A stretch of DNA of 64,000 nt from Verrucomicrobiota bacterium (lineage in GTDB: Bacteria > Verrucomicrobiota > Verrucomicrobiia > Limisphaerales > J093), in assembly GCA_029556615.1 (NCBI GenBank), contig JAKQDD010000113.1:124001-188000 (forward strand), in the 5' to 3' direction. The notes beneath the pieces are model-generated. The model was given only the letters and a program-made list of their open reading frames with translations, ran no database searches and was not told the DNA's origin. Numbering within the stretch: the first letter of the stretch is position 1; every line of letters begins with the position of its first letter. The translations under genes and the position numbers were made by a program. Positions 1-64,000 of this stretch are shown here, piece after piece.

Positions 1-1
1 G

Positions 2-292
2 GACGGGCGTCCGGAGATCCTCCTGCTCTGCACCGAGGAAGAGCATGTCGCGGGCGACAACATGGGCATTCAGAACGAATCGCCCGCGGTCCGCCGGTTC
101 CATCAGGTTTCGATCGTTGTTCTGGATGCAACGTACCGTCCGATCGCCCACTACCTGCTCGCGGCCAAGATGAAAAACGTGCCCAACATAACCCTCTGGA
201 CCGGCCGCCTCGAAGCAGACCAACCCGTCCAGATCCTCGTCCTCGGCAAAGACGTCCTCGTTCTTCAGTTGGACCCCCCGAAATCGCCCTGA
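2..292 (+). CDS. C-terminal end of an unknown protein (5' truncated by window edge)
   Basis: The frame is open from base 2 to the TGA at 290-292, so the ORF-track ATG at 62 is internal and the real start lies before the window. About 96 residues are visible. They read as a compact alternating hydrophobic/polar fold (segments such as PEILLLC, VSIVVLDA, HYLLAAKM, VQILVLGKDVLVLQL) with no signal peptide or membrane segment in the visible part. I do not recognise the family. The stop codon lies inside the left end of a dispersed repeat (TGAAGTCCTCGAC, family I copy A), so the last residues may have been set by that insertion. Confidence 0.6.
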   Translation, partial: DGRPEILLLCTEEEHVAGDNMGIQNESPAVRRFHQVSIVVLDATYRPIAHYLLAAKMKNVPNITLWTGRLEADQPVQILVLGKDVLVLQLDPPKSP

Positions 293-372
293 AGTCCTCG
301 ACTTCTGGAACTCGTGGTCCGCAGGTCAAGGGTGACCCCTGCTGTTCCAGGCCTTCCCTCCACCGGTCGAGG
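290..372 (+). repeat. Dispersed palindromic repeat family I, copy A
   Basis: Starts AAGTCCTCGACTTCTGGAA and contains CCTGCTGTTCCAGGCCT like copy C at 47038. The left terminal repeat is intact and overlaps the TGA of the preceding gene. The right end (CCGGTCGAGG) has decayed or run into the next tandem repeat. Other copies: 25189, 47038, 53803, 57322. Confidence 0.75.
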
Positions 373-420
373 GGCCTGCCCCGAGCCCCGTCGAGGGGCC
401 TGCCCCGAGCCCCGTCGAGG
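366..420. repeat. 24-bp direct tandem repeat, about 2.3 units
   Basis: The unit GTCGAGGGGCCTGCCCCGAGCCCC begins at 366, again at 390, and partially at 414. It contains the palindrome GGGGCCTGCCCC. All three forward frames are open, and one encodes a GACPEPRR repeat, so the overlapping ORF-track entries are artefacts of the repeat. Similar GC-rich 'CPEP' repeats recur as spurious ORFs in many bacterial genomes (general knowledge, not checked). Confidence 0.75.
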
Positions 421-479
421 GGGCGATTCCAAACCGGTTGTCACCCCGTCTTCGCGGACTGGATCCGTCCGCCCATTTG

Positions 480-600
480 AAAGCGGCAGGGGGCTGCCGC
501 ACTCCAGAAGCTTGCGCCGGTGCCACGGCCCCCCGATCCGCGCGATCGCGTCTTGGAGTGCGGTGCCGCGCCTCAAGCGGCACCGCTTTCGCACGGGCCT
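480..600. repeat. Dispersed multi-hairpin repeat family II, copy 1
   Basis: Two perfect hairpins flank a variable centre. The first is GCGGCAG-GGGG-CTGCCGC (483-500). The second is GCGGTGCCGC-7 nt-GCGGCACCGC (560-586). CACTCC after the first hairpin can also pair with GGAGTG before the second, giving a cloverleaf-like or alternative fold. A close copy lies at 26879-27000. The element sits between convergent genes (2..292 + and 633..3551 -), where it could act as a bidirectional transcription stop, but no U-tract is visible. Confidence 0.8.
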
Positions 601-632
601 CACCACCGGAGCCCCTCCGCGTGGTCCTCGGG

Positions 633-3551
633 TCAGTCCAGTGTGCCCAAGCAACTCCGGTCCACCTCCACCGCTTTCGCTCCAGCCATGTCCATGCGCG
701 GACGCTGGCGCAACTCGACCAGCACCGGGTCGAACGTCCGAAGAATCGCCTGGTAATCCGGATCACTCGCGGCGGCGAAGACCGATGCGCCGCAACGGCC
801 GCTGCCGCCGGCCTCTTTCGGCAGCGGTGCCGCGAGGAAACTGTTGAACTGGGGATTCGCCAGGCGCGTCCAGAACTCGCGCTTGAACTGGCCGTCCTGG
901 TGACATCCCGCACAGCGCCGCCGGGCCACGTCGGCGAGCGTCTTGTCCAGGTCCGCCGGATACAAGCGGCGGCAGCCCACGGCGTCCGGCCGCTCGGTTT
1001 CGCTGGTGCCATAGTAGGGCACGTTGAGATCCATCCACGTCAGCAGACGGCGCACCTCGCGTGACTCCATGTGGAGCCGCGGCACGCCGTTCGTGTCCGG
1101 GTGCCCCGCGAGCAACAGGTCGGCCAGCGGGCTGCGCGGCGATCCCCAGACCTTCGGCGTGACCTCGAGGATGTTCTGTTCCATGCCGTTGTACGTCGGA
1201 ATCCAGTTCACATACGGGCTGTCCCACTCGGCTTCGCCGGAGCGCTTGCGGCCGCGGGCGAGCCACTCGTACGAGACGTTGAAGAAATCGGTGGGGTCGC
1301 CGCACAGGTCCACCTGCCTGGGCGGTGTCGGCCCGCTGTGGCAGCGGACACAATGCGCATCCAATACCGGCTGGACATGCTGGGCGTAATCGAAGCCCAC
1401 GCCTTCGCCCCACTCAGGCGGGCGGAGCGGCGCACGGCGCGGCGGCCGGGCACGCGGCACGCCAGCCGTCTGACTGCGCGGCTCGTGACACCCCACGCAG
1501 CCCTGGACTTCGCCGGGCATCAGGTGCGTAAAGGTGCGCATCCGCTGGACGGCCCGGCCCTGGGCGTCGATGGCCATGAAGTAAACCGGTCGTCCGGCGG
1601 GGACCTCGAAGCACGCGGACCCGTCCTCGGCCACGGGCGCAAATCCCCAGACCCGCTTGCCAGCATACGTTGCGCCGCAGGAGATCACCGGAAACTGGAA
1701 ACCAAACGCGCGGTTCTTGACGTCGGTCCGGACGGCCTTGCGCATCTCCTCGACGACACCGATTTCCTTCACCTCACCCCGCTTCACGTGAGGGTCAAGT
1801 CCGCGATAGACATCCTGCAGGACGACCGTGGCCCACTCGACTCCGCCGTCGCGGGACGGGGATCCCGGGTCGGGGGTGGCAAGAGACCGCGTCAGCACCG
1901 GCGGCCGTGGCCGTGGCCGCAGCGGTTGCGCGCAGTAGCAACCCACGCCGTCAATCGGGTCCACCAACCGCACCTGCCGGTCATCGTCGAAGGTCCGGAG
2001 CAGGATGGTGCCGCGCCTCGACACCAAGTATCGCTTCGCATCCAGCGGGAACGGGCTTTCGTACGGACCGCGGATGTGGTTGCCATCGCCGCGATCGGTC
2101 TGGCCAATGTTCACCTCGGGCGTGAGATTCCGCAGGCTGGCCGGCGAATTGTTGCCTTGCTGGATGTCCACAAAGCCGATGGCGCCGCGGCAGGGCCCGT
2201 TGTGGCTGGTCAACACGCACAGCACCTCCGGGCGGCCGGGGATGGTCCGGGCTTCCATGAAGGTCGCGGGGCTGAGCACCCGGTTGCCGTAAAAGCCGGC
2301 CAACGCGGTGCCGTCGGGGTGGATCGTCCAGAGGCTTTGGATGGGAATGGCCGGCTTGTCCACGTATTCCCAGCGGGAGTAGAGGATGCGGCCGTCACTC
2401 ATCACGCTCGGCGTGAAATCGTTCACGATGTTGGCGGACAATGGGACGACACCCGAGCCGTCGCGTTCCATGCGATGCAGCACGCCGACCGGCGTCACCC
2501 AGCAGTAGGCGAAGCGCGAGGTGCGCGTGGACAGGAAAGCGATGCCGCCGTCCGGCAGCCAGCAGGCGTTGTAGTTGTGATGCGGGCCCTCGGTGAGTTG
2601 GCGCAACCCGGTGCCGTCCGTCCGGATGGCGAACACCTGGTAACCCTCCTTCTGCGTGCGCCGCCAACTGAAGAGGATTTCCCGGCCGGCGTGGTCGAGG
2701 TCGCAATCGAGAATCTGCCCTTCCGGCGACGGCACGAGCTGCGTCCAGGTGCCGCGTTGGCGTTTCGCCGGCCCGCCTTGCCTCGAGCTGCCGGAAGCCG
2801 CTTGAGGCAGGCGATAGAGGCCCAGGCCGCCGCCGGCACCAAAGCCCTCAACGTGATAGGTGTACACGTGGCTCGGGCTCAGCTCGCGCCTCCGAATCAG
2901 GAGGAGCGTGTCGAAGCCCAACCCGAGGTCGGCCACCTCCGCCTCGAGCTCCGGCGATTCTTCGATCTCGTCGTCGAACGGCTCGGGCCGCCCGGGCGGA
3001 AGCGGGCGGAAGCGGGCGAAGACGCTGTCGGGCTGCGGCTCGGAGAAGACCTGGATCTCAGACGCGCCGGGATTCATCCCGCCGTACGAACTTGTGAAGC
3101 GCAGCGTCAGGGTGCGCGCCGTCGCTGGCGACGCGAGGCGGATGCGCTGGGGACCATGCCCCATCGCCAACCGCCCGCGCGCGATCGGCGCTTCCGCCTG
3201 ATCCAGCCACACTTCGTAGTCCTTCCAGCCTTCCTCGGCGTACCAGGCCGTGCGTGCCCAGTAAACCACGTCGGCCACCGTGACCGCGTTGGCCCAGTTC
3301 AGCGTGAAGCTCGCCCCCCCGCGATGCGTGGCGCCTTGGACGCACCAGGCGCGATCGGTGTCGTCCTGGCTGCCCGCGGCCGGAATCTTGCCGTCGGTTG
3401 CGAAGCGGGCGAGGTACTGCGCATTGTGCTCGGAGTCTGCTGTGACGGTTGCCGACGACGCGAGATTGACGGGCGGCAGGGCGGCAAAGGCGGTATTCGC
3501 GATCAACGCGAGGCCTGCGGCAAGTCCGAAAAGGCGCGAGCACTTACTCAT
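633..3551 (-). CDS. HzsA-related exported c-type cytochrome with beta-propeller domain
   Basis: 972 aa from the ATG at 3551, chosen because it opens a clean Sec signal (MSKCSRLFGLAAGLALIANTAFA); the ORF track adds 21 upstream residues. An N-terminal discoidin-like domain (residues ~30-180, 'TADSEHNAQY…DDTDRAW') is followed by TolB/WD40-like propeller repeats ('IRTDGTGLRQLTEGPHHNYN', 'SRWEYVDKPAIPIQSLW'). The C-terminal part has three haem c motifs: CVGCH (~685), CVRCH (~735) and CAGCH (~880). This architecture matches the hydrazine-synthase-alpha-related family that is common in PVC bacteria. Its substrate is unknown; most members are not in anammox bacteria, so hydrazine chemistry should not be inferred. 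The start overlaps the stop of the small upstream ORF at 3548 by four bases (ATGA). Confidence 0.85.
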   Translation of the reverse strand: MSKCSRLFGLAAGLALIANTAFAALPPVNLASSATVTADSEHNAQYLARFATDGKIPAAGSQDDTDRAWCVQGATHRGGASFTLNWANAVTVADVVYWARTAWYAEEGWKDYEVWLDQAEAPIARGRLAMGHGPQRIRLASPATARTLTLRFTSSYGGMNPGASEIQVFSEPQPDSVFARFRPLPPGRPEPFDDEIEESPELEAEVADLGLGFDTLLLIRRRELSPSHVYTYHVEGFGAGGGLGLYRLPQAASGSSRQGGPAKRQRGTWTQLVPSPEGQILDCDLDHAGREILFSWRRTQKEGYQVFAIRTDGTGLRQLTEGPHHNYNACWLPDGGIAFLSTRTSRFAYCWVTPVGVLHRMERDGSGVVPLSANIVNDFTPSVMSDGRILYSRWEYVDKPAIPIQSLWTIHPDGTALAGFYGNRVLSPATFMEARTIPGRPEVLCVLTSHNGPCRGAIGFVDIQQGNNSPASLRNLTPEVNIGQTDRGDGNHIRGPYESPFPLDAKRYLVSRRGTILLRTFDDDRQVRLVDPIDGVGCYCAQPLRPRPRPPVLTRSLATPDPGSPSRDGGVEWATVVLQDVYRGLDPHVKRGEVKEIGVVEEMRKAVRTDVKNRAFGFQFPVISCGATYAGKRVWGFAPVAEDGSACFEVPAGRPVYFMAIDAQGRAVQRMRTFTHLMPGEVQGCVGCHEPRSQTAGVPRARPPRRAPLRPPEWGEGVGFDYAQHVQPVLDAHCVRCHSGPTPPRQVDLCGDPTDFFNVSYEWLARGRKRSGEAEWDSPYVNWIPTYNGMEQNILEVTPKVWGSPRSPLADLLLAGHPDTNGVPRLHMESREVRRLLTWMDLNVPYYGTSETERPDAVGCRRLYPADLDKTLADVARRRCAGCHQDGQFKREFWTRLANPQFNSFLAAPLPKEAGGSGRCGASVFAAASDPDYQAILRTFDPVLVELRQRPRMDMAGAKAVEVDRSCLGTLD

Positions 3552-3844
3552 TCGAGAACGCGTCGGCGAGTGCTGAGGAGAAACCAGGGATTCCAGCCGG
3601 CGTTGGTCCAACACTCGCCAGGGCTGAAGACGCGGTCCATCCCCACCTTCCCGGTGAGCAGACCCCGCTCGATCGACATGTTCTCACGACGCCCAAAACC
3701 GTAGCAATTCTCCCCCGCCATGTCTACGAGCGAGGAGCTGCCGGGGACACCAGATCGAACTGGCTGGAGACCGTGACCCGGTTCCCCTGGCTCTACGGCA
3801 CCGGCGTCCGGGGGGGGCACCCATGGGGTCGCATCCGACCTCAT
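3548..3844 (-). CDS. Possible small unknown protein overlapping the HzsA-like gene
   Basis: A 98-aa reading frame fills most of the 396-bp gap between its neighbours. It begins at an ATG preceded by a purine-rich GGGGGGGAGG run and ends in an ATGA overlap with the HzsA-related gene. Translationally coupled overlaps of this kind occur elsewhere in the same strand run (10356, 14100), which is the main reason to list it. It has no signal peptide; the C-terminal half is rich in W, G and charged residues ('GENCYGFGRRENMS'). I do not recognise it, and it may be chance coding in a GC-rich spacer. Confidence 0.25.
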   Translation of the reverse strand: MRSDATPWVPPPDAGAVEPGEPGHGLQPVRSGVPGSSSLVDMAGENCYGFGRRENMSIERGLLTGKVGMDRVFSPGECWTNAGWNPWFLLSTRRRVLE

Positions 3845-3947
3845 TGCCTCCCCCCCGATAAGCGTCCGATCTTCCGCCTGTCCAGCGGGGGCGCCCCTCC
3901 CAGGAGTGCGGTGCATGGCGCAGCGGTTCGGTCCAATCTGCCCGTGG

Positions 3948-6020
3948 TCACTTCTTTCGCGCCATTTCCTGCAACACGGCCAGGTCCTCCGGGTTGCGGC
4001 CCGGGTCGAAGCCGAGGGAGTCCTCGGCGGCAACCAGTGCCTGGCGCCGCGCCTCGATCCGGGCCCATTCGCCGGGAATGGCCGCCACAACATAGACCGC
4101 TACGCGGCTTGCCTGGTCGCGGATTTCCACAATGCCGCGGTCCACCGTGTGCCCCACCTGTGTGAGTCCGTCGGCATCGATCCGGAAGACTTCGGCGACG
4201 GGGCTGACGTAGGCCGGCACGCGGAAGCGGAACGTGGCGGCGCGCGGCGGGCCGAACTGGAAGACCCGGTCCTTCGGATCCGGCTTGTAGTTGAGGTCGA
4301 GCGCGAACAGCAACGCCCCTCGCGGACCCGCCACCACGTCCAGGTCCCAGTCCAGTCTGCCGTCGCGCAGAAGGCGCTCGTGGCCCACCGCGTCGCCTTC
4401 GAGATAGTAGTCCTCCAGCATCCGGATCTCGCGCCCGATGCGGGTCATGGGCTCGATCAGGTCCGGGAAGGTCGCCAGCGAGCGCAGGCTGAGGTTGAAC
4501 CAGTAGAGCGACGTGATCCGGCTCGCGAGGCCGTGATAGGCCTGGAGACGGAGTTCATCAGCGGTCGGCGAACCCCGCTTGCGCCCGCCGTAGCCTTCCC
4601 AATCGTGGTGCGGTCCCTGCGACCAGTAGGCCGTTGGCCGTGGCCGGCTCAATTCGCGGAGTGCGCGGGACATTTCGCCGATCGTCTCCAGCGGAGAGCC
4701 CCAGCGGATCCGTTGTCCATCCCAGCGGTCATAGCGACTCCAGGCATCAGGCGATGGCGCGGTCACGCGGTAGGCATCGTAGTGCGGGTAGTCGGAGATG
4801 CCGGCGTAGAACCGCCAGACGCGTTCCTCGCTGTGAGTCACGGAAGTCGGGAGCCGGGTCGGTGCGTAGGGTGAGAAGGCCTTCCAACACTCCTGGGGCG
4901 GCACGGGCTTGCCGCCGCCATACTGCGGTTCCCCGAGGAATTCGACAGCGTGGATGCGCGGCAGCACGTGGTCCGTGTCGTATTGGTCGAGGGGTTGCAG
5001 CCGGTTCATGTATTTGAGCGGATACTTCTCGAAGAGCGGCGTGTCCGAATATCCGGGCACATGCTGGTGCATGCCGGCGTTGATGTGCATCCGGGCCAGC
5101 GTTTGCAGATACGGCACCGCGTGCAGGGTGTTGCTGGAGCCCAGCTTCGAGGCCACCCAGCCGCCGCTGATGTCGAACACCTCGCGCTTGATGCGCTGAT
5201 GCGCCCAGAGGGTCACCGGCTTCCCGGCGGCGTCAGCAAACCGCACTTCCAACGCGGCGTAGGTCAGCGGCAACGGCCCTGTTGCGACGCGGGCTCCACC
5301 CCGATCGTTCGGGGCAATGACGCCGTCTGCGGGGAAACGGTCGAGCCGATTGCTGATCCACGGTTGCGGCAGCAGGGCGCGCCACGTGGTGTTGTTCTCC
5401 GGCAGCCAGAGGCGGCAGGCTTGCAGTCGTAACGGGCCAGAACGGCGATTGACGACGTGGAACATCAACGAGTCCGGCTGGACGTTCGCGGTGGAGCCCA
5501 GACAAGTCACTGCGGACAGCCACACGGTCGGGTCGTTGATCGTCACCGGAAGACCGACCGCCGCACTCAAGCCGGGAAGAAGCACGGACAGCTCGGCCTG
5601 TGTGTTCGTGCCCCACGGCGCGCGCTTGCCGTTCCAGCTCCACACGGTAAGCCCACCGGGCGGCAGGCGAAGCGGCTCGCCGCCCCACGCCGACGGCAGG
5701 TCGTGCCATGCCCATTCGTCGGCGGTCAGGAGCTCCTCGGGAGTCCGGCCCCGGGCGCGAATATCGGCAGTCGGGGGGATGACGAGGGTCCCCGGCGACG
5801 TGTTCCGCAGGAAGACCTCGACGCGTGCTCCGAGGCTGAAGTCGGTCTTCTGGCGGTAACGCATCTCTGATGACTGCACGTGCGGCACCACGTGAACGCC
5901 TTCCAGGGACAGGGGCCCGGTGTGCCCCGACCCGCAGGAGGCGAAACCAAGGCAGGCGACCGCCAACGCCGTTCGTACCGATACGGCGCGACGGCAACGG
6001 GTCAATGCGGCGATGTTCAT
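3948..6020 (-). CDS. Large exported lipoprotein, putative glycosidase-like, family unknown
   Basis: 690 aa from the ATG at 6020. The N-terminus is a lipoprotein-type signal with a short basic region, a hydrophobic core and a Cys at the end of CLGFASC, so it is probably anchored in a membrane facing the periplasm or cell surface. Residues ~30-280 look beta-rich. The second half contains 'YWSQGPHHDWEGYGGRKRG' and 'GLASRITSLYWFNLSL', resembling the loops and strands of a TIM-barrel glycoside hydrolase, followed by a C-terminal beta domain. No named family is certain. It lies between the GH30 gene and the HzsA-related gene on the same strand, with a 61-bp gap to GH30, so a role in the same glycan pathway is likely but inferred. 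Confidence 0.75.
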   Translation of the reverse strand: MNIAALTRCRRAVSVRTALAVACLGFASCGSGHTGPLSLEGVHVVPHVQSSEMRYRQKTDFSLGARVEVFLRNTSPGTLVIPPTADIRARGRTPEELLTADEWAWHDLPSAWGGEPLRLPPGGLTVWSWNGKRAPWGTNTQAELSVLLPGLSAAVGLPVTINDPTVWLSAVTCLGSTANVQPDSLMFHVVNRRSGPLRLQACRLWLPENNTTWRALLPQPWISNRLDRFPADGVIAPNDRGGARVATGPLPLTYAALEVRFADAAGKPVTLWAHQRIKREVFDISGGWVASKLGSSNTLHAVPYLQTLARMHINAGMHQHVPGYSDTPLFEKYPLKYMNRLQPLDQYDTDHVLPRIHAVEFLGEPQYGGGKPVPPQECWKAFSPYAPTRLPTSVTHSEERVWRFYAGISDYPHYDAYRVTAPSPDAWSRYDRWDGQRIRWGSPLETIGEMSRALRELSRPRPTAYWSQGPHHDWEGYGGRKRGSPTADELRLQAYHGLASRITSLYWFNLSLRSLATFPDLIEPMTRIGREIRMLEDYYLEGDAVGHERLLRDGRLDWDLDVVAGPRGALLFALDLNYKPDPKDRVFQFGPPRAATFRFRVPAYVSPVAEVFRIDADGLTQVGHTVDRGIVEIRDQASRVAVYVVAAIPGEWARIEARRQALVAAEDSLGFDPGRNPEDLAVLQEMARKK

Positions 6021-6081
6021 GCTGCGTTGGATCGGGGGTTGCAGAATCAGTCGGTCTGGACCCATCCGTCAGCGGCGGGTG

Positions 6082-7608
6082 TCAACGTCCGGATTTCCAC
6101 ACATAGGTGGCCACGCTCTTCGCAGGCAGTTCCGTCTCGAACTGGCGGCCTCCGGCATTCACGGCGAAACCCGACGCCACCGCGCCGGCATTGGCTGCGA
6201 TGAGCACAACGTGCCCGTCGGGGTTGAGAAAGGCGACGTGACCGAAGCCCCGTACGCGAGGCGCGGCTGATTCCAAACGGATGGCCCCGCGCCGGATGAA
6301 CTTCATGAACTGCCCCTGCATGGAATAGTCGTCGTTGTAGCGGACGGACCCATCGTCGAGCAACTCGATGCAGGTCGCGCTGGCGTCGTGCGGACCCCGG
6401 TTGGGTCGCCGATGTTCATCCAGCATGATCACCCATGCATTGTAGGAGCGCGCGTCGTGCCGGAGAATGTCGATCAACTGCAGCGCTCCCAAGGTGCCAA
6501 AGACCGAGCCTTCGGTGAAATAGATGTGCTTGTCGGGAAATTCCCGCTGGAACGCGGACTGGGCCTCGACCTTGCCTTCGTAGTGGTGGAATGCCGTGCC
6601 ATCGACGTAGCGCGCGGCCCGCGGGTCGGAAAGGATGGTCCGCGGGAATCCGGGCTTGTTCCAGTTGTGGTCCCAACACCAGATCAGGGTCTTCACGCCG
6701 TGCCGCTCGAACAGCGGGCCGAGGTGGTCGCGGATGAAATCCCGCTGCTCCTCCGCCGTCCAGATCGTCGTGGGATAGGCGGCATCCTGATGCTGAGGTT
6801 CGTTCTGAACCGTGATGGCGTAGATCGGCACGCCTTCCGCCTGGTAGGCTTGAATGAACTTGAGCAGGTAAAGCGCGTAGGCCGCGTAGCACCCCGGCCT
6901 GACCCGCCCGGTGCCCAGCTTGCCCGAGGTCTTCATCCACGCCGGGGGGCTCCACGGGGAGGCGAAGAACAGGAGGTCTGGGTTCTGCCGCAGGGCCAGC
7001 TTGATTGTCGGCAACACGTAGGCACGGTCGCGCTCGATGGAGAAGCGGTTCAACTCGGGGTCGGTCTCGCCCGCCGGAAGATCGTCATACGTGTAGTAAG
7101 ATTCGCCGACAAAATCAGACGTCCCGATGCATAGGCGCATCAGGTTCATGCCGATGCCGGTGGTCGGGCTGACGAGTCTCGCGACGACCTCCTCCCGCTG
7201 CGCCAAGGGAAGCTTCGAAAGGTTCTCACACGTGGCGTGTTCGAGCGAAGCGCCCAAACCGAGAATGCTCTGCCGTCTTTTTGAGAGATCGACCTCGATG
7301 ATGGGGAGTCTGGTGGGGCGCACGGGACCGGGAATGAGAGGCCTTTCCGCGGACAGGCGACGCACTCCCTCCTGGCTGCTCACGATCACGCGGATGCTCT
7401 GCGATTCTTCCGCGGCAGAAGCGCGCATCGCCTGGTCAGGAGACGCCATACCCGAGGCAGCGCCATCCGGTGTGGCTCGGGCGCTCAGGCTGTCGCCGGA
7501 AATGTGGAATTCGTCGGCAGCAGGAAACTGCGCCTCCGTTGCGATCGCGCTGAAGAGTGCCGTCAGGGTGACAACCACTCGCGGAACAAGAGCCAGGGGG
7601 ATTCTCAT
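6082..7608 (-). CDS. Secreted glycoside hydrolase family 30 enzyme
   Basis: 508 aa with a Sec signal (MRIPLALVPRVVVTLTALFSAIATEA). After a ~90-residue extension the GH30 core starts at 'QSILGLGASLEHATCENL' (~113). The (beta/alpha)8 motifs are clear: 'FFASPWSPPAWMKTSG', the acid/base Glu in ITVQNEPQ (about E270), and the nucleophile Glu in IYFTEGS (about E366). The short C-terminal beta domain typical of the family ends the protein. GH30 members cleave beta-glucans, glucosylceramide, xylan or fucosides; subfamily and substrate cannot be read from the sequence. It sits in a run of exported carbohydrate genes, between the lipoprotein at 3948 and the GHL6-like gene. Confidence 0.92.
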   Translation of the reverse strand: MRIPLALVPRVVVTLTALFSAIATEAQFPAADEFHISGDSLSARATPDGAASGMASPDQAMRASAAEESQSIRVIVSSQEGVRRLSAERPLIPGPVRPTRLPIIEVDLSKRRQSILGLGASLEHATCENLSKLPLAQREEVVARLVSPTTGIGMNLMRLCIGTSDFVGESYYTYDDLPAGETDPELNRFSIERDRAYVLPTIKLALRQNPDLLFFASPWSPPAWMKTSGKLGTGRVRPGCYAAYALYLLKFIQAYQAEGVPIYAITVQNEPQHQDAAYPTTIWTAEEQRDFIRDHLGPLFERHGVKTLIWCWDHNWNKPGFPRTILSDPRAARYVDGTAFHHYEGKVEAQSAFQREFPDKHIYFTEGSVFGTLGALQLIDILRHDARSYNAWVIMLDEHRRPNRGPHDASATCIELLDDGSVRYNDDYSMQGQFMKFIRRGAIRLESAAPRVRGFGHVAFLNPDGHVVLIAANAGAVASGFAVNAGGRQFETELPAKSVATYVWKSGR

Positions 7609-7742
7609 GATGTCGACCGCGCTTACGTTGGGCAGGGTAGCAGATGGATCAAGGGCTCGCTACGGCAACTTCGACAACAAAGGTCGGTGGTGGTCACGAT
7701 TGACGTTCTCTGCGCGGATGACGGCATCGACTCACACCGGAG

Positions 7743-9950
7743 TCACGGCAAGCACGCATGGTTGATTGCCAGCACCAGCAGCGTGTTCAAACGCGGGACG
7801 CTAAACGTCACAGTCTCGCCACCGCGGCGCATTCGCAGCGCGCGGCCCGAGGGAAGGACACGCACCGACTGCACGCGCCGCGGCAGGCGCAGCCGCACCT
7901 CAATGCCATCCCCGGGGAGGTTCGGCAGGTCGTGCTGAAAATTGACCAGGCTTAGCACGTATCGGCTGCGGTCGGGCTGATGGAACAACGTCGCCTCCAC
8001 CGCCGGATGCGCCGTGACTTCGAACGTGGGCCGGGCACAAAGGCGGCGCAGCAGGCACACCAAGCTCTCTTGCAGCGTCTCGACCTCCTCGAGGAGCAAG
8101 GCGGAGTAAATGGCCGCGCCCTGCCCAAAGCGGTGATGCACGACCTCCGGTTGGTCTGTGACCTGCCAGGGCGGATTGCTGTGAATGCTCGAGAAACGCC
8201 GCGCGTCCGGGGCGGGCCACGGCAGCGTGCGCGTCGCCAGCACCGTCGCGCCCGCGTGCGCGCGAACGTCCATCGTCGGGCCGCGCACAAACGCCGGGTA
8301 CTTCGTGTCCCAGCCGGGAAACTCGGGGCGACCGGCCTCAGTCGGCGAGACGTAATGCTCGCGGTCCGACCAGTCCGCCTGGGCCAGGGACACCCCAAAC
8401 ACATCCGCCAGCATGAAGTCCGGCTGGCGCTGGCCGCTGTTCCTGACGAGCGACGTGGCTCCGCTGGCATAGAGCGTGCCGCCGGCCTGCACCCATTCGC
8501 GGATGGCGGAGACTTCCTGCTCCGACAAGTAATGAACGTTGGAAAGCACCAGCGTCTTGAGGCGCAGGAGTTGGCCGATGGACTTGCGGGTGACCATACG
8601 CCACGGCAGATGGTTGGCAATGAGCGCCCGCGCCGCTTGCATCGTGCTGCGCGTGTGGGTGTCCGCGCCATTGTCCACCTCGAGCACGGACTTGCCGTTG
8701 CTGCGCATGTCGAACCGCGAATCGAGGCTGTAGAACAGGCCGATGTCCGCGACGCGTTCGCCCCCCAGTTCGCGGTAGAACGGCATCAGCCGGTCGAACA
8801 CGCGGCCCATGCGGTCGTGGGCGTGCGGGTTGACGGTGCCGATGGGGTCGATGGCATCGATGAAGATGAAGGCTGCCGCGTCGGCGATCGCCGCGCTGGC
8901 CTTGGCTTCGAGCAACGCCTCGGACTTGCGGGCGGTGTGATCCTGCAGGCTCACCGAAAAACTGGTCTCGTAGCCGAACGGCCGCTTGGGCGTCAGATCC
9001 TCCAGGAGCTTCCGCACGAACGAGCCCTGCAATGCATCCCCGTAGAAGTCGCCTTGCAGGAAGTCGTTTTGGGCGACCAAGGGCCAGCTTGCGCCGTTGT
9101 TCCAGCTGCCAGGATAGATCGAGGCCTGGTGCTCGACGGTCGCTTGCGGACGCGCCGCCTTGACCGTGCTCGTGCAAATCTCCGCGAACTCGCCCAGCCA
9201 TTGCTCGCGTTTGCGCTGGAAAGTGGCCCAGCGTTCGTCCGTCCAGTCCACCGTGCGCGGCAGCTCGCCGCCGACTTCCTTGCGCCAGCGTTCCTGACAG
9301 TGGGCGCAGTAACAGACACACGTCCAGAACGTCATGTCGAAGCGCATGCCGTCCAGGTCAAACCGCTCCGCGATCTCGCGCGTCCAGGCGCGGACATACT
9401 CGCGGTAGGGCGAGTTGGGGCAGACGAACCCATGGCGGCTGCCGCGGCCAAAGGGCCCGCCATTCGGATGCACGATCCGCCAGTCGGGGTGTTGGTCGGA
9501 GGCCCAGCGGTCGTGGATCACGCTCACGTAGAGCACCACCGCGATGCCGCGCTGATGGCAGCGCTCGATCATCTCGGCCACAATGTCGCGGCCGTTCAAG
9601 CCGGCGTGCTGGCGGCCCACTGTCGTCGGGTAGTTGAACAGGCCGACGTGCGAGTGCGCGTAGCAGACGATGGACTGGGCGCGGGATTGGACGAGCGCTG
9701 CCACGTAGCGATCCGCGTTGAACTCGGACAGGAACCTCGGGTCCCAATCCGGGATGTGCATGTCAATGACCGCGCGTCGCCAGGCGTTTTCGAACCAGCG
9801 CGGGCCGAGGCGCGCGCCCGGCGAGGCGCGGCGTGGGCCGGTCCGGGCCGCCCAAGCAAGCGGCGGCAGCGCCGTGGCGACCAACCCACCTGCTACGGTG
9901 CCCGTGGCGGTCAGGAAGCGTCGTCGCGTCACTCGAGGATCGATGGGCAT
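7743..9950 (-). CDS. Tat-exported GHL6-type putative glycosidase with trimerisation-like domain
   Basis: 735 aa. The N-terminus has a twin-arginine signal (TRRRFLTATGTVAGG…PPLAWA). Residues ~50-400 form a barrel of the hypothetical glycosyl hydrolase 6 type: 'IDMHIPDWDPRFLSEF', 'VCYAHSHVGLFNYPT', 'LDGMRFDMTFWTCVCYCAHC'. The following region ('ADIGLFYSLDSRFDMRS…LVLSNVHYLSEQEVSAIREW') resembles the beta-galactosidase trimerisation (class I glutamine amidotransferase-like) domain, then a beta sandwich ends it. The CYCAHCQERW cluster is typical of these proteins. Probably periplasmic and folded before export. The substrate is unknown, though the context points to plant or algal glycans. Confidence 0.85.
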   Translation of the reverse strand: MPIDPRVTRRRFLTATGTVAGGLVATALPPLAWAARTGPRRASPGARLGPRWFENAWRRAVIDMHIPDWDPRFLSEFNADRYVAALVQSRAQSIVCYAHSHVGLFNYPTTVGRQHAGLNGRDIVAEMIERCHQRGIAVVLYVSVIHDRWASDQHPDWRIVHPNGGPFGRGSRHGFVCPNSPYREYVRAWTREIAERFDLDGMRFDMTFWTCVCYCAHCQERWRKEVGGELPRTVDWTDERWATFQRKREQWLGEFAEICTSTVKAARPQATVEHQASIYPGSWNNGASWPLVAQNDFLQGDFYGDALQGSFVRKLLEDLTPKRPFGYETSFSVSLQDHTARKSEALLEAKASAAIADAAAFIFIDAIDPIGTVNPHAHDRMGRVFDRLMPFYRELGGERVADIGLFYSLDSRFDMRSNGKSVLEVDNGADTHTRSTMQAARALIANHLPWRMVTRKSIGQLLRLKTLVLSNVHYLSEQEVSAIREWVQAGGTLYASGATSLVRNSGQRQPDFMLADVFGVSLAQADWSDREHYVSPTEAGRPEFPGWDTKYPAFVRGPTMDVRAHAGATVLATRTLPWPAPDARRFSSIHSNPPWQVTDQPEVVHHRFGQGAAIYSALLLEEVETLQESLVCLLRRLCARPTFEVTAHPAVEATLFHQPDRSRYVLSLVNFQHDLPNLPGDGIEVRLRLPRRVQSVRVLPSGRALRMRRGGETVTFSVPRLNTLLVLAINHACLP

Positions 9951-10086
9951 AACGTAGCAACAGAGTCTCCTTGCCCGCGAAGGGATGCAACAACTCTGTC
10001 ACCCGCGGGGCCAGACGCCCGCCTGTGAATGGAGACTATGAGTCTGTCACCTTGTTCGCGGCACCGTTCCTCGGGACTGGATGCGG

Positions 10087-10109
10087 CATCGGTCTGAGGC
10101 GCGCCTCGC
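10087..10109 (-). repeat. Partial copy of dispersed repeat family III
   Basis: CATCGGTCTGAGGCGCGCCTCGC is the exact reverse complement of the first 23 bases after the A at 25101 (GCGAGGCGCGCCTCAGACCGATG). Only the left arm is present; the matching right arm (GCGCCTCGCTA) is missing. It sits in the 169-bp gap between the small membrane protein and the GHL6-type gene. Confidence 0.75.
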
Positions 10110-10119
10110 GGAAGCCGGG

Positions 10120-10359
10120 TCAGCCCCAAAACGCGTAGACGAGAATCTGCACGACGGCGACGAGGACCGCCCAGGCGCGCACACTCCGCCAGAGCGGCGG
10201 CCGGCTCTCGGTCTCCCCGAGCATCGTCGCCGGCAGGCTGACGAGAATCACGATCAGGGCCACAAAGGCGCCGATGAACGCCGCTTGGGCCAGCCAGTCC
10301 GGCCCGCCCGCAGCCGCGAGAACCCGGTGAGGCTCCGGAAGATTCGCAAGGAGCGTCAC
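10120..10359 (-). CDS. Small membrane protein translationally coupled to the SSS symporter
   Basis: 79 aa starting with GTG at 10359, which overlaps the TGA of the symporter by four bases (GTGA). The ORF track extends it upstream in another frame of the symporter; that part is a shadow. Two hydrophobic helices are visible, 'WLAQAAFIGAFVALIVILVS' (~20-40) and 'AWAVLVAVVQILVYAF' (~62-77), joined by a short charged linker. The strict overlap implies co-translation with the transporter. It may be an accessory subunit or stabilising peptide, but I recognise no family. Confidence 0.7.
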   Translation of the reverse strand: MTLLANLPEPHRVLAAAGGPDWLAQAAFIGAFVALIVILVSLPATMLGETESRPPLWRSVRAWAVLVAVVQILVYAFWG

Positions 10360-11894
10360 GGCTGATTCCTTCCCTTCGCCGGCAGCCAGCACACCAACCC
10401 GCGCAACCGTTCCTCGTCGTGGCCTGAGGTGAAGGCGCTCACGAGGGCGACTCCCGCCAGCGCCGCCACGAACGACCACCACGCCGTCCACAGGAACGGC
10501 ACCCCGCCCGGCACCCCCAGCAGCCACTCCGCCGAATTCAACACCGCCGAGGTGGACACGCCCACGATCATCCCGGCCACCCCGCCCCAGGGCGTGGCGC
10601 GCTTCGTCAACATGCCCAGCAACAGCAACGCCAGCAGCGGCCCCTGGAAGAAGGACAGAAACGTCTGGAAAGCTTCAAACACCGACCCGAATCCTCGCTT
10701 GATCGGATAGCTGATGGCGACGCCCCCCACCAGAAAAGCCACGACCAACCACCGGCCCACCTGCAGGCACTCGAGGTCCGTCGCCTCCCGACGGATGAAC
10801 GGGCGATACAAGTCGGTCACCACCATGGTGCTCGCCGAGCTGACATAGGAATCCAGATTCGATATCACGCCCGCGAAGAACGCGCCCATCACCACGCCCA
10901 ACACCCCGGGCGGCAGCAGGCGCGCCACCAGCATCGGAAGGACGCGGTTGCCGTCCCAATGCTCGCCCGGCGGCCCCAGTTCCGAGTGCAGCAGCGCCAC
11001 CCCCACCAGCCCCGGCAGCACCAGCAGAACCGGAAACACCAGCTTGATCGCCGCGCAGAAGACGTAGGAAGCGCGCGCCTCGTTCTGGGTCCGCGTGCCG
11101 AGCGTGCGTTGCACGATGGCCTGGTTGCCGATCCAGTAGGCCGGCCCCAGGACAAATCCCAGACCCAACAGCACCGCCGGCCACGGGTAAACCGGATGAT
11201 CCGCCGGCGGCAGCAGGTCCAAGTGATGCTGCGTCCAACTCATCTGACCGAGAGTCTCCTTGAGCTGCCCCCATCCGCCGGCTTTGGCCAAACCCAAGCC
11301 ACAGATCAGCGCGGCCCCCACTGTGAGCACGACACACGACACCGATTCGGTGAACACCACCGCCCGCAACCCGCCCAGGGCCGTGCACAACCCCACCACC
11401 GCCGCCGTGACCGCGACCGAGAACCAGAAGCTCCAGCCCAACAGACCCTCGAACATCGCGGCGGCACTGACAAAAATCGTGCCGAGCGTCCCCATCATGA
11501 ACAGCACCCAGATCACGGCGAAAAAGGTCCGCACCCCCAGATTGTAGCGGCGCCCCAGGTACTCCGGCACCGTGTAGACCCCCGCCAGCCAGAAGTAGGG
11601 CATGAACAGGAAGGCCGCGATCAGCACCGGGAAGATGCACCCGATGAAATCGAAATTCATCATCACGATCCCGTACCGGTAACCGTCCCCGGCCAGACCA
11701 ATCATGTCCTTCGCCCCGATGTCCGAGACCACCAGCGACATCCCAGCCGCCCACCAGGGCAGGGACTTGCCCGCGAGAAAGAAATCACGGCCGCCGCGGA
11801 TCCCCCGGCCCAGCCAGACGCCAAACGCCGTAATCCCGACCAGGTAGCCCACCACCAGGGCCACATCAACCGCGCTGAGCCGAACCATGGACAT
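10356..11894 (-). CDS. Sodium:solute symporter (SSS/SLC5 family), probably sugar uptake
   Basis: 512 aa, very hydrophobic, with about 13 membrane helices as usual for the family. Family signatures include 'GRDFFLAGKSLPWWAAGMSL' in helix 1 and its loop, 'YTVPEYLGRRYN', 'GPAYWIGNQAIVQRTLGTRT' and 'GVISNLDSYVSSASTMVVTDLYRP', which carry sodium-site and sugar-porter features. Sugar SSS proteins often sit next to glycoside hydrolases in Verrucomicrobiota and Planctomycetota, and here it is flanked by glycosidase-like genes on the same strand. It overlaps the downstream 79-aa membrane protein. Expected role: inner-membrane import of a mono- or oligosaccharide released by the neighbouring enzymes; the substrate is inferred only. 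Confidence 0.93.
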   Translation of the reverse strand: MSMVRLSAVDVALVVGYLVGITAFGVWLGRGIRGGRDFFLAGKSLPWWAAGMSLVVSDIGAKDMIGLAGDGYRYGIVMMNFDFIGCIFPVLIAAFLFMPYFWLAGVYTVPEYLGRRYNLGVRTFFAVIWVLFMMGTLGTIFVSAAAMFEGLLGWSFWFSVAVTAAVVGLCTALGGLRAVVFTESVSCVVLTVGAALICGLGLAKAGGWGQLKETLGQMSWTQHHLDLLPPADHPVYPWPAVLLGLGFVLGPAYWIGNQAIVQRTLGTRTQNEARASYVFCAAIKLVFPVLLVLPGLVGVALLHSELGPPGEHWDGNRVLPMLVARLLPPGVLGVVMGAFFAGVISNLDSYVSSASTMVVTDLYRPFIRREATDLECLQVGRWLVVAFLVGGVAISYPIKRGFGSVFEAFQTFLSFFQGPLLALLLLGMLTKRATPWGGVAGMIVGVSTSAVLNSAEWLLGVPGGVPFLWTAWWSFVAALAGVALVSAFTSGHDEERLRGLVCWLPAKGRNQP

Positions 11895-11961
11895 GGGTGT
11901 TCAGGTGCGGCGCCAGTCTACGGAACCCGGTTCCCGGGTGACAAGACCGTTTGCGGCTGCA

Positions 11962-14103
11962 TCAGGGGGCTCCTCGCCGATCAACGCCCGCCGGAGCTGC
12001 AATCGACGTCTCGACTTGATCCAGATCCACGCCCATGCGTTCGAACTCGGCGGCGGCATTGAGAAAGTGCGCCGTGATCCAGAAGACCGTCCAGCGCTCG
12101 CTGTAACCGCCGCGCAAGCGAAACACGTTGGACATGTCGCCGTGCTGGGCGAAGTTGGTTTGCTGGATCTGTTCGCCCTGGCTGCCGTACGGGTCGGTCA
12201 TCTGCCCGCAAGACCGGTACATGACCGCTGCCAGGCGCTTCAAATCCTCCCGCCGCAGATGATCCCCCATGCGCCAGATCTCGGGCGCAAACACCACGCC
12301 GAACACGTCGAGATGCTGGTTCTGGGCCGAGACGATCGTCCAGCCGCGCGTCTTGAGGCCGTGATCGCGCAACCGGCCCGCGGGCAGGTCAATGTCCCAC
12401 AGCACCGTGTACGACAGCATCACGTCCATGGCATGGGCCGCCCACTCGAGGTACTGCGGTTCTCCAGTCAGTTCGTGGAGGGCGAGGAAGCCCTGAAACC
12501 CCGCCCAAGCGCCCTCCTTGTCCTCACAGTGGGCGTCCAGCGTGCCCCCCCAATACGGCTCTGTCATGTCGAGATGCCGCCGGGCGTAGTACTCGCCCGC
12601 TTTGACGGCGGCGCGTCGATACTCCCCGTTGCCGAACAACTGGTAGCCCTTGCACAGCGGCGCGATGAAAAACGCCTCGGCGGTGTTGATCGGTTTCCAG
12701 CCGTCCTGGAGAATGCGCTGGGAATGCAGCGTGCACGCGCGTTTCAGGAACTCCTCCCAGGGACCGGTCGCGACGCCCTGCATCGTCCGGCCGATCAGAA
12801 TGGCCCGGGCGAACCCCTCCATCCCCTGCCCCTGGGACACGGGGTCCTGGCCGTCCCACGTGCCGGTGTCGGCATCGTAGCTCAGGAGGAAGCCGTTCGC
12901 ATTGAACGGGGACTGGGACAGAAGATCCAAGGCGCGCTGGCCGTAGCGGATCATGGCCGGGTCGCCCATGCGGCGCGCCAGCGCCAGCATCGCATAGCCT
13001 GCGGCGTCCGCCTGCCCGCACCAGCCCATCACATAGCGCGTGCCGCCCACGTAGTCCGGGTACATCTCGAAGCCGGCGTCATTGTCACGGTCGCGAAAGC
13101 GCGACAGCGCAAACCGGTGTTTCTCCCGCAGGATGTCATCGTACCGCGGCAGGCCCTCCGTTCCGCCGATTGGATTCAGACGCATGGCGGTCCGCAACGG
13201 CTGGCGGAAACCGCCGCCCTTCGCCGCCGCCGGCACCGCCTCGAGGTGGAAGGTCTTTTCCAACACCGAACCCGGCCTGAGATTCAACCACGTGTCCGGA
13301 TACTCGAGGAACTTGCCCTGCAGAGCCTTCGTAACGCTGTTGCGGTGATTGGCTGCCGTTGGGCCGGACAACGAGGCCAACTCGGTCCCGTCGTCAACCG
13401 AGGTCAATCCGAGCGTCCACCATTGGTCGTTCTGGTTTGCGCCGAAAGCCGGTGAGGGCAGGGTGTGCATCGCCGCGGCACGGGAACCAGCGCCCTCCTG
13501 CCACTCGACCATGACCCAGGGCGCCGAGAACCGGTGTTCCTCGACGAACGTCCTGTCCCCCGGTTGGCCGCGATGCACGATCACCGCGTGATTGCCCGTC
13601 TTTTCGCCTGCCGGATTGCCGTAGAGAACGACGCCCGGCAGCATCGGCCTGGCGTTCACCGCCCCCGGCACCCTCCAGCGCACCGCGAGGGTGCACCGGG
13701 GCAGAACCTCCCGACCTGTCCAGGTCCAACGCCGGATCCCGCGCACGATGCCCCCTTCGACCCGGTAGGAATCCCGAACCTCCAGCTTGCCGCCGGGCAG
13801 CGGGATCGCCCCCGCGACGATCGTCCAGTCGCCGGCCCGCTCGACCGTGTCCGGACTTCCATGAGCCCAACCGCTCGGCCAACCCTCAGCCCAGTCCGTC
13901 GCCACCGACCATAATCCCTCGGCCGGCGACTGAAAGAATGGGCGTCCCCCAAGCCAGACCTCGACGCGACGCGGCGGGCCCTCCGGGATTCTCAGTTCCG
14001 GGGCGCCGGCCTGCCCCGGCACGGCGCCCCACAGCAAGCCGGCGCCGAACATCGAAAGCGCAACCGCCACAGGACCATCAGCAAGCCGTTGGTACAGTCT
14101 CAT
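11962..14103 (-). CDS. Secreted alpha/alpha-barrel glycosidase-like protein, family unknown
   Basis: 713 aa from the ATG at 14103, which overlaps the upstream stop (ATGA at 14100-14103); the longer ORF-track version runs into the upstream gene's frame. An N-terminal export signal (MRLYQRLADGPVAVALSMFGAGLLWGAVPGQA) leads into a beta-rich domain to ~residue 330. The second half has repeated helical-hairpin segments with aromatic and acidic clusters ('MGWCGQADAAGYAMLALARRMGD', 'EGAWAGFQGFLALHELTG', 'SERWTVFWITAHFLNAAAEF'), consistent with a six-hairpin glycosidase or lyase fold. No catalytic residues can be named. It is co-transcribed, by overlap, with 14100..16619. Confidence 0.75.
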   Translation of the reverse strand: MRLYQRLADGPVAVALSMFGAGLLWGAVPGQAGAPELRIPEGPPRRVEVWLGGRPFFQSPAEGLWSVATDWAEGWPSGWAHGSPDTVERAGDWTIVAGAIPLPGGKLEVRDSYRVEGGIVRGIRRWTWTGREVLPRCTLAVRWRVPGAVNARPMLPGVVLYGNPAGEKTGNHAVIVHRGQPGDRTFVEEHRFSAPWVMVEWQEGAGSRAAAMHTLPSPAFGANQNDQWWTLGLTSVDDGTELASLSGPTAANHRNSVTKALQGKFLEYPDTWLNLRPGSVLEKTFHLEAVPAAAKGGGFRQPLRTAMRLNPIGGTEGLPRYDDILREKHRFALSRFRDRDNDAGFEMYPDYVGGTRYVMGWCGQADAAGYAMLALARRMGDPAMIRYGQRALDLLSQSPFNANGFLLSYDADTGTWDGQDPVSQGQGMEGFARAILIGRTMQGVATGPWEEFLKRACTLHSQRILQDGWKPINTAEAFFIAPLCKGYQLFGNGEYRRAAVKAGEYYARRHLDMTEPYWGGTLDAHCEDKEGAWAGFQGFLALHELTGEPQYLEWAAHAMDVMLSYTVLWDIDLPAGRLRDHGLKTRGWTIVSAQNQHLDVFGVVFAPEIWRMGDHLRREDLKRLAAVMYRSCGQMTDPYGSQGEQIQQTNFAQHGDMSNVFRLRGGYSERWTVFWITAHFLNAAAEFERMGVDLDQVETSIAAPAGVDRRGAP

Positions 14104-16619
14104 AAATCCCGGTTCTGCGAACTGAGAGCCGCTCCGATCACCGTCGGCGCCCCCCGGGTCCGAAGCTCCAGATTCAACAGTGCGCCCGGCACCGGAGTGC
14201 AGCCCACTGTCGCCTCTTGAACGCCCGAATCGACGCGCCCCGCCATGGCGTCCACCGCCACGCGCGCCACTTCCTTCCAGGCCGAATCGTGGATCGAAGC
14301 CGCCGCCCCACCGGTGTATTTCACGCAGCCGCCGGCAGGCAGGGCGCGCTCCTTCAAATCGGCGATCGGTCGGCCATTCAGCGTCAAGACAACACCGCTC
14401 ACGGGCTGCTTGGAGTTCGAGCGCACGATCCACTCGAGCGATTGGGGCGAATGGGCGTTGGTGAACGGCGCGCGGCTCGGGCTCGCCTGGCTCGCGTCGT
14501 GGGTGAACCGCGCCGACGCGATCTCGAACAGGTCCCATCGGGCCGGTCCCCGCGGTTCGAGGTGAAATTCCCGGCTGTTGTCGCGCAGTCTGGCCCTGAC
14601 CTCCGGCGGGAACACCCGGGCCATCCGCGCGGTTTCCCACTCCCGAATGGCGGAGAGTATGGCGGGAACCGCGCCAAACGCTTTCGCTGCATCCGCCGAG
14701 CGGGGATCAGCCTCCAACTGGGCGGTGCTCGCCAGGCTCGCGGCCAGAGCGAACCCGGCGTCGAATCCCGCGGCGCGCGCCAGCAGCCACTCGGCATCTT
14801 CGACGCTCGTATCCGGTCGCAGGGCGAACCAGCCGAGCATGTGCGGCATCAGGTTTCGTTCGAAATGCAGTTGGTTCTTGAAGCGATAGAGGGTCTGGCT
14901 CTCGCGGAACCCGGCATACCAGGGCTCGCCCCAGTTCATGCGGGTGTAGATGTGCCAGTTGAAGTGCCCCGGATTGCTGGCATCGTTGATCTGGCCGCGC
15001 AGTCCCGGCGCGAGCGCCTCATACCACGATTGGGTGAACAGCGTTCGCCCATACTGTCCCATGCCGGTCGACCACGCACCCTCGAGGCCGTCGAGCGAGA
15101 TCTGCAGCGTGCCCGCATGATTGCACAGCCGGGCGATCTGGCCGGCCACTTCCTTCGTCAACTCCGGATCGGTGAGAAACACCTTGTACCCATGGTCCAT
15201 GAGCTTGGCCACCGCCGTCCCCGGGGCGTGAGCCGCGGCTCGCGTCCCCCACGCCCCGCGCTGGCATTCGAGCAGCCGCCACGGCGCATTCGTGGATACC
15301 GCCCCGTAGCGGATCAGCTCCTCGCCGAGGACCACGGTGTTGAGCTCGGTCTTCCTGACGAACACGTCCGGCGACTCGACCGGGATCTCCTTCGCCTGAT
15401 CGTCCAGGCCGTTGACCAGCACGCTCGCCCCGATGCGGGCCAGGCGCGAATCGGGAACCGGAGTGACATAAGGATCGTTCGGCGTGATGAAGTTCGACAA
15501 GGTGTGGAAGCCGATGCGCACACCCGCGCGCCCCGCCTTCTCCACGCAGCCGCGCAAGCCGTCCCAGCCCCGGGGAAAGAGAGCGCGCCTCAGCGTGAAG
15601 TGGCCCCAGGTCTCGAACGGAGAGCTGTGGTACAGGTATCGCAAACCGGCGCGCCGCGTCATCTCGATCGCGCGGTCGACCGTCTGCTCGCCGAAATCAA
15701 CGATCAGATACGAACTGTTCGCGCCGGGCGCGACCTTGGCCCACACGCCGTCGAGCATCGGATGCGGCAGGCCCTCGGCCACCTCGATGGCGCCAATCGT
15801 CTCCAGAGCCTGCGGCGAGGGACAGGCAAACAGCGCGATCTTGCTGCCCATCACGCCGCCGTCGTCGTAGGCCGGAGCCACGTACCGGTCATGCCCCCAG
15901 TTCTCGATCACGCGGCTGCGATGGCGATTGCGACAAAACGCCTGGAGCACACTGCCGAAGCGGGTGTGCCGCGCGGTGTCGCCCCGGAACAACTGGTCCT
16001 TGTTGAGTTCGGGGGGGAGGTCGGCGTAGGCGCCGGGATCATCCGCCGTATAGCTTGTCGCCATGTCGTTCTCTTGCGCGGGATAGCCGCCGAGGGTCTT
16101 GGCGTTGAGCGCCTGGAGTCCCACGGCGAACTCGGGGTCCCGCACGACCCCCACGATCTCACCCACGATATGGCTGATCGCCACCGGGTAGGGGCCCCAA
16201 AGAACCATCTCGACCGTGTTCGACGGCCGCAGATCCACCAGTTCGAACACAACATGGGTCGTCTTGGTCTCGGCCCGAAGCACCGCGCGAAGGCCTCGAT
16301 CGCGAAAATGCAGCGTCAAATGCCGCGTGGCACCGTCCCAGTCGGCACGATCCGGCGCGCGCAAGGTCCCCTCCACGCGCACGCTCAGCACCGGGGCCGG
16401 TTGCCCGGCCGCAAGGTAGTCCCGGCCGGTGTCCCCCCGGACAATGCCGTTGAGCGCCCCGTCCGGCGCGATCTGGAACGTCGCGGCCCGCGTGCGCAGC
16501 GACACCAGGGTCTCGTCCGCAGCCGCACAAACCCGGAACGAAGGCTCCAGCGCCAGCACCGCCAGAACCCCGGCGACCCATGGGTTCAATCCAGGCGTGC
16601 CCGGAAGTGGTCTTGTCAT
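14100..16619 (-). CDS. Large secreted putative glycosidase, family unknown
   Basis: 839 aa with a weak N-terminal signal (…WVAGVLAVLALEPSFRVCAAADE). Residues ~35-240 look like a beta-sandwich substrate domain ('LVSLRTRAATFQIAPDGAL'). The centre has barrel-like strands: 'SSYLIVDFGEQTVDRAIEMT', 'RYLYHSSPFETWGHFTLRRA', 'GVRIGFHTLSNFITPNDPYV', 'GTLQISLDGLEGAWSTGMGQ'. The Asp and Glu in ISLDGLEG are candidate catalytic acids, but this is only pattern reading. A C-terminal beta domain follows. First gene of the minus-strand run: divergent from 16740 and overlapping 11962..14103 by four bases, so it probably heads an operon with the symporter. Confidence 0.75.
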   Translation of the reverse strand: MTRPLPGTPGLNPWVAGVLAVLALEPSFRVCAAADETLVSLRTRAATFQIAPDGALNGIVRGDTGRDYLAAGQPAPVLSVRVEGTLRAPDRADWDGATRHLTLHFRDRGLRAVLRAETKTTHVVFELVDLRPSNTVEMVLWGPYPVAISHIVGEIVGVVRDPEFAVGLQALNAKTLGGYPAQENDMATSYTADDPGAYADLPPELNKDQLFRGDTARHTRFGSVLQAFCRNRHRSRVIENWGHDRYVAPAYDDGGVMGSKIALFACPSPQALETIGAIEVAEGLPHPMLDGVWAKVAPGANSSYLIVDFGEQTVDRAIEMTRRAGLRYLYHSSPFETWGHFTLRRALFPRGWDGLRGCVEKAGRAGVRIGFHTLSNFITPNDPYVTPVPDSRLARIGASVLVNGLDDQAKEIPVESPDVFVRKTELNTVVLGEELIRYGAVSTNAPWRLLECQRGAWGTRAAAHAPGTAVAKLMDHGYKVFLTDPELTKEVAGQIARLCNHAGTLQISLDGLEGAWSTGMGQYGRTLFTQSWYEALAPGLRGQINDASNPGHFNWHIYTRMNWGEPWYAGFRESQTLYRFKNQLHFERNLMPHMLGWFALRPDTSVEDAEWLLARAAGFDAGFALAASLASTAQLEADPRSADAAKAFGAVPAILSAIREWETARMARVFPPEVRARLRDNSREFHLEPRGPARWDLFEIASARFTHDASQASPSRAPFTNAHSPQSLEWIVRSNSKQPVSGVVLTLNGRPIADLKERALPAGGCVKYTGGAAASIHDSAWKEVARVAVDAMAGRVDSGVQEATVGCTPVPGALLNLELRTRGAPTVIGAALSSQNRDL

Positions 16620-16739
16620 AGACAGGCATCCTCGAACATGGCGAAGCCCTTATACCGAGACGCCAACTGGAAGGGAAGCAGCATGGACATCCGGGGGCAT
16701 CGGGCGTATCCTGCCCCACAGTTCAACGCCTGCTGCCCC
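16620..16739. promoter_or_regulatory. Divergent intergenic region between the glycosidase operon and the two-halved membrane protein
   Basis: 120 bp separate outward-facing starts at 16619 (-) and 16740 (+). Any promoters for both transcription units should lie here or overlap the gene starts. I see no convincing -35/-10 pair and no clear operator palindrome. An upstream in-frame ATG at 16683 was not used as the plus-strand start because the signal peptide begins at 16740. Confidence 0.4.
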
Positions 16740-19700
16740 ATGAGAGCCTTTCCCTTGCTGGCGGCGTGGTGCGCCACCCTCGGCGCCATCGTCCTCACCC
16801 ACGCCCAGAATCTCACTCCGCGCCAAATCCCTGCGGCACTCAAGGACTGGCAGGACTGGGCCACTTGGGACGCCAAGCACCGCCATTGCCCGACCCCATT
16901 CAACAACGCCGCAAAACACGTCTGCCTCTGGCCCGGGGAGCTGTCGCTGACGGCCGATCCGAAATCCGCGACGTGGGAACTGCGCGTGACCGTGTTCGGC
17001 AGGACCTGGGTGCCCCTGCCGGGGGGCGCTGACACCTGGCCGCTCGACGTGCGCGCCGACGGAGCGCCCGCCGCCGTCGTCGAGCATGAGAACCGTCCCA
17101 GCCTCGAGCTCGACGCCGGCCTTCACCAGATCACAGGCGCATTCCGCTGGGAGACGGAAATGCCCCAGCGGATCCGCGTGCCCCGTGAAATCGGCCTGCT
17201 GTCGCTCGTCCTCGAAGGCCGGAAAGTCGAGATCCCCAACTGGGACGAGGCCGGCGACCTCTGGCTCAAACGCGTCCGACTCGAGGCCACCGACAAGGAC
17301 GCCATCGCCGCCCAGGTCTGGCGTGTCATCGAGGATGGCATACCGCTCTGGCTGCGCACGGAGCTCGAGTTGAGCGTTTCGGGCAAGAGCCGCGAGGAGG
17401 ATCTCGGCCACATCGTGCCCGAGGGATGGAGCATCGCGTCGGTCGATGCGCCGGTGCCGGTGGCCGTGGATGACCAGGGCCGCATGAAGGCCCAGGTGCG
17501 TGCGGGCAAATGGACTGTCCGCGTCGACGCGTTTCGCACGACCGACGCGGGCGGGATCGGGTTTGCCCAGAGCGCCCAGCCAATCGTGGCGGCCGAGCTG
17601 GTGGGCTTCCGCGCCGCGCCGGAGTTTCGCATGGCGGAGCTCGAGGGCCTCCCGCTGGTGGACGTGTCGCAGACGACCTTCCCCCAGAAATGGCGGAACC
17701 TGCCGGTGTATCAATGGCAGACGGACCGGGCGTTCCGGCTGGTCGAGAAGATGCGGGGCATGGGGCGGCAACGGCCGGAGGGTCTGCAAATCAGCCGCGT
17801 GTTCTGGCTCGACGAGGACGGCAAGGGCCTGACGTTCCGCGATCAGATCCGCGGCACGATGCAGCAGATCTGGCGGCTCGATGTCGCAGAGGGCTTGAAG
17901 CTCGGCGCCGCGAAGATCGGCGGTCAGGCCCAGTTGATCACCGTCAACCCGTCCAACAAGGCGCCGGGCGTCGAGATCCGCACCCGGAACCTGGACATGC
18001 AGGCCATCGGACGCTCGGACCGGATGGAAGCGATACCGGCGACCGGTTGGCGCTCGCCCGCGGACGGGCTTCAGGTCACCCTGAACCTGCCGCCGGGCTG
18101 GCGGGTGCTGGCCCTGTTCGGCGCGGATTGGGTCGAGGGCGACTGGCTGACCGCATGGACGCTGCTGGACTTGTTCCTGCTGCTGATCTTCTCGCTGGCA
18201 GTATTCAAGCTGTGGGGCTGGAAGGCGGGACTGGTGGCGTTCCTGGCGTTCGGCCTCGGGTATCACGAGCCGGGTGCACCCCGCCTGTCGTGGCTTTTCC
18301 TGTTGCTGCCTTTGGCGCTGCTGCGCGTGGTGCCGGACGGCGGAGTGCGCCGGGGGATCGCCGCCTGGCGGTGGCTGGCCATCGCCCTCTTGCTGCTGGG
18401 CCTCGTGCCCTTCGCCGCCGGACAGCTGCAGAGCGTCCTCTACCCGCAACTCGAGCCGCAGGGATACCGCTACGGCTCGCGGCCGCTCTTCGGCCCGCTG
18501 GCGTATCGTGCGGCGCACCGGGTGGCCGCCCAGCGTGCCGCCGCACTCCCCGCCCTGATGCCCGCAACCGAGGCGCTCGAAGCCGCGCCACCCGAAGCGG
18601 CGGGACGGTCGTCCATAGGGAAAATGGCAGCCCGCTACCGACTCGAATCCAACCTGAGCTACGAATCCAAGGCCAGGATCCAGACCGGCCCGGCCGAACC
18701 GGAATGGAGCTGGAACCAGGTCCATTGCGGTTGGAATGGACCCGTGTCCGCCGACGAGACTCTCCGGCCCCTTCTCGTCTCCACGGCCATGCACCGCGGG
18801 TTGACGGTGCTGCGCGTGGCGCTGCTGCTGCTGCTCGGCGGCCTCCTGCTCCGAAACCGCCGCCCGAAACCGGTGGCCGCCAGCCCGGCCCAGGCGACCG
18901 GCGCGGGCGCCGCGGCGGCCCTGCTCCTTGCCCTGTGCCTGCCGGCATCCGCCCTCGCCCAGGTGCCCGACAAGGAGATGCTCAACACGCTGCGCGACCG
19001 CTTGCTCGAGACCGCCGACGCCTATCCCCACGCAGCGGACATCGCGGCCGTGGATCTGAACGTCACCGGCGGCAGAATCTCGATGACGGCCGAAATCCAC
19101 GCGGCGTTGCCGGTGGCCGTGCCCCTGCCCGGCAGACTGCCCTCCTGGTCCCCGGTCTCCGTCCACGTGGATGGCAAGCCGACGGCGGTCCTGCGGCGCG
19201 AGGATGGCTACCTGTGGATCGCCGCGCCCGCGGGCGTGCATCGCGTGGGGGTCGAAGGACTCCTCCCCAGCGCCACGGAATGGGAATGGACGTTCCTCTT
19301 GAAACCGCGCCGCGTCGCCATCGCAGCTCCCAACTGGACGGTCACCGGCGTCCGCCCGAATGGCATCCCGGAAGACCAGATCTTCTTCGCCCGGCAAGTC
19401 GGAGCCGCCGCCGGGGAAGCCGCGTATGATCGCAAGGACTTCAATGCCATCGTCGCGGTGGAACGACACCTCGAAATCGGGCTGATCTGGCAGGCGCGCA
19501 CGCTGGTGACGCGCCTCTCGCAGGCAGGCAAGGCGGTCTCCCTCCGGGTCCCGCTGCTCGCGGGCGAGAAGGTGCTTTCGCCGGCAGTGATCGTGCAGGA
19601 CGGGTTCGTCGAGGTCCGCCTGGGCGCGGGCGAGGCCGAGTTTGGCTGGGAAAGCGAACTGCCGACCGGCAAGGCGACCGTGCTGACGGCGGAACAGACC

Positions 19701-20816
19701 CACCGATGGGTCGAGCGCTGGCATCTGGTGACGTCGCCGGTGTGGAACGTGGCGCTCTCGGGCCTCGCGCCGGTGTTCGAGACCAGCGAGCGGAATCTGG
19801 TGCCCGTGTGGCATCCGTGGCCGGGCGAGAGCGTCACGCTCTCCTTCAGCAAGCCCGAGGCCATGAGCGGCGACACCCTCACCGTGCGGCGCGTGAAGCA
19901 CGACCTCTCGCTCGGAAGCCGTCAGCGCACTTCGCAGCTCACCCTCGATGTCGAGGCCAGCTTGGGCGATGATTTCATCCTCGAGCTGGATCCCAAAGCG
20001 GAGATCTCCTCCCTCAAACAGGACGACCGCCCGATTCCGGTCCGGCGTGAGGGCGCAACGCTCGTGGTACCGGTGCATCCAGGCAGCCAGACCTTGACTC
20101 TCGAATGGCGCTCGGACGAACCCCTCGGGACCACGGCGGCCGCCGGGACCGTGAAGCTGCCGGTCGAGGCCGCGAATATCAGCACCGTGATGCATGTGCC
20201 CGAGAGCCGCTGGGTGCTTTGGGCCTCGGGCCCGTTGCGCGGCCCGGCGGTGCGATTCTGGACCGTTCTCGCCGTCTCGCTCCTTGCGGCGTGGATACTG
20301 GGCGGGCTCAAGCTCTCGCCGCTGAGCCGGCTGCAGTGGACCCTCCTCGCGCTCGGACTGACGCAAATCCACCTGGCTGCCGCACTGACCGTGGTCGGCT
20401 GGTTCTTCCTGGTCCGGTGGCGCGGGGAACAGGGGGACTCGGTTGCAGGTTGGCGATTCGACCTGCTGCAGCTCCTCGTGGCGGGTCTCACCCTGGCGGC
20501 GCTGGGCATCCTCGTTGCCACGGTCCGCGAAGGTCTTCTCGGGAACCCGGAGATGTTCATCCGCGGCAACGGTTCGTCGCGCGTCGAGTTGTGTTGGTTC
20601 CAGCCCCGCAGCGGAACCGAGCTGCCCCTGCCGGTGGTCGTGTCCGTCTCCGTCTGGTTCTATCGGCTGCTGATGCTGGCGTGGGCCCTCTGGCTCGCGA
20701 CGGCGCTCATCCGCTGGCTGCAGTTCGCCTGGATGCAATTCAGCAAGGGCGGCTGCTGGAAACCGCTCTCGAGAAAGCCCAAGAGCCCGCCGCCGCTTCC
20801 CCCCGGCAAGGCGTGA
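16740..20816 (+). CDS. 1358-aa exported membrane protein with two parallel halves
   Basis: The start at 16740 opens a signal peptide (MRAFPLLAAWCATLGAIVLTHA); the 2199-aa ORF-track entry is an upstream run-on antisense to 14100..16619. Half one is a beta-rich extracytoplasmic region (~25-465) followed by several membrane helices (~468-575). Near 685-742 there is another helix and then a second signal-like stretch ('AALLLALCLPASALAQ'), a second beta-rich region (~745-1165) and a C-terminal group of four to five helices (~1170-1330). It ends in a basic, proline-rich tail (KPKSPPPLPPGKA). I do not recognise a family. Similar very large proteins are seen in PVC genomes. It precedes GH95 on the same strand. 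Confidence 0.8.
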   Translation: MRAFPLLAAWCATLGAIVLTHAQNLTPRQIPAALKDWQDWATWDAKHRHCPTPFNNAAKHVCLWPGELSLTADPKSATWELRVTVFGRTWVPLPGGADTWPLDVRADGAPAAVVEHENRPSLELDAGLHQITGAFRWETEMPQRIRVPREIGLLSLVLEGRKVEIPNWDEAGDLWLKRVRLEATDKDAIAAQVWRVIEDGIPLWLRTELELSVSGKSREEDLGHIVPEGWSIASVDAPVPVAVDDQGRMKAQVRAGKWTVRVDAFRTTDAGGIGFAQSAQPIVAAELVGFRAAPEFRMAELEGLPLVDVSQTTFPQKWRNLPVYQWQTDRAFRLVEKMRGMGRQRPEGLQISRVFWLDEDGKGLTFRDQIRGTMQQIWRLDVAEGLKLGAAKIGGQAQLITVNPSNKAPGVEIRTRNLDMQAIGRSDRMEAIPATGWRSPADGLQVTLNLPPGWRVLALFGADWVEGDWLTAWTLLDLFLLLIFSLAVFKLWGWKAGLVAFLAFGLGYHEPGAPRLSWLFLLLPLALLRVVPDGGVRRGIAAWRWLAIALLLLGLVPFAAGQLQSVLYPQLEPQGYRYGSRPLFGPLAYRAAHRVAAQRAAALPALMPATEALEAAPPEAAGRSSIGKMAARYRLESNLSYESKARIQTGPAEPEWSWNQVHCGWNGPVSADETLRPLLVSTAMHRGLTVLRVALLLLLGGLLLRNRRPKPVAASPAQATGAGAAAALLLALCLPASALAQVPDKEMLNTLRDRLLETADAYPHAADIAAVDLNVTGGRISMTAEIHAALPVAVPLPGRLPSWSPVSVHVDGKPTAVLRREDGYLWIAAPAGVHRVGVEGLLPSATEWEWTFLLKPRRVAIAAPNWTVTGVRPNGIPEDQIFFARQVGAAAGEAAYDRKDFNAIVAVERHLEIGLIWQARTLVTRLSQAGKAVSLRVPLLAGEKVLSPAVIVQDGFVEVRLGAGEAEFGWESELPTGKATVLTAEQTHRWVERWHLVTSPVWNVALSGLAPVFETSERNLVPVWHPWPGESVTLSFSKPEAMSGDTLTVRRVKHDLSLGSRQRTSQLTLDVEASLGDDFILELDPKAEISSLKQDDRPIPVRREGATLVVPVHPGSQTLTLEWRSDEPLGTTAAAGTVKLPVEAANISTVMHVPESRWVLWASGPLRGPAVRFWTVLAVSLLAAWILGGLKLSPLSRLQWTLLALGLTQIHLAAALTVVGWFFLVRWRGEQGDSVAGWRFDLLQLLVAGLTLAALGILVATVREGLLGNPEMFIRGNGSSRVELCWFQPRSGTELPLPVVVSVSVWFYRLLMLAWALWLATALIRWLQFAWMQFSKGGCWKPLSRKPKSPPPLPPGKA

Positions 20817-20906
20817 TCCCTGCATGGATGTTGGGCCATGAGAAGCTCCGGCAACCGAGTCCCCATTGCCAAGCGGCCGTGGGCTGGATACCCTCATCCC
20901 AGCCCT

Positions 20907-23267
20907 ATGCAGCGCATCGTATTCACGGCGGTCCTTGCTCTCGCGGCGGGAACGACCTTCGGCGCCGGCGATCCCACCGCGACGCTGTGGTTCGACCAGC
21001 CGGCCAGCAGCTTCCAGGAATCGCTGCCGCTGGGCAACGGGCGCATGGGCGCGATGGTGTTCGGTGGCGTGAACGAGGAGCGGATTGTGCTGAACGAGAG
21101 CTCGGTCTGGTCCGGCTCGCGCGATCCCGAGGCGGATCGGCCCGACGCGCACCGGGCATTGCCGGAAATCCGCCGCCTCTTGCTCGAAGGCAAGAACGTC
21201 GAGGCCGAGAGACTGGTGAACGCCAATTTCACCTGTCAGGGCAAAGGCTCCGGTCATGGCAACGGCGTGAATCTGCCTTTCGGCTGTTACCAGACGCTGG
21301 GCAACTTGCGGCTGCGGTTCGGCGGCGCGCGGGATGGGGTGGCCGTGACAACGGATGCGCGAGCCGGGGCCCAGGATTACTCGAGGACGCTGGACCTGCG
21401 CTCGGCTTCGGCCCGCGTGAGTTTCGCGCGTGGTGGCGTCCGCTTCGCACGGGAGCATTTCGTCAGCGCGCCGGATGCGGTGTTTGTTTCGCGCCTGACG
21501 GCCGACACGCCGGGTTCACTCTCCCTCACCATCGCGCTGGATCGACAGGAGCGGTTTGAGACGAAGGCCACTGCGCCGAATGAACTGCTGATGACCGGCA
21601 CCCTCAACGATGGCCGTGGCGGCCAGGGGGTGACCTACGCGGCACGACTGCGGGTGCTGGCGCGGGGCGGTCCGGTGAAGGCCGAGGGGGCCGCGCTCCG
21701 GGTGGAGCCGGCGGACGAGGTGTTGCTGCTGCTGGCGGCCGCGACGGACTACAAGGGGTTTGCCGGGCGCCAGTTGGACGACCCGGCGGCGGCGACCCTC
21801 AGCGACCTTGACCAGGCCGCGAAGAAATCGTTCACGGAACTGCGCGCCGCGCAGCAAGCCGATCACGGGCATTGGTTCAATCGCGTCGAGCTGGAGTTGC
21901 CGGCCACGGCCAACAGCACTCTGCCGACGCCGCAGCGGCTGGCCGGCTTCGCCCAGGGGGCGGAGGACCCGGCGTTGGCGGCGCTCTATTTCAACTTTGG
22001 TCGCTACTTGCTGATCAGTGCGTCACGCCCCGGAGGGTTGCCGGCCAACTTGCAGGGCCTCTGGGCCGAGGAAATTCACACGCCGTGGAACGGCGACTGG
22101 CACCTCGACATCAATGTGCAGATGAATTACTGGCCGGCCGAGGTCTGCAATCTCCCGGAATTGCACGAACCGCTGCACCAGCTCATCGCGTCGCTGGTCG
22201 AACCGGGGCGCAAGACGGCCAAGGCCTACTACAACGCACGCGGTTGGGTGGCACACGTGATCACGAATCCGTGGGGCTTCACGTCGCCCGGCGAAAGTGC
22301 GTCGTGGGGCGCGACGGTCAGCGGCTCGGCGTGGCTCTGCCAGCACCTGTGGGAACACTACGCGTTCACGCTGGACCGCGAGTTCCTGCGCTGGGCCTAC
22401 CCGATCCTGAAAGAGTCGGCGCTGTTCTACCTGGACAACCTGGTCGAAGAACCCAAGCGCACGTGGCTCGTCACCGGCCCGTCGAACTCGCCGGAGAACG
22501 CCTTTCTTCTGCCGGATGGCCAGACCGCCCACGTCTGCCTGGGACCGACGGTGGACATGCAGCTGCTCCGCGAACTCTTCGGCAACACCGCCCGCGCCGC
22601 GGAGATCCTCGGCGTGGACGACGGCCTGCGCCGCGAACTCACCGGGAAACGCGCTCGCCTCGCACCGAACCAAATCGGTCCCGACGGCCGCTTGCAGGAA
22701 TGGCTCGAGCCGTACCCGGAGCCGGAACCGAAACACCGTCACACCTCTCACCTGTACGGCCTGCACCCGTTCCACGAGATCACCCGGCGCGGCACGCCCG
22801 ACCTGGCAGAAGCCTGTCGCAAGTCGCTCGACGCGCGCGGCGACGACAGCAACGGCTGGGCGCTGGCCTGGCGGATGAACTTCTGGGCGCGGCTCGGCGA
22901 TGGCGACCGCGCCCACAAGCTGTTCAAGACACTCCTCCGACCCGCAGGCGGTGGCAGCGGCTCGCTGCCGAACCTCTTCGATTCCTGCCCGCCGTTCCAA
23001 ATTGACGGCAACTTCGGCGGCTGCGCGGGCGTCGCGGAGATGCTGCTGCAAAGCCACGCGGGCGAAATCGAGTTGCTGCCGGCGCTGCCGAAGGCGTGGC
23101 CCAACGGCTCCGTGAAAGGACTCAAGGCGCGCGGCAACGTGACGGTGGACATCGCGTGGCAGGACGGCAAAGTCACGACGTACCGCCTCGTCTCACGCGA
23201 CCCCCATCCCGTCACGGTGCGGCTCAACGGCGAGTCGCGCACGGTGAATACCGTCAGCGGGAAGTAG
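20907..23267 (+). CDS. GH95 alpha-L-fucosidase, exported
   Basis: 786 aa from the ATG at 20907, where a Sec signal begins (MQRIVFTAVLALAAGTTFGA); the ORF track adds 23 residues. The N-terminal beta domain has the GH95 hallmark 'FQESLPLGNGRMGAMVFGG' and 'IVLNESSVWSG'. The alpha/alpha barrel carries the expected active-site blocks: DINVQMNYWPAE (Asn cluster, ~401-412), SNSPENAF (Glu ~530), HRHTSHLYGLHP (~610-621) and CPPFQIDGNFGG (Asp ~700). Length and motif order are complete, so it should be active on alpha-1,2-linked L-fucose (or occasionally L-galactose) in glycans. It probably acts with the divergent glycosidase/symporter operon. Confidence 0.95.
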   Translation: MQRIVFTAVLALAAGTTFGAGDPTATLWFDQPASSFQESLPLGNGRMGAMVFGGVNEERIVLNESSVWSGSRDPEADRPDAHRALPEIRRLLLEGKNVEAERLVNANFTCQGKGSGHGNGVNLPFGCYQTLGNLRLRFGGARDGVAVTTDARAGAQDYSRTLDLRSASARVSFARGGVRFAREHFVSAPDAVFVSRLTADTPGSLSLTIALDRQERFETKATAPNELLMTGTLNDGRGGQGVTYAARLRVLARGGPVKAEGAALRVEPADEVLLLLAAATDYKGFAGRQLDDPAAATLSDLDQAAKKSFTELRAAQQADHGHWFNRVELELPATANSTLPTPQRLAGFAQGAEDPALAALYFNFGRYLLISASRPGGLPANLQGLWAEEIHTPWNGDWHLDINVQMNYWPAEVCNLPELHEPLHQLIASLVEPGRKTAKAYYNARGWVAHVITNPWGFTSPGESASWGATVSGSAWLCQHLWEHYAFTLDREFLRWAYPILKESALFYLDNLVEEPKRTWLVTGPSNSPENAFLLPDGQTAHVCLGPTVDMQLLRELFGNTARAAEILGVDDGLRRELTGKRARLAPNQIGPDGRLQEWLEPYPEPEPKHRHTSHLYGLHPFHEITRRGTPDLAEACRKSLDARGDDSNGWALAWRMNFWARLGDGDRAHKLFKTLLRPAGGGSGSLPNLFDSCPPFQIDGNFGGCAGVAEMLLQSHAGEIELLPALPKAWPNGSVKGLKARGNVTVDIAWQDGKVTTYRLVSRDPHPVTVRLNGESRTVNTVSGK

Positions 23268-23268
23268 C

Positions 23269-23499
23269 CCTCTCATCACACGCCGGGCGCTTACAGTCCG
23301 CGACAACCAAGGCTGGGGCTTGTTCGTCGATGGCGCAGCCCACGGCACGATCATCCGCAACAACGTCATCGAGGACACCGGCAGTGGCCGCCAGAAGACG
23401 GGCATCCGCATCGGCAGGCAGGCCGGTCCCGTGACGCTGGAGCGAAACACCGTGCGGGCTGCCACGGCCTTGCAGGACGACCGGCCGCGACTGCCCTGA
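23269..23499 (+). pseudogene. Remnant C-terminus of a right-handed beta-helix protein
   Basis: Reading frame 1 immediately after the GH95 stop is open to a TGA at 23497-23499 but has no usable start. The translation (…RDNQGWGLFVDGAAHGTI, IRNNVIEDTGSGRQKTGI, VTLERNTV) shows the N-x-I/V ladder pattern of pectate-lyase-like beta-helix proteins. Only about 76 residues remain. The ORF track does not list it. It looks like the tail of a deleted polysaccharide lyase-type gene, consistent with past rearrangement next to the fucosidase. Confidence 0.7.
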
Positions 23500-23590
23500 A
23501 CTCCACCACCCCCGATCCCGGGCTCCAGCCCGCCCGGGCCTCGGTGCGCGTGCCGTGGGCGCTCGAGCGGGAACCGAAGCGGCTCACGCC

Positions 23591-24022
23591 TCAGTTGACG
23601 GGAACCATGGAATGAACCACGCGCAGGCACTGCGCAGCCTCCCGCCGTGTCCGCCACGCTTCGTAATGGGCCACGGTCTCCCGGTGGAGGGCGAGCGTCA
23701 GAAGCACCTCCTGGAGATCGTCGACGTACCCGCCTTCCCAAGTGTCGGGAATCCGATCGGCCCAGCGCAGAAAATAGTCGAGCGCCTTCAGGAAATCGGC
23801 CAGGGTGGTCAACGGCATCTCCCGATAGTCCCCACAGACCGCGTCCCGGATCATCGACAGCATCTGGCGAATGCCGTGGGTCAGGCGGTCATGCACGAAA
23901 CGACCCGGCGTGAGGGAGGCCAACTTCACGGTAACGACTTCCGTGAGCCCGGCCGGATGGCACAAATCATCGACGGTGAACGCTCCGAGTCCATCCACCA
24001 AAGCCACCGATGTACGATTCAT
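23591..24022 (-). CDS. Small DUF1232/YkvA-like protein
   Basis: 143 aa starting at the ATG at 24022 (MNRTSVALVDGLG); the 564-aa ORF-track frame upstream is a shadow over the prepilin gene. The C-terminal part, 'LADFLKALDYFLRWADRIPD' followed by 'YVDDLQEVL', resembles the DUF1232 (YkvA) motif, in which a helix is followed by an I-P-D turn and a Y-x-D-D segment. The usual strongly hydrophobic helix is weaker here, so it may be soluble. The function of DUF1232 proteins is unknown. Transcribed alone, convergent with the beta-helix remnant. Confidence 0.6.
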   Translation of the reverse strand: MNRTSVALVDGLGAFTVDDLCHPAGLTEVVTVKLASLTPGRFVHDRLTHGIRQMLSMIRDAVCGDYREMPLTTLADFLKALDYFLRWADRIPDTWEGGYVDDLQEVLLTLALHRETVAHYEAWRTRREAAQCLRVVHSMVPVN

Positions 24023-24074
24023 AGACGAGTGGGAGTATGCAGGGGCTTGCCCGCGCGCGCCTTTATGCGATGCA

Positions 24075-24093
24075 CCGGCGTTTGTAACGCCGG
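24075..24093. repeat. Short perfect hairpin in intergenic DNA
   Basis: CCGGCGTT-TGT-AACGCCGG is an 8-bp perfect stem with a 3-nt loop, in the 255-bp divergent gap between the DUF1232-like gene and the prepilin-like gene. No U-run follows on either strand, so it is not a standard terminator. The rest of the gap shows nothing else I can support. Confidence 0.5.
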
Positions 24094-24277
24094 CTTCCTG
24101 CTGCACAATGGCGTCCTGAGGGTCTGCACGAGTCACCTCCGGAATCAATGGTTGCACAAACCCTGAACTGCCCCGACCCGATGACAACGTTGCTTTTCTG
24201 TGGCCCGATCTCCGCTCGAGTGCTAGTCTGCAAAGCCAGCAGAAGCCCCCATTCAAGAACCGGTACGAAACACCCGG

Positions 24278-25102
24278 GTGATTATGAAGACGCACCTCCC
24301 TGACCGGCCAGGGCAGTCCTCCCGCCACAAGGGGCTGCCTGGGTTCACCCTGATCGAATTGCTCGTCGTCATCGCGATCATCGCGATCCTGGCGGGCATG
24401 CTCCTGCCCGCGCTCTCCCGCGCCAAGGAGAAAGGCAAGTCCATCCGGTGCATGAGCAACGTGCGGCAGATGTCCCTCAGCTACTTCCTCTACGCGGACG
24501 ACCACAACGACGAGGTGGTGACGCTTTACCTGTTCGAGACCGCGCCGCCGGGTGCCCTCTACCCGGGGGGCGTCACGTGGTGGGTGGACATACTCCGCCC
24601 GTACCTCCAGGGGACGAACGTGACGATATGCCCCAGCATCAAGGGCGGCGTCGCGGGGACTGCCGGCGGCCCGGGCGGGCTCGGCGTCGCGCTGAGTCAT
24701 CCCGAGCTCTCCGCCTGGTCCACCGACTGGTGCCCCAAACTGGCATCCATGAAGAACCCGGTCAAGAAAGCGCCCTTCACCGACTCGGGCCTGATCGCCA
24801 ACCCGCGGGAACGCGACCCCGACAACTGGGTCGAGGTCCCCAAACAGCAGTCGCTTTACTGGCGCGTCCCCACGAATCGGGGCTACTACGACGACGACCC
24901 CCAACGCCCGGTCGGCCGCCACCTCAAACGCTGCATTGCCGGATTCGCGGACGGCCATGGCGAAGCGCTGCGAGTGAGCGCGATGGGCCTCCAGTATTAC
25001 CCCGGAAAAACCCCGGACGGGAAGTCCGCCACCGGCATGTCGTGGCTCGGGGGGAACAACCTCTACGATGACCGCTGGATGTGGTCCTTCGCCTCCCCCT
25101 AG
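24278..25102 (+). CDS. Prepilin-type N-terminal cleavage/methylation protein (PVC type-II pseudopilin-like)
   Basis: 274 aa. A basic leader ends at G followed by FTLIELLVVIAIIAILAGML, the type IV prepilin cleavage site and transmembrane/assembly helix in its strongly conserved Verrucomicrobia/Planctomycete form, then LPALSRAKEKGKSIRCMSN. The globular domain contains 'YADDHNDEVV', and 'GFADGHGEALRVSAM' near the C-terminus, matching the H-x-G/DGH signature of this huge PVC family. These proteins exist in dozens of copies per genome and their exact role is not established. Two in-frame starts (24278, 24284) are possible. The stop TAG at 25100-25102 is partly supplied by repeat family III. Confidence 0.93.
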   Translation: MIMKTHLPDRPGQSSRHKGLPGFTLIELLVVIAIIAILAGMLLPALSRAKEKGKSIRCMSNVRQMSLSYFLYADDHNDEVVTLYLFETAPPGALYPGGVTWWVDILRPYLQGTNVTICPSIKGGVAGTAGGPGGLGVALSHPELSAWSTDWCPKLASMKNPVKKAPFTDSGLIANPRERDPDNWVEVPKQQSLYWRVPTNRGYYDDDPQRPVGRHLKRCIAGFADGHGEALRVSAMGLQYYPGKTPDGKSATGMSWLGGNNLYDDRWMWSFASP

Positions 25103-25185
25103 CGAGGCGCGCCTCAGACCGATGAAGCATGCAGTCCAGAGCAACCGTGGGGGGCAGCGGAGCTCACTGCCTCCGCGCCTCGCTA
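25101..25185. repeat. Dispersed repeat family III, full copy
   Basis: AGCGAGGCGCGCCTCAGACC at the left and GCGCCTCGCTA at the right form imperfect inverted ends; GGCGCGCC in the left arm is itself palindromic. The left end overlaps the stop codon of the prepilin gene. A related copy lies at 53712-53800 and an arm at 10087-10109. As at 53.7 kb, a family I element follows within 2-4 bp. Confidence 0.8.
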
Positions 25186-25188
25186 CTG

Positions 25189-25277
25189 TAGAGTCCTCGG
25201 AGGCGGGGGGATGGGTTTGGAACGGCAGGGACCCAACTTGACCTGTTGACCACACATTCCATAAGTCGAGGACTCCA
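25189..25277 (-). repeat. Dispersed palindromic repeat family I, copy B
   Basis: 89 bp, inverted relative to copies A and C. Ends TAGAGTCCTCGGAGG and TAAGTCGAGGACTCCA. The reverse complement matches copy C closely (shared GACTTATGGAATG / GACTTGTGGAATG and GTGGTCAACAGGTCAAG). Together with family III it fills the gap before the CDS at 25301. Confidence 0.85.
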
Positions 25278-25300
25278 CAGGGCAACGGACATCGCCTGAC

Positions 25301-25930
25301 ATGAAGTGGTCAACACGAGACATCCTGATCGCGAGCGTTGCTGCCTGCGCCGCCGCCGTATCGCTCTACTTCACCGCGGCGGGCCGGTCGCCCAAGATCG
25401 CGCTTGGCACCTACGAGGCCCTGGGTGCCGTGACGGCCGAAGAGACGGCCAGACTCCTCGGACCCAAGGGCCAGGTGCTCGTCATCGCCCGTGACACGGG
25501 CGCCGACAAGAATCCCTCCGTCGAAGCGCAGCTCGAGGCCTTCCGCCAGACCCTCAAGAAGCAGGGAGGGTTGCGTCTGGTCACGGAGCGGTTCGTGGCA
25601 ACCCCGATGATGATGATGGCCACCGGGGGCGCCGTGCCCCTGGACCACCTCGTCAAGGCGCTCGAGAAGCATGCGACCGCCGGCGCCCTGGTGCTGTTTT
25701 GCGGACTGCCGCCGCTCGAGGACTCCGTGGCAGCCATGCTGAAACAACGCAAGGTCAAGGTCGTCGTCGTCTCCTCCTTCCACCCCGAGTACGGTCCCCT
25801 CCTCGAACAGGGTGTCATCCACCTGGCAATCGTGCCCAAGCCGAACGATCTGCCGCCGGACGCCCAACCACCGCGAACCGTGCGCGAACAGTTCGACCAG
25901 GATTACGCCATCATCAAACCCCAGCCTTGA
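25301..25930 (+). CDS. Membrane-anchored extracytoplasmic protein, unknown function
   Basis: 209 aa. An N-terminal signal-anchor (DILIASVAACAAAVSLYFTAA) is followed by a single alpha/beta-looking domain: 'QVLVIARDTGADKNPSVEAQ', 'GALVLFCGLPPLEDSVAAML', 'VKVVVVSSFHPEYGPLLEQG'. The alternating strand/helix pattern resembles a Rossmann-like or sugar-binding fold, but there is no recognisable catalytic motif and I cannot name a family. No Shine-Dalgarno is seen, and a family I repeat lies 23 bp upstream. Its 3' end overlaps the end of the decayed cyclase on the other strand. Confidence 0.7.
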   Translation: MKWSTRDILIASVAACAAAVSLYFTAAGRSPKIALGTYEALGAVTAEETARLLGPKGQVLVIARDTGADKNPSVEAQLEAFRQTLKKQGGLRLVTERFVATPMMMMATGGAVPLDHLVKALEKHATAGALVLFCGLPPLEDSVAAMLKQRKVKVVVVSSFHPEYGPLLEQGVIHLAIVPKPNDLPPDAQPPRTVREQFDQDYAIIKPQP

Positions 25931-26710
25931 TCCCGGGAGGGGAGCCGGCGGCGTCACCCACCAGGAAGACAGGGTGCACGCCCGCCAAGCCGCTAATGGC
26001 CACCGGACCCCAGGGGGTGAACGCGACCTGGCCGGCCAACGCCCTCGCCGTGCCCGGCCCCACCACCACGCGGTTCTCGATCGCCAACTTGGTCAGCCGC
26101 GAGGCGAAGTGCACGCACGCTCCCGCCACGGTGTACAGATGGCGCTGCTCCGGGCCCAGATCACCCGCCAACGCTTCGCCCGTCTCGATGCCGATGTGTA
26201 CGTCGAAAGCCGCGGCCGGCCGTTCACGGCGGTAACTGGCGAGCAGCGTCAGAAATCGACTGCCCGCCTCGACGGCGCGCCAGGGGTGGTCCGCGAGCGG
26301 CATGTTCTTGTGCGCCACCATGCGCAGGTGCGTGCCCGCGTCATCGGCAAGGAAGACACACCCCATCGGCCGCAGTGCCAGCCCCGGCAGCCCGAGGATC
26401 AAACCCAGGGCCTCAGGCACTACTTCCGCCAGGGACCGGTCCTTCAGTCCAAGCGCCGTGATTGCGGTCAACACCGCGTGCCGGCGGCGGCTCAAGCTGA
26501 CGTCGGCGCCGATCCGAAGGCGCGTCGGAACCAGGCTCGGCAGACCAACGACAGCGCACACGCCAACGCCTCGTTGAACGTGACCGCCTTGGGGAGAGTG
26601 GCGACGGCCTCGCACAACATCGCGTTCACCTGCTTCAGGTCGCCCAGAGCCGCGTCGCTGTCGGCACCCTTTCTTTCGCTGCTGACCCGACCGTGAACCT
26701 TGCGCGCCAT
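25914..26710 (-). pseudogene. Decayed GAF-class III nucleotidyl cyclase gene
   Basis: Two minus-strand frames hold pieces of one gene. The 5' piece (ATG at 26710, MARKVHGRVSSERKG…) ends at a stop at 26492. The rest continues in another frame (25914..26615) with a GAF-like stretch 'GCVFLADDAGTHLRMVAHKN' and then the C-terminal half of a cyclase homology domain ('HIGIETGEALAGDLG', 'LYTVAGACVHFASRLTKLA'). The N-terminal half of the cyclase domain, which carries the metal-binding Asp residues, is missing between these. I infer a frameshift near 26500-26560 plus an internal deletion, so no enzyme activity is expected. Confidence 0.65.
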
Positions 26711-26878
26711 GCCGCTAGCATTATCCTGCCTTGAACACAGCGTCAATGCCTTCAGTGGGCCCTACCGTTCCAGGCGTTCCCCCCTTCGGCGTTGCATCGC
26801 CAATCCAGTGCGCAGCACGAGGTTCGTGCTCTTGCTCCTGCTTTTGTCCTGCTGCCACTTGTCGTCGGATGATCAGAA

Positions 26879-27000
26879 AAAGCGGCAGGGGGCTGCCGCA
26901 CTCCAAAAACTGGCGTCCGCGCCGACCGCCCTTCGTCCCGCGCGGGAGCGTCGTGGAGTGCGGTGCCGCGCCCCAAGCGGCACCGCTTTCGAGCGGGCCT
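26879..27000. repeat. Dispersed multi-hairpin repeat family II, copy 2
   Basis: Same two perfect hairpins as at 480-600: GCGGCAG-GGGG-CTGCCGC (26882-26899) and GCGGTGCCGC-7 nt-GCGGCACCGC (26960-26986), with the CACTCC/GGAGTG outer pairing. The centre differs while the arms are conserved, as expected if structure matters. It lies in the 419-bp gap 26711-27129, in which I see no gene. Confidence 0.8.
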
Positions 27001-27089
27001 AGCCCCGGAGGACACCGCCGCGGGCCTTGGCCCAGACGGCTTGCCCCAGGCGCAGTCCAAGGGACGGGCGTTGGGGGATCGAGTCGAGC

Positions 27090-27109
27090 CCGGAAATCCT
27101 TGCACCGGT
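27090..27109 (+). repeat. 20-bp exact repeat, copy 1
   Basis: CCGGAAATCCTTGCACCGGT, repeated exactly in inverted orientation at 34110-34129. The ends CCGG/ACCGGT are partly palindromic. It lies 21 bp downstream of the thioredoxin gene's stop codon. Confidence 0.6.
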
Positions 27110-27129
27110 GCTTCGGTGAGATTCTCAGG

Positions 27130-27555
27130 CTAATCCAGGGCGGCGTTGATTCCCGAGATCAAGACGTCGGCTTTTGTAAGGCCCACGAACTGCTTGGTCG
27201 GCTTCCCGTCCTTGAACACAATCAACGTGGGAATGGCGCTGACGGCAAACCGCTTCGCGATGTTCGGTGCCTTATCAACATCCAGTTTGGCGACCTTGGC
27301 TTTCCCCTCCACTCGGCTTGCGACTTGCTCGACAATGGGGCCCTGGGTCCTGCAGGGGCCGCACCACGTCGCCCAAAAATCCACCAGAACCACCCCCTTC
27401 TGAACCTCGGCATCGAAATTGGACTCGTCCAGGGCAGGAACGGGCGACGAAGCCGTGGCGTTGACGTCCCCTCCAGTGGCTTCATGCCGCGTGCAACCCA
27501 TGGGCAGCACGGCTGCGAGCGCCACAACGCTGATCAGGATGGGCATCAGCTTCAT
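27130..27555 (-). CDS. Thioredoxin-domain lipoprotein
   Basis: 141 aa from the ATG at 27555, preceded by a good Shine-Dalgarno (AGAGGAG, 7 nt upstream); upstream residues in the ORF track are read-through. The lipoprotein signal ends VLPMGC (Cys 21). After a short linker comes a complete thioredoxin fold with active site WCGPC (64-68), 'VAKLDVDKAPNIAKRFAV', the cis-Pro loop SAIPTLIVF and the C-terminal 'VGLTKADVLISGIN'. It should be a membrane-tethered periplasmic disulfide reductase/oxidase. The neighbouring cytochrome and Cys-rich secreted proteins are possible clients, but no operon partner is evident. Confidence 0.93.
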   Translation of the reverse strand: MKLMPILISVVALAAVLPMGCTRHEATGGDVNATASSPVPALDESNFDAEVQKGVVLVDFWATWCGPCRTQGPIVEQVASRVEGKAKVAKLDVDKAPNIAKRFAVSAIPTLIVFKDGKPTKQFVGLTKADVLISGINAALD

Positions 27556-27937
27556 CGTTGCTCCTCTCAAACCGGTATCCGGCGATCGACGTGACGCCGT
27601 CTCGTGCTTCATCCGGCAATGTGCCACGTGCCCCCTGCCTTGTCCAATTCGCGGCTGCTCCAGGAGAAACTCATGACGTGGCCCATGCCTTGGGTCGGGC
27701 CGACTACTCGGCCTTCGGCACGACGGACAATCGCACTCCGCAGATTGGCCGGCTCGGTCGCGTGGGCATGACGTTTTGCAGCTTCGACGCCAATTCCTGA
27801 GTCCGGATGGACGACTCCCGGACTGCAACGCGCCGCACAGCCCGGTTCAATCCCCGCCCGAAGACACATGAATCCGTTGTCACAGTCAACGCACTCCCTC
27901 CAGGCGGGCCCGGAGGCGTGGCGACCTCCCCTCCTGA
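27556..27937. other. Gene-poor stretch
   Basis: 382 bp upstream of the thioredoxin gene. Apart from the thioredoxin ribosome binding site at its left end I see no convincing gene, repeat or terminator. The 61-111 aa ORF-track frames here have no recognisable protein character. Confidence 0.5.
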
Positions 27938-28213
27938 ACCTCATTCACGGCCAAGCCGCGGCCAGCGCCCGCGGCTGCATTAGACATCGATGTTTGCGAC
28001 ACCTTGATGTCCGATGACCGTTTCGTCTTCCGAAATGAGCGCATCAACCTCGAGACGACGCTTCGAGAGTTGACGGAGGGATTCGAGTTCTCGCCCAAGC
28101 TCTGGCAGGATGCCTGCCTGGCGGCCTTTGCCATGACCGCCGGCCTTGGGTTAGTGACGTTTGACAGCGGGTTCTGCAAGTTCAGAGGCCTGCAGTGCCT
28201 GGTGCTCCGCTAG
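27938..28213 (+). pseudogene. N-terminally truncated VapC-like PIN-domain toxin
   Basis: The open frame runs from after a TGA at 27935 to the TAG at 28211-28213. The translation ends 'FSPKLWQDACLAAFAMTAGL' then 'LVTFDSGF', matching the second half of PIN-domain VapC ribonucleases, where WxDAYLAAFA and VTFDxGF carry the conserved acidic residues. The N-terminal half with the first catalytic Asp is absent, and no VapB antitoxin ORF is visible upstream. The ORF track starts it at a TTG. A remnant toxin is the best reading. Confidence 0.65.
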
Positions 28214-28276
28214 CCGGGCCAAGATCGCGATTGCCTGGCATCCGGCGCGGGTCCAACATTGCCCGCGAACACAACC

Positions 28277-29719
28277 ATGAACCCCCATTCCATCACCCGA
28301 CGTTCCTTTCTGGGCACCGCGGCGGCCGGTTGCGCCTGGTGCGCCTCGCAAGCCTTCTCCCCCTGGTCCTTCGCGGCCGGCGCCGAGCGTTTCCCCGCGC
28401 TCCCGCCCGTCAGGATTCACAAGCTCTATGTCGGCCGGACCGGCGACATGTACCTCGCTCATCCGACCGAGGAGCTGGCCCGGTTCGAACAGTATTTCTC
28501 CGACCTCGAACGGAAGCTGGGGGACGTGCAGTTCGTCGGCGGCGAGATGATCCCGCCGGTCGAGGTCGAGACGCTGGCCGCCAAGGTCCGCGACGCGGAC
28601 GGCCTTGTGATCATCCATCTTTCCGGGCATGGCGGCGAACCGCCCGTGCTCGGCCGGCTCATCGACGTCGGTCTGCCCACCGTTCTCTTCTCCCAGCCTT
28701 TCAGCGGCCATCACTGGATGTACTTCCCCCAGTGGCATCGCCAGGGCAAGAACGTCATCCTCATCCCTAGCAGCGATTGGAAGGAACTCGACCGCGCCGT
28801 CGGCCTGCTCCGCGTGCCTGCCTCGCTGAAGAAGACGCGGATCATCGCCTGGGGCAAACCCCAGGGGACGGCTTTGGCCTGCTCCGCCGAGAAGATCCGG
28901 GAGCGCTTTGGCGCCGAGTTGGTCTCCGTGAGCAACGAGCGCGTCCAGGAGATCTACAAGAGCATCGATCCCAAGGCGGCCGAGGCCGAGGCCGAGGCCT
29001 ATTGGCTGACCCAGGCCCGGCGGATCGTCGAGCCCGGCCGGGCCGAGATCATCGCCTCCGCCCAATTGTTTTTGGCGCTCAAGGAGCTCATGGCCCAGGA
29101 GCGCGCCCAGGCGGTGGCCAGTTCGCACTGCATGGGCACGCCGCGCGGATGCCTGGCGTTCAGCAAGCTCAACGACCTCGGCTTCGTGGGCGCCTGCGAG
29201 GGCGACATGGACTCGACCCTCACCATGTTGATCTTCGCCTATGCGTTCCATGTGCCCGGCTTCATCAGCGACCCGGTCATCGACAAGGCGAAGGGCGCCA
29301 TGGTCCATTTCCATTGCACCTCGGCGACCCGGATGGACGGGCCGCAGGGGAAGCGCCTCCCGTTCACGATCCGCACCCAGACCGACAGCCGCGGCGGCGT
29401 GGCGCTCGAGGTCGAAAACCGGGTCGGGCAGGTTGTCACCTGCGCCAAACTGGTGAACCTCGACACCATGCTCCTCACCCCGGGCCGGATCCTCGAGACC
29501 AGCACCAGCCCGCTGGCTTGCCGGACCCAATTCGCCCAGGCGGTGCCGAACGCCCGCAACCTGTTCCTCAACTGGGGCGAGAACGTCATCCAGGGCGACA
29601 TGATGACCCTCCTTCATCGCGTGGTGTTCTACGGCGATCATGCGGAGGCGATCCGTGAACTGGGCGATCTCATGGGGTTCAAGGTGATCGAGGAAGGCGG
29701 CACGACGCAGCAAGCGTAG
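28277..29719 (+). CDS. Tat-exported protein resembling L-fucose/L-arabinose isomerase fold
   Basis: 480 aa from the ATG at 28277, which places the twin-arginine signal (SITRRSFLGTAAAGCAWCAS) at the N-terminus; the ORF track starts six codons earlier. The first domain has alternating strands ('ADGLVIIHLSGHGGEPP', 'GLPTVLFSQPFSGHHWMYFP'). The second has 'SSHCMGTPRGCLAFSKLND', 'GACEGDMDSTLTMLI' and 'MVHFHCTSATRMDG', which recall the C-terminal half of fucose/arabinose isomerase-like proteins, where Glu/Asp bind metal. Export is unusual for an isomerase, so its chemistry may differ. It is followed 49 bp later by the GxGYxYP gene, a likely partner. Confidence 0.75.
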   Translation: MNPHSITRRSFLGTAAAGCAWCASQAFSPWSFAAGAERFPALPPVRIHKLYVGRTGDMYLAHPTEELARFEQYFSDLERKLGDVQFVGGEMIPPVEVETLAAKVRDADGLVIIHLSGHGGEPPVLGRLIDVGLPTVLFSQPFSGHHWMYFPQWHRQGKNVILIPSSDWKELDRAVGLLRVPASLKKTRIIAWGKPQGTALACSAEKIRERFGAELVSVSNERVQEIYKSIDPKAAEAEAEAYWLTQARRIVEPGRAEIIASAQLFLALKELMAQERAQAVASSHCMGTPRGCLAFSKLNDLGFVGACEGDMDSTLTMLIFAYAFHVPGFISDPVIDKAKGAMVHFHCTSATRMDGPQGKRLPFTIRTQTDSRGGVALEVENRVGQVVTCAKLVNLDTMLLTPGRILETSTSPLACRTQFAQAVPNARNLFLNWGENVIQGDMMTLLHRVVFYGDHAEAIRELGDLMGFKVIEEGGTTQQA

Positions 29720-29768
29720 CGATCGATTCTGCTTTGCGTGCGGCGAGAGGCTCTCCAAGCTCCCGGGC

Positions 29769-32615
29769 ATGCGGCACGAACAGCACCGGGGCGGATGGCG
29801 GGCAGCAACTCGCATGGCGGCCTGCCTCGGGCCGTTGGCGTTGGCGTGGTGGGCGTTGCTGGCGCTGGTCCCGGCCGGCGTGCGGCTGCAGGCTGCGGAG
29901 GTCAATGCCCCCATGGTTGTTTACGATCTCACCCCGCTGTTCTCCCTCGATCTCGCCGATGACGCCCAGCGACGCCGGTTCTGGGACGAGACGCATCTGG
30001 TGGTTTCCCTGCAGGGCCTGGTGAATCGGGAGAAACCGCGGCTGTTCCTGCGGTACCTGGCGGAGCCGGACGATTTCTGGTGGCGTGAAATGACGCGGCC
30101 GGGCGGCTGGCTCGAGGGCCGGGAGATCGTCCGGGTCACCGGAATCGCGGAACTGCTCGAGCGATTCCGCACGGACTATCGCGGCGCGGTGGTATGGGAC
30201 GAACGCGTGCCGGCCACGTCCAATCTGGCGTCAACGATCGCGGGCTGCGAGCGCCTGCTCTGCGTGCGTTATGACGAGCGGGAGGGGTCGCTGTATCAAC
30301 GGTGCGTCGGGGACGGACGGCCGCTCGAAGCGATGATCCGGCTCTTGGCAGCCGATGGCTCGCCGCTGTTCACCGGCCGCGGCCGAGTTCCCGGGACTGA
30401 CCTCGAATCGTCGGGAAGCGCCAAGAACGATGCCTATCGCTGGTTGATCCGGCATTATGTCGAAAGCGGAAAGGCCAATCCGCAACGCATGGGGTACTAC
30501 CTCGATGCCGACTGGTTTCGCAGCTGGAAGGCCGCCGCGCCCGAGAACCACACGCTGGTGAATCACGATTTCGTGATTGCCCATCGCGGGGTGCTGTTCG
30601 ACTTGAACGCCTGGGACGATGAGGCGTGCGTCGACGATCCCGGCCAGGCCCCGGGTACCGACCTGGCAACGCTGAAGCAACTCCTCCATGCGGCTTGCGA
30701 CCGGCTCCGCGGTTCGGGCATGATCCACGTCGCCGGGTTTGTCCCCTGGGCCTACAAATACACCACCCACGGCCGGGCGGGCGGCAAACACGCCGAGGTC
30801 CCGACCGAATGGCGGTTTGCCGAGGTGCTTTCCTGTTTCAATGCCTACCTGGACGCCGACGCCCTTGGCTTGGGCGCGATGGCGAACGCGTCGTTCTACC
30901 AGCACTACCCGCTGGCCGCACGCTATCCGCAGAATCCACGCCCCACCCGGGCGGACCTGGTCGCGCGCGGCCTGCTGGATGCCGCAGGCAAGGTCGTGCC
31001 CCGGGCGTACGTGGCGCATTACGTCGGCGACTATGATGCGGCAGCGTGGTTGTATCGGGAGCTGCCGCGGATGTGGCGCGACCCTGCCCGGGGGCGGACA
31101 CCGCTCTCGTGGGCGTTCAATCCGAACCTGAGCGAGCGGTTTCCCGTCGGGATGGCCTGGGCGCGCGCCCACCGGTCCACCAACGATTGGTTTGTGGCGG
31201 GCGATTCCGGGGCGGGCTACTTGAACCCGGGCTATGTGACCCCGCCGCGGCCGCACTCGGGATTGCCGTCCGGCCTCGAGACCTGGGAGCGCCATTGCCG
31301 TCGGTTCTATGAGCAATGGGACCTGACGATCACGGGGTTCATCATCGACGGCTATGCGCGGGGACTGTCACCGGAAGGCCTGGATGCCTACGCGCGATTC
31401 TCCCCGGACGGCATCGTGGCCCAGAAGATCCCCCCCCAGGGCATTCACCGGGGAATGCCGTTCCTGCGGATGGCGACGGATCTCTCCGGCAGTCCGGCTG
31501 AGGCGGCTTCGAGGATTGCGGAGCTGGGCCGGGGAACGCCCCCGCGGTTCGTGGTCTGCAGATCGATCCTGCAGACGCCGGCGTGGTACGCGGCGGTGGG
31601 CGCCGAACTCGAGACACTGGCCGGCGAATCGGTCCGCGTGGTGGACCTGTACACGCTGATGGACCTGGTGAAAATCCACGAGGCGAAACCAGACCCGCAA
31701 TCCGCGGCCAACGCGCCCGCGGATCCGGAAACCCGCGGGAGCAACGACCCGCACACCGGCCTGGAGCTGATTCGTGACCCCGGCTTTGCGCAGGGTTTCA
31801 CAGTCCTGGCGCCGGCGGCTCCGGCTCGCGAGGTCGGCCGGTGGAAGAGTAACCGGGACGAGAAACCGCCCGTCTGGCAGATTGCCCAATGGAACAGCCG
31901 ACAGGCGTTCAGCAGACCGCCCTCCGATGCGGGCTTTCCGGGAGCCTGGTCGAACGCCGCCAAGTGGCTCGCGGTCAAGGCTTCGGAGCCCGGCGGCATG
32001 GTTCTCACCCTCGGCGTGGATTCCCGGGCCGAGTATCAGGACGGTCTGCGGCGATCGGCTTCCGAACCCTGGGTGCATTTACTGGTTCAGCAGGAGATCG
32101 TCTCCGCGCCGTCGATGGCCGAGACGAAGGCGTTGCGGCTGCGATTCAAAACCCGGTTGGTCGAGGCGGAGACCTTCCGGCCGGAGGGATACTCGCCGGG
32201 GCTGCATGCCGCGCAATACCAACTCGTCTTGACCTTGAACAACACCCGGCCTTCCTCGGCGGGTCACGGGGATTTCCTCTGGTTTGTCGTGCCCCTGTAC
32301 GACGACCGCCACGCGGTGCCGCCAGAATATGTGGCACAGGACTTCGCCGTGAGCGCCGGAAAGCTCATTTATAATCCCGGTCTTGTGGCCTTCTCGAGCC
32401 AGCGGGTTCAACGGAGCCAGTGGCTCGAGGTGGACTGTGACGTGCGGCCCTTGCTCGAAAAAGCCCTCGAGACGGCCTGGGCCAAGGGTTACCTGCGAGG
32501 TTCAACAGAACGTGCCGACTACCGCGTTGCCAGCTTGAACCTCGGCTGGGAAGTGCCCGGACTCAACCGCGTCGCCATGGACCTGCGCGACCTCAGCCTG
32601 CGCGCCCTCCGGTAG
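29769..32615 (+). CDS. GxGYxYP-family putative glycoside hydrolase, secreted
   Basis: 948 aa. A signal peptide follows a basic start (MRHEQHRGGWRAATRMAACLGPLALAWWALLALVPAG). An N-terminal GxGYxY_N-type domain ('VYDLTPLFSLDLADD', 'VVSLQGLVNREKPRLFLRYL') leads to the central barrel-like domain with the naming motif, here GAGYLNPGYV (residues ~480), where the usual second Tyr is Asn. 'GFIIDGYARGLSPEGLDAYA' and 'GIVAQKIPPQGIHRGMPFLR' belong to the same domain. A C-terminal jelly-roll-like extension (~660-948) is present. The family is a predicted glycosidase of unknown specificity. It is probably co-transcribed with the Tat isomerase-like gene upstream. Confidence 0.85.
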   Translation: MRHEQHRGGWRAATRMAACLGPLALAWWALLALVPAGVRLQAAEVNAPMVVYDLTPLFSLDLADDAQRRRFWDETHLVVSLQGLVNREKPRLFLRYLAEPDDFWWREMTRPGGWLEGREIVRVTGIAELLERFRTDYRGAVVWDERVPATSNLASTIAGCERLLCVRYDEREGSLYQRCVGDGRPLEAMIRLLAADGSPLFTGRGRVPGTDLESSGSAKNDAYRWLIRHYVESGKANPQRMGYYLDADWFRSWKAAAPENHTLVNHDFVIAHRGVLFDLNAWDDEACVDDPGQAPGTDLATLKQLLHAACDRLRGSGMIHVAGFVPWAYKYTTHGRAGGKHAEVPTEWRFAEVLSCFNAYLDADALGLGAMANASFYQHYPLAARYPQNPRPTRADLVARGLLDAAGKVVPRAYVAHYVGDYDAAAWLYRELPRMWRDPARGRTPLSWAFNPNLSERFPVGMAWARAHRSTNDWFVAGDSGAGYLNPGYVTPPRPHSGLPSGLETWERHCRRFYEQWDLTITGFIIDGYARGLSPEGLDAYARFSPDGIVAQKIPPQGIHRGMPFLRMATDLSGSPAEAASRIAELGRGTPPRFVVCRSILQTPAWYAAVGAELETLAGESVRVVDLYTLMDLVKIHEAKPDPQSAANAPADPETRGSNDPHTGLELIRDPGFAQGFTVLAPAAPAREVGRWKSNRDEKPPVWQIAQWNSRQAFSRPPSDAGFPGAWSNAAKWLAVKASEPGGMVLTLGVDSRAEYQDGLRRSASEPWVHLLVQQEIVSAPSMAETKALRLRFKTRLVEAETFRPEGYSPGLHAAQYQLVLTLNNTRPSSAGHGDFLWFVVPLYDDRHAVPPEYVAQDFAVSAGKLIYNPGLVAFSSQRVQRSQWLEVDCDVRPLLEKALETAWAKGYLRGSTERADYRVASLNLGWEVPGLNRVAMDLRDLSLRALR

Positions 32616-32670
32616 GGAGACGGTGGTTTGTGCACGGCGGTCGCTGAATACGATCCCAGCCCCGCGAGCC

Positions 32671-32774
32671 AGTGCGCCAGTGCGCCAGTGCGCCAGTGCG
32701 CCAGTGCGTCAGTGCGCCAGTGCGTCAGTGCGCCAGTGCGTCAGTGCGCCAGTGCGTCGGTGCGCCAGGGCGAC
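32671..32774 (+). repeat. 8-bp tandem repeat array, about 12-13 units
   Basis: AGTGCGCC is repeated head to tail from 32671; the later half alternates AGTGCGCC with AGTGCGTC, and the final units decay to GGTGCGCC and AGGGCGAC. Because 8 is not a multiple of 3, all frames stay open and the ORF track shows artefactual 'RQCASAPV' proteins. It lies between the convergent ends of the GxGYxYP gene (32615) and NamZ (32833). Confidence 0.95.
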
Positions 32775-32832
32775 GGAGTGCCGACCGCAACAGTGGACGC
32801 CCCGGTTCTTCCCGCTCCCCGGCCGTGCAGCG

Positions 32833-34149
32833 TCATGGGGAGTACAGCAGATAGGCCTGTCGACGCTTCCGGAACTGCTCGAGGTCGGGCTCCCAGTTCG
32901 ACACGAGATAGCGCGCTGTCTTTCCCGCCTGGAGCGCCTTGCGCGTGGCATCCGTCCCGTTGACCTTGTCGAACATGGTGAAGGACTGCTTGCGCTTGAT
33001 AGCGTCGGCAAACAGATCGCGTCCGGCCAGTTTCTTGAACGCCTCGAGCGCGTAGAAGTTCAGCGCCACCAACGGCGCTTCAGCCGGCTTCGTCAACCGG
33101 AGTCGGACGCCCGACAGGCGTTTGCCCCGATAGAGACCCCGCGTGGGGGTGATGACCGCCGGCTCATACCGGAGACCCGGCAGCCCGTAGTCGTTCAGGA
33201 TTCGCGCCAGTCGCGCGCCATCGATCCAGGGTGCGGCCAGGTATTCGAACGGCCGATCCGTCCCCATTCCGATGCTTACGCCGCCGATTTCTCCCAACAG
33301 GCCCGTGGCCACCAGATGCAGCACCGTGGAGGCCCGGGGAACGTTCGGCGACGTCGCCACCCACGGCAATCCGGTGTCGTCCCACACCATCGACCGGCGC
33401 CAGCCGTGCATCGGCACCACCGTCAGCCGGCAGCGGTTGGTGATCCACCGCTCCCCCTCGATCATCCGGGCGAGCTCGCCACAGGTCATCCCGTACAGGT
33501 AAGGGATGTCCCATCGCCCGACAAACGACCGGAACTTCGGGTTCAGCATGGCGCCTTCGACGCGCTGGCCGCCGAGCGGGTTGGGCCGGTCGAGAACGAC
33601 GAACTCGACTCCTGCCTCGCCGCAGGCCTCCATGGCCAGCCCCATCGTGCTGATATACGTGTACGACCGGCAACCCGTGTCTTGGACGTCGTAGACCAGG
33701 ACGTCGATCCCCTTGAGCATCGCCCGCGTCGGCTTGCGCACCGGCCCGGGTCCGTACAACGAGTAGACGGGCAGCTTCGTCGTCGCATCCGTGCCGTTGG
33801 GAAACTCCCGGCCGGCCGGATGCTCCCCGCGCAGGCCGTGTTCGGGCGCGAACAACGCGACCAACCGGCAATCGGCCGCGCGCCGCAGCCGATCGATCGT
33901 CGAGCGGCCGTGGCGGTCAACGCCGGTGGCATTGGTCAGGAGGCCCACCCGCTTGCCTCGGAGCGGCCCGAACGTCCTGTCGGCCAACACCTCGCTGCCC
34001 AACCGGACCTCAGCTCCGCTTCCACACCACAGGAATGAGGCCGCCATCCATACTGCGGCCAGCGCCAGCACCCGGCTGTATCCCCCCAGCCCGGAAACCT
34101 CACAATAGAACCGGTGCAAGGATTTCCGGCCTTTCGAATTCTGGAACAT
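32833..34149 (-). CDS. namZ: NamZ-type exo-beta-N-acetylmuramidase (DUF1343)
   Basis: Full DUF1343 core: 'GKRVGLLTNATGVDRHGRST', 'LFAPEHGLRGEHPAG', 'VYDVQDTGCRSYTYISTMGL', 'DRPNPLGGQRVEG', 'GTDRPFEYLAAPWID' and the C-terminal 'ARYLVSNWEPDLEQFRKRRQ'. Known members remove terminal N-acetylmuramic acid from peptidoglycan fragments, so this may serve cell-wall recycling or scavenging. The N-terminal hydrophobic stretch (RVLALAAVWMAASFLWC) indicates export. The start is uncertain: ATG at 34149 gives a long basic leader, while GTG at 34071, preceded by GGGGGA, is an alternative. The 20-bp repeat lies inside the longer leader, which favours the shorter form. Confidence 0.9.
   Translation of the reverse strand: MFQNSKGRKSLHRFYCEVSGLGGYSRVLALAAVWMAASFLWCGSGAEVRLGSEVLADRTFGPLRGKRVGLLTNATGVDRHGRSTIDRLRRAADCRLVALFAPEHGLRGEHPAGREFPNGTDATTKLPVYSLYGPGPVRKPTRAMLKGIDVLVYDVQDTGCRSYTYISTMGLAMEACGEAGVEFVVLDRPNPLGGQRVEGAMLNPKFRSFVGRWDIPYLYGMTCGELARMIEGERWITNRCRLTVVPMHGWRRSMVWDDTGLPWVATSPNVPRASTVLHLVATGLLGEIGGVSIGMGTDRPFEYLAAPWIDGARLARILNDYGLPGLRYEPAVITPTRGLYRGKRLSGVRLRLTKPAEAPLVALNFYALEAFKKLAGRDLFADAIKRKQSFTMFDKVNGTDATRKALQAGKTARYLVSNWEPDLEQFRKRRQAYLLYSP
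34110..34129 (-). repeat. 20-bp exact repeat, copy 2
   Basis: ACCGGTGCAAGGATTTCCGG, the exact reverse complement of 27090-27109. It lies inside the proposed N-terminal extension of namZ. Confidence 0.6.
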
Positions 34150-34171
34150 CAGGTCAGCAGGCCGCGTCAGG

Positions 34172-36286
34172 TCACCAGGCCACGGCCCGATAGAAGCACC
34201 AGGGATTCTCCGGCAGGTCACGGGTGACCACCCGCTCGGACTCCCCCAGCGTCACGGGTTCGAGATCCTCCCACGCTTCGAAGGCTGTTGCCCCCTGGAT
34301 CCAGTAGGTGGCATTGACGGTGCCCGAGATCCGGAACGTGACCTGCCGATCCTGAACCGCAGGCTCGGTCAGCGCCGACGCCGCTGGCGTCGGGACCGCC
34401 GACAACGCCACGATCTCGAGAACCCCAAGGTACGTGAAGTGATAGCTGTTGTTGTTGGCCGGCCCCGGAGTGATCGCAATTCGCAGGCTGCCGCCCGGCG
34501 CGGGCGACAGGTTCGTCACGGTCACCGACAGGTCGACGTTGTTGGCGGCGTTCAAATCCACGACGGCGGTGCGCGCCCCCGTGACCGTGTATCGGGTCTG
34601 CCGGTTGTCGCTGGCGCCCAGGCGCGAGGCGTAAAACGTCAGGTTGTACGCCCTCGCCGGATCCAACCCGCGAAGCTCGAACACCGGCGTCGCATTCGCC
34701 AGCCCGCTGAACGTCTCGGTGTTGCCGAACAGCGAATCCCGGGTGGCGCTCGCCGGGTACTTCGACGCGCCGGTTGCTCCGTTCTCGTTGGCCCCGTTGA
34801 ACCGGGAGAGCATCTGCAGGCTGACGTCGGTGACCAGGCCGCCGGTCGTCACGAGTCCTTCGAGCCGGCCCGTGCTGCTCGATCCCACCGCCGGGGTGAC
34901 GTTGTTCCAGTGCCGGTCCGGATCCGAGGTCCCATGGGCCGTCGTCGCCGCCGCGGCTCCGAAGTCGAGCAGGATCCCCGAAGCCACCGCCGGCGCCCAG
35001 TCGATGCGCAGCACCCCGAGCGCAACCCGCCGGTCCGGATCGGTGTGCCGCGGACCCGGCGTCAGTGCCACGGTGATCTCACCCGCCGCGTCGGGCTCGA
35101 TCCCGGCCACGACGGCGGTGCTGTGGACGTTGCCCGAGACTTCGAGATCGGCGTAGGCCGTCCGCGCCCCGCGAACGGTGAACCGCGTCTCCCGGATGCC
35201 CGCCATTGCCGGGCTGGACGCGTAAAACGTCAGCGTGCAGGCAAGGCCCCGTGCCAGCCCCGAGAGCCGGAACAACGGCACCCTGCCGTCACCGCCACCC
35301 AGCCAGCCATCGCGGCTGGCGGTCGACGGAAAGGCGGTCGATTCGACGGCGCCTTCCTCGGTGAGATCCGTGAACGGCACGATCATCCGCAGCCCGATGC
35401 CGCTCGATCCGCCGTTGGTGCTTCCGAGGTCGGCCAGCCGCCCCCCCGGGGTGCCGGCGACCTCCGCCAGCACGTTGTTCCAGTGAGCCGTCTCGCCCTC
35501 CGCCCCTGCCAGGCTCGGATACGTGCTGCCTCCGAAGTCGAGCAGCACGGTCCGGGCCGGCTTGCGGATGGACGGCACAGGATGCTCGAGGGCCCATGCC
35601 TCGAGCACCGGCTCGACCAGCGACCGCCATAGCGCGTAGCCCGCGGCGTTCATGTGGAGCATGTCCGACCCGAATAGCTCCGGCCGCGGCTGTCCCGAGT
35701 CGTTCAGCATCGGCGTGAACACGTCCACGAACCGCAGCAACGGCCGATCCCGACAGTACTCCTGGACCATGGTGTTGAGCGTTCGCTGCGGTCCGAGGTA
35801 GGCAACCCGGCTCGGACTCGGTTTCACCGCCAGAAAGGCAATCCCCGTGCCCGGCAGATCCCGCTCGACGCGCCCCACGAAGTTCGTCCAGTCGGCGAAC
35901 ACAACGGCAGGGGTCTTGCCGGAAACCAGGTCGTTGTCCCCCTCGTAGTAGACAATCAGCGGCGGCCGATACGGCGTGACCACCCGATCATGGAAATACA
36001 GCACGTCGCTCGCCTGGGACCCGCCAAAACCCCGGTTCAAGACCAGGAATCCCGGGAAATCCCCCGCCAGGCTGCTCCACATCCGGATGCTCGAAGACCC
36101 GACAAACAGCACCGAATTCGGCGGCGGCGGACTCTGCCGGTCCGCCGCCTCGAAAGCCTGGATCTCAGCCTCGAAGCTGTTGGCCGCGAGCGGCCGCGTC
36201 GCCATCCAGGCGAACATGAGCAGCGATCCCCATCGCGCCCAACCCCGGCCGCACCGTGCGCTCCGCAGTGGTCTGAAGGCCCTCAT
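34172..36286 (-). CDS. SGNH/GDSL esterase fused to two 'FTYLGVL' modules
   Basis: 704 aa from the ATG at 36286, which overlaps the stop of the upstream gene (ATGA). A signal peptide (…GSLLMFAWMATRPLAA) precedes an SGNH hydrolase domain: block I VGSSSIRMW (Ser ~65), block II NRGFGGSQASD, block III YYEGDND (Asn ~118) and block V SDMLHMN (Asp ~208, His ~211). This is the GSSS subfamily often seen in carbohydrate esterases. Residues ~245-430 and ~440-625 are two copies of the ~195-aa module that occurs three times in the neighbour 36283..38385. The C-terminal domain ends WCFYRAVAW, like other exported proteins here. It probably deacylates a glycan; the modules may bind it or anchor the protein. 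Confidence 0.88.
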   Translation of the reverse strand: MRAFRPLRSARCGRGWARWGSLLMFAWMATRPLAANSFEAEIQAFEAADRQSPPPPNSVLFVGSSSIRMWSSLAGDFPGFLVLNRGFGGSQASDVLYFHDRVVTPYRPPLIVYYEGDNDLVSGKTPAVVFADWTNFVGRVERDLPGTGIAFLAVKPSPSRVAYLGPQRTLNTMVQEYCRDRPLLRFVDVFTPMLNDSGQPRPELFGSDMLHMNAAGYALWRSLVEPVLEAWALEHPVPSIRKPARTVLLDFGGSTYPSLAGAEGETAHWNNVLAEVAGTPGGRLADLGSTNGGSSGIGLRMIVPFTDLTEEGAVESTAFPSTASRDGWLGGGDGRVPLFRLSGLARGLACTLTFYASSPAMAGIRETRFTVRGARTAYADLEVSGNVHSTAVVAGIEPDAAGEITVALTPGPRHTDPDRRVALGVLRIDWAPAVASGILLDFGAAAATTAHGTSDPDRHWNNVTPAVGSSSTGRLEGLVTTGGLVTDVSLQMLSRFNGANENGATGASKYPASATRDSLFGNTETFSGLANATPVFELRGLDPARAYNLTFYASRLGASDNRQTRYTVTGARTAVVDLNAANNVDLSVTVTNLSPAPGGSLRIAITPGPANNNSYHFTYLGVLEIVALSAVPTPAASALTEPAVQDRQVTFRISGTVNATYWIQGATAFEAWEDLEPVTLGESERVVTRDLPENPWCFYRAVAW

Positions 36287-38385
36287 GGCGCAATCGCCCG
36301 GTACCAGGCCCCCGATTCCCCTCCGGCAACCTCGACCCGCTGGGAGGAAGAGTCCAGCCGAACGATCGCTGCTTCCGTCCACTCCGCGAAATCCCGCGTC
36401 TTCTGAACGACGTAGTTCTTCCCCGCCGTGCCCGTCAAGAGGAAGCTGAACATGCCGTTTGCGTACTGGGGTTCGGACAGTTCCGCCGGCTTTGCGGGCA
36501 CGGAGGCCGTCCAATCGAGCCGAAGCACGCCGAGGTAAGTGAAATGGTTTGCGTTGTTGTTGTTGGGACCTGGCGTCAGCGTGACGCGGATCTCCCCAGC
36601 CGCATCGGGAAGCATGCCCGTCACGGTGGCCGTGCCCGTCTCGTTGTTCGAAGCGTTCAAGTCTGCCACCGCTTCGGCCCCGCCGGTCACCGTGTACCGC
36701 GTCTCCCGCTGGTCGCTCGCCCCCAGGCGGGACGCGTAGAACGTGAGGTCGTAAGCCGTCCCGGCCGTCAAGCCGGCCAGCACAAACACCGGCGTGATAT
36801 TCTCGAGCCCGTTGAAGGACTCGACGTTCCCGAAAAGCGAGTCCCGCGTGGCGCTGGACGGATAGAGCGCCGACGTGGTCGTTCCCGCCTCATTGACGCC
36901 GTTGAACCGCGAGATCATCCGGAAAACCAACGGCGTCACCGTGCCGTCCGTCATCACGAGATCCGTCAACTCCCCCGCGTCCGTCATCCCTGCGGCGCTG
37001 ACGTTGTTCCAGTGGTTCTCCAAATCCCCGGCCCCGAACACCGTGGGCGTGGCGGCGGCGCCAAAATCAACCAGCACGGCGGGCGTGCGAACCGGGGTTG
37101 TGTCGACCTGCATCACGCCCAGGTACGTGAAGTGATTGCCATTGTTGTTGTTCGGCCCCGGCGAGAGCGCCACCGTGATCTCCCCCGCCGCATCGGGCCC
37201 GACCGCCGCCACCGTGACCGTGCCATCCACGTTGTTCGCCGTGTTCAAATCCCCGTACGCGCTCTCCGCCCCCGTCACCGTGTACCGGGTCTCCCGGTTG
37301 TCGCCGACGCCGGTCCGGGACCCGTAAAAGGTGAAGGTGTACTCGTAGGCCGGATCCAGCCCGGTCAGCTTGAACTGCGGAAAGACATTCGCCAGCCCGC
37401 TAAACGCCTCCGTGTTCCCGAACAATGAGTCCCGCGTGGCGCTCGAAGGGTAGACCGCCGACGTCGTCGCCCCCGCCGTGTTCGCCCCGTTGAACCGCGC
37501 GATCATCTGGAACCCAACCCCCGTCACCGCGCCGTTGGTGCTGACGAGACCCTCGACCGCGCCGGTGTCGCTGATCCCCACCGCGGTCACGATGTTGTTC
37601 CAGGCCGTCGGCGGCGGCGGTTCCTCGGTGTCGGTGGGCGTCCCCGACGCCCCGAAGTCCATCAACAGACTCGTCCCATCCGAGAGGTCCAACCGCAACA
37701 CGCCCAGGTAGGTGAAATGATTGGCGTTGTTGTTGTTCGGCCCCGGTGAGAGCGCCACCGTGATCTCCCCCGCCCCGTCCGGAGCCATCCCCTCGACGGT
37801 CGCCACCCCGCTCACGTTGTTGACGGCATCCAGGTCCACCATCGCTTCCGTCGCCCCAGTCACCGTGTACCGGGTCTCACGATTGTCCGTCACCCCCGCG
37901 CGCGACGCGAAGAAAACCAACTTGTAGGTCAGCTCCGTCGCCAGCCCCGTCAGCTTGAAGACCGGCGTGATGTTCTCCAGACCGCTCCACAATTCCGTGT
38001 TTCCATACAGCGAATCCCGCGTCGCCGAGGCCGGGTACAAGGCCGACCCGAGCGTCCCATTCTCATTCGCCCCGTTGAACCGGGAGACCATCTGGAAGCC
38101 AATCCCGGTCACGGTCCCGTCCATCAACACAAGGTCCGGAAGCCATCCGTAATCGCTCTGGCCAACAGACGTCGTGATGTTGTTCCAGTATCGGGCCGTC
38201 CCCACACCGGTCGAGGTCGTCTGCGTCTCCGGCGCGCCAAAGTCGAAGAGGAAACCATCGGCCCGTGCCGGTGCCCGTTCGAGCACTAGCAATCCGGCGG
38301 CAACCAGCGCCCAGCCAGCCCCCCGCATCACGCCAGCCGTAGTCTTGAGCAACAGACCCGATTCCTTGTTGGTTGGTTTAGTCAT
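36283..38385 (-). CDS. Secreted protein of three tandem ~197-residue modules
   Basis: 700 aa. After a signal peptide (…GWALVAAGLLVLERAPARA) three near-identical modules span about 44-240, 241-430 and 435-625. Each runs FDFG…WNNI, then RFNGANE, YPSSATRDSLFGNTE, DNRETRYTVTGA, DAAGEI and finally NNNNANHFTYLGVL. Spacing between the FTYLGVL ends is about 197 residues. A short C-terminal beta domain ends WYRAIAP. There is no catalytic motif. It is the first gene of a pair with the SGNH hydrolase, overlapping by four bases. It could be a scaffold, a glycan-binding protein or a surface layer component; the family has no name I know. Confidence 0.85.
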   Translation of the reverse strand: MTKPTNKESGLLLKTTAGVMRGAGWALVAAGLLVLERAPARADGFLFDFGAPETQTTSTGVGTARYWNNITTSVGQSDYGWLPDLVLMDGTVTGIGFQMVSRFNGANENGTLGSALYPASATRDSLYGNTELWSGLENITPVFKLTGLATELTYKLVFFASRAGVTDNRETRYTVTGATEAMVDLDAVNNVSGVATVEGMAPDGAGEITVALSPGPNNNNANHFTYLGVLRLDLSDGTSLLMDFGASGTPTDTEEPPPPTAWNNIVTAVGISDTGAVEGLVSTNGAVTGVGFQMIARFNGANTAGATTSAVYPSSATRDSLFGNTEAFSGLANVFPQFKLTGLDPAYEYTFTFYGSRTGVGDNRETRYTVTGAESAYGDLNTANNVDGTVTVAAVGPDAAGEITVALSPGPNNNNGNHFTYLGVMQVDTTPVRTPAVLVDFGAAATPTVFGAGDLENHWNNVSAAGMTDAGELTDLVMTDGTVTPLVFRMISRFNGVNEAGTTTSALYPSSATRDSLFGNVESFNGLENITPVFVLAGLTAGTAYDLTFYASRLGASDQRETRYTVTGGAEAVADLNASNNETGTATVTGMLPDAAGEIRVTLTPGPNNNNANHFTYLGVLRLDWTASVPAKPAELSEPQYANGMFSFLLTGTAGKNYVVQKTRDFAEWTEAAIVRLDSSSQRVEVAGGESGAWYRAIAP

Positions 38386-38591
38386 ACTTCAATGCGTGTC
38401 ATGCTACCGGGGCGCGCTCCAGGCCGTCAAGCCGGGCCGGATCCTCGCCCGACCAGTGCAGCGCGAACGTCTGCCAGCGGCTGCTCAAGCCCAGGACGTG
38501 GTACCGCAGTGGATCCGCGTTCAGCCTTCCTTTCGCATTGAAGAACTCGCGCCAGCAGGTAGCATGGGAAGCCCATGCCACCGACGCCCGC

Positions 38592-40178
38592 ATGAAGCGT
38601 CTCTTCACCGCCCTCCGCAGCCTCACCGTGATCGTGTGCTGGCCCCTCCTCGGGGCGATTCCGGCGCCCGAGGGATTGACCTGTCGTGTGGGAGACCAGT
38701 GCGTGGTGCTGCACTGGGACCGACTGCGCGAGCCCGACCTTGCCGGTTACAAGGTCTACCGCGCGGGCTCGAGCACCGGCCCCTGGACGCTCCTGACCCC
38801 CACCCTCCTGACGTTCCCCGCCCTGTGCGACTTCGAGGCCGTGAACGGCTGCACCAACGCTTACCGGATCACCGCCGTCACCCGCGCCGCCCAGGAAAGC
38901 GCTCCTTCCAAAACCCTCGAGGCCGCAGCCCGGCCGTTTGCGGATGACGATGCCTTCCTCGAGTTTGTGCAGCGGGCCAGCTTCGACTACTTCTGGCGCG
39001 AGGCCAATCCCACCAACGGCCTCATCCCGGACCGCAGCCCTTCGACCTCGCCCTGCAGCATCGCCGCCGTCGGCTTCGGACTGAGCGCGCTGTGCGTCGG
39101 CGTCGACCGCGGTTGGATCACGCGCGCCGAAGGCGCGGCGCGCGTCCAAACCACCCTGGCCACCTTCGGGAGCGGGCCCCAGGGCCCCGAGACCTCGGGT
39201 ACGATCGGCCACAAGGGTTGGTTCTATCACTTCCTGGACATGACCGCCGCCCGGCGCTACGTGAAGTTCAACACCGAACTCTCCTCGATCGACACCGCGC
39301 TGCTCCTGGCCGGCGTGCTTCACGCCCGGCAGTTCTTCGACCAGACGAATCCCGGCGAGGCGTCGCTCCGCGCCGCCGCCGACGCCATTCTCGGCCGGGT
39401 GGACTGGCGCTGGATGGCCCCCGACACCGATGTCCTCTCGATGGGTTGGCATCCGGACTCGGGTTTTCTCCCGGCCCGGTGGGTGGGCTACAACGAGGCC
39501 ATGCTGCTCTGCCTGCTCGCGCTCGGCGCGGCGTCGGATCCCCTGCCGCCCTCGGCCTGGGAACGCTGGACCGGGGGCTACACCTGGACCACGCACTACG
39601 GCCACGCTTTCGTCCCCTTCCCACCCTTGTTCGGACATCAGTACTCGCATTGCTGGGTCGACTTCAGGCGTGTGGCCGATCCGTTCATGACCCGCCACCG
39701 CAGCACGTACTTCGAGAATTCCCGCCGCGCCACCCTCGCTCAGCACGCCTATTGCACCGCCAATCCGCTCCGCCACCCGGGTTACTCGGGCGATCTCTGG
39801 GGACTGACCGCCTGCGACGGCCCCGCCGGTTATGCCGCCCGCGGCGCCCCGCCTGCGCTCCATGACGACGGCACCATCGCCCCGACCGCCGCCGGCGGTT
39901 CAATCGTCTTTGCCCCTGAACTTGCGATCCCAACCCTCCGCCGATTCTACCGCGAGTTCCGACGCAGCCTCTGGACGCCCTACGGCTTCCGCGATGCCTT
40001 CAACCTCGGCGCCGCGTGGTGGGGACCCGACACGCTGGGAATCGACCAGGGACCGTTCGTCCTCATGATCGAGAACCACCGCACCGGCCGCGTCTGGCAG
40101 CGCTTCATGCGCAGTCCGGAAATCCAGCGCGGCCTCGCGCGCGCCGGTTTCGTCGCCGTTCAGACAAGCGTCCCCTGA
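38592..40178 (+). CDS. Fibronectin-III-like domain plus GH144-type endo-glucanase (glycoamylase family)
   Basis: 528 aa from the ATG at 38592, giving a Sec signal (MKRLFTALRSLTVIVCWPLLGA); the ORF track adds 18 residues. A fibronectin-like domain (~25-110, 'VVLHWDRLREPDLAGYKVYR') precedes the alpha/alpha-barrel catalytic domain: 'FVQRASFDYFWREANPTNGL', 'GTIGHKGWFYHFLDM', 'ELSSIDTALLLAGVLHARQF', 'FGHQYSHCWVDFR' and 'LGIDQGPFVLMIENHRTG'. These are the hallmarks of PF10091/GH144, whose characterised members are endo-beta-1,2-glucanases. It should be periplasmic or secreted. It is divergent from the module-protein gene pair. Confidence 0.9.
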   Translation: MKRLFTALRSLTVIVCWPLLGAIPAPEGLTCRVGDQCVVLHWDRLREPDLAGYKVYRAGSSTGPWTLLTPTLLTFPALCDFEAVNGCTNAYRITAVTRAAQESAPSKTLEAAARPFADDDAFLEFVQRASFDYFWREANPTNGLIPDRSPSTSPCSIAAVGFGLSALCVGVDRGWITRAEGAARVQTTLATFGSGPQGPETSGTIGHKGWFYHFLDMTAARRYVKFNTELSSIDTALLLAGVLHARQFFDQTNPGEASLRAAADAILGRVDWRWMAPDTDVLSMGWHPDSGFLPARWVGYNEAMLLCLLALGAASDPLPPSAWERWTGGYTWTTHYGHAFVPFPPLFGHQYSHCWVDFRRVADPFMTRHRSTYFENSRRATLAQHAYCTANPLRHPGYSGDLWGLTACDGPAGYAARGAPPALHDDGTIAPTAAGGSIVFAPELAIPTLRRFYREFRRSLWTPYGFRDAFNLGAAWWGPDTLGIDQGPFVLMIENHRTGRVWQRFMRSPEIQRGLARAGFVAVQTSVP

Positions 40179-40277
40179 CGGGCGTTCGCCGACTTTTGTC
40201 CTTCCGCCGGCCACGCCGAAGGCATATGTTCCGCTACCAGAGAGAAGAAGCAGGTTTCAATTCACTGACGCCATCAC

Positions 40278-40282
40278 AGGAG
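40278..40282 (+). promoter_or_regulatory. Strong ribosome binding site for the PQQ-type propeller gene
   Basis: AGGAG lies 5 nt before the ATG at 40288. Most neighbouring starts lack such a motif, so this gene is probably translated from its own leader rather than by coupling. Confidence 0.75.
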
Positions 40283-40287
40283 ACTTT

Positions 40288-41598
40288 ATGATTCTCAGAA
40301 GACCCACCGGTATTCTGGCAGCTGCCTTCATCATCACGTGGAGCGCATTGGTCCTCAGGGCCCAGGATTGGCCGCAATGGCGAGGCGCCGGCCGGGACGC
40401 CAAGACCGCCGGATTCACAGCTCCCAAGACCTGGCCCAAGGAACTCAAGCAAGTCTGGAAAACCACCGTGGGCGCCGGCGACGCGTCGCCCGTTCTGGTG
40501 GGGGAGCGGCTCTACGTCTTCTCCCGACAGGAAACCGACGAGGTCACGCGTTGCCTCGACGCCGCCACGGGGAAGGAACTCTGGACAGACAAATGCCCTT
40601 GCGCCACCCCGATCTCAGGACCGGATGCCAGACAGCATTCCGGCCCCAGAAGCTCACCGGCCGTGGGGAATGGCAGACTGGTCACCCTGGGCGTCGCGGG
40701 GACTCTCTCCTGCCTCGACGCCGCCTCGGGCACGCTGAACTGGCGCAAGGACGATTTCCCTGGAGCCTGGCCCCGGTTCCATGTCGCCTCTTCACCCCTG
40801 ATCGTGAATGGCATGGTGGTCGCCCAACTGGGCAAGGAGAGCGAAGGCGGCATCTTCGCGTACGATTTGGCAACGGGCGCTGTGAAGTGGAAATGGACGG
40901 AGGAAGGCCCCGGCTACGCATCCCCCGTCCCATGCTCCGTCGCGGGCACTCCCATGATTGTCGCCTTGACGGCCAAGAGCGTTGTCGCGGTCTCCGCCGT
41001 CGATGGCACTCCGTTGTGGCGTGCCCCGTATGCGCCGCAAGGCATGGCCTACAATGCCGCCACTCCCATCGTCGAAGGAACCACCGTGGTTTATTGCGGA
41101 CAAGGCCGCGACACCATCGCTGTGACACTCGAGAAACAGGGGAACGAATTCGTTGCGAAGGAACTCTGGAAGAACCCGGACAACGCCGTCCAGTTCAGCA
41201 CCCCCGTCCTTCGCGGCGGCTTCCTGTTCGGACTCAGCGCCCGAAGCGACTTCTTCTGCATCAACGCCAGGGACGGTAAAACCGTTTGGACCGCCCCGCT
41301 GAGCCCGGCTGCAGCCGGCGCCGACGCCCAACCCCAACCCCAGGGTCAGGGCGGAATGCGCGGAGGGCGCGGCATGGGCCGCACCGCCGGCTACGGCTCG
41401 ATCGTCGACGCCGGGTCCGTCCTCCTGGCCTTGAGCCCTGCCTCCCAACTCGTCGTCTTCGAGCCCAATGATAAGGCGTATACCGAACTCGCCCGCATCA
41501 AGGTCACCGACAGTCCCACCTACACTTACCCCGTCGTCTCCGGCAAACGCCTGTTCGTCAAGGACCAGGACGCCATCACACTCTGGAACCTCGAATAG
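40288..41598 (+). CDS. Exported PQQ-binding-like beta-propeller protein
   Basis: 436 aa with a Sec signal (…GILAAAFIITWSALVLRAQ) and the PVC-typical start of the mature protein, DWPQWRGAGRDAKT. Propeller blades show the PQQ-type A-x-D-x-x-T-G-x-x-x-W pattern: 'LDAATGKELWTDKC', 'LDAASGTLNWRKDD', 'YDLATGAVKWKWTE' and 'INARDGKTVWTAPL'. A Gln/Gly-rich insert (QPQPQGQGGMRGGRGMGR) interrupts the last blades. Alcohol-dehydrogenase catalytic Cys-Cys and Asp motifs are not evident, so it may be a non-enzymatic propeller. The last 23 bases overlap an antisense remnant. Confidence 0.9.
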   Translation: MILRRPTGILAAAFIITWSALVLRAQDWPQWRGAGRDAKTAGFTAPKTWPKELKQVWKTTVGAGDASPVLVGERLYVFSRQETDEVTRCLDAATGKELWTDKCPCATPISGPDARQHSGPRSSPAVGNGRLVTLGVAGTLSCLDAASGTLNWRKDDFPGAWPRFHVASSPLIVNGMVVAQLGKESEGGIFAYDLATGAVKWKWTEEGPGYASPVPCSVAGTPMIVALTAKSVVAVSAVDGTPLWRAPYAPQGMAYNAATPIVEGTTVVYCGQGRDTIAVTLEKQGNEFVAKELWKNPDNAVQFSTPVLRGGFLFGLSARSDFFCINARDGKTVWTAPLSPAAAGADAQPQPQGQGGMRGGRGMGRTAGYGSIVDAGSVLLALSPASQLVVFEPNDKAYTELARIKVTDSPTYTYPVVSGKRLFVKDQDAITLWNLE

Positions 41599-41848
41599 AC
41601 CACCGCAATCCCTCGCACGCCGCCAGGAGGGCGGCGCCCAGGGCACCGGTGTATTGTGGCTGGGGACACACGCGGACCGGCACGCCCAAGGCCACCTCGA
41701 GCGCACGGTGCATGCATCGCCCAACACCGTCAGCGTCTCCCCAAGACGGCAGTCCACCATCTCGAGGAATCGCCTCGTCCACGTCCTCGAGGATCGGCTT
41801 CAGCCCGGTGCAGTTCTCCATGCAAACCACCAGACCCCCGGCGGGCAT
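41576..41848 (-). pseudogene. Remnant C-terminus of a BadF/HgdC-type CoA-enzyme activase
   Basis: A 90-aa minus-strand frame ends with 'VPVRVCPQPQYTGALGAALLA', the usual C-terminal motif of ASKHA-fold activators of 2-hydroxyacyl-CoA dehydratases and benzoyl-CoA reductases (P-x-x-QYTGALGAALxA). The ATP-binding loops and cluster-binding Cys residues that should precede it are absent. It lies in the gap between the propeller and SLC13 genes on the opposite strand. I read it as a decayed gene; a chance match is unlikely but possible over so short a region. Confidence 0.55.
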
Positions 41849-41891
41849 TCCCGGCTCGCCTCCCGGGCCGGGGACCCACTATCCTGCCGGG

Positions 41892-43700
41892 ATGGAAGTC
41901 GAGATGCTCCTCGTGCTCCTGCTGGCTGCAGGCGGGGTGTATCTTTTTGTGACCGAGAAGTACCGCGCCGATCTCGTGGCCTTGATGCTGCTTGGCGCCC
42001 TCGTCGTCGTCGGGTTGTTCCAGCATGTCGTGGCCTGGATCCGCCCCGATAAGTGGATCACGCCCGAGGAAGGCGTGTCCGGGTTCAGCAATCCCGCCAC
42101 CATCACCGTGGGAGCCATGTTCGTGCTGAGCGCCGGCCTCCAGAAGACCGGCGCGCTGACCTTCGCCGCGCGTCTCTTGAAAAGGCTCGCGGCCTTTCCC
42201 CCGCTCCTGCTGCTCGGGATGATGCTCACCGTGGGGCTGGTGTCGGCCTTCATCAATAACACCGCCGCGGTGGCGGTGTTCATGCCCCTCGCCCTCGCGG
42301 CCTGCGCCGGCGGAAAGGTCTCCCCCTCGAAGGTCCTGATCCCGCTCTCGTTCGCCTCCCAATTCGGCGGCGTCTGTACGCTGATCGGCACCTCGACCAA
42401 CCTGCTCGTCAGCTCGATCTCGGACCGCGCGGGCCACGGCGCGTTCTCGATGTTCGAGTTCACGCGCCTGGGAGCCATCCTGCTCGGCGCGGGCACGGTC
42501 TACTTGCTGCTGTTCAGCCGCTGGCTCCTGCCCAACCGGCGCGGAAGCCAGCTGACCCAAAACTACCAGCTCGGCGAGTACATCACCGAATTCCGCGTCC
42601 TGCCTGCGTCCCGGCTCGTGGGCCAAACCGTGGCCGCCAGCGGTTTCGGGCGGTCGCAGGATGTCACGCTCCTCGAGATTCTCCGCAACCGGGTCGCACT
42701 GTTCGCCCCGCGGGATATGCCTGTTCAGGCCGGTGACCTCCTGATCGTGCGGGGCGGGGCGCGCGAGTTGATAGAGACCCGAGCCGCCTGGAAACTCGAA
42801 CTCGAACCCGAGTTCAAACTCAAGGACGAAGCGCTGGCGACCCAGGACCTCCAATTGGCAGAGGCGCTGGTTGCCCCCCAGTCGAATCTGATCGACCGCA
42901 CCCTGGCCGAAATCGATTTCCGCCGCCGCTACAACGCCATCGTCCTCGCCATCCAGGCGCGCGCTCAAACCGTCCGCACCAAACTCAACCAGGTCCGCCT
43001 GCGTTTCGGCGATGCGCTGCTCCTCCTCGGTCCGAAAGAGTCGCTCGCCCGGCTCCGGAGCGACCCGGCCTTCCTCATGCTCGAACAGGTCGAGGAACCC
43101 GCCCTGCGCCGGGGCAAGGCTCCCCTGGCCTGTGTCATCATCGCCCTCGTCGTCGCGCTGGCTGCCTTGCACATCATGCCGATCCTGGTTTCCTCGATCC
43201 TGGGCTGCATCGCCCTCGTGATGACCCGGTGTCTCACCCTCGAAGAGGCCTACGCGGCCATCGATTGGCGAGTGATCTTCCTGCTCGCCGGGGTATTGCC
43301 CCTGGGGATGGCGATCGAGAAATCCGGCGCCGCCCAATGGCTGGGCCAGTCCACCCTCGGGCTCGCCGGCGCCTGGGGACCCACCGTGGTGCTCGCCGTC
43401 CTCTACCTCCTCACCGCCGTCCTGACCGAGTTCCTCAGCAATAACGCCACCGCCGTCCTCATGGCGCCCATCGCCATCTCCGCCGCCACCAGCATCGGCG
43501 TGGACGCCAAACCGCTCCTCATGGCCGTCTGTTTCGCCGCCTCGACCAGCTTCGCCACCCCGGTCGGCTACCAAACCAACACGATGGTCCTCCATCCCGG
43601 CGGCTATCGCTACGCTGACTTCATGCGCGTTGGCATCCCGCTGAACCTCATCTTCTGGGCGCTGGCCGTCTGCTTCATTCCCCGGTACTGGCCATTCTGA
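41892..43700 (+). CDS. SLC13/DASS-type permease with two TrkA-C (RCK_C) domains
   Basis: 602 aa from the ATG at 41892, just before the first membrane helix (MLLVLLLAAGGVYLFV). Family features are 'GFSNPATITVGAMFVLSAGL', the helix-hairpin 'AFINNTAAVAVFMPLAL', the SNT-like 'LIGTSTNLLVSS', and in the second half 'FLSNNATAVLMAPIAI' and 'ASTSFATPVGYQTNTMV'. Between the halves (about 215-405) are two TrkA-C domains ('EFRVLPASRLVGQTVAASG', 'VQAGDLLIVRGG', 'LRFGDALLLLGP'). Such proteins carry sulfate, dicarboxylates or other anions across the inner membrane, probably sodium-coupled; the TrkA-C part may sense a ligand. The dus gene follows after one base. Confidence 0.92.
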   Translation: MEVEMLLVLLLAAGGVYLFVTEKYRADLVALMLLGALVVVGLFQHVVAWIRPDKWITPEEGVSGFSNPATITVGAMFVLSAGLQKTGALTFAARLLKRLAAFPPLLLLGMMLTVGLVSAFINNTAAVAVFMPLALAACAGGKVSPSKVLIPLSFASQFGGVCTLIGTSTNLLVSSISDRAGHGAFSMFEFTRLGAILLGAGTVYLLLFSRWLLPNRRGSQLTQNYQLGEYITEFRVLPASRLVGQTVAASGFGRSQDVTLLEILRNRVALFAPRDMPVQAGDLLIVRGGARELIETRAAWKLELEPEFKLKDEALATQDLQLAEALVAPQSNLIDRTLAEIDFRRRYNAIVLAIQARAQTVRTKLNQVRLRFGDALLLLGPKESLARLRSDPAFLMLEQVEEPALRRGKAPLACVIIALVVALAALHIMPILVSSILGCIALVMTRCLTLEEAYAAIDWRVIFLLAGVLPLGMAIEKSGAAQWLGQSTLGLAGAWGPTVVLAVLYLLTAVLTEFLSNNATAVLMAPIAISAATSIGVDAKPLLMAVCFAASTSFATPVGYQTNTMVLHPGGYRYADFMRVGIPLNLIFWALAVCFIPRYWPF

Positions 43701-43701
43701 C

Positions 43702-44694
43702 GTGTTCGATACCTGCACCATCCGAGGCCGTCGGTTCACCCCGGCGCGGTTCTCCGCGCCCATGGCCGGCTTCACCCATAGCGCGTTCCGCCGCTTGCTC
43801 GCTGAACAAGGCGGGTGTGGTGCGCTCTGGACCGAGATGCTGGCAGCCCGCCAGATTCTCAACGAGGACTTCCATCAGTCCCCCTGGGTCCGCCGACGCC
43901 CCACGGAACCGTTCGTCGTTTACCAACTCATGGCCCGCGCCCTTGACCCCCTCGACCGCGTCCTCGATCGCCTCGGCGAACACGGGGCCGACGCCGTCGA
44001 CCTCAACCTCGCCTGCGACGCCCACGCGATCCGCGCTCGCGCAAGCGGCAGCGCCCTGTTCGAGAACCTCGAAGCCCTCACCACCGTCGTCACCAGCCTG
44101 CGACGCCACTGGCCCGGCCTCCTCACCGCCAAGATCCGGCTCGGCGCGCGTCACCCCGACTGGCAGGCCCGTTTCACCCAACGGATCCGCATCCTGGAAG
44201 CCTGCGGCGCCGATGCCCTCGTCCTCCATCCCCGTTTCTTCGAGGATAAGTTCCGTGGCCGCGCCCGCCACGAACACCTCGCCTGGGTGTCCACCCTCAC
44301 CCGCTTGCCGCTGATCGCCAACGGCGATCTGACCGGACCCGAGTCTGTCCATGCCCAGGCCAAGACGCTGCAGCCAGCCGCCGCCATCATGATCGGCCGG
44401 ATGGCCATCGCCCAACCCTGGATCTTCGCAGCCTGGAATGACCCGCACACCGTCGACCCCGCCGACTTCTGGCGTCGCCTCCACGATCACGTGCTCGCCG
44501 ATTTCCCACCGACCACCGCGCTCCGCCGCCTGCAGACGTTCACGAAGTACTTCGCGGCCAATTACGCCTTCGGCCACCGTTTCTGGGTCGACGCGACGCA
44601 CTGCACCTCGCTCGAAGCCCTCCGCGACACCGCCCAGCAGTTCTTCGACCGCAAGCCGGCCCGACTCCGCCACCCCGTCGTCGCCGGCCGGTGA
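43702..44694 (+). CDS. tRNA-dihydrouridine synthase (Dus), divergent catalytic loop
   Basis: 330 aa from GTG at 43702, one base after the permease stop, so translation is probably coupled. It has the FMN-barrel signatures FSAPMAGFTHSAFRRL (~18-32), TEMLAAR (~44), FVVYQLM (~71), VDLNLACDAHAIRARASGSAL (~99-119), LHPRFFEDKFRG, PLIANGDLTGPES and IMIGRMAIAQPWIF. It reduces uridines in tRNA D-loops using NADPH. The catalytic Cys is present (C105), but the usual N-x-G-C-P context is N-L-A-C-D, and the normally invariant Pro is replaced. It is cytoplasmic. The Dus subfamily is uncertain. Confidence 0.92.
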   Translation: MFDTCTIRGRRFTPARFSAPMAGFTHSAFRRLLAEQGGCGALWTEMLAARQILNEDFHQSPWVRRRPTEPFVVYQLMARALDPLDRVLDRLGEHGADAVDLNLACDAHAIRARASGSALFENLEALTTVVTSLRRHWPGLLTAKIRLGARHPDWQARFTQRIRILEACGADALVLHPRFFEDKFRGRARHEHLAWVSTLTRLPLIANGDLTGPESVHAQAKTLQPAAAIMIGRMAIAQPWIFAAWNDPHTVDPADFWRRLHDHVLADFPPTTALRRLQTFTKYFAANYAFGHRFWVDATHCTSLEALRDTAQQFFDRKPARLRHPVVAGR

Positions 44695-44784
44695 CCCGAG
44701 CCCCGCCCCTTCGTCCGCGTTCCCCTCCCCCCCGCCGGAGCCCGGACGACGGACGACCGACGACCGTGGACAGGATCGTGGACG

Positions 44785-44826
44785 CCTTGGTCCTTTGCTC
44801 GCCCCGCGACCAAGGAGCGGGGAGAG
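44785..44826. terminator. Overlapping mutually exclusive hairpins between convergent genes
   Basis: Stem 1 is CCTTGGTC (44785-44792) with GACCAAGG (44808-44815), perfect over 8 bp. Stem 2 is CTCGCCCCGC (44798-44807) with GCGGGGAGAG (44817-44826), 9 of 10 paired. The arms interleave, so only one can form fully at a time. Position between the convergent ends of dus (44694) and 44887..47037 suggests a bidirectional terminator. No clean U-tract is present, so a rho-independent mechanism is not proven. Confidence 0.45.
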
Positions 44827-44886
44827 GGAAACACCAGCGCATCCATCGTCCCGGTGAGGATCCCGTCGGGCCGGACCAGTCCAGAA

Positions 44887-47037
44887 TCACGGCGCTCGGC
44901 GCAGGCCCTCCCAACGAACACTCCAAGCCCCGTTGTCGGGGAATCCGGGGGCGCGCCGGTCCGGACCGCCATCCCAACCCGCGGCCATCATCGCCACGGC
45001 ATACAGCAGTCCCCCGTTCCCCGGCAGGTAGATCGTCAACCCCGGCCGCTGGTGGTTGTGACCGTTCCGCCGGTACCGGTTCTTGGGAGTGTCCATCAAC
45101 AACGCATCAACCGCCCGCTCCGGTTGTCCCACCCGGGCGGCGCACATCGCCACCATCGGGTAGTCCCAGCCCCACGTGTCCGGCCAGTTCCAATTCGTCC
45201 AGATCCAGTCCAGCGTCCGACGCATGGCCGCCGGGTCAATGCCCGGCCCGGGCAACAGCCCCAAAGCGGCGGTCACCGACGGGTGATCATTCCGCCATCG
45301 GCGCTCCGTATACGAATCCGGCGCCGTCTCGGCGAAGAGATATCGACCGCCGTCCATCGGGGGACGGGCAAGCCCCGCGATCACCCGATCCCATGCCTCA
45401 CAACGCTCGAGACCCAGACGTTCGCGCCAGCACTGGGCCGTCTCGAGCCCCCAGCGCCAGTACGTCAGCTCGAACGTCGGATTCTGGGTGCGTTCCCTGG
45501 GGAAAACCTCCTGCGCGCACTGCAGCGGCGGTCCGAGAACATAACGCCGCGTGGCTTCGTCCCAGGCGGCAAACGAAGCCATGAACTCCGCACTCTCAAA
45601 GACCGCGTCCCGGTACTGGTCGAGCGTGGCGGCCTCGCCGCGACCGCGCCGGCAGAGTTCCGCGAAGAAGATCGGATGCGGCTGCTGCCAGACGAGAAAC
45701 GGCCCCACACTCGACGGCGACTCCGCGCCGCTCGGACTCGTCATCTTCGGCCAGCGCGCGCCCTGATAGCCCTGACGCCGGGCCGTGCCCCGGGCTTGCT
45801 GCAGAATCGCAGGGTAATAACCCAGGCTCCGCTCCAGCAGCGGCAACCGGTCCCACAACGCGAAGTGCGCCGCATGCCACCCATGCATCTCGAGGTGGAA
45901 CTTCCCCTCCCAACTGTTGAACGTGAGACCGGTCTCCTGCGGCGGCAACGACCCCGCACATTGTATCGCCGTGAGGTACTGGGAGAGCACAACACGCCGT
46001 TCCAACTCGCGCCACCGGGGATCGGCGCTGGCCGAAAGATCAATCGCCCCCCCCGCCCCCCAGAACCAAGCCCAATGCTCGGCCGCCGCACTCCGGGTCT
46101 CCGCAAAACCGGGCAGCGGATCCGTCCGGCGGCGGGCGCCGAAAGCCGCCACGAACTCGAACGCCTCCTGCTCGAGACCGGGGCCGAGCCGATAATAATG
46201 CCGGGCGACCTCGACGAGACGCCCCGGTCCCGTCCATCGCGCGTCCACCCAATAAGTGTCAGCATCCAAACGGCGCTCGAAATGCACGGTGCCCGCCCCG
46301 GCTTGTTCCCATCGGGTCTCGTGGTCTTGCGGTCTCGTCCAGTCCGCCGCCGTCGTCTGGCCCGTGCCATAGGGGAACCGCAGCTCGATGCCAAGCTGTC
46401 CCGACCTCAACAGCGGCGATGCGATCCGCACGGCCAGGATGTCCCGCACCGGATGACACACGGTCTCGACCTCGACGGACTGGCCCTCGAACTGGAATTG
46501 GCTCTTCAGGACGCCCTCCCACAAGTCCAGACGCTGGCGGATATCGCCCAAGTCATCGGTCCCGCCGCGGCCCCCGTCCTTGCGGGTCAACACCAAGCCA
46601 ATCCGGCCCAGGTGCAGCCGGTGGGGGTTCTCCCGAAGCCACCGGATCTCGGGCGTCCGCTGGTTGTTGGGAATGTCCGCATAGCCGACCCGACGGCCAT
46701 GACTTTCGAACTCGGCGAAACGAAACCGCTCGATGCTCCAGCGCTCCGGATTCGGCGCCGTGTGCCAACCCCACTGCGCCAGCGTCCCCAACGGGATCGT
46801 GTTGATGTATGCCTCCGGAAACGTCTGCAACCCCGTGATGTCTGCCGTGAACGCGAACTCGCCGTTCCCGACCGTCAATGGCGACTCGATGTCCAACCGG
46901 TCGAGCGCCACCTCGTGTCGTCGGACCAGGGACTCTCGATCCATGGGCAAATCCCCCGCCCGGGCAGGATGCAGGCACGGCGCAGCCACGAGCAGCGCCA
47001 GAATCGCATGGGGGAAGATCCAGGAGAGCCGGTGCAC
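44887..47037 (-). CDS. Secreted six-hairpin (GH65/GH95-like clan) glycosidase-like protein
   Basis: 716 aa starting at GTG 47037 with a Sec signal (MHRLSWIFPHAILALLVAAPCLHPARA). The N-terminal beta-sandwich has 'ESPLTVGNGEFAFTADITGL', recalling the xGNGxxA motif of GH65 and related families. The helical barrel follows with 'GLTFNSWEGKFHLEMHGWHA', 'ECP-like' acidic/aromatic patches ('PTFELTYWRWGLETAQCW'), 'WPDTWGWDYPMVAMCAARVG' and 'YLPGNGGLLYAVAMMAAGW'. Glu in FNSWEGKFHLEMHGW is a candidate acid. It probably hydrolyses or phosphorolyses a glycoside; no family assignment is certain. A family I repeat abuts its start. Confidence 0.8.
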   Translation of the reverse strand: MHRLSWIFPHAILALLVAAPCLHPARAGDLPMDRESLVRRHEVALDRLDIESPLTVGNGEFAFTADITGLQTFPEAYINTIPLGTLAQWGWHTAPNPERWSIERFRFAEFESHGRRVGYADIPNNQRTPEIRWLRENPHRLHLGRIGLVLTRKDGGRGGTDDLGDIRQRLDLWEGVLKSQFQFEGQSVEVETVCHPVRDILAVRIASPLLRSGQLGIELRFPYGTGQTTAADWTRPQDHETRWEQAGAGTVHFERRLDADTYWVDARWTGPGRLVEVARHYYRLGPGLEQEAFEFVAAFGARRRTDPLPGFAETRSAAAEHWAWFWGAGGAIDLSASADPRWRELERRVVLSQYLTAIQCAGSLPPQETGLTFNSWEGKFHLEMHGWHAAHFALWDRLPLLERSLGYYPAILQQARGTARRQGYQGARWPKMTSPSGAESPSSVGPFLVWQQPHPIFFAELCRRGRGEAATLDQYRDAVFESAEFMASFAAWDEATRRYVLGPPLQCAQEVFPRERTQNPTFELTYWRWGLETAQCWRERLGLERCEAWDRVIAGLARPPMDGGRYLFAETAPDSYTERRWRNDHPSVTAALGLLPGPGIDPAAMRRTLDWIWTNWNWPDTWGWDYPMVAMCAARVGQPERAVDALLMDTPKNRYRRNGHNHQRPGLTIYLPGNGGLLYAVAMMAAGWDGGPDRRAPGFPDNGAWSVRWEGLRRAP

Positions 47038-47126
47038 TAGAGTCCTCGACTTGTGGAATGTGTGGTCAACAGGTCAAGTTTGGCCCCTGCTGTTCCAGGC
47101 CTCCCCACCTTCCGTCGAGGACTCTA
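47038..47126 (+). repeat. Dispersed palindromic repeat family I, copy C
   Basis: 89 bp with matching ends TAGAGTCCTCGACTTGTGG and GTCGAGGACTCTA. The terminal inverted repeat TAGAGTCCTCGAC is 13 bp and perfect here, making this the best-preserved copy. Its right end supplies the TAG stop (47124-47126) of the minus-strand gene that follows. Its left end touches the GTG start of 44887..47037. Confidence 0.92.
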
Positions 47127-50100
47127 GGGCAGCGCCATACGGAAAAACACGCTCCCGTTCGCTGGGTTCACCGTCACGTCCACCTGGTTCACCGTGGTCG
47201 ACCCCGGCATCTTCACCCACGTCGCATTCAGTCCTCCCGGCGGGGCATGGGTCTGCGTCTCGAGAGACCAGCCCACGTACTCGGCCGGCCAGGAAACGGT
47301 GATCACGTTCGGGGAGGTCCTTGTGACGACCAGGCTCGTGGGCGTGGTCGGAATCCCGCCCGAAACGGTCGCCACCGTAATCGACCCGTCCGTCTCGAGG
47401 TCATTGGTCCAGGTGTAGCTCGCTCCGGACGCATCCGTGGTCGGCAACTCGATGGCCGCGAACCCGCCGGACACGCCCCGGCTGAACAGCTGGAACCGGT
47501 CGCCCACCGCCAACCGGGCGCCGGCATTCGTCACCACCAGGGTGCCAATCTGGCTGCCCAGGATCTGGGCCGCGACAATCCGGTCGCTGTTGGGCACGGC
47601 GTCGCGGTCGAGTTCCATCGCGGTTGTCCCATCCAGGGTGATGTTGCCCGTGACCGTCAGGATCCCGACCGGGTTGCCGGGGGTCACCTGCGTGCCCGTG
47701 GCGGAGCTGACGTGTCCCTTGATCGTTCCGTCGCCTGCCACGGTTTGGTCGGCGTTGAGGAGGTAGAGCGTTGGATCCCCCAGGCCGGTCAGATCGAGGA
47801 CCGCGCCCGCCGCCACCTCGTGCCGGCTGCTGGCGCTGATGTCCGCACTCCCCGCGAGGGCGAGAACGCCTTCGAGCACGCGCGTCGGTCCCGTGTACGG
47901 GCTGTAGGCGGTCACCGTGAGCGTGCCGGTGCCGACCTTGGTCAGGCCTGCCGGCGCGGGACGGGCGTTGTCCTCGATCACGCCGCCAAAGGTCGTGCTG
48001 GCGTTGTTGCCGCCGATCTCGTAGGTCGTGAGCGCGCCGGTGACCGACGAGGCTCCGGTGAGCTTGGTCGTGGCATCCCCGGTCAGCGAGCCCAGGCGCA
48101 CGGTGGTGTTGCCGTTGCGTGTCAGCATCACGGCCCCGTTGGTCCCCAGATCGAACGCGGCGCTGGCACTGCCCGGACTTCCGAATCGATAGAACCGCCA
48201 GAGACCGCCGTTGCCCCGGGCCGCAATCCGTCCGCTGAACCCGGTCATGTCGCCTTCGATCGTGATGGTGTCCGTGGCCGCGGCGAAATCCAGATCGAGC
48301 GCGCCATCGCCCGTGATGGCCGTGAGTGTGTTGTTCTTCGAGTTCCGGTAATGGTTGTCAGAGCCGAGGATCACCAGGGTGTTCGCCAGATTCTGCTGAT
48401 CGGCCGTCGTGGCGAAGGTGCCGCCCTGCAGGGTGATCGGACCCGGCCCCACGTTGCCGTACAGGAGGGTGCCTCCGGTCACCACGGTGCCCCCGGCGTG
48501 ATCATTGGCGGCGTTGCCCAGGGCGAGCGTGCCCGGCCCGGATTTCGTCAGCGGGCCCGGGCCCGTGATCACACCACCCCAGGTCAGGGTTGCCCCGGGA
48601 TCCGCCACCGCCAGCACTCCGCCCCCGGCCTCGAGCGTCACACCCCGATCACAGTCCGCGCTGGCCCCCTCATACTCGAGCGCACCGCCGTCCAGCACGA
48701 GGTTCGACGGCAGGTTCACGGCCGACCCGAGCGGGCCAGGCACACCCCCGTTCGACAGCACGGGCACCCGAATCGCCCCGCCCGACACTCGAGTCACCCC
48801 GGCGTGGTCGTTGATCGTCGTGATCGTGAGCGTCCCCGAACCGGTCTTCGTCAGCCCCGTCGTGCCCACCACCCGCCCGCTGCCGCCCAGCGTGTAGTCC
48901 GCGGCGGCGTCGATGACCATCGCGGCCGGCGCCAGATCCCCCGCCAGTTCAACCGCCGGGGTGATCGATCCGGCATCGTTGAACGTCACGGTGTCGTTCG
49001 GGAAGAACCAATCCTCCACCCCCTGGTTCAGCCAGTTGGCACTGATCCCGATGTCCCAGAGGTTCATCGCGCCATCCCCCTTCCATACCAGACTCGCCGG
49101 GTCGCGCCCGACGGATTCAAGGACCAGATCAATCGCGCCGGCCGTCGCGTTGTTCGTGATATACCCGGTCGCCCCCACCAACTGCAGGCTCGAGACGTCT
49201 CCCGCCAGCGACCCGTAATCGATCAGCCGGTAGGTCCCGCCCCCAAGCGTCGTGCTCACCAGCACCGTGTTCACCCCGTTCAACGTGAGCGTGCCGCCCA
49301 CCACCAGCAGGTCCTTTGCCGCCGCCGACTGGATGTCGAACGTCGCCGTCACGCCGCCATCGAGGGTCAGATTGTCCTCGAGGGTCAACCGACCCGTCAC
49401 CCCGTTGCCGGCAGGACGCAGCCCGGAACCGCTCACGGCGGTCACATCACCGTTCACGTTGCCCTCGCCCGCCAGTGACTGTCCGCTGCTGAGCGTGTAC
49501 CCGAACCCTCCGTCGAACACCGCCCCCGCGGCCACCATAATCGAGGCTGTCGACGGTAATGCGCCGCCCCCCTCGAGCGCGAACACACCCTCCCGGACCT
49601 GGAGCTCGCCCGTGTGGGTTCCCACGCCCTGCAGGATGACCCTGCCCAGCCCCGTCTTGGCCAGCGTGCCCGCCCCCTTGAGACCGCCGGTAATCACCAG
49701 ATCGTACGGTACCCGATCCGCATTCGCCGCTTCGAGATAGCCAATCCCGCCGCTGAGCGTCAGATCCGCGTCGAGGTGCCACGGCGCGGCGGCGCCTAAT
49801 CGCCCCCCGTTGCCGAGGTTCACCGCGTACGTCGTGGCATAACTCACCACCCCCCCCGCTCCGAGGTAAACCGCTCCCGTGTCCGTGACGCTGAAGGTCG
49901 CGTTCACCCCCGTGAACGCCGGGTCGCTCACCAGCGTCACACCGTGCGCCAACAACAGGCCCCCGCGCACATCGAGCGACACCCGCTGGCTGTTGGCGGT
50001 GTTGCCTAGCACGATGTTCTCCGCGGCCGCCGTGGTCTCCACAACCCCGCCCGTCTGGCGAAAACCGGTCTCCCGGGCGGTGGCCGTCCCCGAGTTCCCA

Positions 50101-50915
50101 ATGATGAACGAACCGGTGTTCGTCACCGCTCCTCCCGCGACGCGCAGGCTCGCCGCGCTGTTCGCGGTGCTGAGGGTGATCCCCGACACGCGAACCGTCC
50201 CGTTGCTCACGATCAGTCCCGTGGTGAACCCGTTGGCGGTCGAACCGCTGTCGCGGCCCGCGCTGTACACCCCAAGATCCACGTCGCCCCCCGCAACGAT
50301 CAAAGTCCCCCCGTTCTCCGAACTGCCCAGCGTGGTCGTCGGCGTCCTGAATACCCCGTCGTAGATCCGCGCATTGAAAGGCGACCCCGACTTGCCCCCC
50401 GTCCCGTGCGTGTAGCCGGTGAGACACGTGACCTCGCCGCCGTTCATCGTCAGCGTCCCTTTGCGACCCTCGAGGATACCCGTCGTCACCGCCGCGCCCG
50501 ACTCGACCACCACCGTGCCGTTGGTCCCGATGCTCACCCGGTCTTCGACGTTAAACCCGCCCGCGGCCAGGGTCAGCGTCACCGCCTCCGCCGCGCTGGC
50601 CGCGTTCAGCGTGACGCTGGACACACTTTCTGCCGCCATCGGCGACGTGTAGGCGACCGAGTACGCCACATCCATATCGCTCGTGAGGTTCACAACGTCG
50701 CCGGCAACGGGCACCACGTTGGCGTCCCAGTTGGTCGGCTCGTTCCAGTCGCCGCCGGCAGGGTTCGACCACGTGATCTGGGACCGAAGCGGGACCACGG
50801 CCAACCCAACCCCCAGCAGGACGAAAACCCAAAGCCAGAGTCGAGAGACAAACTGCAAACCAGCGCGCATCGTGGGCCGGGTGAATTGAGCCGGGGAAGT
50901 CCTTTTCATACGCAT
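47124..50915 (-). CDS. Autotransporter-associated beta-strand repeat surface protein
   Basis: 1263 aa. A long signal region (MRMKRTSPAQF…LWLWVFVLLGVGLAVVPLRS) precedes 'ITWSNPAGGDWNEPTNWDAN', a common opening of PVC beta-strand repeat proteins. The body is Gly/Thr/Val-rich with repeated 'LTKTGSGTLTI…GVTRVSGGAI' and 'LAKTGLGRVILQG…GELQVREGVF' units (PATR-type), forming a predicted beta-helix. There is no outer-membrane autotransporter barrel. The C-terminal domain 'NVITVSWPAEYVGWSLETQT…FFRMALP' is an Ig-like tail found on many verrucomicrobial exported proteins. The TAG stop is provided by repeat copy C, so the original gene may have ended elsewhere. A role in adhesion or the cell surface is inferred. 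Confidence 0.88.
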   Translation of the reverse strand: MRMKRTSPAQFTRPTMRAGLQFVSRLWLWVFVLLGVGLAVVPLRSQITWSNPAGGDWNEPTNWDANVVPVAGDVVNLTSDMDVAYSVAYTSPMAAESVSSVTLNAASAAEAVTLTLAAGGFNVEDRVSIGTNGTVVVESGAAVTTGILEGRKGTLTMNGGEVTCLTGYTHGTGGKSGSPFNARIYDGVFRTPTTTLGSSENGGTLIVAGGDVDLGVYSAGRDSGSTANGFTTGLIVSNGTVRVSGITLSTANSAASLRVAGGAVTNTGSFIIGNSGTATARETGFRQTGGVVETTAAAENIVLGNTANSQRVSLDVRGGLLLAHGVTLVSDPAFTGVNATFSVTDTGAVYLGAGGVVSYATTYAVNLGNGGRLGAAAPWHLDADLTLSGGIGYLEAANADRVPYDLVITGGLKGAGTLAKTGLGRVILQGVGTHTGELQVREGVFALEGGGALPSTASIMVAAGAVFDGGFGYTLSSGQSLAGEGNVNGDVTAVSGSGLRPAGNGVTGRLTLEDNLTLDGGVTATFDIQSAAAKDLLVVGGTLTLNGVNTVLVSTTLGGGTYRLIDYGSLAGDVSSLQLVGATGYITNNATAGAIDLVLESVGRDPASLVWKGDGAMNLWDIGISANWLNQGVEDWFFPNDTVTFNDAGSITPAVELAGDLAPAAMVIDAAADYTLGGSGRVVGTTGLTKTGSGTLTITTINDHAGVTRVSGGAIRVPVLSNGGVPGPLGSAVNLPSNLVLDGGALEYEGASADCDRGVTLEAGGGVLAVADPGATLTWGGVITGPGPLTKSGPGTLALGNAANDHAGGTVVTGGTLLYGNVGPGPITLQGGTFATTADQQNLANTLVILGSDNHYRNSKNNTLTAITGDGALDLDFAAATDTITIEGDMTGFSGRIAARGNGGLWRFYRFGSPGSASAAFDLGTNGAVMLTRNGNTTVRLGSLTGDATTKLTGASSVTGALTTYEIGGNNASTTFGGVIEDNARPAPAGLTKVGTGTLTVTAYSPYTGPTRVLEGVLALAGSADISASSRHEVAAGAVLDLTGLGDPTLYLLNADQTVAGDGTIKGHVSSATGTQVTPGNPVGILTVTGNITLDGTTAMELDRDAVPNSDRIVAAQILGSQIGTLVVTNAGARLAVGDRFQLFSRGVSGGFAAIELPTTDASGASYTWTNDLETDGSITVATVSGGIPTTPTSLVVTRTSPNVITVSWPAEYVGWSLETQTHAPPGGLNATWVKMPGSTTVNQVDVTVNPANGSVFFRMALP

Positions 50916-51034
50916 CTGCTTTCTGCTGCCCGCGCCCCGCCACGCGGATAACGCGACCGCAATCGCAGTCCGTCCGCGCGGCGGGAATCAGGTGCTCCAA
51001 TGCTACGCTGGCACACCGGGCCGTCAACCCTTGA

Positions 51035-52429
51035 TCAAATCTCGACCCACTTCCCCGGGACCGGCACTGGATGGCGCCCGCGCGCATCCTCCTGGACGGG
51101 CGGCGGACTCCCCTCGGTCAACGCATCGATGCCCGGGCAGAACTCGAAGTTCGATCCCATGACGTCGTCCCAGGTGACGACCCGGCCCATGTGCACCGCC
51201 GCCCGCCCCATGATGTCCGCCAGATTCGACATCGCGGCCCGCTCCGCCTCGTTGTGGGGGCGATCCTGGCGAATGGCCGCGAGCAGGTTGTCCCATTCCG
51301 CCTGCCAGGGCGTCACCGCCTCCTTCTCAGCGCGCCAGGCAATGTTGGAGGGCTCGCAACGCTGGTCTTTGTAGGTGTGGACACGCCCCTCGTGGGAAAA
51401 CCCCGAGAATTGCGCCGCGCACTTCGTGCCGTGAAGGTAGGTGGCAAAGTCCGCGTGACAGTTCGGCAGCCAGCGCACCACGTCGTAGGCCTTGGTCCCG
51501 TCCGGAAAGGTCCACTCGATCGAAAACGAGTCCAAACCCTGCCCGCAGTCCGCACTCTCAGCCGCCCGCCCGCCAACGCCGTGGGCCGCCACCGGCCATG
51601 CGCCCTTGATCCAGCAGATCTCGTCGATCTGATGGATGTTCATCTCCGCAAACAGCCCCCCTGAAACCCAGAAGAAATGCACAAAGTGCCGGATCTGCCA
51701 GGGCAATGCCGCTTCCGCGGAGGGACGCCGACCCAGCGGGCCCACCGGCTGCATGCGATAGGCACGGATGAGTTGGATCTCGCCCAACTCCCCGTCCCGG
51801 ATGCGCCGGATCAGTTCGTGGCGGTTCACGGAGTGTCGGCACTGCAGGCCCGCGGCAATCTTGAGGTTCTTTCCTTCCGCCACCTTGCCGGCCTGGATCA
51901 CCCGTCTCGCGCCCGGCGGATCGGCAGCGAACGACTTCTCCATGAACACGTTCACCCCCTTCTGAACCGCGTACTCGAGCTGTCCGGGACGAAATCCCGC
52001 GTAGCCGCACAGCATGGCGATATCCCCCGAGCCCGGCCGCAGACAGTCAATCGCCTTGCGCCAGGCATCAAAGCCCGCAAACTGACGTTCCCTGGGCACG
52101 TCCATCTGCCCTGCGTACTTCCCGCTCAGCGTCCGATGCGCGCTCGCCAGCCGGTCAGGGAAGAAATCGGCCATCGCCACCATCTTCACCGGCCCGTTGG
52201 GCGACTCGAACGCGTTGGCCGCGGCGCCGCTGCCGCGTCCCCCACACCCAATCAGCGCCAGCCGGATCGTGTTCTCCTCCGCCGGGTGAACACGGGGAAT
52301 CGCCACGCCGGCAAGCGCAGCGCCAGCCACCGTCCTCCCGCTGCGCACCACGAATTCACGCCGTGACAGCGGGGCCGCCGACGTGCCATGGGATGGATCA
52401 ACCGCTGGGCTTCCGAGTGGATTGGTCAT
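51035..52429 (-). CDS. Tat-exported Gfo/Idh/MocA family oxidoreductase (1)
   Basis: 464 aa with a twin-arginine signal (LSRREFVVRSGRTVAGAALAG). The Rossmann domain starts 'IRLALIGCGGRGSGAAANAF', followed by 'MVAMADFFPDRLASAHRTL' and the dinucleotide/substrate loop 'GVNVFMEKSFAADPPGARRV', where EKS replaces the usual EKP. The C-terminal domain has 'GLFAEMNIHQIDEICWIKGA' with the conserved His region. Family members oxidise or isomerise sugars using bound NAD(P); export with a folded cofactor fits the Tat route and PVC biology. It lies 9 bp downstream of a second family member, so the two are almost certainly co-transcribed. Confidence 0.92.
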   Translation of the reverse strand: MTNPLGSPAVDPSHGTSAAPLSRREFVVRSGRTVAGAALAGVAIPRVHPAEENTIRLALIGCGGRGSGAAANAFESPNGPVKMVAMADFFPDRLASAHRTLSGKYAGQMDVPRERQFAGFDAWRKAIDCLRPGSGDIAMLCGYAGFRPGQLEYAVQKGVNVFMEKSFAADPPGARRVIQAGKVAEGKNLKIAAGLQCRHSVNRHELIRRIRDGELGEIQLIRAYRMQPVGPLGRRPSAEAALPWQIRHFVHFFWVSGGLFAEMNIHQIDEICWIKGAWPVAAHGVGGRAAESADCGQGLDSFSIEWTFPDGTKAYDVVRWLPNCHADFATYLHGTKCAAQFSGFSHEGRVHTYKDQRCEPSNIAWRAEKEAVTPWQAEWDNLLAAIRQDRPHNEAERAAMSNLADIMGRAAVHMGRVVTWDDVMGSNFEFCPGIDALTEGSPPPVQEDARGRHPVPVPGKWVEI

Positions 52430-52438
52430 GCCCCCAGG

Positions 52439-53707
52439 CTACTCCTTCAGCCCGCGCAGATCGACCTCGAGCCGCCGGTTTTCACGAACCAGCTCCTCGA
52501 GCGTCAGCCGAGCGCGGCGCAGCCCCGCTTCCCTTCCGAGTATCGTCGTCAGCGCGCCGTCAAGGGACCGCGCCACCGTGGTGTTCGAACAGTCACCGGC
52601 CAGGACCAATCGGTGAAACGCCGCGATGTTCCGCACCGCCCCCGCTTCGTACAGGTTCTGGACCTCCCCCGTGTAACCGTCATCCCCGGATCGCAGAGAG
52701 GCCTTGCCCCCGTACCCGAGCCGGGCATGGCCTGCCTGCCCCTGGACCTCGACGCTCACGTCGAAGTCGGTGCCATTGTTCAGGTGCTTGCCCCGATGCG
52801 ACACGATCAAGCCGTCCCCAAACTCGAATAGCAACGAGAACACATCGTGGCTGTCCCCGTGGGGATCGGGTCGACCGAGACGCGAGAAGCCGGTGGCGCT
52901 CACCGGCCGCGCGCCCGCGACCCACAGGGCGGCGTCCACCGCGTGGATGCAGGCGTTCACATGGTAACCGCCGCCCACCGCCACGTCATTGCACCAGATC
53001 AGGCTCCGGAGCCGGCTCTCGATCGTCGAGGTCTTCGGAGGATCGGCGAACTGGCCCGCGTAGTAGTGGCTGTTCACAGTCTGCACCGGCCCGATCTGAC
53101 CCGCACCCAGGCGCCGCATCACCTCGATGTTGTGCGGATCGGTCGGCATCTGGTAGTCGACAAAGAAACAGCGCCGGGCCGCCGCCGCCCTCCCGGCCGC
53201 CGCCTCGATCCGGCGACAGCCCGGGACGTCCACGGCCACCGGCTTCGCCATGTAGACGTGCTTGCCCGCGTCAACGCTCGCGGACGCATAGTCCGGAAAC
53301 CAGTACGGGGGCGTCTCGAGCGCCACCGCCTCGACCCCGGACTCGAGAAGACGCCGACACCCGCCCAGCCCGGAAAACCGGCGGCTCGGGTCAACCCCGA
53401 GTGCTGTCCCTGCCGAGTCCGACACCGTCGCGAAGTAATCGGCGACCGCCCACAGGACGTAACCCCCGTGGTTCTGGAAGAGCTTGGCGATCCAGGCGCC
53501 CCGTCCGCCGCAGCCAACCACCCCGAGCTTGATCCGGCGCGCCCCGGCAGCCGCCCGCTCCGGTTCCCCGGCCTGCAATGACCCGACGCTCCGCAGGACC
53601 GGAGCCGCCACCGCAACCCCCAGCGCCCGCTCCAGGAAAACCCGGCGCTTCAGCGCCCCAGAACCCGAACTCCCGCCCGCCCGTCGATCCGGATAAGAAC
53701 GCCTCAT
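52439..53707 (-). CDS. Tat-exported Gfo/Idh/MocA family oxidoreductase (2)
   Basis: 422 aa from the ATG at 53707; the ORF track's upstream part is repeat DNA. It has a twin-arginine-like signal (LKRRVFLERALGVAVAAP), then 'IKLGVVGCGGRGAWIAKLF', 'KHVYMAKPVAVDVPGCRRI' (lysine-proline loop present, with Ala before Lys instead of Glu), 'VGGGYHVNACIHAVDAALWV' and 'GDSHDVFSLLFEFGDGLIVS'. It is distinct from gene (1): shorter, with a different central loop. Substrate unknown, probably a sugar or sugar acid. It is the upstream gene of the pair, preceded by adjacent family III and family I repeats. Confidence 0.9.
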   Translation of the reverse strand: MRRSYPDRRAGGSSGSGALKRRVFLERALGVAVAAPVLRSVGSLQAGEPERAAAGARRIKLGVVGCGGRGAWIAKLFQNHGGYVLWAVADYFATVSDSAGTALGVDPSRRFSGLGGCRRLLESGVEAVALETPPYWFPDYASASVDAGKHVYMAKPVAVDVPGCRRIEAAAGRAAAARRCFFVDYQMPTDPHNIEVMRRLGAGQIGPVQTVNSHYYAGQFADPPKTSTIESRLRSLIWCNDVAVGGGYHVNACIHAVDAALWVAGARPVSATGFSRLGRPDPHGDSHDVFSLLFEFGDGLIVSHRGKHLNNGTDFDVSVEVQGQAGHARLGYGGKASLRSGDDGYTGEVQNLYEAGAVRNIAAFHRLVLAGDCSNTTVARSLDGALTTILGREAGLRRARLTLEELVRENRRLEVDLRGLKE

Positions 53708-53711
53708 GGTC

Positions 53712-53800
53712 TGGCGAGGCGCCGCCTCAGACCCAGTGGAGTCCTCAGACTCATGAAGACCCTGCTGTGCCTGCCCACCCTCTCTTCCGCGCCTCGCTAA
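53712..53800. repeat. Dispersed repeat family III, second copy
   Basis: Left arm GGCGAGGCGCCGCCTCAGACC, right arm CCGCGCCTCGCTA, as at 25101-25185 but with a different centre. It begins 5 bp before the ATG of oxidoreductase (2) on the minus strand and so lies in its leader. A family I element starts 2 bp after its right end. Confidence 0.75.
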
Positions 53801-53802
53801 TG

Positions 53803-53890
53803 TAGAGTCCTCGACGGAAGGAGGGGAGGGGCTGCAACGGGGGCGGCCGGAACTTGACCTGGTGCCATCGAGTTTCACAAGTCGAGGACT

Positions 53891-53893
<3 letters not shown>
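53803..53893 (-). repeat. Dispersed palindromic repeat family I, copy D
   Basis: 91 bp, ends TAGAGTCCTCGACGGAAGG and CAAGTCGAGGACTCTA. Its right end provides the TAG stop codon of nrdJ (53891-53893). It sits between nrdJ and the oxidoreductase pair. Confidence 0.88.
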
Positions 53894-57004
<3,111 letters not shown>

Positions 57005-57321
57005 GGGTTGATGGGTTGGGTTTCCTGAGATCACTTCGGCACGCCCGCACCCGGCCCGCAGACGACGCCGCACAAAGAGCAGAAATGTCCACCCAGGGAT
57101 GCGTTCCGAATTCAGCCGGGAACCCGGGCACCCCATTTAGTTGGGTGGGCTTGCGCAAGCTAGTACAACCTATTGTGGTGGCAAGCTCTTTTTTCGGCTT
57201 TTTTCCGATTTCGTTAGTCGCTCCTTCACAACTACTTCCGGACACCGTTTGATGAGGTGCCTCCGTGCGCCCGTGCGCCCCAGCACCGCCATGTCCCGCC
57301 GCTGGTCCAAGCCGCTAACGA
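57005..57321. other. nrdJ leader and upstream region
   Basis: 317 bp without a gene. Reading toward nrdJ it contains A-tracts (CGGAAAAAAGCCGAAAAAAG) unlike the GC-rich surroundings, then the palindromes described at 57149-57178. No cobalamin-riboswitch box is recognised by eye. Confidence 0.5.
57149..57178 (-). promoter_or_regulatory. Candidate nrdJ operator/promoter: NrdR-box-like palindrome and GCTTGCGCAAGC
   Basis: On the minus strand CCACAATAGGTTGTAC (57163-57178) is an imperfect palindrome similar in layout to NrdR boxes (CACAAT…TTGTA). It is followed directly by the 12-bp perfect palindrome GCTTGCGCAAGC (57149-57160). TTGCCA just upstream could be a -35 element overlapping the box. NrdR repression of ribonucleotide reductase genes is well established, but only one box is seen here, whereas two are usual, so this is tentative. 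Confidence 0.35.
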
Positions 57322-57410
57322 GGCGTCCTCGACGGAAGGTGGGCAGGCCTGGAACGGCAGGGACCCAAACTTGACCTAATCGCATCGACTTCCACAAGTC
57401 GAGGACTCTG
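57322..57410 (-). repeat. Dispersed palindromic repeat family I, copy E
   Basis: Ends GGCGTCCTCGACGGAAGG and CAAGTCGAGGACTCTGG; the interior ACGGCAGGGACCCAAACTTGACCT matches copy B. The terminal bases have diverged from TAGAG. It lies 16 bp beyond the stop of 57427..62319 and is preceded by GCTAACGAGG, a possible family III scar. Confidence 0.85.
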
Positions 57411-57426
57411 GCGCGCGCGTTGCGGC

Positions 57427-60400
57427 TCACTGCTTGCGCAGGCGCAACCGCAGGAACGCCCGGCTGATTCCCGTCGTGTCAATGCGGGCCTCCAGCAGAT
57501 CGCGCTTGTCGCTGAAGATGCCCACGGTGCCGACGCCGATGCGGGGCGGCGTCAGGCCCGTGGGCCCCGTGCCGGCAAGGTACCATGTGCGAAGGTCCGG
57601 GGACCATTGCACCTCGGCCACAATGTCCTGGTGCTCCTTTCCCCTCGCCCACTGCATGGCCACCTCACCGGTTTCGGCGTCGACGTAGGCGCCGCAGATC
57701 AGCTCGATGGAATTCGAAAACTGGGGATGGGTGTCGAGATAGGCCTCGACCAGGTTCGGATGCGCGTCTCCGTCCGGATTGGCATCCGGACCCCACGTGT
57801 CGGCTTCGAGGCCCTCGTCGGACACCGTCGCGTCACCGAACGTCTGGCGTGCCCACGACTCGTAGTCGTCGCGCTCGAGAGCATGGACGTAGATCTCACC
57901 CGCGGGCGCCGGATCCGCGTGGCTGCGCTTGTCGGATCCCATCGCGAGGATGCCGCCACTCACCGCCACGGACGCGCCAAAATGATCCCACGCCGCGGCA
58001 TCCCAGGGTTCGAAAGTCCGCTGCAGGCTCCATCCTGCCGAGTCGTCCGGATTGCGCAGGTACAGGTAGACCGCACCCGAGAACGTGTTGGTGCCGAGAC
58101 CGTCGCGGTTGGGGGCGCCAATGGCAAGAACGTCGCCTTCAAGGGCGAGAGCATACCCGTAATCGTCGAAGGCGTCTTCCGTGCGGTTGGTCAGCAGTCC
58201 GGTGAACCCCCAGGCATCCGCGCCGCCCCCGTTCCTCCCGATAAGGTACACCCAGGTGTCGCCGGTCGTGCTTCCGCCAGTGATGGCGCCGACATCGCCG
58301 TCGAGAGCCACCTCACGCCCGAACTCGGCGTCGAACGTGGGCGCATGCACATGGCCCACGAGTCTGGCCACCTCACCCCACTGGTCGGCCCCCCCCTCGT
58401 TGCGGGCAAACAGATACGCCCGGCCTTCGCCGTAGCTCAAATCCGCAAAGGAGAGCCGCGGGGCGCCCACGAGGAGCTGATCGCCGTCGAGGGCGATGCT
58501 GCGTCCGAAAAAGAGATGGTCTGCCGGGTCTCCCGGGAGGATCTCCGCCACTTTGCCCCAATGGTCGGCCCCGCCTTCCTGCCGCTTGTAGATCGTCACC
58601 CGTCCGGATTCCGCAAAGGCGCCATGGGCTGCGCGCGGCGAGGATACGGCGGCCCAGTTGCCGTCCAGCGATACATCATAGCCGAAGGCGGCAAGATCGG
58701 AGGCAGGGGTGCCCGTCAGCTTTTGGGTCTGACCCCAGTGGTTCAGCCCGCCCTCGTTGCGGGCGAACACATAGGCCGCACCCTGGTTGACGCCGGCAAC
58801 GTCGGCCCGGTAGGCGCCAACAATGACCTGATCGCCGCTGACACCGACCGACGCCCCGAACGAACTGTCGTTCACGTTGTCCAGCGGCAAGAGCTTGCAT
58901 ACTTCGCCCCACGCGTCCTCGCCGTTCCGGTTCTTCTTGAACACGTAGGCGGCATTCAGAGTGTCGGTCGCCACGACGCTGGTGATTCCAGGATCGGCCG
59001 CCCCGACCACAAGCGTTTCGCCGTCGAGCGCGATCGCGGCGCCGAACAGGTCTCCGCTCGTCCCCGCCGATCCCTCGTGCTGCGCAACCCGCATCCAGAC
59101 GGAGTTCCGCCGGCGATAGGTCTCCACCGCGCCGCGATCACCGTCCCGCCCGGGACGCCCCGCGACGAGTGTCGAGCCCTCGGCGGCAACGACGGCACCG
59201 AAACGGTCGCCCGCGGTTCCGTCGCGGGGCATAATCACGTCGGTCGCACCCCACGCCGCGGAACCGCCTTCGTTGCGCTCGAATACCGCCACGGCACCGG
59301 ATGCGATCCCGTTCAACTCGAAACCGGGGGCCCCAACGTAGGCGCGGTCGTTGTGCAGCCACACCGACCCCCCGAAATCCGCTCCGGCTGCCGGCGCCGC
59401 CGAACGGAGCCGCGCCTCGTTGTCCCACGTATCCGCGCCGCCCTGGTTGCGGGCATGGACATAGGCTGCGCCGGTGACCATGGCACCCGATGTCTCCCCA
59501 GGCGCCCCCACCAGCGCGAAGTCGTCCTCGATCGACACGGACGCACCGTACCGCGCCCCCGCCTTGCCGAACGAACCGTTGACGCCGGGCACGGGCAGCG
59601 ATTGCGTCAGACGGAATCCACCCCCACCAGGATTGTCGTACACGTACGCCCGTCCCGCGTTCACAAGGGCGTTCGAGAGGCTCGAGAGCCCTGCCGTTCC
59701 GGGCGCGCCCACCAACAGACGGTTCTCGTCCGCCGCCAGGGCGCCCCCAAACCGGTCGCCCGATGAAGCGTTCGGGTTGTTCAACAGCTGCACCCGCTGC
59801 CAGGCGTCAGCACCCCCCGTGTTGCGTTCCAGGATATGACACCGCCCCCCGCTCCCCTCCCCGGGCGCCCCCACAAATAATCGGTCGTGGTCCAGCGCCA
59901 CGCTCGCTCCATACTCGCCGCCCCCCGCCGGATTCGGCGCATTCCCATAGCCCAGGAGCCCCCAGTTGTCGACGCCGTGCCGGTTCCGCTGGTAGACGTA
60001 TACCGAACCCGCATCGGCAAGGTCGGACACGGTCTGTCCCGGAGCCCCCACCACCAGCCACTCGTCATCAAGGGCCACACTCGACCCAAAACGCGCCCCA
60101 TTCTCCAGCGATGCGGGGGTCAGCGTCCGGATGAGGTCCCACGCGTCCGGCAGGTTCCCGCTGCGCCGGAAAAGGTAGGCCACGCCGGTCTTGCGCCCGC
60201 CGGCCCCAACCCCGTCCGGGGCTCCCGCCACCAGGAAATCCCCCGCCACCGCCACGGCCTGGCCCAGGCGTTCACCAGGATCCTGTGCGCCCGGGGCGGG
60301 TTGGGCGGCCGGAGTCCACGTGCCTTCCCGGCTGCCATTCCGGAACAGGTATGCCGCACCCGATCGGTTATTGGTCGCGTCCATGTCAGCCAAAGGGTCC

Positions 60401-62319
60401 CCGACGGCCAACACGCCCCGGTCATAGGCCACGGCCGCCCCAAAAACGCCGGATGTGCGCGGCCCGTCCTGGGCCGCCAGTTTGGCGACCTCACCCCAAT
60501 TGTCGACGCCACCCTCGTCACGCCCGAAAATGTACAGAACCCCCGCGCGCTCGGTTGGGGCTGGCGCGCGCATGTCCCCCGCGAATAGCAGCTCCCCGGT
60601 CTCATCGAGAGCGATCGCGGACCCGAGTTCATTCGCATCCTGGGTGTCTCGGGCCATGAAGGTCTTGATCAAGCCCCACGCACCCGGCCCGCCCACGTCC
60701 CGTCCGTAAACGCTCAGGCGCGGCCGTCCGTCCGTTGCCGAGTCACCGGTGTCGGTTGAACTCACCGCAATGGTGGACTCGTCCGCGCTGATGGCCACGG
60801 CATGGCCAAAGGCCTCCGCCTGATTCGGGTTGGATGGAATCTGCAGGTCCGCCAGCAACCCCCACCGGCCGGGACCGCCCTGGTTGCGTCCGAAGACGTA
60901 GGCGCGGCCGATGAAGTACCTCCCGTCTTCCGGATCACCGACCACCAGCGTGTTGCCCGCCAGCGCCACGGAGTAGCCGAAGGCGTCGGCATCCGCGCTG
61001 ACGGTCGAGCCGTCAATCCGCGCCACCTCGCCCCACCTTCCCGGTCCCCCTGCGTCGCGTTCATACAGAAACACCGATGCCCCCCATCCGCCGACAGCGA
61101 GCCGGTCGCCGTCCATCGCCAGCGCGTGGCCAAAACGATCGACCGGGAACGACGCCGTCACCACTGCGGACACTCCCCAGGCTCCCGCGCCGCCAAGGTT
61201 GCGCTCGTGGATGTACACCGCCGGGGCCGTCCGTCCCGAGCTTCCGACGGCCAGCGTGCCTCCCTCCAGGGCCAGCGCTTTGCCGTGCGCTTGCTGGTTG
61301 TAGGGCGTCACATTCGTCTCCGTCAGACTTGCGGCCTGCCGCCATTGGTCGTAGCCCAGCGGATCCCGCTCGAAGATGTGCACCTTCGAGCCGTACGGAT
61401 CGGCCACGGCGAGGGTACCCCCATAGAGGGCCAAGCTCTGGCCGAATTCCCACGTCGTCGGCGGGTCCGCGGTCAGTTTGCCCAACCGCGTCACCAGCAC
61501 CGGGTCCACCACAAGAGGATAGGCCGCCCCGCGATCGTCCAACGCAAGGGTGATGATCCCGCGCTCGGCCTCGAGGCGCATGGTGGCAGGAACCCGGTCG
61601 CCATCGGCGTCGAAGGCGTACAGCGACGCGTACTCGAGACGTACTTCGCCCTCCGCATCGGCAAACACAACCGAGTTGCCATCGCCACCCGCCCGGGCTT
61701 CAAGCCCGGTTTCGATGGGAAGCGACAGGGTGACCGGCTCATCGACGGCGAAACCGGCGGGCCGCTCGCGAAGCGTGAAGCCCTGCTCCAGCCCCTCACG
61801 CGAGTTCACGTACCACACGTCCGCGCTGCCCCCGCGGTACGATACGCAGGCCCCCTTCGCCTCCGGTTCCAACGCCGCCCAGCCGGCCGGTGGCCCCATC
61901 CGGAACGTCCACCCGTTCTTCCCTCCGCAGCTCTCCAGACGCACTCCGTTCGCATCAAACCGCGAAACAAAACCATGAACCCGGTTCGGCGCGAACCAAC
62001 CCGGCCCGCCACCCGTCGCGTCGATCCGGGTGAACTGGTACTCCGCTTCCGCAATCTGGCGGGCGATACCCCACGAGGCGATGGCTGGCGCCCCGCCCCG
62101 CCGCGAAGGATCCCTGGGCGGCAGCGCAAGGTCCGAAGCGCAAGCCGGCAGGACGGAAGGAGTGGGAGACTGCGCGACGGAGCCGACAGCGGCAGTCTCG
62201 GGTCTTGGAACCCGCGCCGCCGGATGGTCCAGCCCGGATACCCGGCTCCAAGTCCACCAGACGGCCAGGAAAACCAATACACCAACCCCAATGACACGAA
62301 ACCAAGCCTGAGTCCTCAT
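57427..62319 (-). CDS. 1630-aa exported FG-GAP/integrin-like repeat protein
   Basis: The N-terminus is a signal-anchor (WFRVIGVGVLVFLAVWWTW). Residues ~60-300 form an N-terminal beta domain. From ~300 to ~1480 there are about 20 units of ~55-65 residues, each with the pattern FGxSVALDGDxLxVGAP…AYVFxRNxGGxDxWG, an integrin-alpha-like beta-propeller repeat; the large number implies two or three propellers. The C-terminal part has 'PDANPDGDAHPNLVEAYLDT', a calcium-binding-like D-x-N-x-D-G-D linker common before verrucomicrobial C-terminal domains, and ends with a beta domain finishing AFLRLRLRKQ. It is probably on the cell surface. Highly repetitive DNA here could recombine. Confidence 0.88.
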   Translation of the reverse strand: MRTQAWFRVIGVGVLVFLAVWWTWSRVSGLDHPAARVPRPETAAVGSVAQSPTPSVLPACASDLALPPRDPSRRGGAPAIASWGIARQIAEAEYQFTRIDATGGGPGWFAPNRVHGFVSRFDANGVRLESCGGKNGWTFRMGPPAGWAALEPEAKGACVSYRGGSADVWYVNSREGLEQGFTLRERPAGFAVDEPVTLSLPIETGLEARAGGDGNSVVFADAEGEVRLEYASLYAFDADGDRVPATMRLEAERGIITLALDDRGAAYPLVVDPVLVTRLGKLTADPPTTWEFGQSLALYGGTLAVADPYGSKVHIFERDPLGYDQWRQAASLTETNVTPYNQQAHGKALALEGGTLAVGSSGRTAPAVYIHERNLGGAGAWGVSAVVTASFPVDRFGHALAMDGDRLAVGGWGASVFLYERDAGGPGRWGEVARIDGSTVSADADAFGYSVALAGNTLVVGDPEDGRYFIGRAYVFGRNQGGPGRWGLLADLQIPSNPNQAEAFGHAVAISADESTIAVSSTDTGDSATDGRPRLSVYGRDVGGPGAWGLIKTFMARDTQDANELGSAIALDETGELLFAGDMRAPAPTERAGVLYIFGRDEGGVDNWGEVAKLAAQDGPRTSGVFGAAVAYDRGVLAVGDPLADMDATNNRSGAAYLFRNGSREGTWTPAAQPAPGAQDPGERLGQAVAVAGDFLVAGAPDGVGAGGRKTGVAYLFRRSGNLPDAWDLIRTLTPASLENGARFGSSVALDDEWLVVGAPGQTVSDLADAGSVYVYQRNRHGVDNWGLLGYGNAPNPAGGGEYGASVALDHDRLFVGAPGEGSGGRCHILERNTGGADAWQRVQLLNNPNASSGDRFGGALAADENRLLVGAPGTAGLSSLSNALVNAGRAYVYDNPGGGGFRLTQSLPVPGVNGSFGKAGARYGASVSIEDDFALVGAPGETSGAMVTGAAYVHARNQGGADTWDNEARLRSAAPAAGADFGGSVWLHNDRAYVGAPGFELNGIASGAVAVFERNEGGSAAWGATDVIMPRDGTAGDRFGAVVAAEGSTLVAGRPGRDGDRGAVETYRRRNSVWMRVAQHEGSAGTSGDLFGAAIALDGETLVVGAADPGITSVVATDTLNAAYVFKKNRNGEDAWGEVCKLLPLDNVNDSSFGASVGVSGDQVIVGAYRADVAGVNQGAAYVFARNEGGLNHWGQTQKLTGTPASDLAAFGYDVSLDGNWAAVSSPRAAHGAFAESGRVTIYKRQEGGADHWGKVAEILPGDPADHLFFGRSIALDGDQLLVGAPRLSFADLSYGEGRAYLFARNEGGADQWGEVARLVGHVHAPTFDAEFGREVALDGDVGAITGGSTTGDTWVYLIGRNGGGADAWGFTGLLTNRTEDAFDDYGYALALEGDVLAIGAPNRDGLGTNTFSGAVYLYLRNPDDSAGWSLQRTFEPWDAAAWDHFGASVAVSGGILAMGSDKRSHADPAPAGEIYVHALERDDYESWARQTFGDATVSDEGLEADTWGPDANPDGDAHPNLVEAYLDTHPQFSNSIELICGAYVDAETGEVAMQWARGKEHQDIVAEVQWSPDLRTWYLAGTGPTGLTPPRIGVGTVGIFSDKRDLLEARIDTTGISRAFLRLRLRKQ

Positions 62320-62597
62320 CCCTTGCTCCCCATCAGCCGGATTGTGCCGGGACTGGAGATCCTATTCAAGAAAAAGCAATGGAAGGGCACAATGCGACCC
62401 CATTGCCTCCCATCTGCGGAGATGCCGGTCGAAAGCAGAATCGCCAAAGAATGGCTTTACATCCCGCTCGGAAGTTATCCAGACTCACCTCGAGCCTCGC
62501 AGAGAACCCGTTTCCAGGGGAAAAAACCTGGAAGCAGACGTTCCGGCCCCGGCCCCAAAAACCAAGTTCACACCCCTCACTCCTAACCGAAGAGCAC
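62320..62597. other. Intergenic region, lower GC
   Basis: 278 bp between divergent genes. It is noticeably less GC-rich than its surroundings, as expected for a promoter region serving 57427..62319 (-) and the truncated gene at 62598 (+). I see no specific site I can support. Confidence 0.4.
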
Positions 62598-62720
62598 ATG
62601 ATGGCGCGTCACACAAGCCTGCGAATCGTCGCAATATGGGCAACTGCCATCGGGCTGAGTGTTTCTGCCTCCCATGCGCAGCAGGTTTATTGGACGGGTG
62701 TGCAACAAACGAGTGCATGA
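62598..62720 (+). pseudogene. Exported protein gene cut short after its signal peptide
   Basis: 40 residues: a basic start (MMARHTSLRIV), a hydrophobic core (AIWATAIGLSVSASHA) with an A-x-A cleavage site, and 'QQVYWTGVQQTSA', which resembles the first mature residues of PVC beta-strand repeat proteins (…YWTG/TWTG). It then stops. A transposase remnant begins six bases later on the other strand, so insertion is the likely cause of truncation. GAAGAG upstream is a plausible ribosome binding site. Confidence 0.6.
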
Positions 62721-62726
62721 GCACTT

Positions 62727-63335
62727 TTACATGGAAAATGGGGTAACACTATTGCGGTTGATGGAGACCTCGATCAGGCCCTGGCGGCGGAGCCAGGATT
62801 CCACGGCGTCACGCCAAGCACGGCGCACGTCCCGGTGACCGGGAGCTTCCATAGCGCGCAGGGTGCGCTTCGCGCGGGCGCTAATCCACGCAAAAATCGC
62901 ATGCCGCCGGGCGCGGGTCCACCGAGCCCGCCGGTCGTGGAAGTACGCGGCGGTGGCCGATCGGCCGCCCAGGCTCCGGCGCCACACCTGGTTGTGCCGG
63001 TGGACAAAGAACCGGACGTAGGGCCGGGCACGTTCCGGTTCCCAGAGCCGCCCGGGCACGGCACAGGCACGCCACTGGGCCTTGATCTCGCCAATCCCGT
63101 GCTCGATCGCGCCGTTGTAGCGCGCACAGTGCACCGGACTATCGAGCGGCAAGACCCCCGCCTGCGCCAGCAGGGCGTTGACCTCCGGCGTGTTGAACAC
63201 GCCGCCGTTGTCCCGCTTCAGGAACAAGGGGGCTCCGTGGCGGCGGAAGAGCTGGCCCAGGTACCCGGCGGCCTCAGTGCCCGAGAGGTTCAGGACCAGC
63301 AGCGGCTCGAACTGGAAGGCGGTGGTGTGGCTGCG
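62727..63335 (-). pseudogene. N-terminally truncated integrase-core (DDE) transposase
   Basis: The frame is open from a TAA at 63336-63338 down to 62727 but has no proper start. It shows the second half of an rve-type core: 'FQFEPLLVLNLSGTEAAGYL', 'FLKRDNGGVFNTPEVNALLA' (second catalytic Asp) and 'SPVHCARYNGAIEHGIGEIK' (catalytic Glu). The basic C-terminal tail follows (…RRARWTRARRHAIFAWISAR). The first catalytic Asp and the DNA-binding domain are missing, so it should be inactive. Clear terminal inverted repeats were not found by eye. Confidence 0.7.
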
Positions 63336-63356
63336 TTACGCAATCCAGGAGTCGTC

Positions 63357-63509
63357 ATGAGCAAAAAGCGAACACTGTCGATTCCCCTATGTCAGGAGCT
63401 CTGGATTCCTTACACCGTTTGTGCGGGACAGCGGCGCGGTTCTCACGTTTGGGGCTTTTCCAGGCGAAGAGAATACCCCGACGGATTGTCCGGCCACTGC
63501 TCGTCGTAG
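63357..63509 (+). CDS. Possible short or truncated protein with good RBS
   Basis: ATG at 63357 has AGGAG five bases upstream (63347-63351). The frame runs 50 residues (MSKKRTLSIPLCQELWIPYT…) and its last third is antisense to 63443..63805. Neither domain nor family is recognisable. It may be the first residues of a gene broken by the mobile-element events around 62.7-63.4 kb. Confidence 0.25.
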   Translation: MSKKRTLSIPLCQELWIPYTVCAGQRRGSHVWGFSRRREYPDGLSGHCSS

Positions 63510-63805
63510 GTGAAGAATTCGAGCGTCTTCAATTTCCCGTTTTCGACATAGAGGACGCCGCCAAATCCATTTTCCAGTCCTCGCATTTGCCCGGACAGAT
63601 TGGATATGACTTTTCTGTCTCTGGCGGCCGCCGCCATCTCGTCGGGAACGTCGAACTCGACAAACAACCCAACGCCACTGTGGTCACGTTTCCTGACCTT
63701 CACTGACTGCATCTGACGACGAAGTGCCTCGTCGGCGCAATTCGGCGACGACAGCAAAAGTTCGAGCGACTGTCGTTCAAAGTCTGTCAGAGCGGGCTCA
63801 GTCAT
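63443..63805 (-). CDS. Small acidic protein, possible immunity-type protein
   Basis: 120 aa beginning MTEPALTDFERQSLELLL, with the segment 'DHSGVGLFVEFDVPDE', then 'GGVLYVENGKLKTLEFFTYD' and 'WPDNPSGYSL'. A widespread family of ~115-aa proteins shares this layout (FERQ-L-LLL, GVGFF/FxVP, LE-FTYG…WPD). Their function is not established to my knowledge, though many sit beside polymorphic toxins. The ATG overlaps the stop of the upstream frame (63802-63963) by four bases, the arrangement expected of a toxin-immunity pair. Confidence 0.65.
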   Translation of the reverse strand: MTEPALTDFERQSLELLLSSPNCADEALRRQMQSVKVRKRDHSGVGLFVEFDVPDEMAAAARDRKVISNLSGQMRGLENGFGGVLYVENGKLKTLEFFTYDEQWPDNPSGYSLRLEKPQT

Positions 63806-63963
63806 TTGAATACTGTTCCAATCTTCACCGTTCCGTCAGGCATCACCGTGCCGCGGACGGTGATGGTCTGGCCTTTGACAGCTATTTGAATCAGCCACCA
63901 AGGACGAGCTTCGGGACTTCCTCCGCGACCGGTTGACGCCGACGTTCGAGACCTGCCGGCCGG
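63802..63963 (-). pseudogene. Tail of a larger protein, possible toxin C-terminus
   Basis: The 53-residue open frame reads '…PEARPWWLIQIAVKGQTITV' then 'RGTVMPDGTVKIGTVFK', ending in a TGA that overlaps the ATG of 63443..63805. It has no start, and an in-frame TGA lies just upstream at 63964-63966, so the parent gene is frameshifted or truncated. The ordered beta-hairpin pattern and the four-base overlap support a real former coding sequence. Not in the ORF track. Confidence 0.45.
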
Positions 63964-64000
63964 TCAAGGAACGGATGGGGGAGTTGACCCTGACTGGGTT

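Follow-up and report, generated by a model that had tools for sequence, protein, structure and literature searches.

What does a protein module of about 190 residues do if it stands both behind an esterase domain and, in an overlapping gene, in an array that carries no enzyme at all? This question was raised by two genes, here called A and B, that lie within a 64,000-nucleotide stretch of a Verrucomicrobiota genome, referred to below as the window.

Gene layout and five copies of one module

Gene A (36283..38385, reverse strand) encodes 700 residues with a likely signal peptide, modules A1, A2 and A3 and a C-terminal domain, and has no enzyme domain. Gene B (34172..36286, reverse strand) encodes 704 residues, in which a likely signal peptide is followed by an SGNH hydrolase, modules B1 and B2 and a C-terminal domain. 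The genes overlap by ATGA at 36283-36286; the initial annotation had given their coordinates, strand and overlap correctly. The putative signal peptides were recognized by reading the sequence: that of A (38260..38385, reverse strand) has a basic start, a hydrophobic run and APARA and then gives way to the first module, and that of B spans 36179..36286 on the same strand. Upstream of A, a search for sigma-70-like promoters found one where 0.1 would be expected, TTGACG-18-TAGCAT (38401..38430, reverse strand), a candidate identified by its match to the consensus.

Pairwise alignment placed the modules, all on the reverse strand, at 37687..38259 (A1), 37102..37677 (A2), 36511..37086 (A3), 34997..35554 (B1) and 34406..34978 (B2), with lengths of 186-192 residues. 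Each of the 10 pairs aligned end to end, with identities of 36-63% and scores of 114-226 bits, while 50 shuffles of one copy gave at most 21 bits. This confirmed the three copies in A and the two after the SGNH domain in B that had been counted before, although that count had overlooked the C-terminal domain of roughly 75 residues in both proteins. The reported constancy of copy spacing was borne out as well: from one DFG to the next it is 194 and then about 197 residues in A, and 191 residues in B. The list of conserved landmarks was corrected for B1, a divergent copy that lacks RFNGANE, FGNTE and NNNNxNHFTY.

No Pfam, NCBIfam or PHROG family matched the module, so its description as unnamed holds for these three libraries. 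Up to E 1, the Pfam scan of A and B returned neither Malectin (PF11721) nor AGA-YXIM_GBD (PF21254), the latter being absent from this whole genome and present in 1 of 58 relatives, and no CBM family was matched in either protein. Three weaker Pfam candidates were rejected: Glyco_hydro_36C (PF16874) scored 23 bits over 42 residues against a gathering score of 27, and fn3 and PrgH fell below threshold. Searching the sequences of solved structures in the PDB with module profiles likewise gave no confident match, and we set aside a filamin (E 1.3) and a phage nozzle protein (E 0.0044 over 62 residues).

The C-terminal domains of A (36286..36510, reverse strand, about 75 residues) and B (34175..34405, reverse strand, about 77 residues, all-beta in the full-length model) are 30% identical to each other, and no Pfam match above cut-off covers them. 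A profile of this domain matched 31 sites in this genome, counting A and B. Of the 20 stretches with the next-best matches (L106-L125), 19 have one whose end is 0-3 residues from the stop; the match is internal in L124, and in L120 the domain occurs twice in tandem with the second copy terminal. Secreted proteins of this organism probably use it generally as a C-terminal domain, and it is a candidate for a sorting or anchoring function.

Predicted folds of the module and the esterase

Copy A3 was folded with AlphaFold2 from an alignment of 26 rows drawn from the window and from six contigs titled Verrucomicrobia. The model is one jelly roll with a mean pLDDT of 96.3 and a pTM of 0.92, so that the structure prediction suggested earlier for a single copy yields one confident fold. 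Its top Foldseek hits were CBM35, CBM61, CBM6 and malectin-like ectodomains, with E about 1e-4. Structural realignment ranked the second malectin-like domain of ANXUR1/2 and FERONIA highest (Z 12-13; 13.1 to ANXUR1, 5y96), and also matched the C-terminal domain of Bacteroides uniformis beta-glucuronidase 2 (Z 12.4), the jelly roll of YxiM (2o14; Z 12.0) and human malectin (9ikp; Z 10.3, 3.0 Å over 144 residues). All of these exceed the Z of 7-8 at which, according to the alignment tool, the best hit usually lies when nothing clearly matches. The likeness to Malectin and malectin-like domains extends over the whole module at an rmsd of about 3 Å, but identity is only 9-13%, Pfam gives no match, and the module differs from them in its frequent SGNH partner. 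Comparison with 12 local Malectin sequences by hhalign gave an insignificant probability of 3.6-5.8%, so we dropped membership by sequence and kept the likeness of fold alone: by its predicted structure the module is a malectin-like beta-sandwich. Such a malectin-like or CBM-type fold, if the model is right, fits a role in glycan binding, as had been proposed from the sequence. Likeness between a model and known folds is nevertheless insufficient to show that the module binds sugar, and jelly rolls bind peptides and proteins too.

The SGNH/GDSL_2 catalytic domain of B (35560..36178, reverse strand; residues 38-236) matches PF13472 with E 2e-14 and 54.9 bits against a cut-off of 32.9. It carries the motifs GSS (63-65), NRGFGG (84-89), GDND (116-119) and DxxH (208-211), of which GSS, GDND and DxxH are kept in relatives, and by analogy with the SGNH superfamily Ser65 is probably the catalytic serine. 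The full-length model of B, built from an alignment of 16 rows, reached a pLDDT of 81 and a low pTM of 0.48, and was read at the level of single domains. In this model the nearest folds to the SGNH domain are sialic acid O-acetylesterases, led by the Phocaeicola vulgatus enzyme (7pzg, 6njc; Z 25.9 to 7pzg, 2.1 Å over 191 residues), which is only 20% identical and whose matched chains, of about 200 residues, have the size of the catalytic domain alone. OatA is also among the matches (Z 17.9).

The combination of a jelly roll with an SGNH esterase is already established. YxiM of Bacillus subtilis (SGNH/CE12-type), whose jelly-roll domain is described in extracts of a 2022 review (PMC9487903), unites both in one protein, but has one such domain before the enzyme, whereas B has two modules after it and three more on the companion A. 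RiCE17 of Roseburia intestinalis, which acts on mannan, likewise joins a GDSL_2 SGNH domain to a jelly-roll-type CBM; this is a CBM35, a different family, and tandem copies or an enzyme-free companion are not part of its description in those extracts (PMC9487903). B has the layout of the CBM class, with jelly-roll modules attached to an enzyme that we infer to be active on carbohydrate.

Relatives, partners and neighboring genes

By profile search, 20 of 320 genomes of the order contain the module, as do 33 of the 387 genomes sampled from the phylum. Beyond Verrucomicrobiota, the searches consisted of a pattern scan of genome contigs and a tblastn search of plasmids. The scan, which detects close relatives only, covered the genomes of 84,980 species and matched only contigs titled Verrucomicrobia or Verrucomicrobiales; the plasmid search turned up, on a Flammeovirgaceae (Bacteroidota) plasmid, a PKD-domain protein with a stretch of 30% identity, so that the family extends beyond Verrucomicrobiota.

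An SGNH domain was encoded in the same or a nearby gene at 23 of the 41 module loci read, with GDSL_2 and DUF4886 as the dominant families. Since this genome has only nine GDSL_2 genes, chance adjacency of module and esterase seems unlikely. DUF4886 (PF16227), another member of the SGNH superfamily, is absent from the window and replaces GDSL_2 beside modules in other genomes; as of 2022, the review extracts record no DUF4886 member of known function (PMC9487903). In one locus (L091) a module, a GDSL_2 protein (SGNH type 1) and a DUF4886 protein (SGNH type 2) with a module stand in a row. Around this trio (L091:1755-15001) we observed what resembles a sugar-utilization cluster, with an AraC-type regulator, an oxidoreductase, GLAA/B-like and beta-helix proteins and an MFS sugar transporter. 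Elsewhere, a SASA esterase domain precedes the module in one very long ORF, two large module proteins bear a GDSL domain, alpha/beta-hydrolase-type matches accompany the module in L085, L094 and L098, and its partner in L095, L096 and L097 is a metallophosphoesterase. In these last three loci the module starts proteins of about 940 residues with TSP3 repeats besides the metallophosphoesterase domain, a partner that is not of SGNH type. Two loci (L066, L067) encode single-module PEP-CTERM proteins with no esterase, and two others (L009, L086) have very large module-bearing ORFs.

In a tree of 75 modules, whose bootstrap support is unsettled, A1, A2 and A3 each group with the copy at the same position in G026, a genome of another family; for A3 the group is a three-row set with RYN. 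The four positions of cassettes with two modules in each gene (for example in G092, G009, G091 and G261) likewise form separate groups across genera. As judged from this tree, the copies are positional orthologs across genera, and the duplications would predate these splits between genera and families. The FGNTExFSGL loop, Arg120 and the NNNNxNHF loop are absent jointly from B1, and jointly again from module 1 of four-copy arrays (L005-L008). The tree keeps these two apart, but B1 is a long branch, and one shared loss is therefore possible. Because the three segments are lost together as a set, we propose that they form one functional site, the putative binding site of the module.

The genes around the cassette offer a lead to the substrate. 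Divergent from A lies a gene (38538..40178, forward strand) that is the only PF10091 gene in the genome; its product matches XcSGL (8xul) with E 1e-108. XcSGL has been assigned to GH144 (PMC12102758), and by this match to a characterized member the product is a GH144-like beta-1,2-glucanase. PF10091 is single-copy and cassette-adjacent in this genome and in G026, with differing orientations. Of the 14 genomes in the order that have a strong cassette, 12 also have a strong PF10091 match, versus 83 of the 306 others (Fisher's exact test, p = 1.4e-5, kinship ignored). In the control, GH16 was enriched more weakly (11 of 14 versus 142 of 306, p = 0.026), so cassette genomes are generally rich in such enzymes. 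GH144 as a universal neighbor was rejected, with adjacency in two loci only.

Downstream of B lies a NamZ exo-beta-N-acetylmuramidase homolog (32833..34221, reverse strand, start codon unsure; PF07075, PF20732), which we do not regard as a conserved partner, as it was found near no other locus compared. A few kilobases from the cassette, the window also holds a GxGYxYP putative glycoside hydrolase (29769-32615, forward strand). Near other cassettes (L051, L054, L083) we found a GH16 gene, a fucosidase with a BNR-repeat protein and a GH31 gene. Neighbors vary by locus and many are housekeeping genes; the substrate thus probably differs between lineages.

Proposed role of the cassette

We favor, with moderate confidence, a reading in which the cassette makes a secreted carbohydrate esterase, which malectin-like modules keep attached to its polymer, and the enzyme-free array as its partner. 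A and B would be made from one transcript and secreted. B, as an SGNH ester hydrolase, would deacylate a polysaccharide, probably by removing acetyl groups. The module would bind sugar through the three-loop site, formed in the A3 model by residues 84-98, Arg120 and residues 175-183. B2 would then tether the esterase to its polymer, and B1, having lost the loops, may serve merely as a spacer. A, an enzyme-free array whose three modules are all intact, would attach to the polymer that B acts on, presumably in a multivalent manner, and the shared C-terminal domain probably directs both proteins to one place, perhaps the cell surface. For this window the best substrate lead is an acylated beta-1,2-glucan, since the sole GH144-like gene adjoins the cassette both here and in G026.

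The module might instead bind protein, peptide or itself and build a surface layer or complex, with the esterase carried along and A as a structural scaffold. The enzyme-free array A and the very large module-bearing ORFs would suit such a role, and the closest fold is the ectodomain of plant ANXUR/FERONIA, a receptor family with known peptide ligands (6a5e in the fold list is a RALF23 complex). We nevertheless consider this unlikely, as esterases of several unrelated families are recurrently coupled to the module and the full-length model of B, with its pTM of 0.48, gives no sign of a rigid assembly. The initial annotation had offered, besides glycan binding, a role in assembly, with the module recruiting the enzyme to a scaffold. 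Of that reading, the unnamed module, its single fold of a glycan-binding type and an esterase link that recurs across the phylum have stood; assembly found no such footing, as scanning both proteins against Pfam up to E 1 gave neither a dockerin or cohesin nor any other domain of an assembly type. Nothing in that scan of the two sequences points to a cellulosome-like arrangement.

Two further readings keep the esterase at work on the cell's own polymers. B could edit the cell wall as a peptidoglycan O-acetyl esterase (or transferase) coupled to NamZ as the MurNAc trimmer: the NamZ homolog follows B on the same strand, no terminator-like site was found between 32600 and 34400, and OatA is in the fold list of the SGNH domain. 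This seems very unlikely to us, given that NamZ accompanies the cassette in none of the other loci compared and that the closest structural matches are to sialic acid esterases rather than to enzymes of peptidoglycan. Alternatively, B could make or edit an exported polysaccharide of its own cell rather than degrade a foreign one. AlgX shares both the domain types and their order with B, an SGNH domain and then a C-terminal CBM, as far as the review extracts describe it (PMC9487903), and several module loci lie outside sugar-degradation clusters; yet no polysaccharide-synthesis genes were recognized beside the window cassette, several loci have glycosidase neighbors, and we judge this reading, too, highly improbable.

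What distinguishes the cassette is that an unnamed module is arrayed in tandem not only on the esterase but also on a partner protein that has no enzyme, and that across Verrucomicrobiota it stays next to esterases of several unrelated families. Neither the module family nor the layout of paired arrays turned up in the libraries and literature searched; we found no work on a Verrucomicrobia SGNH hydrolase with a repeat domain, and none dealing with DUF4886 in this group. If the modules bind sugar, the family would be a new CBM and its pairing would give DUF4886 a testable function. The cassette may also indicate how ester groups leave bacterial beta-1,2-glucans. A bolder version of the tethered-esterase reading, which we regard as doubtful, is that the module founds a new carbohydrate-binding family for ester-decorated polysaccharides, in which arrays and module-bearing esterases cooperate and GDSL_2, DUF4886 and SASA enzymes interchange, and that in this genome beta-1,2-glucan is deacylated before the GH144-type glucanase cuts it.

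Two observations concern the wider set of loci. A 1456-residue ORF (L065:6875-11242) repeats a more distant jelly-roll-like unit, NDANxLxxDFxYGG...YLLTLFSVGW, which is perhaps a sister repeat family of the module. In G001 only a fragment of a module gene pair is left (L062), and its flanks, with GTPase and HflK/C-like ORFs, resemble those of the intact pair in G009 of the same genus (L049); from this likeness the cassette seems to be decaying in G001.
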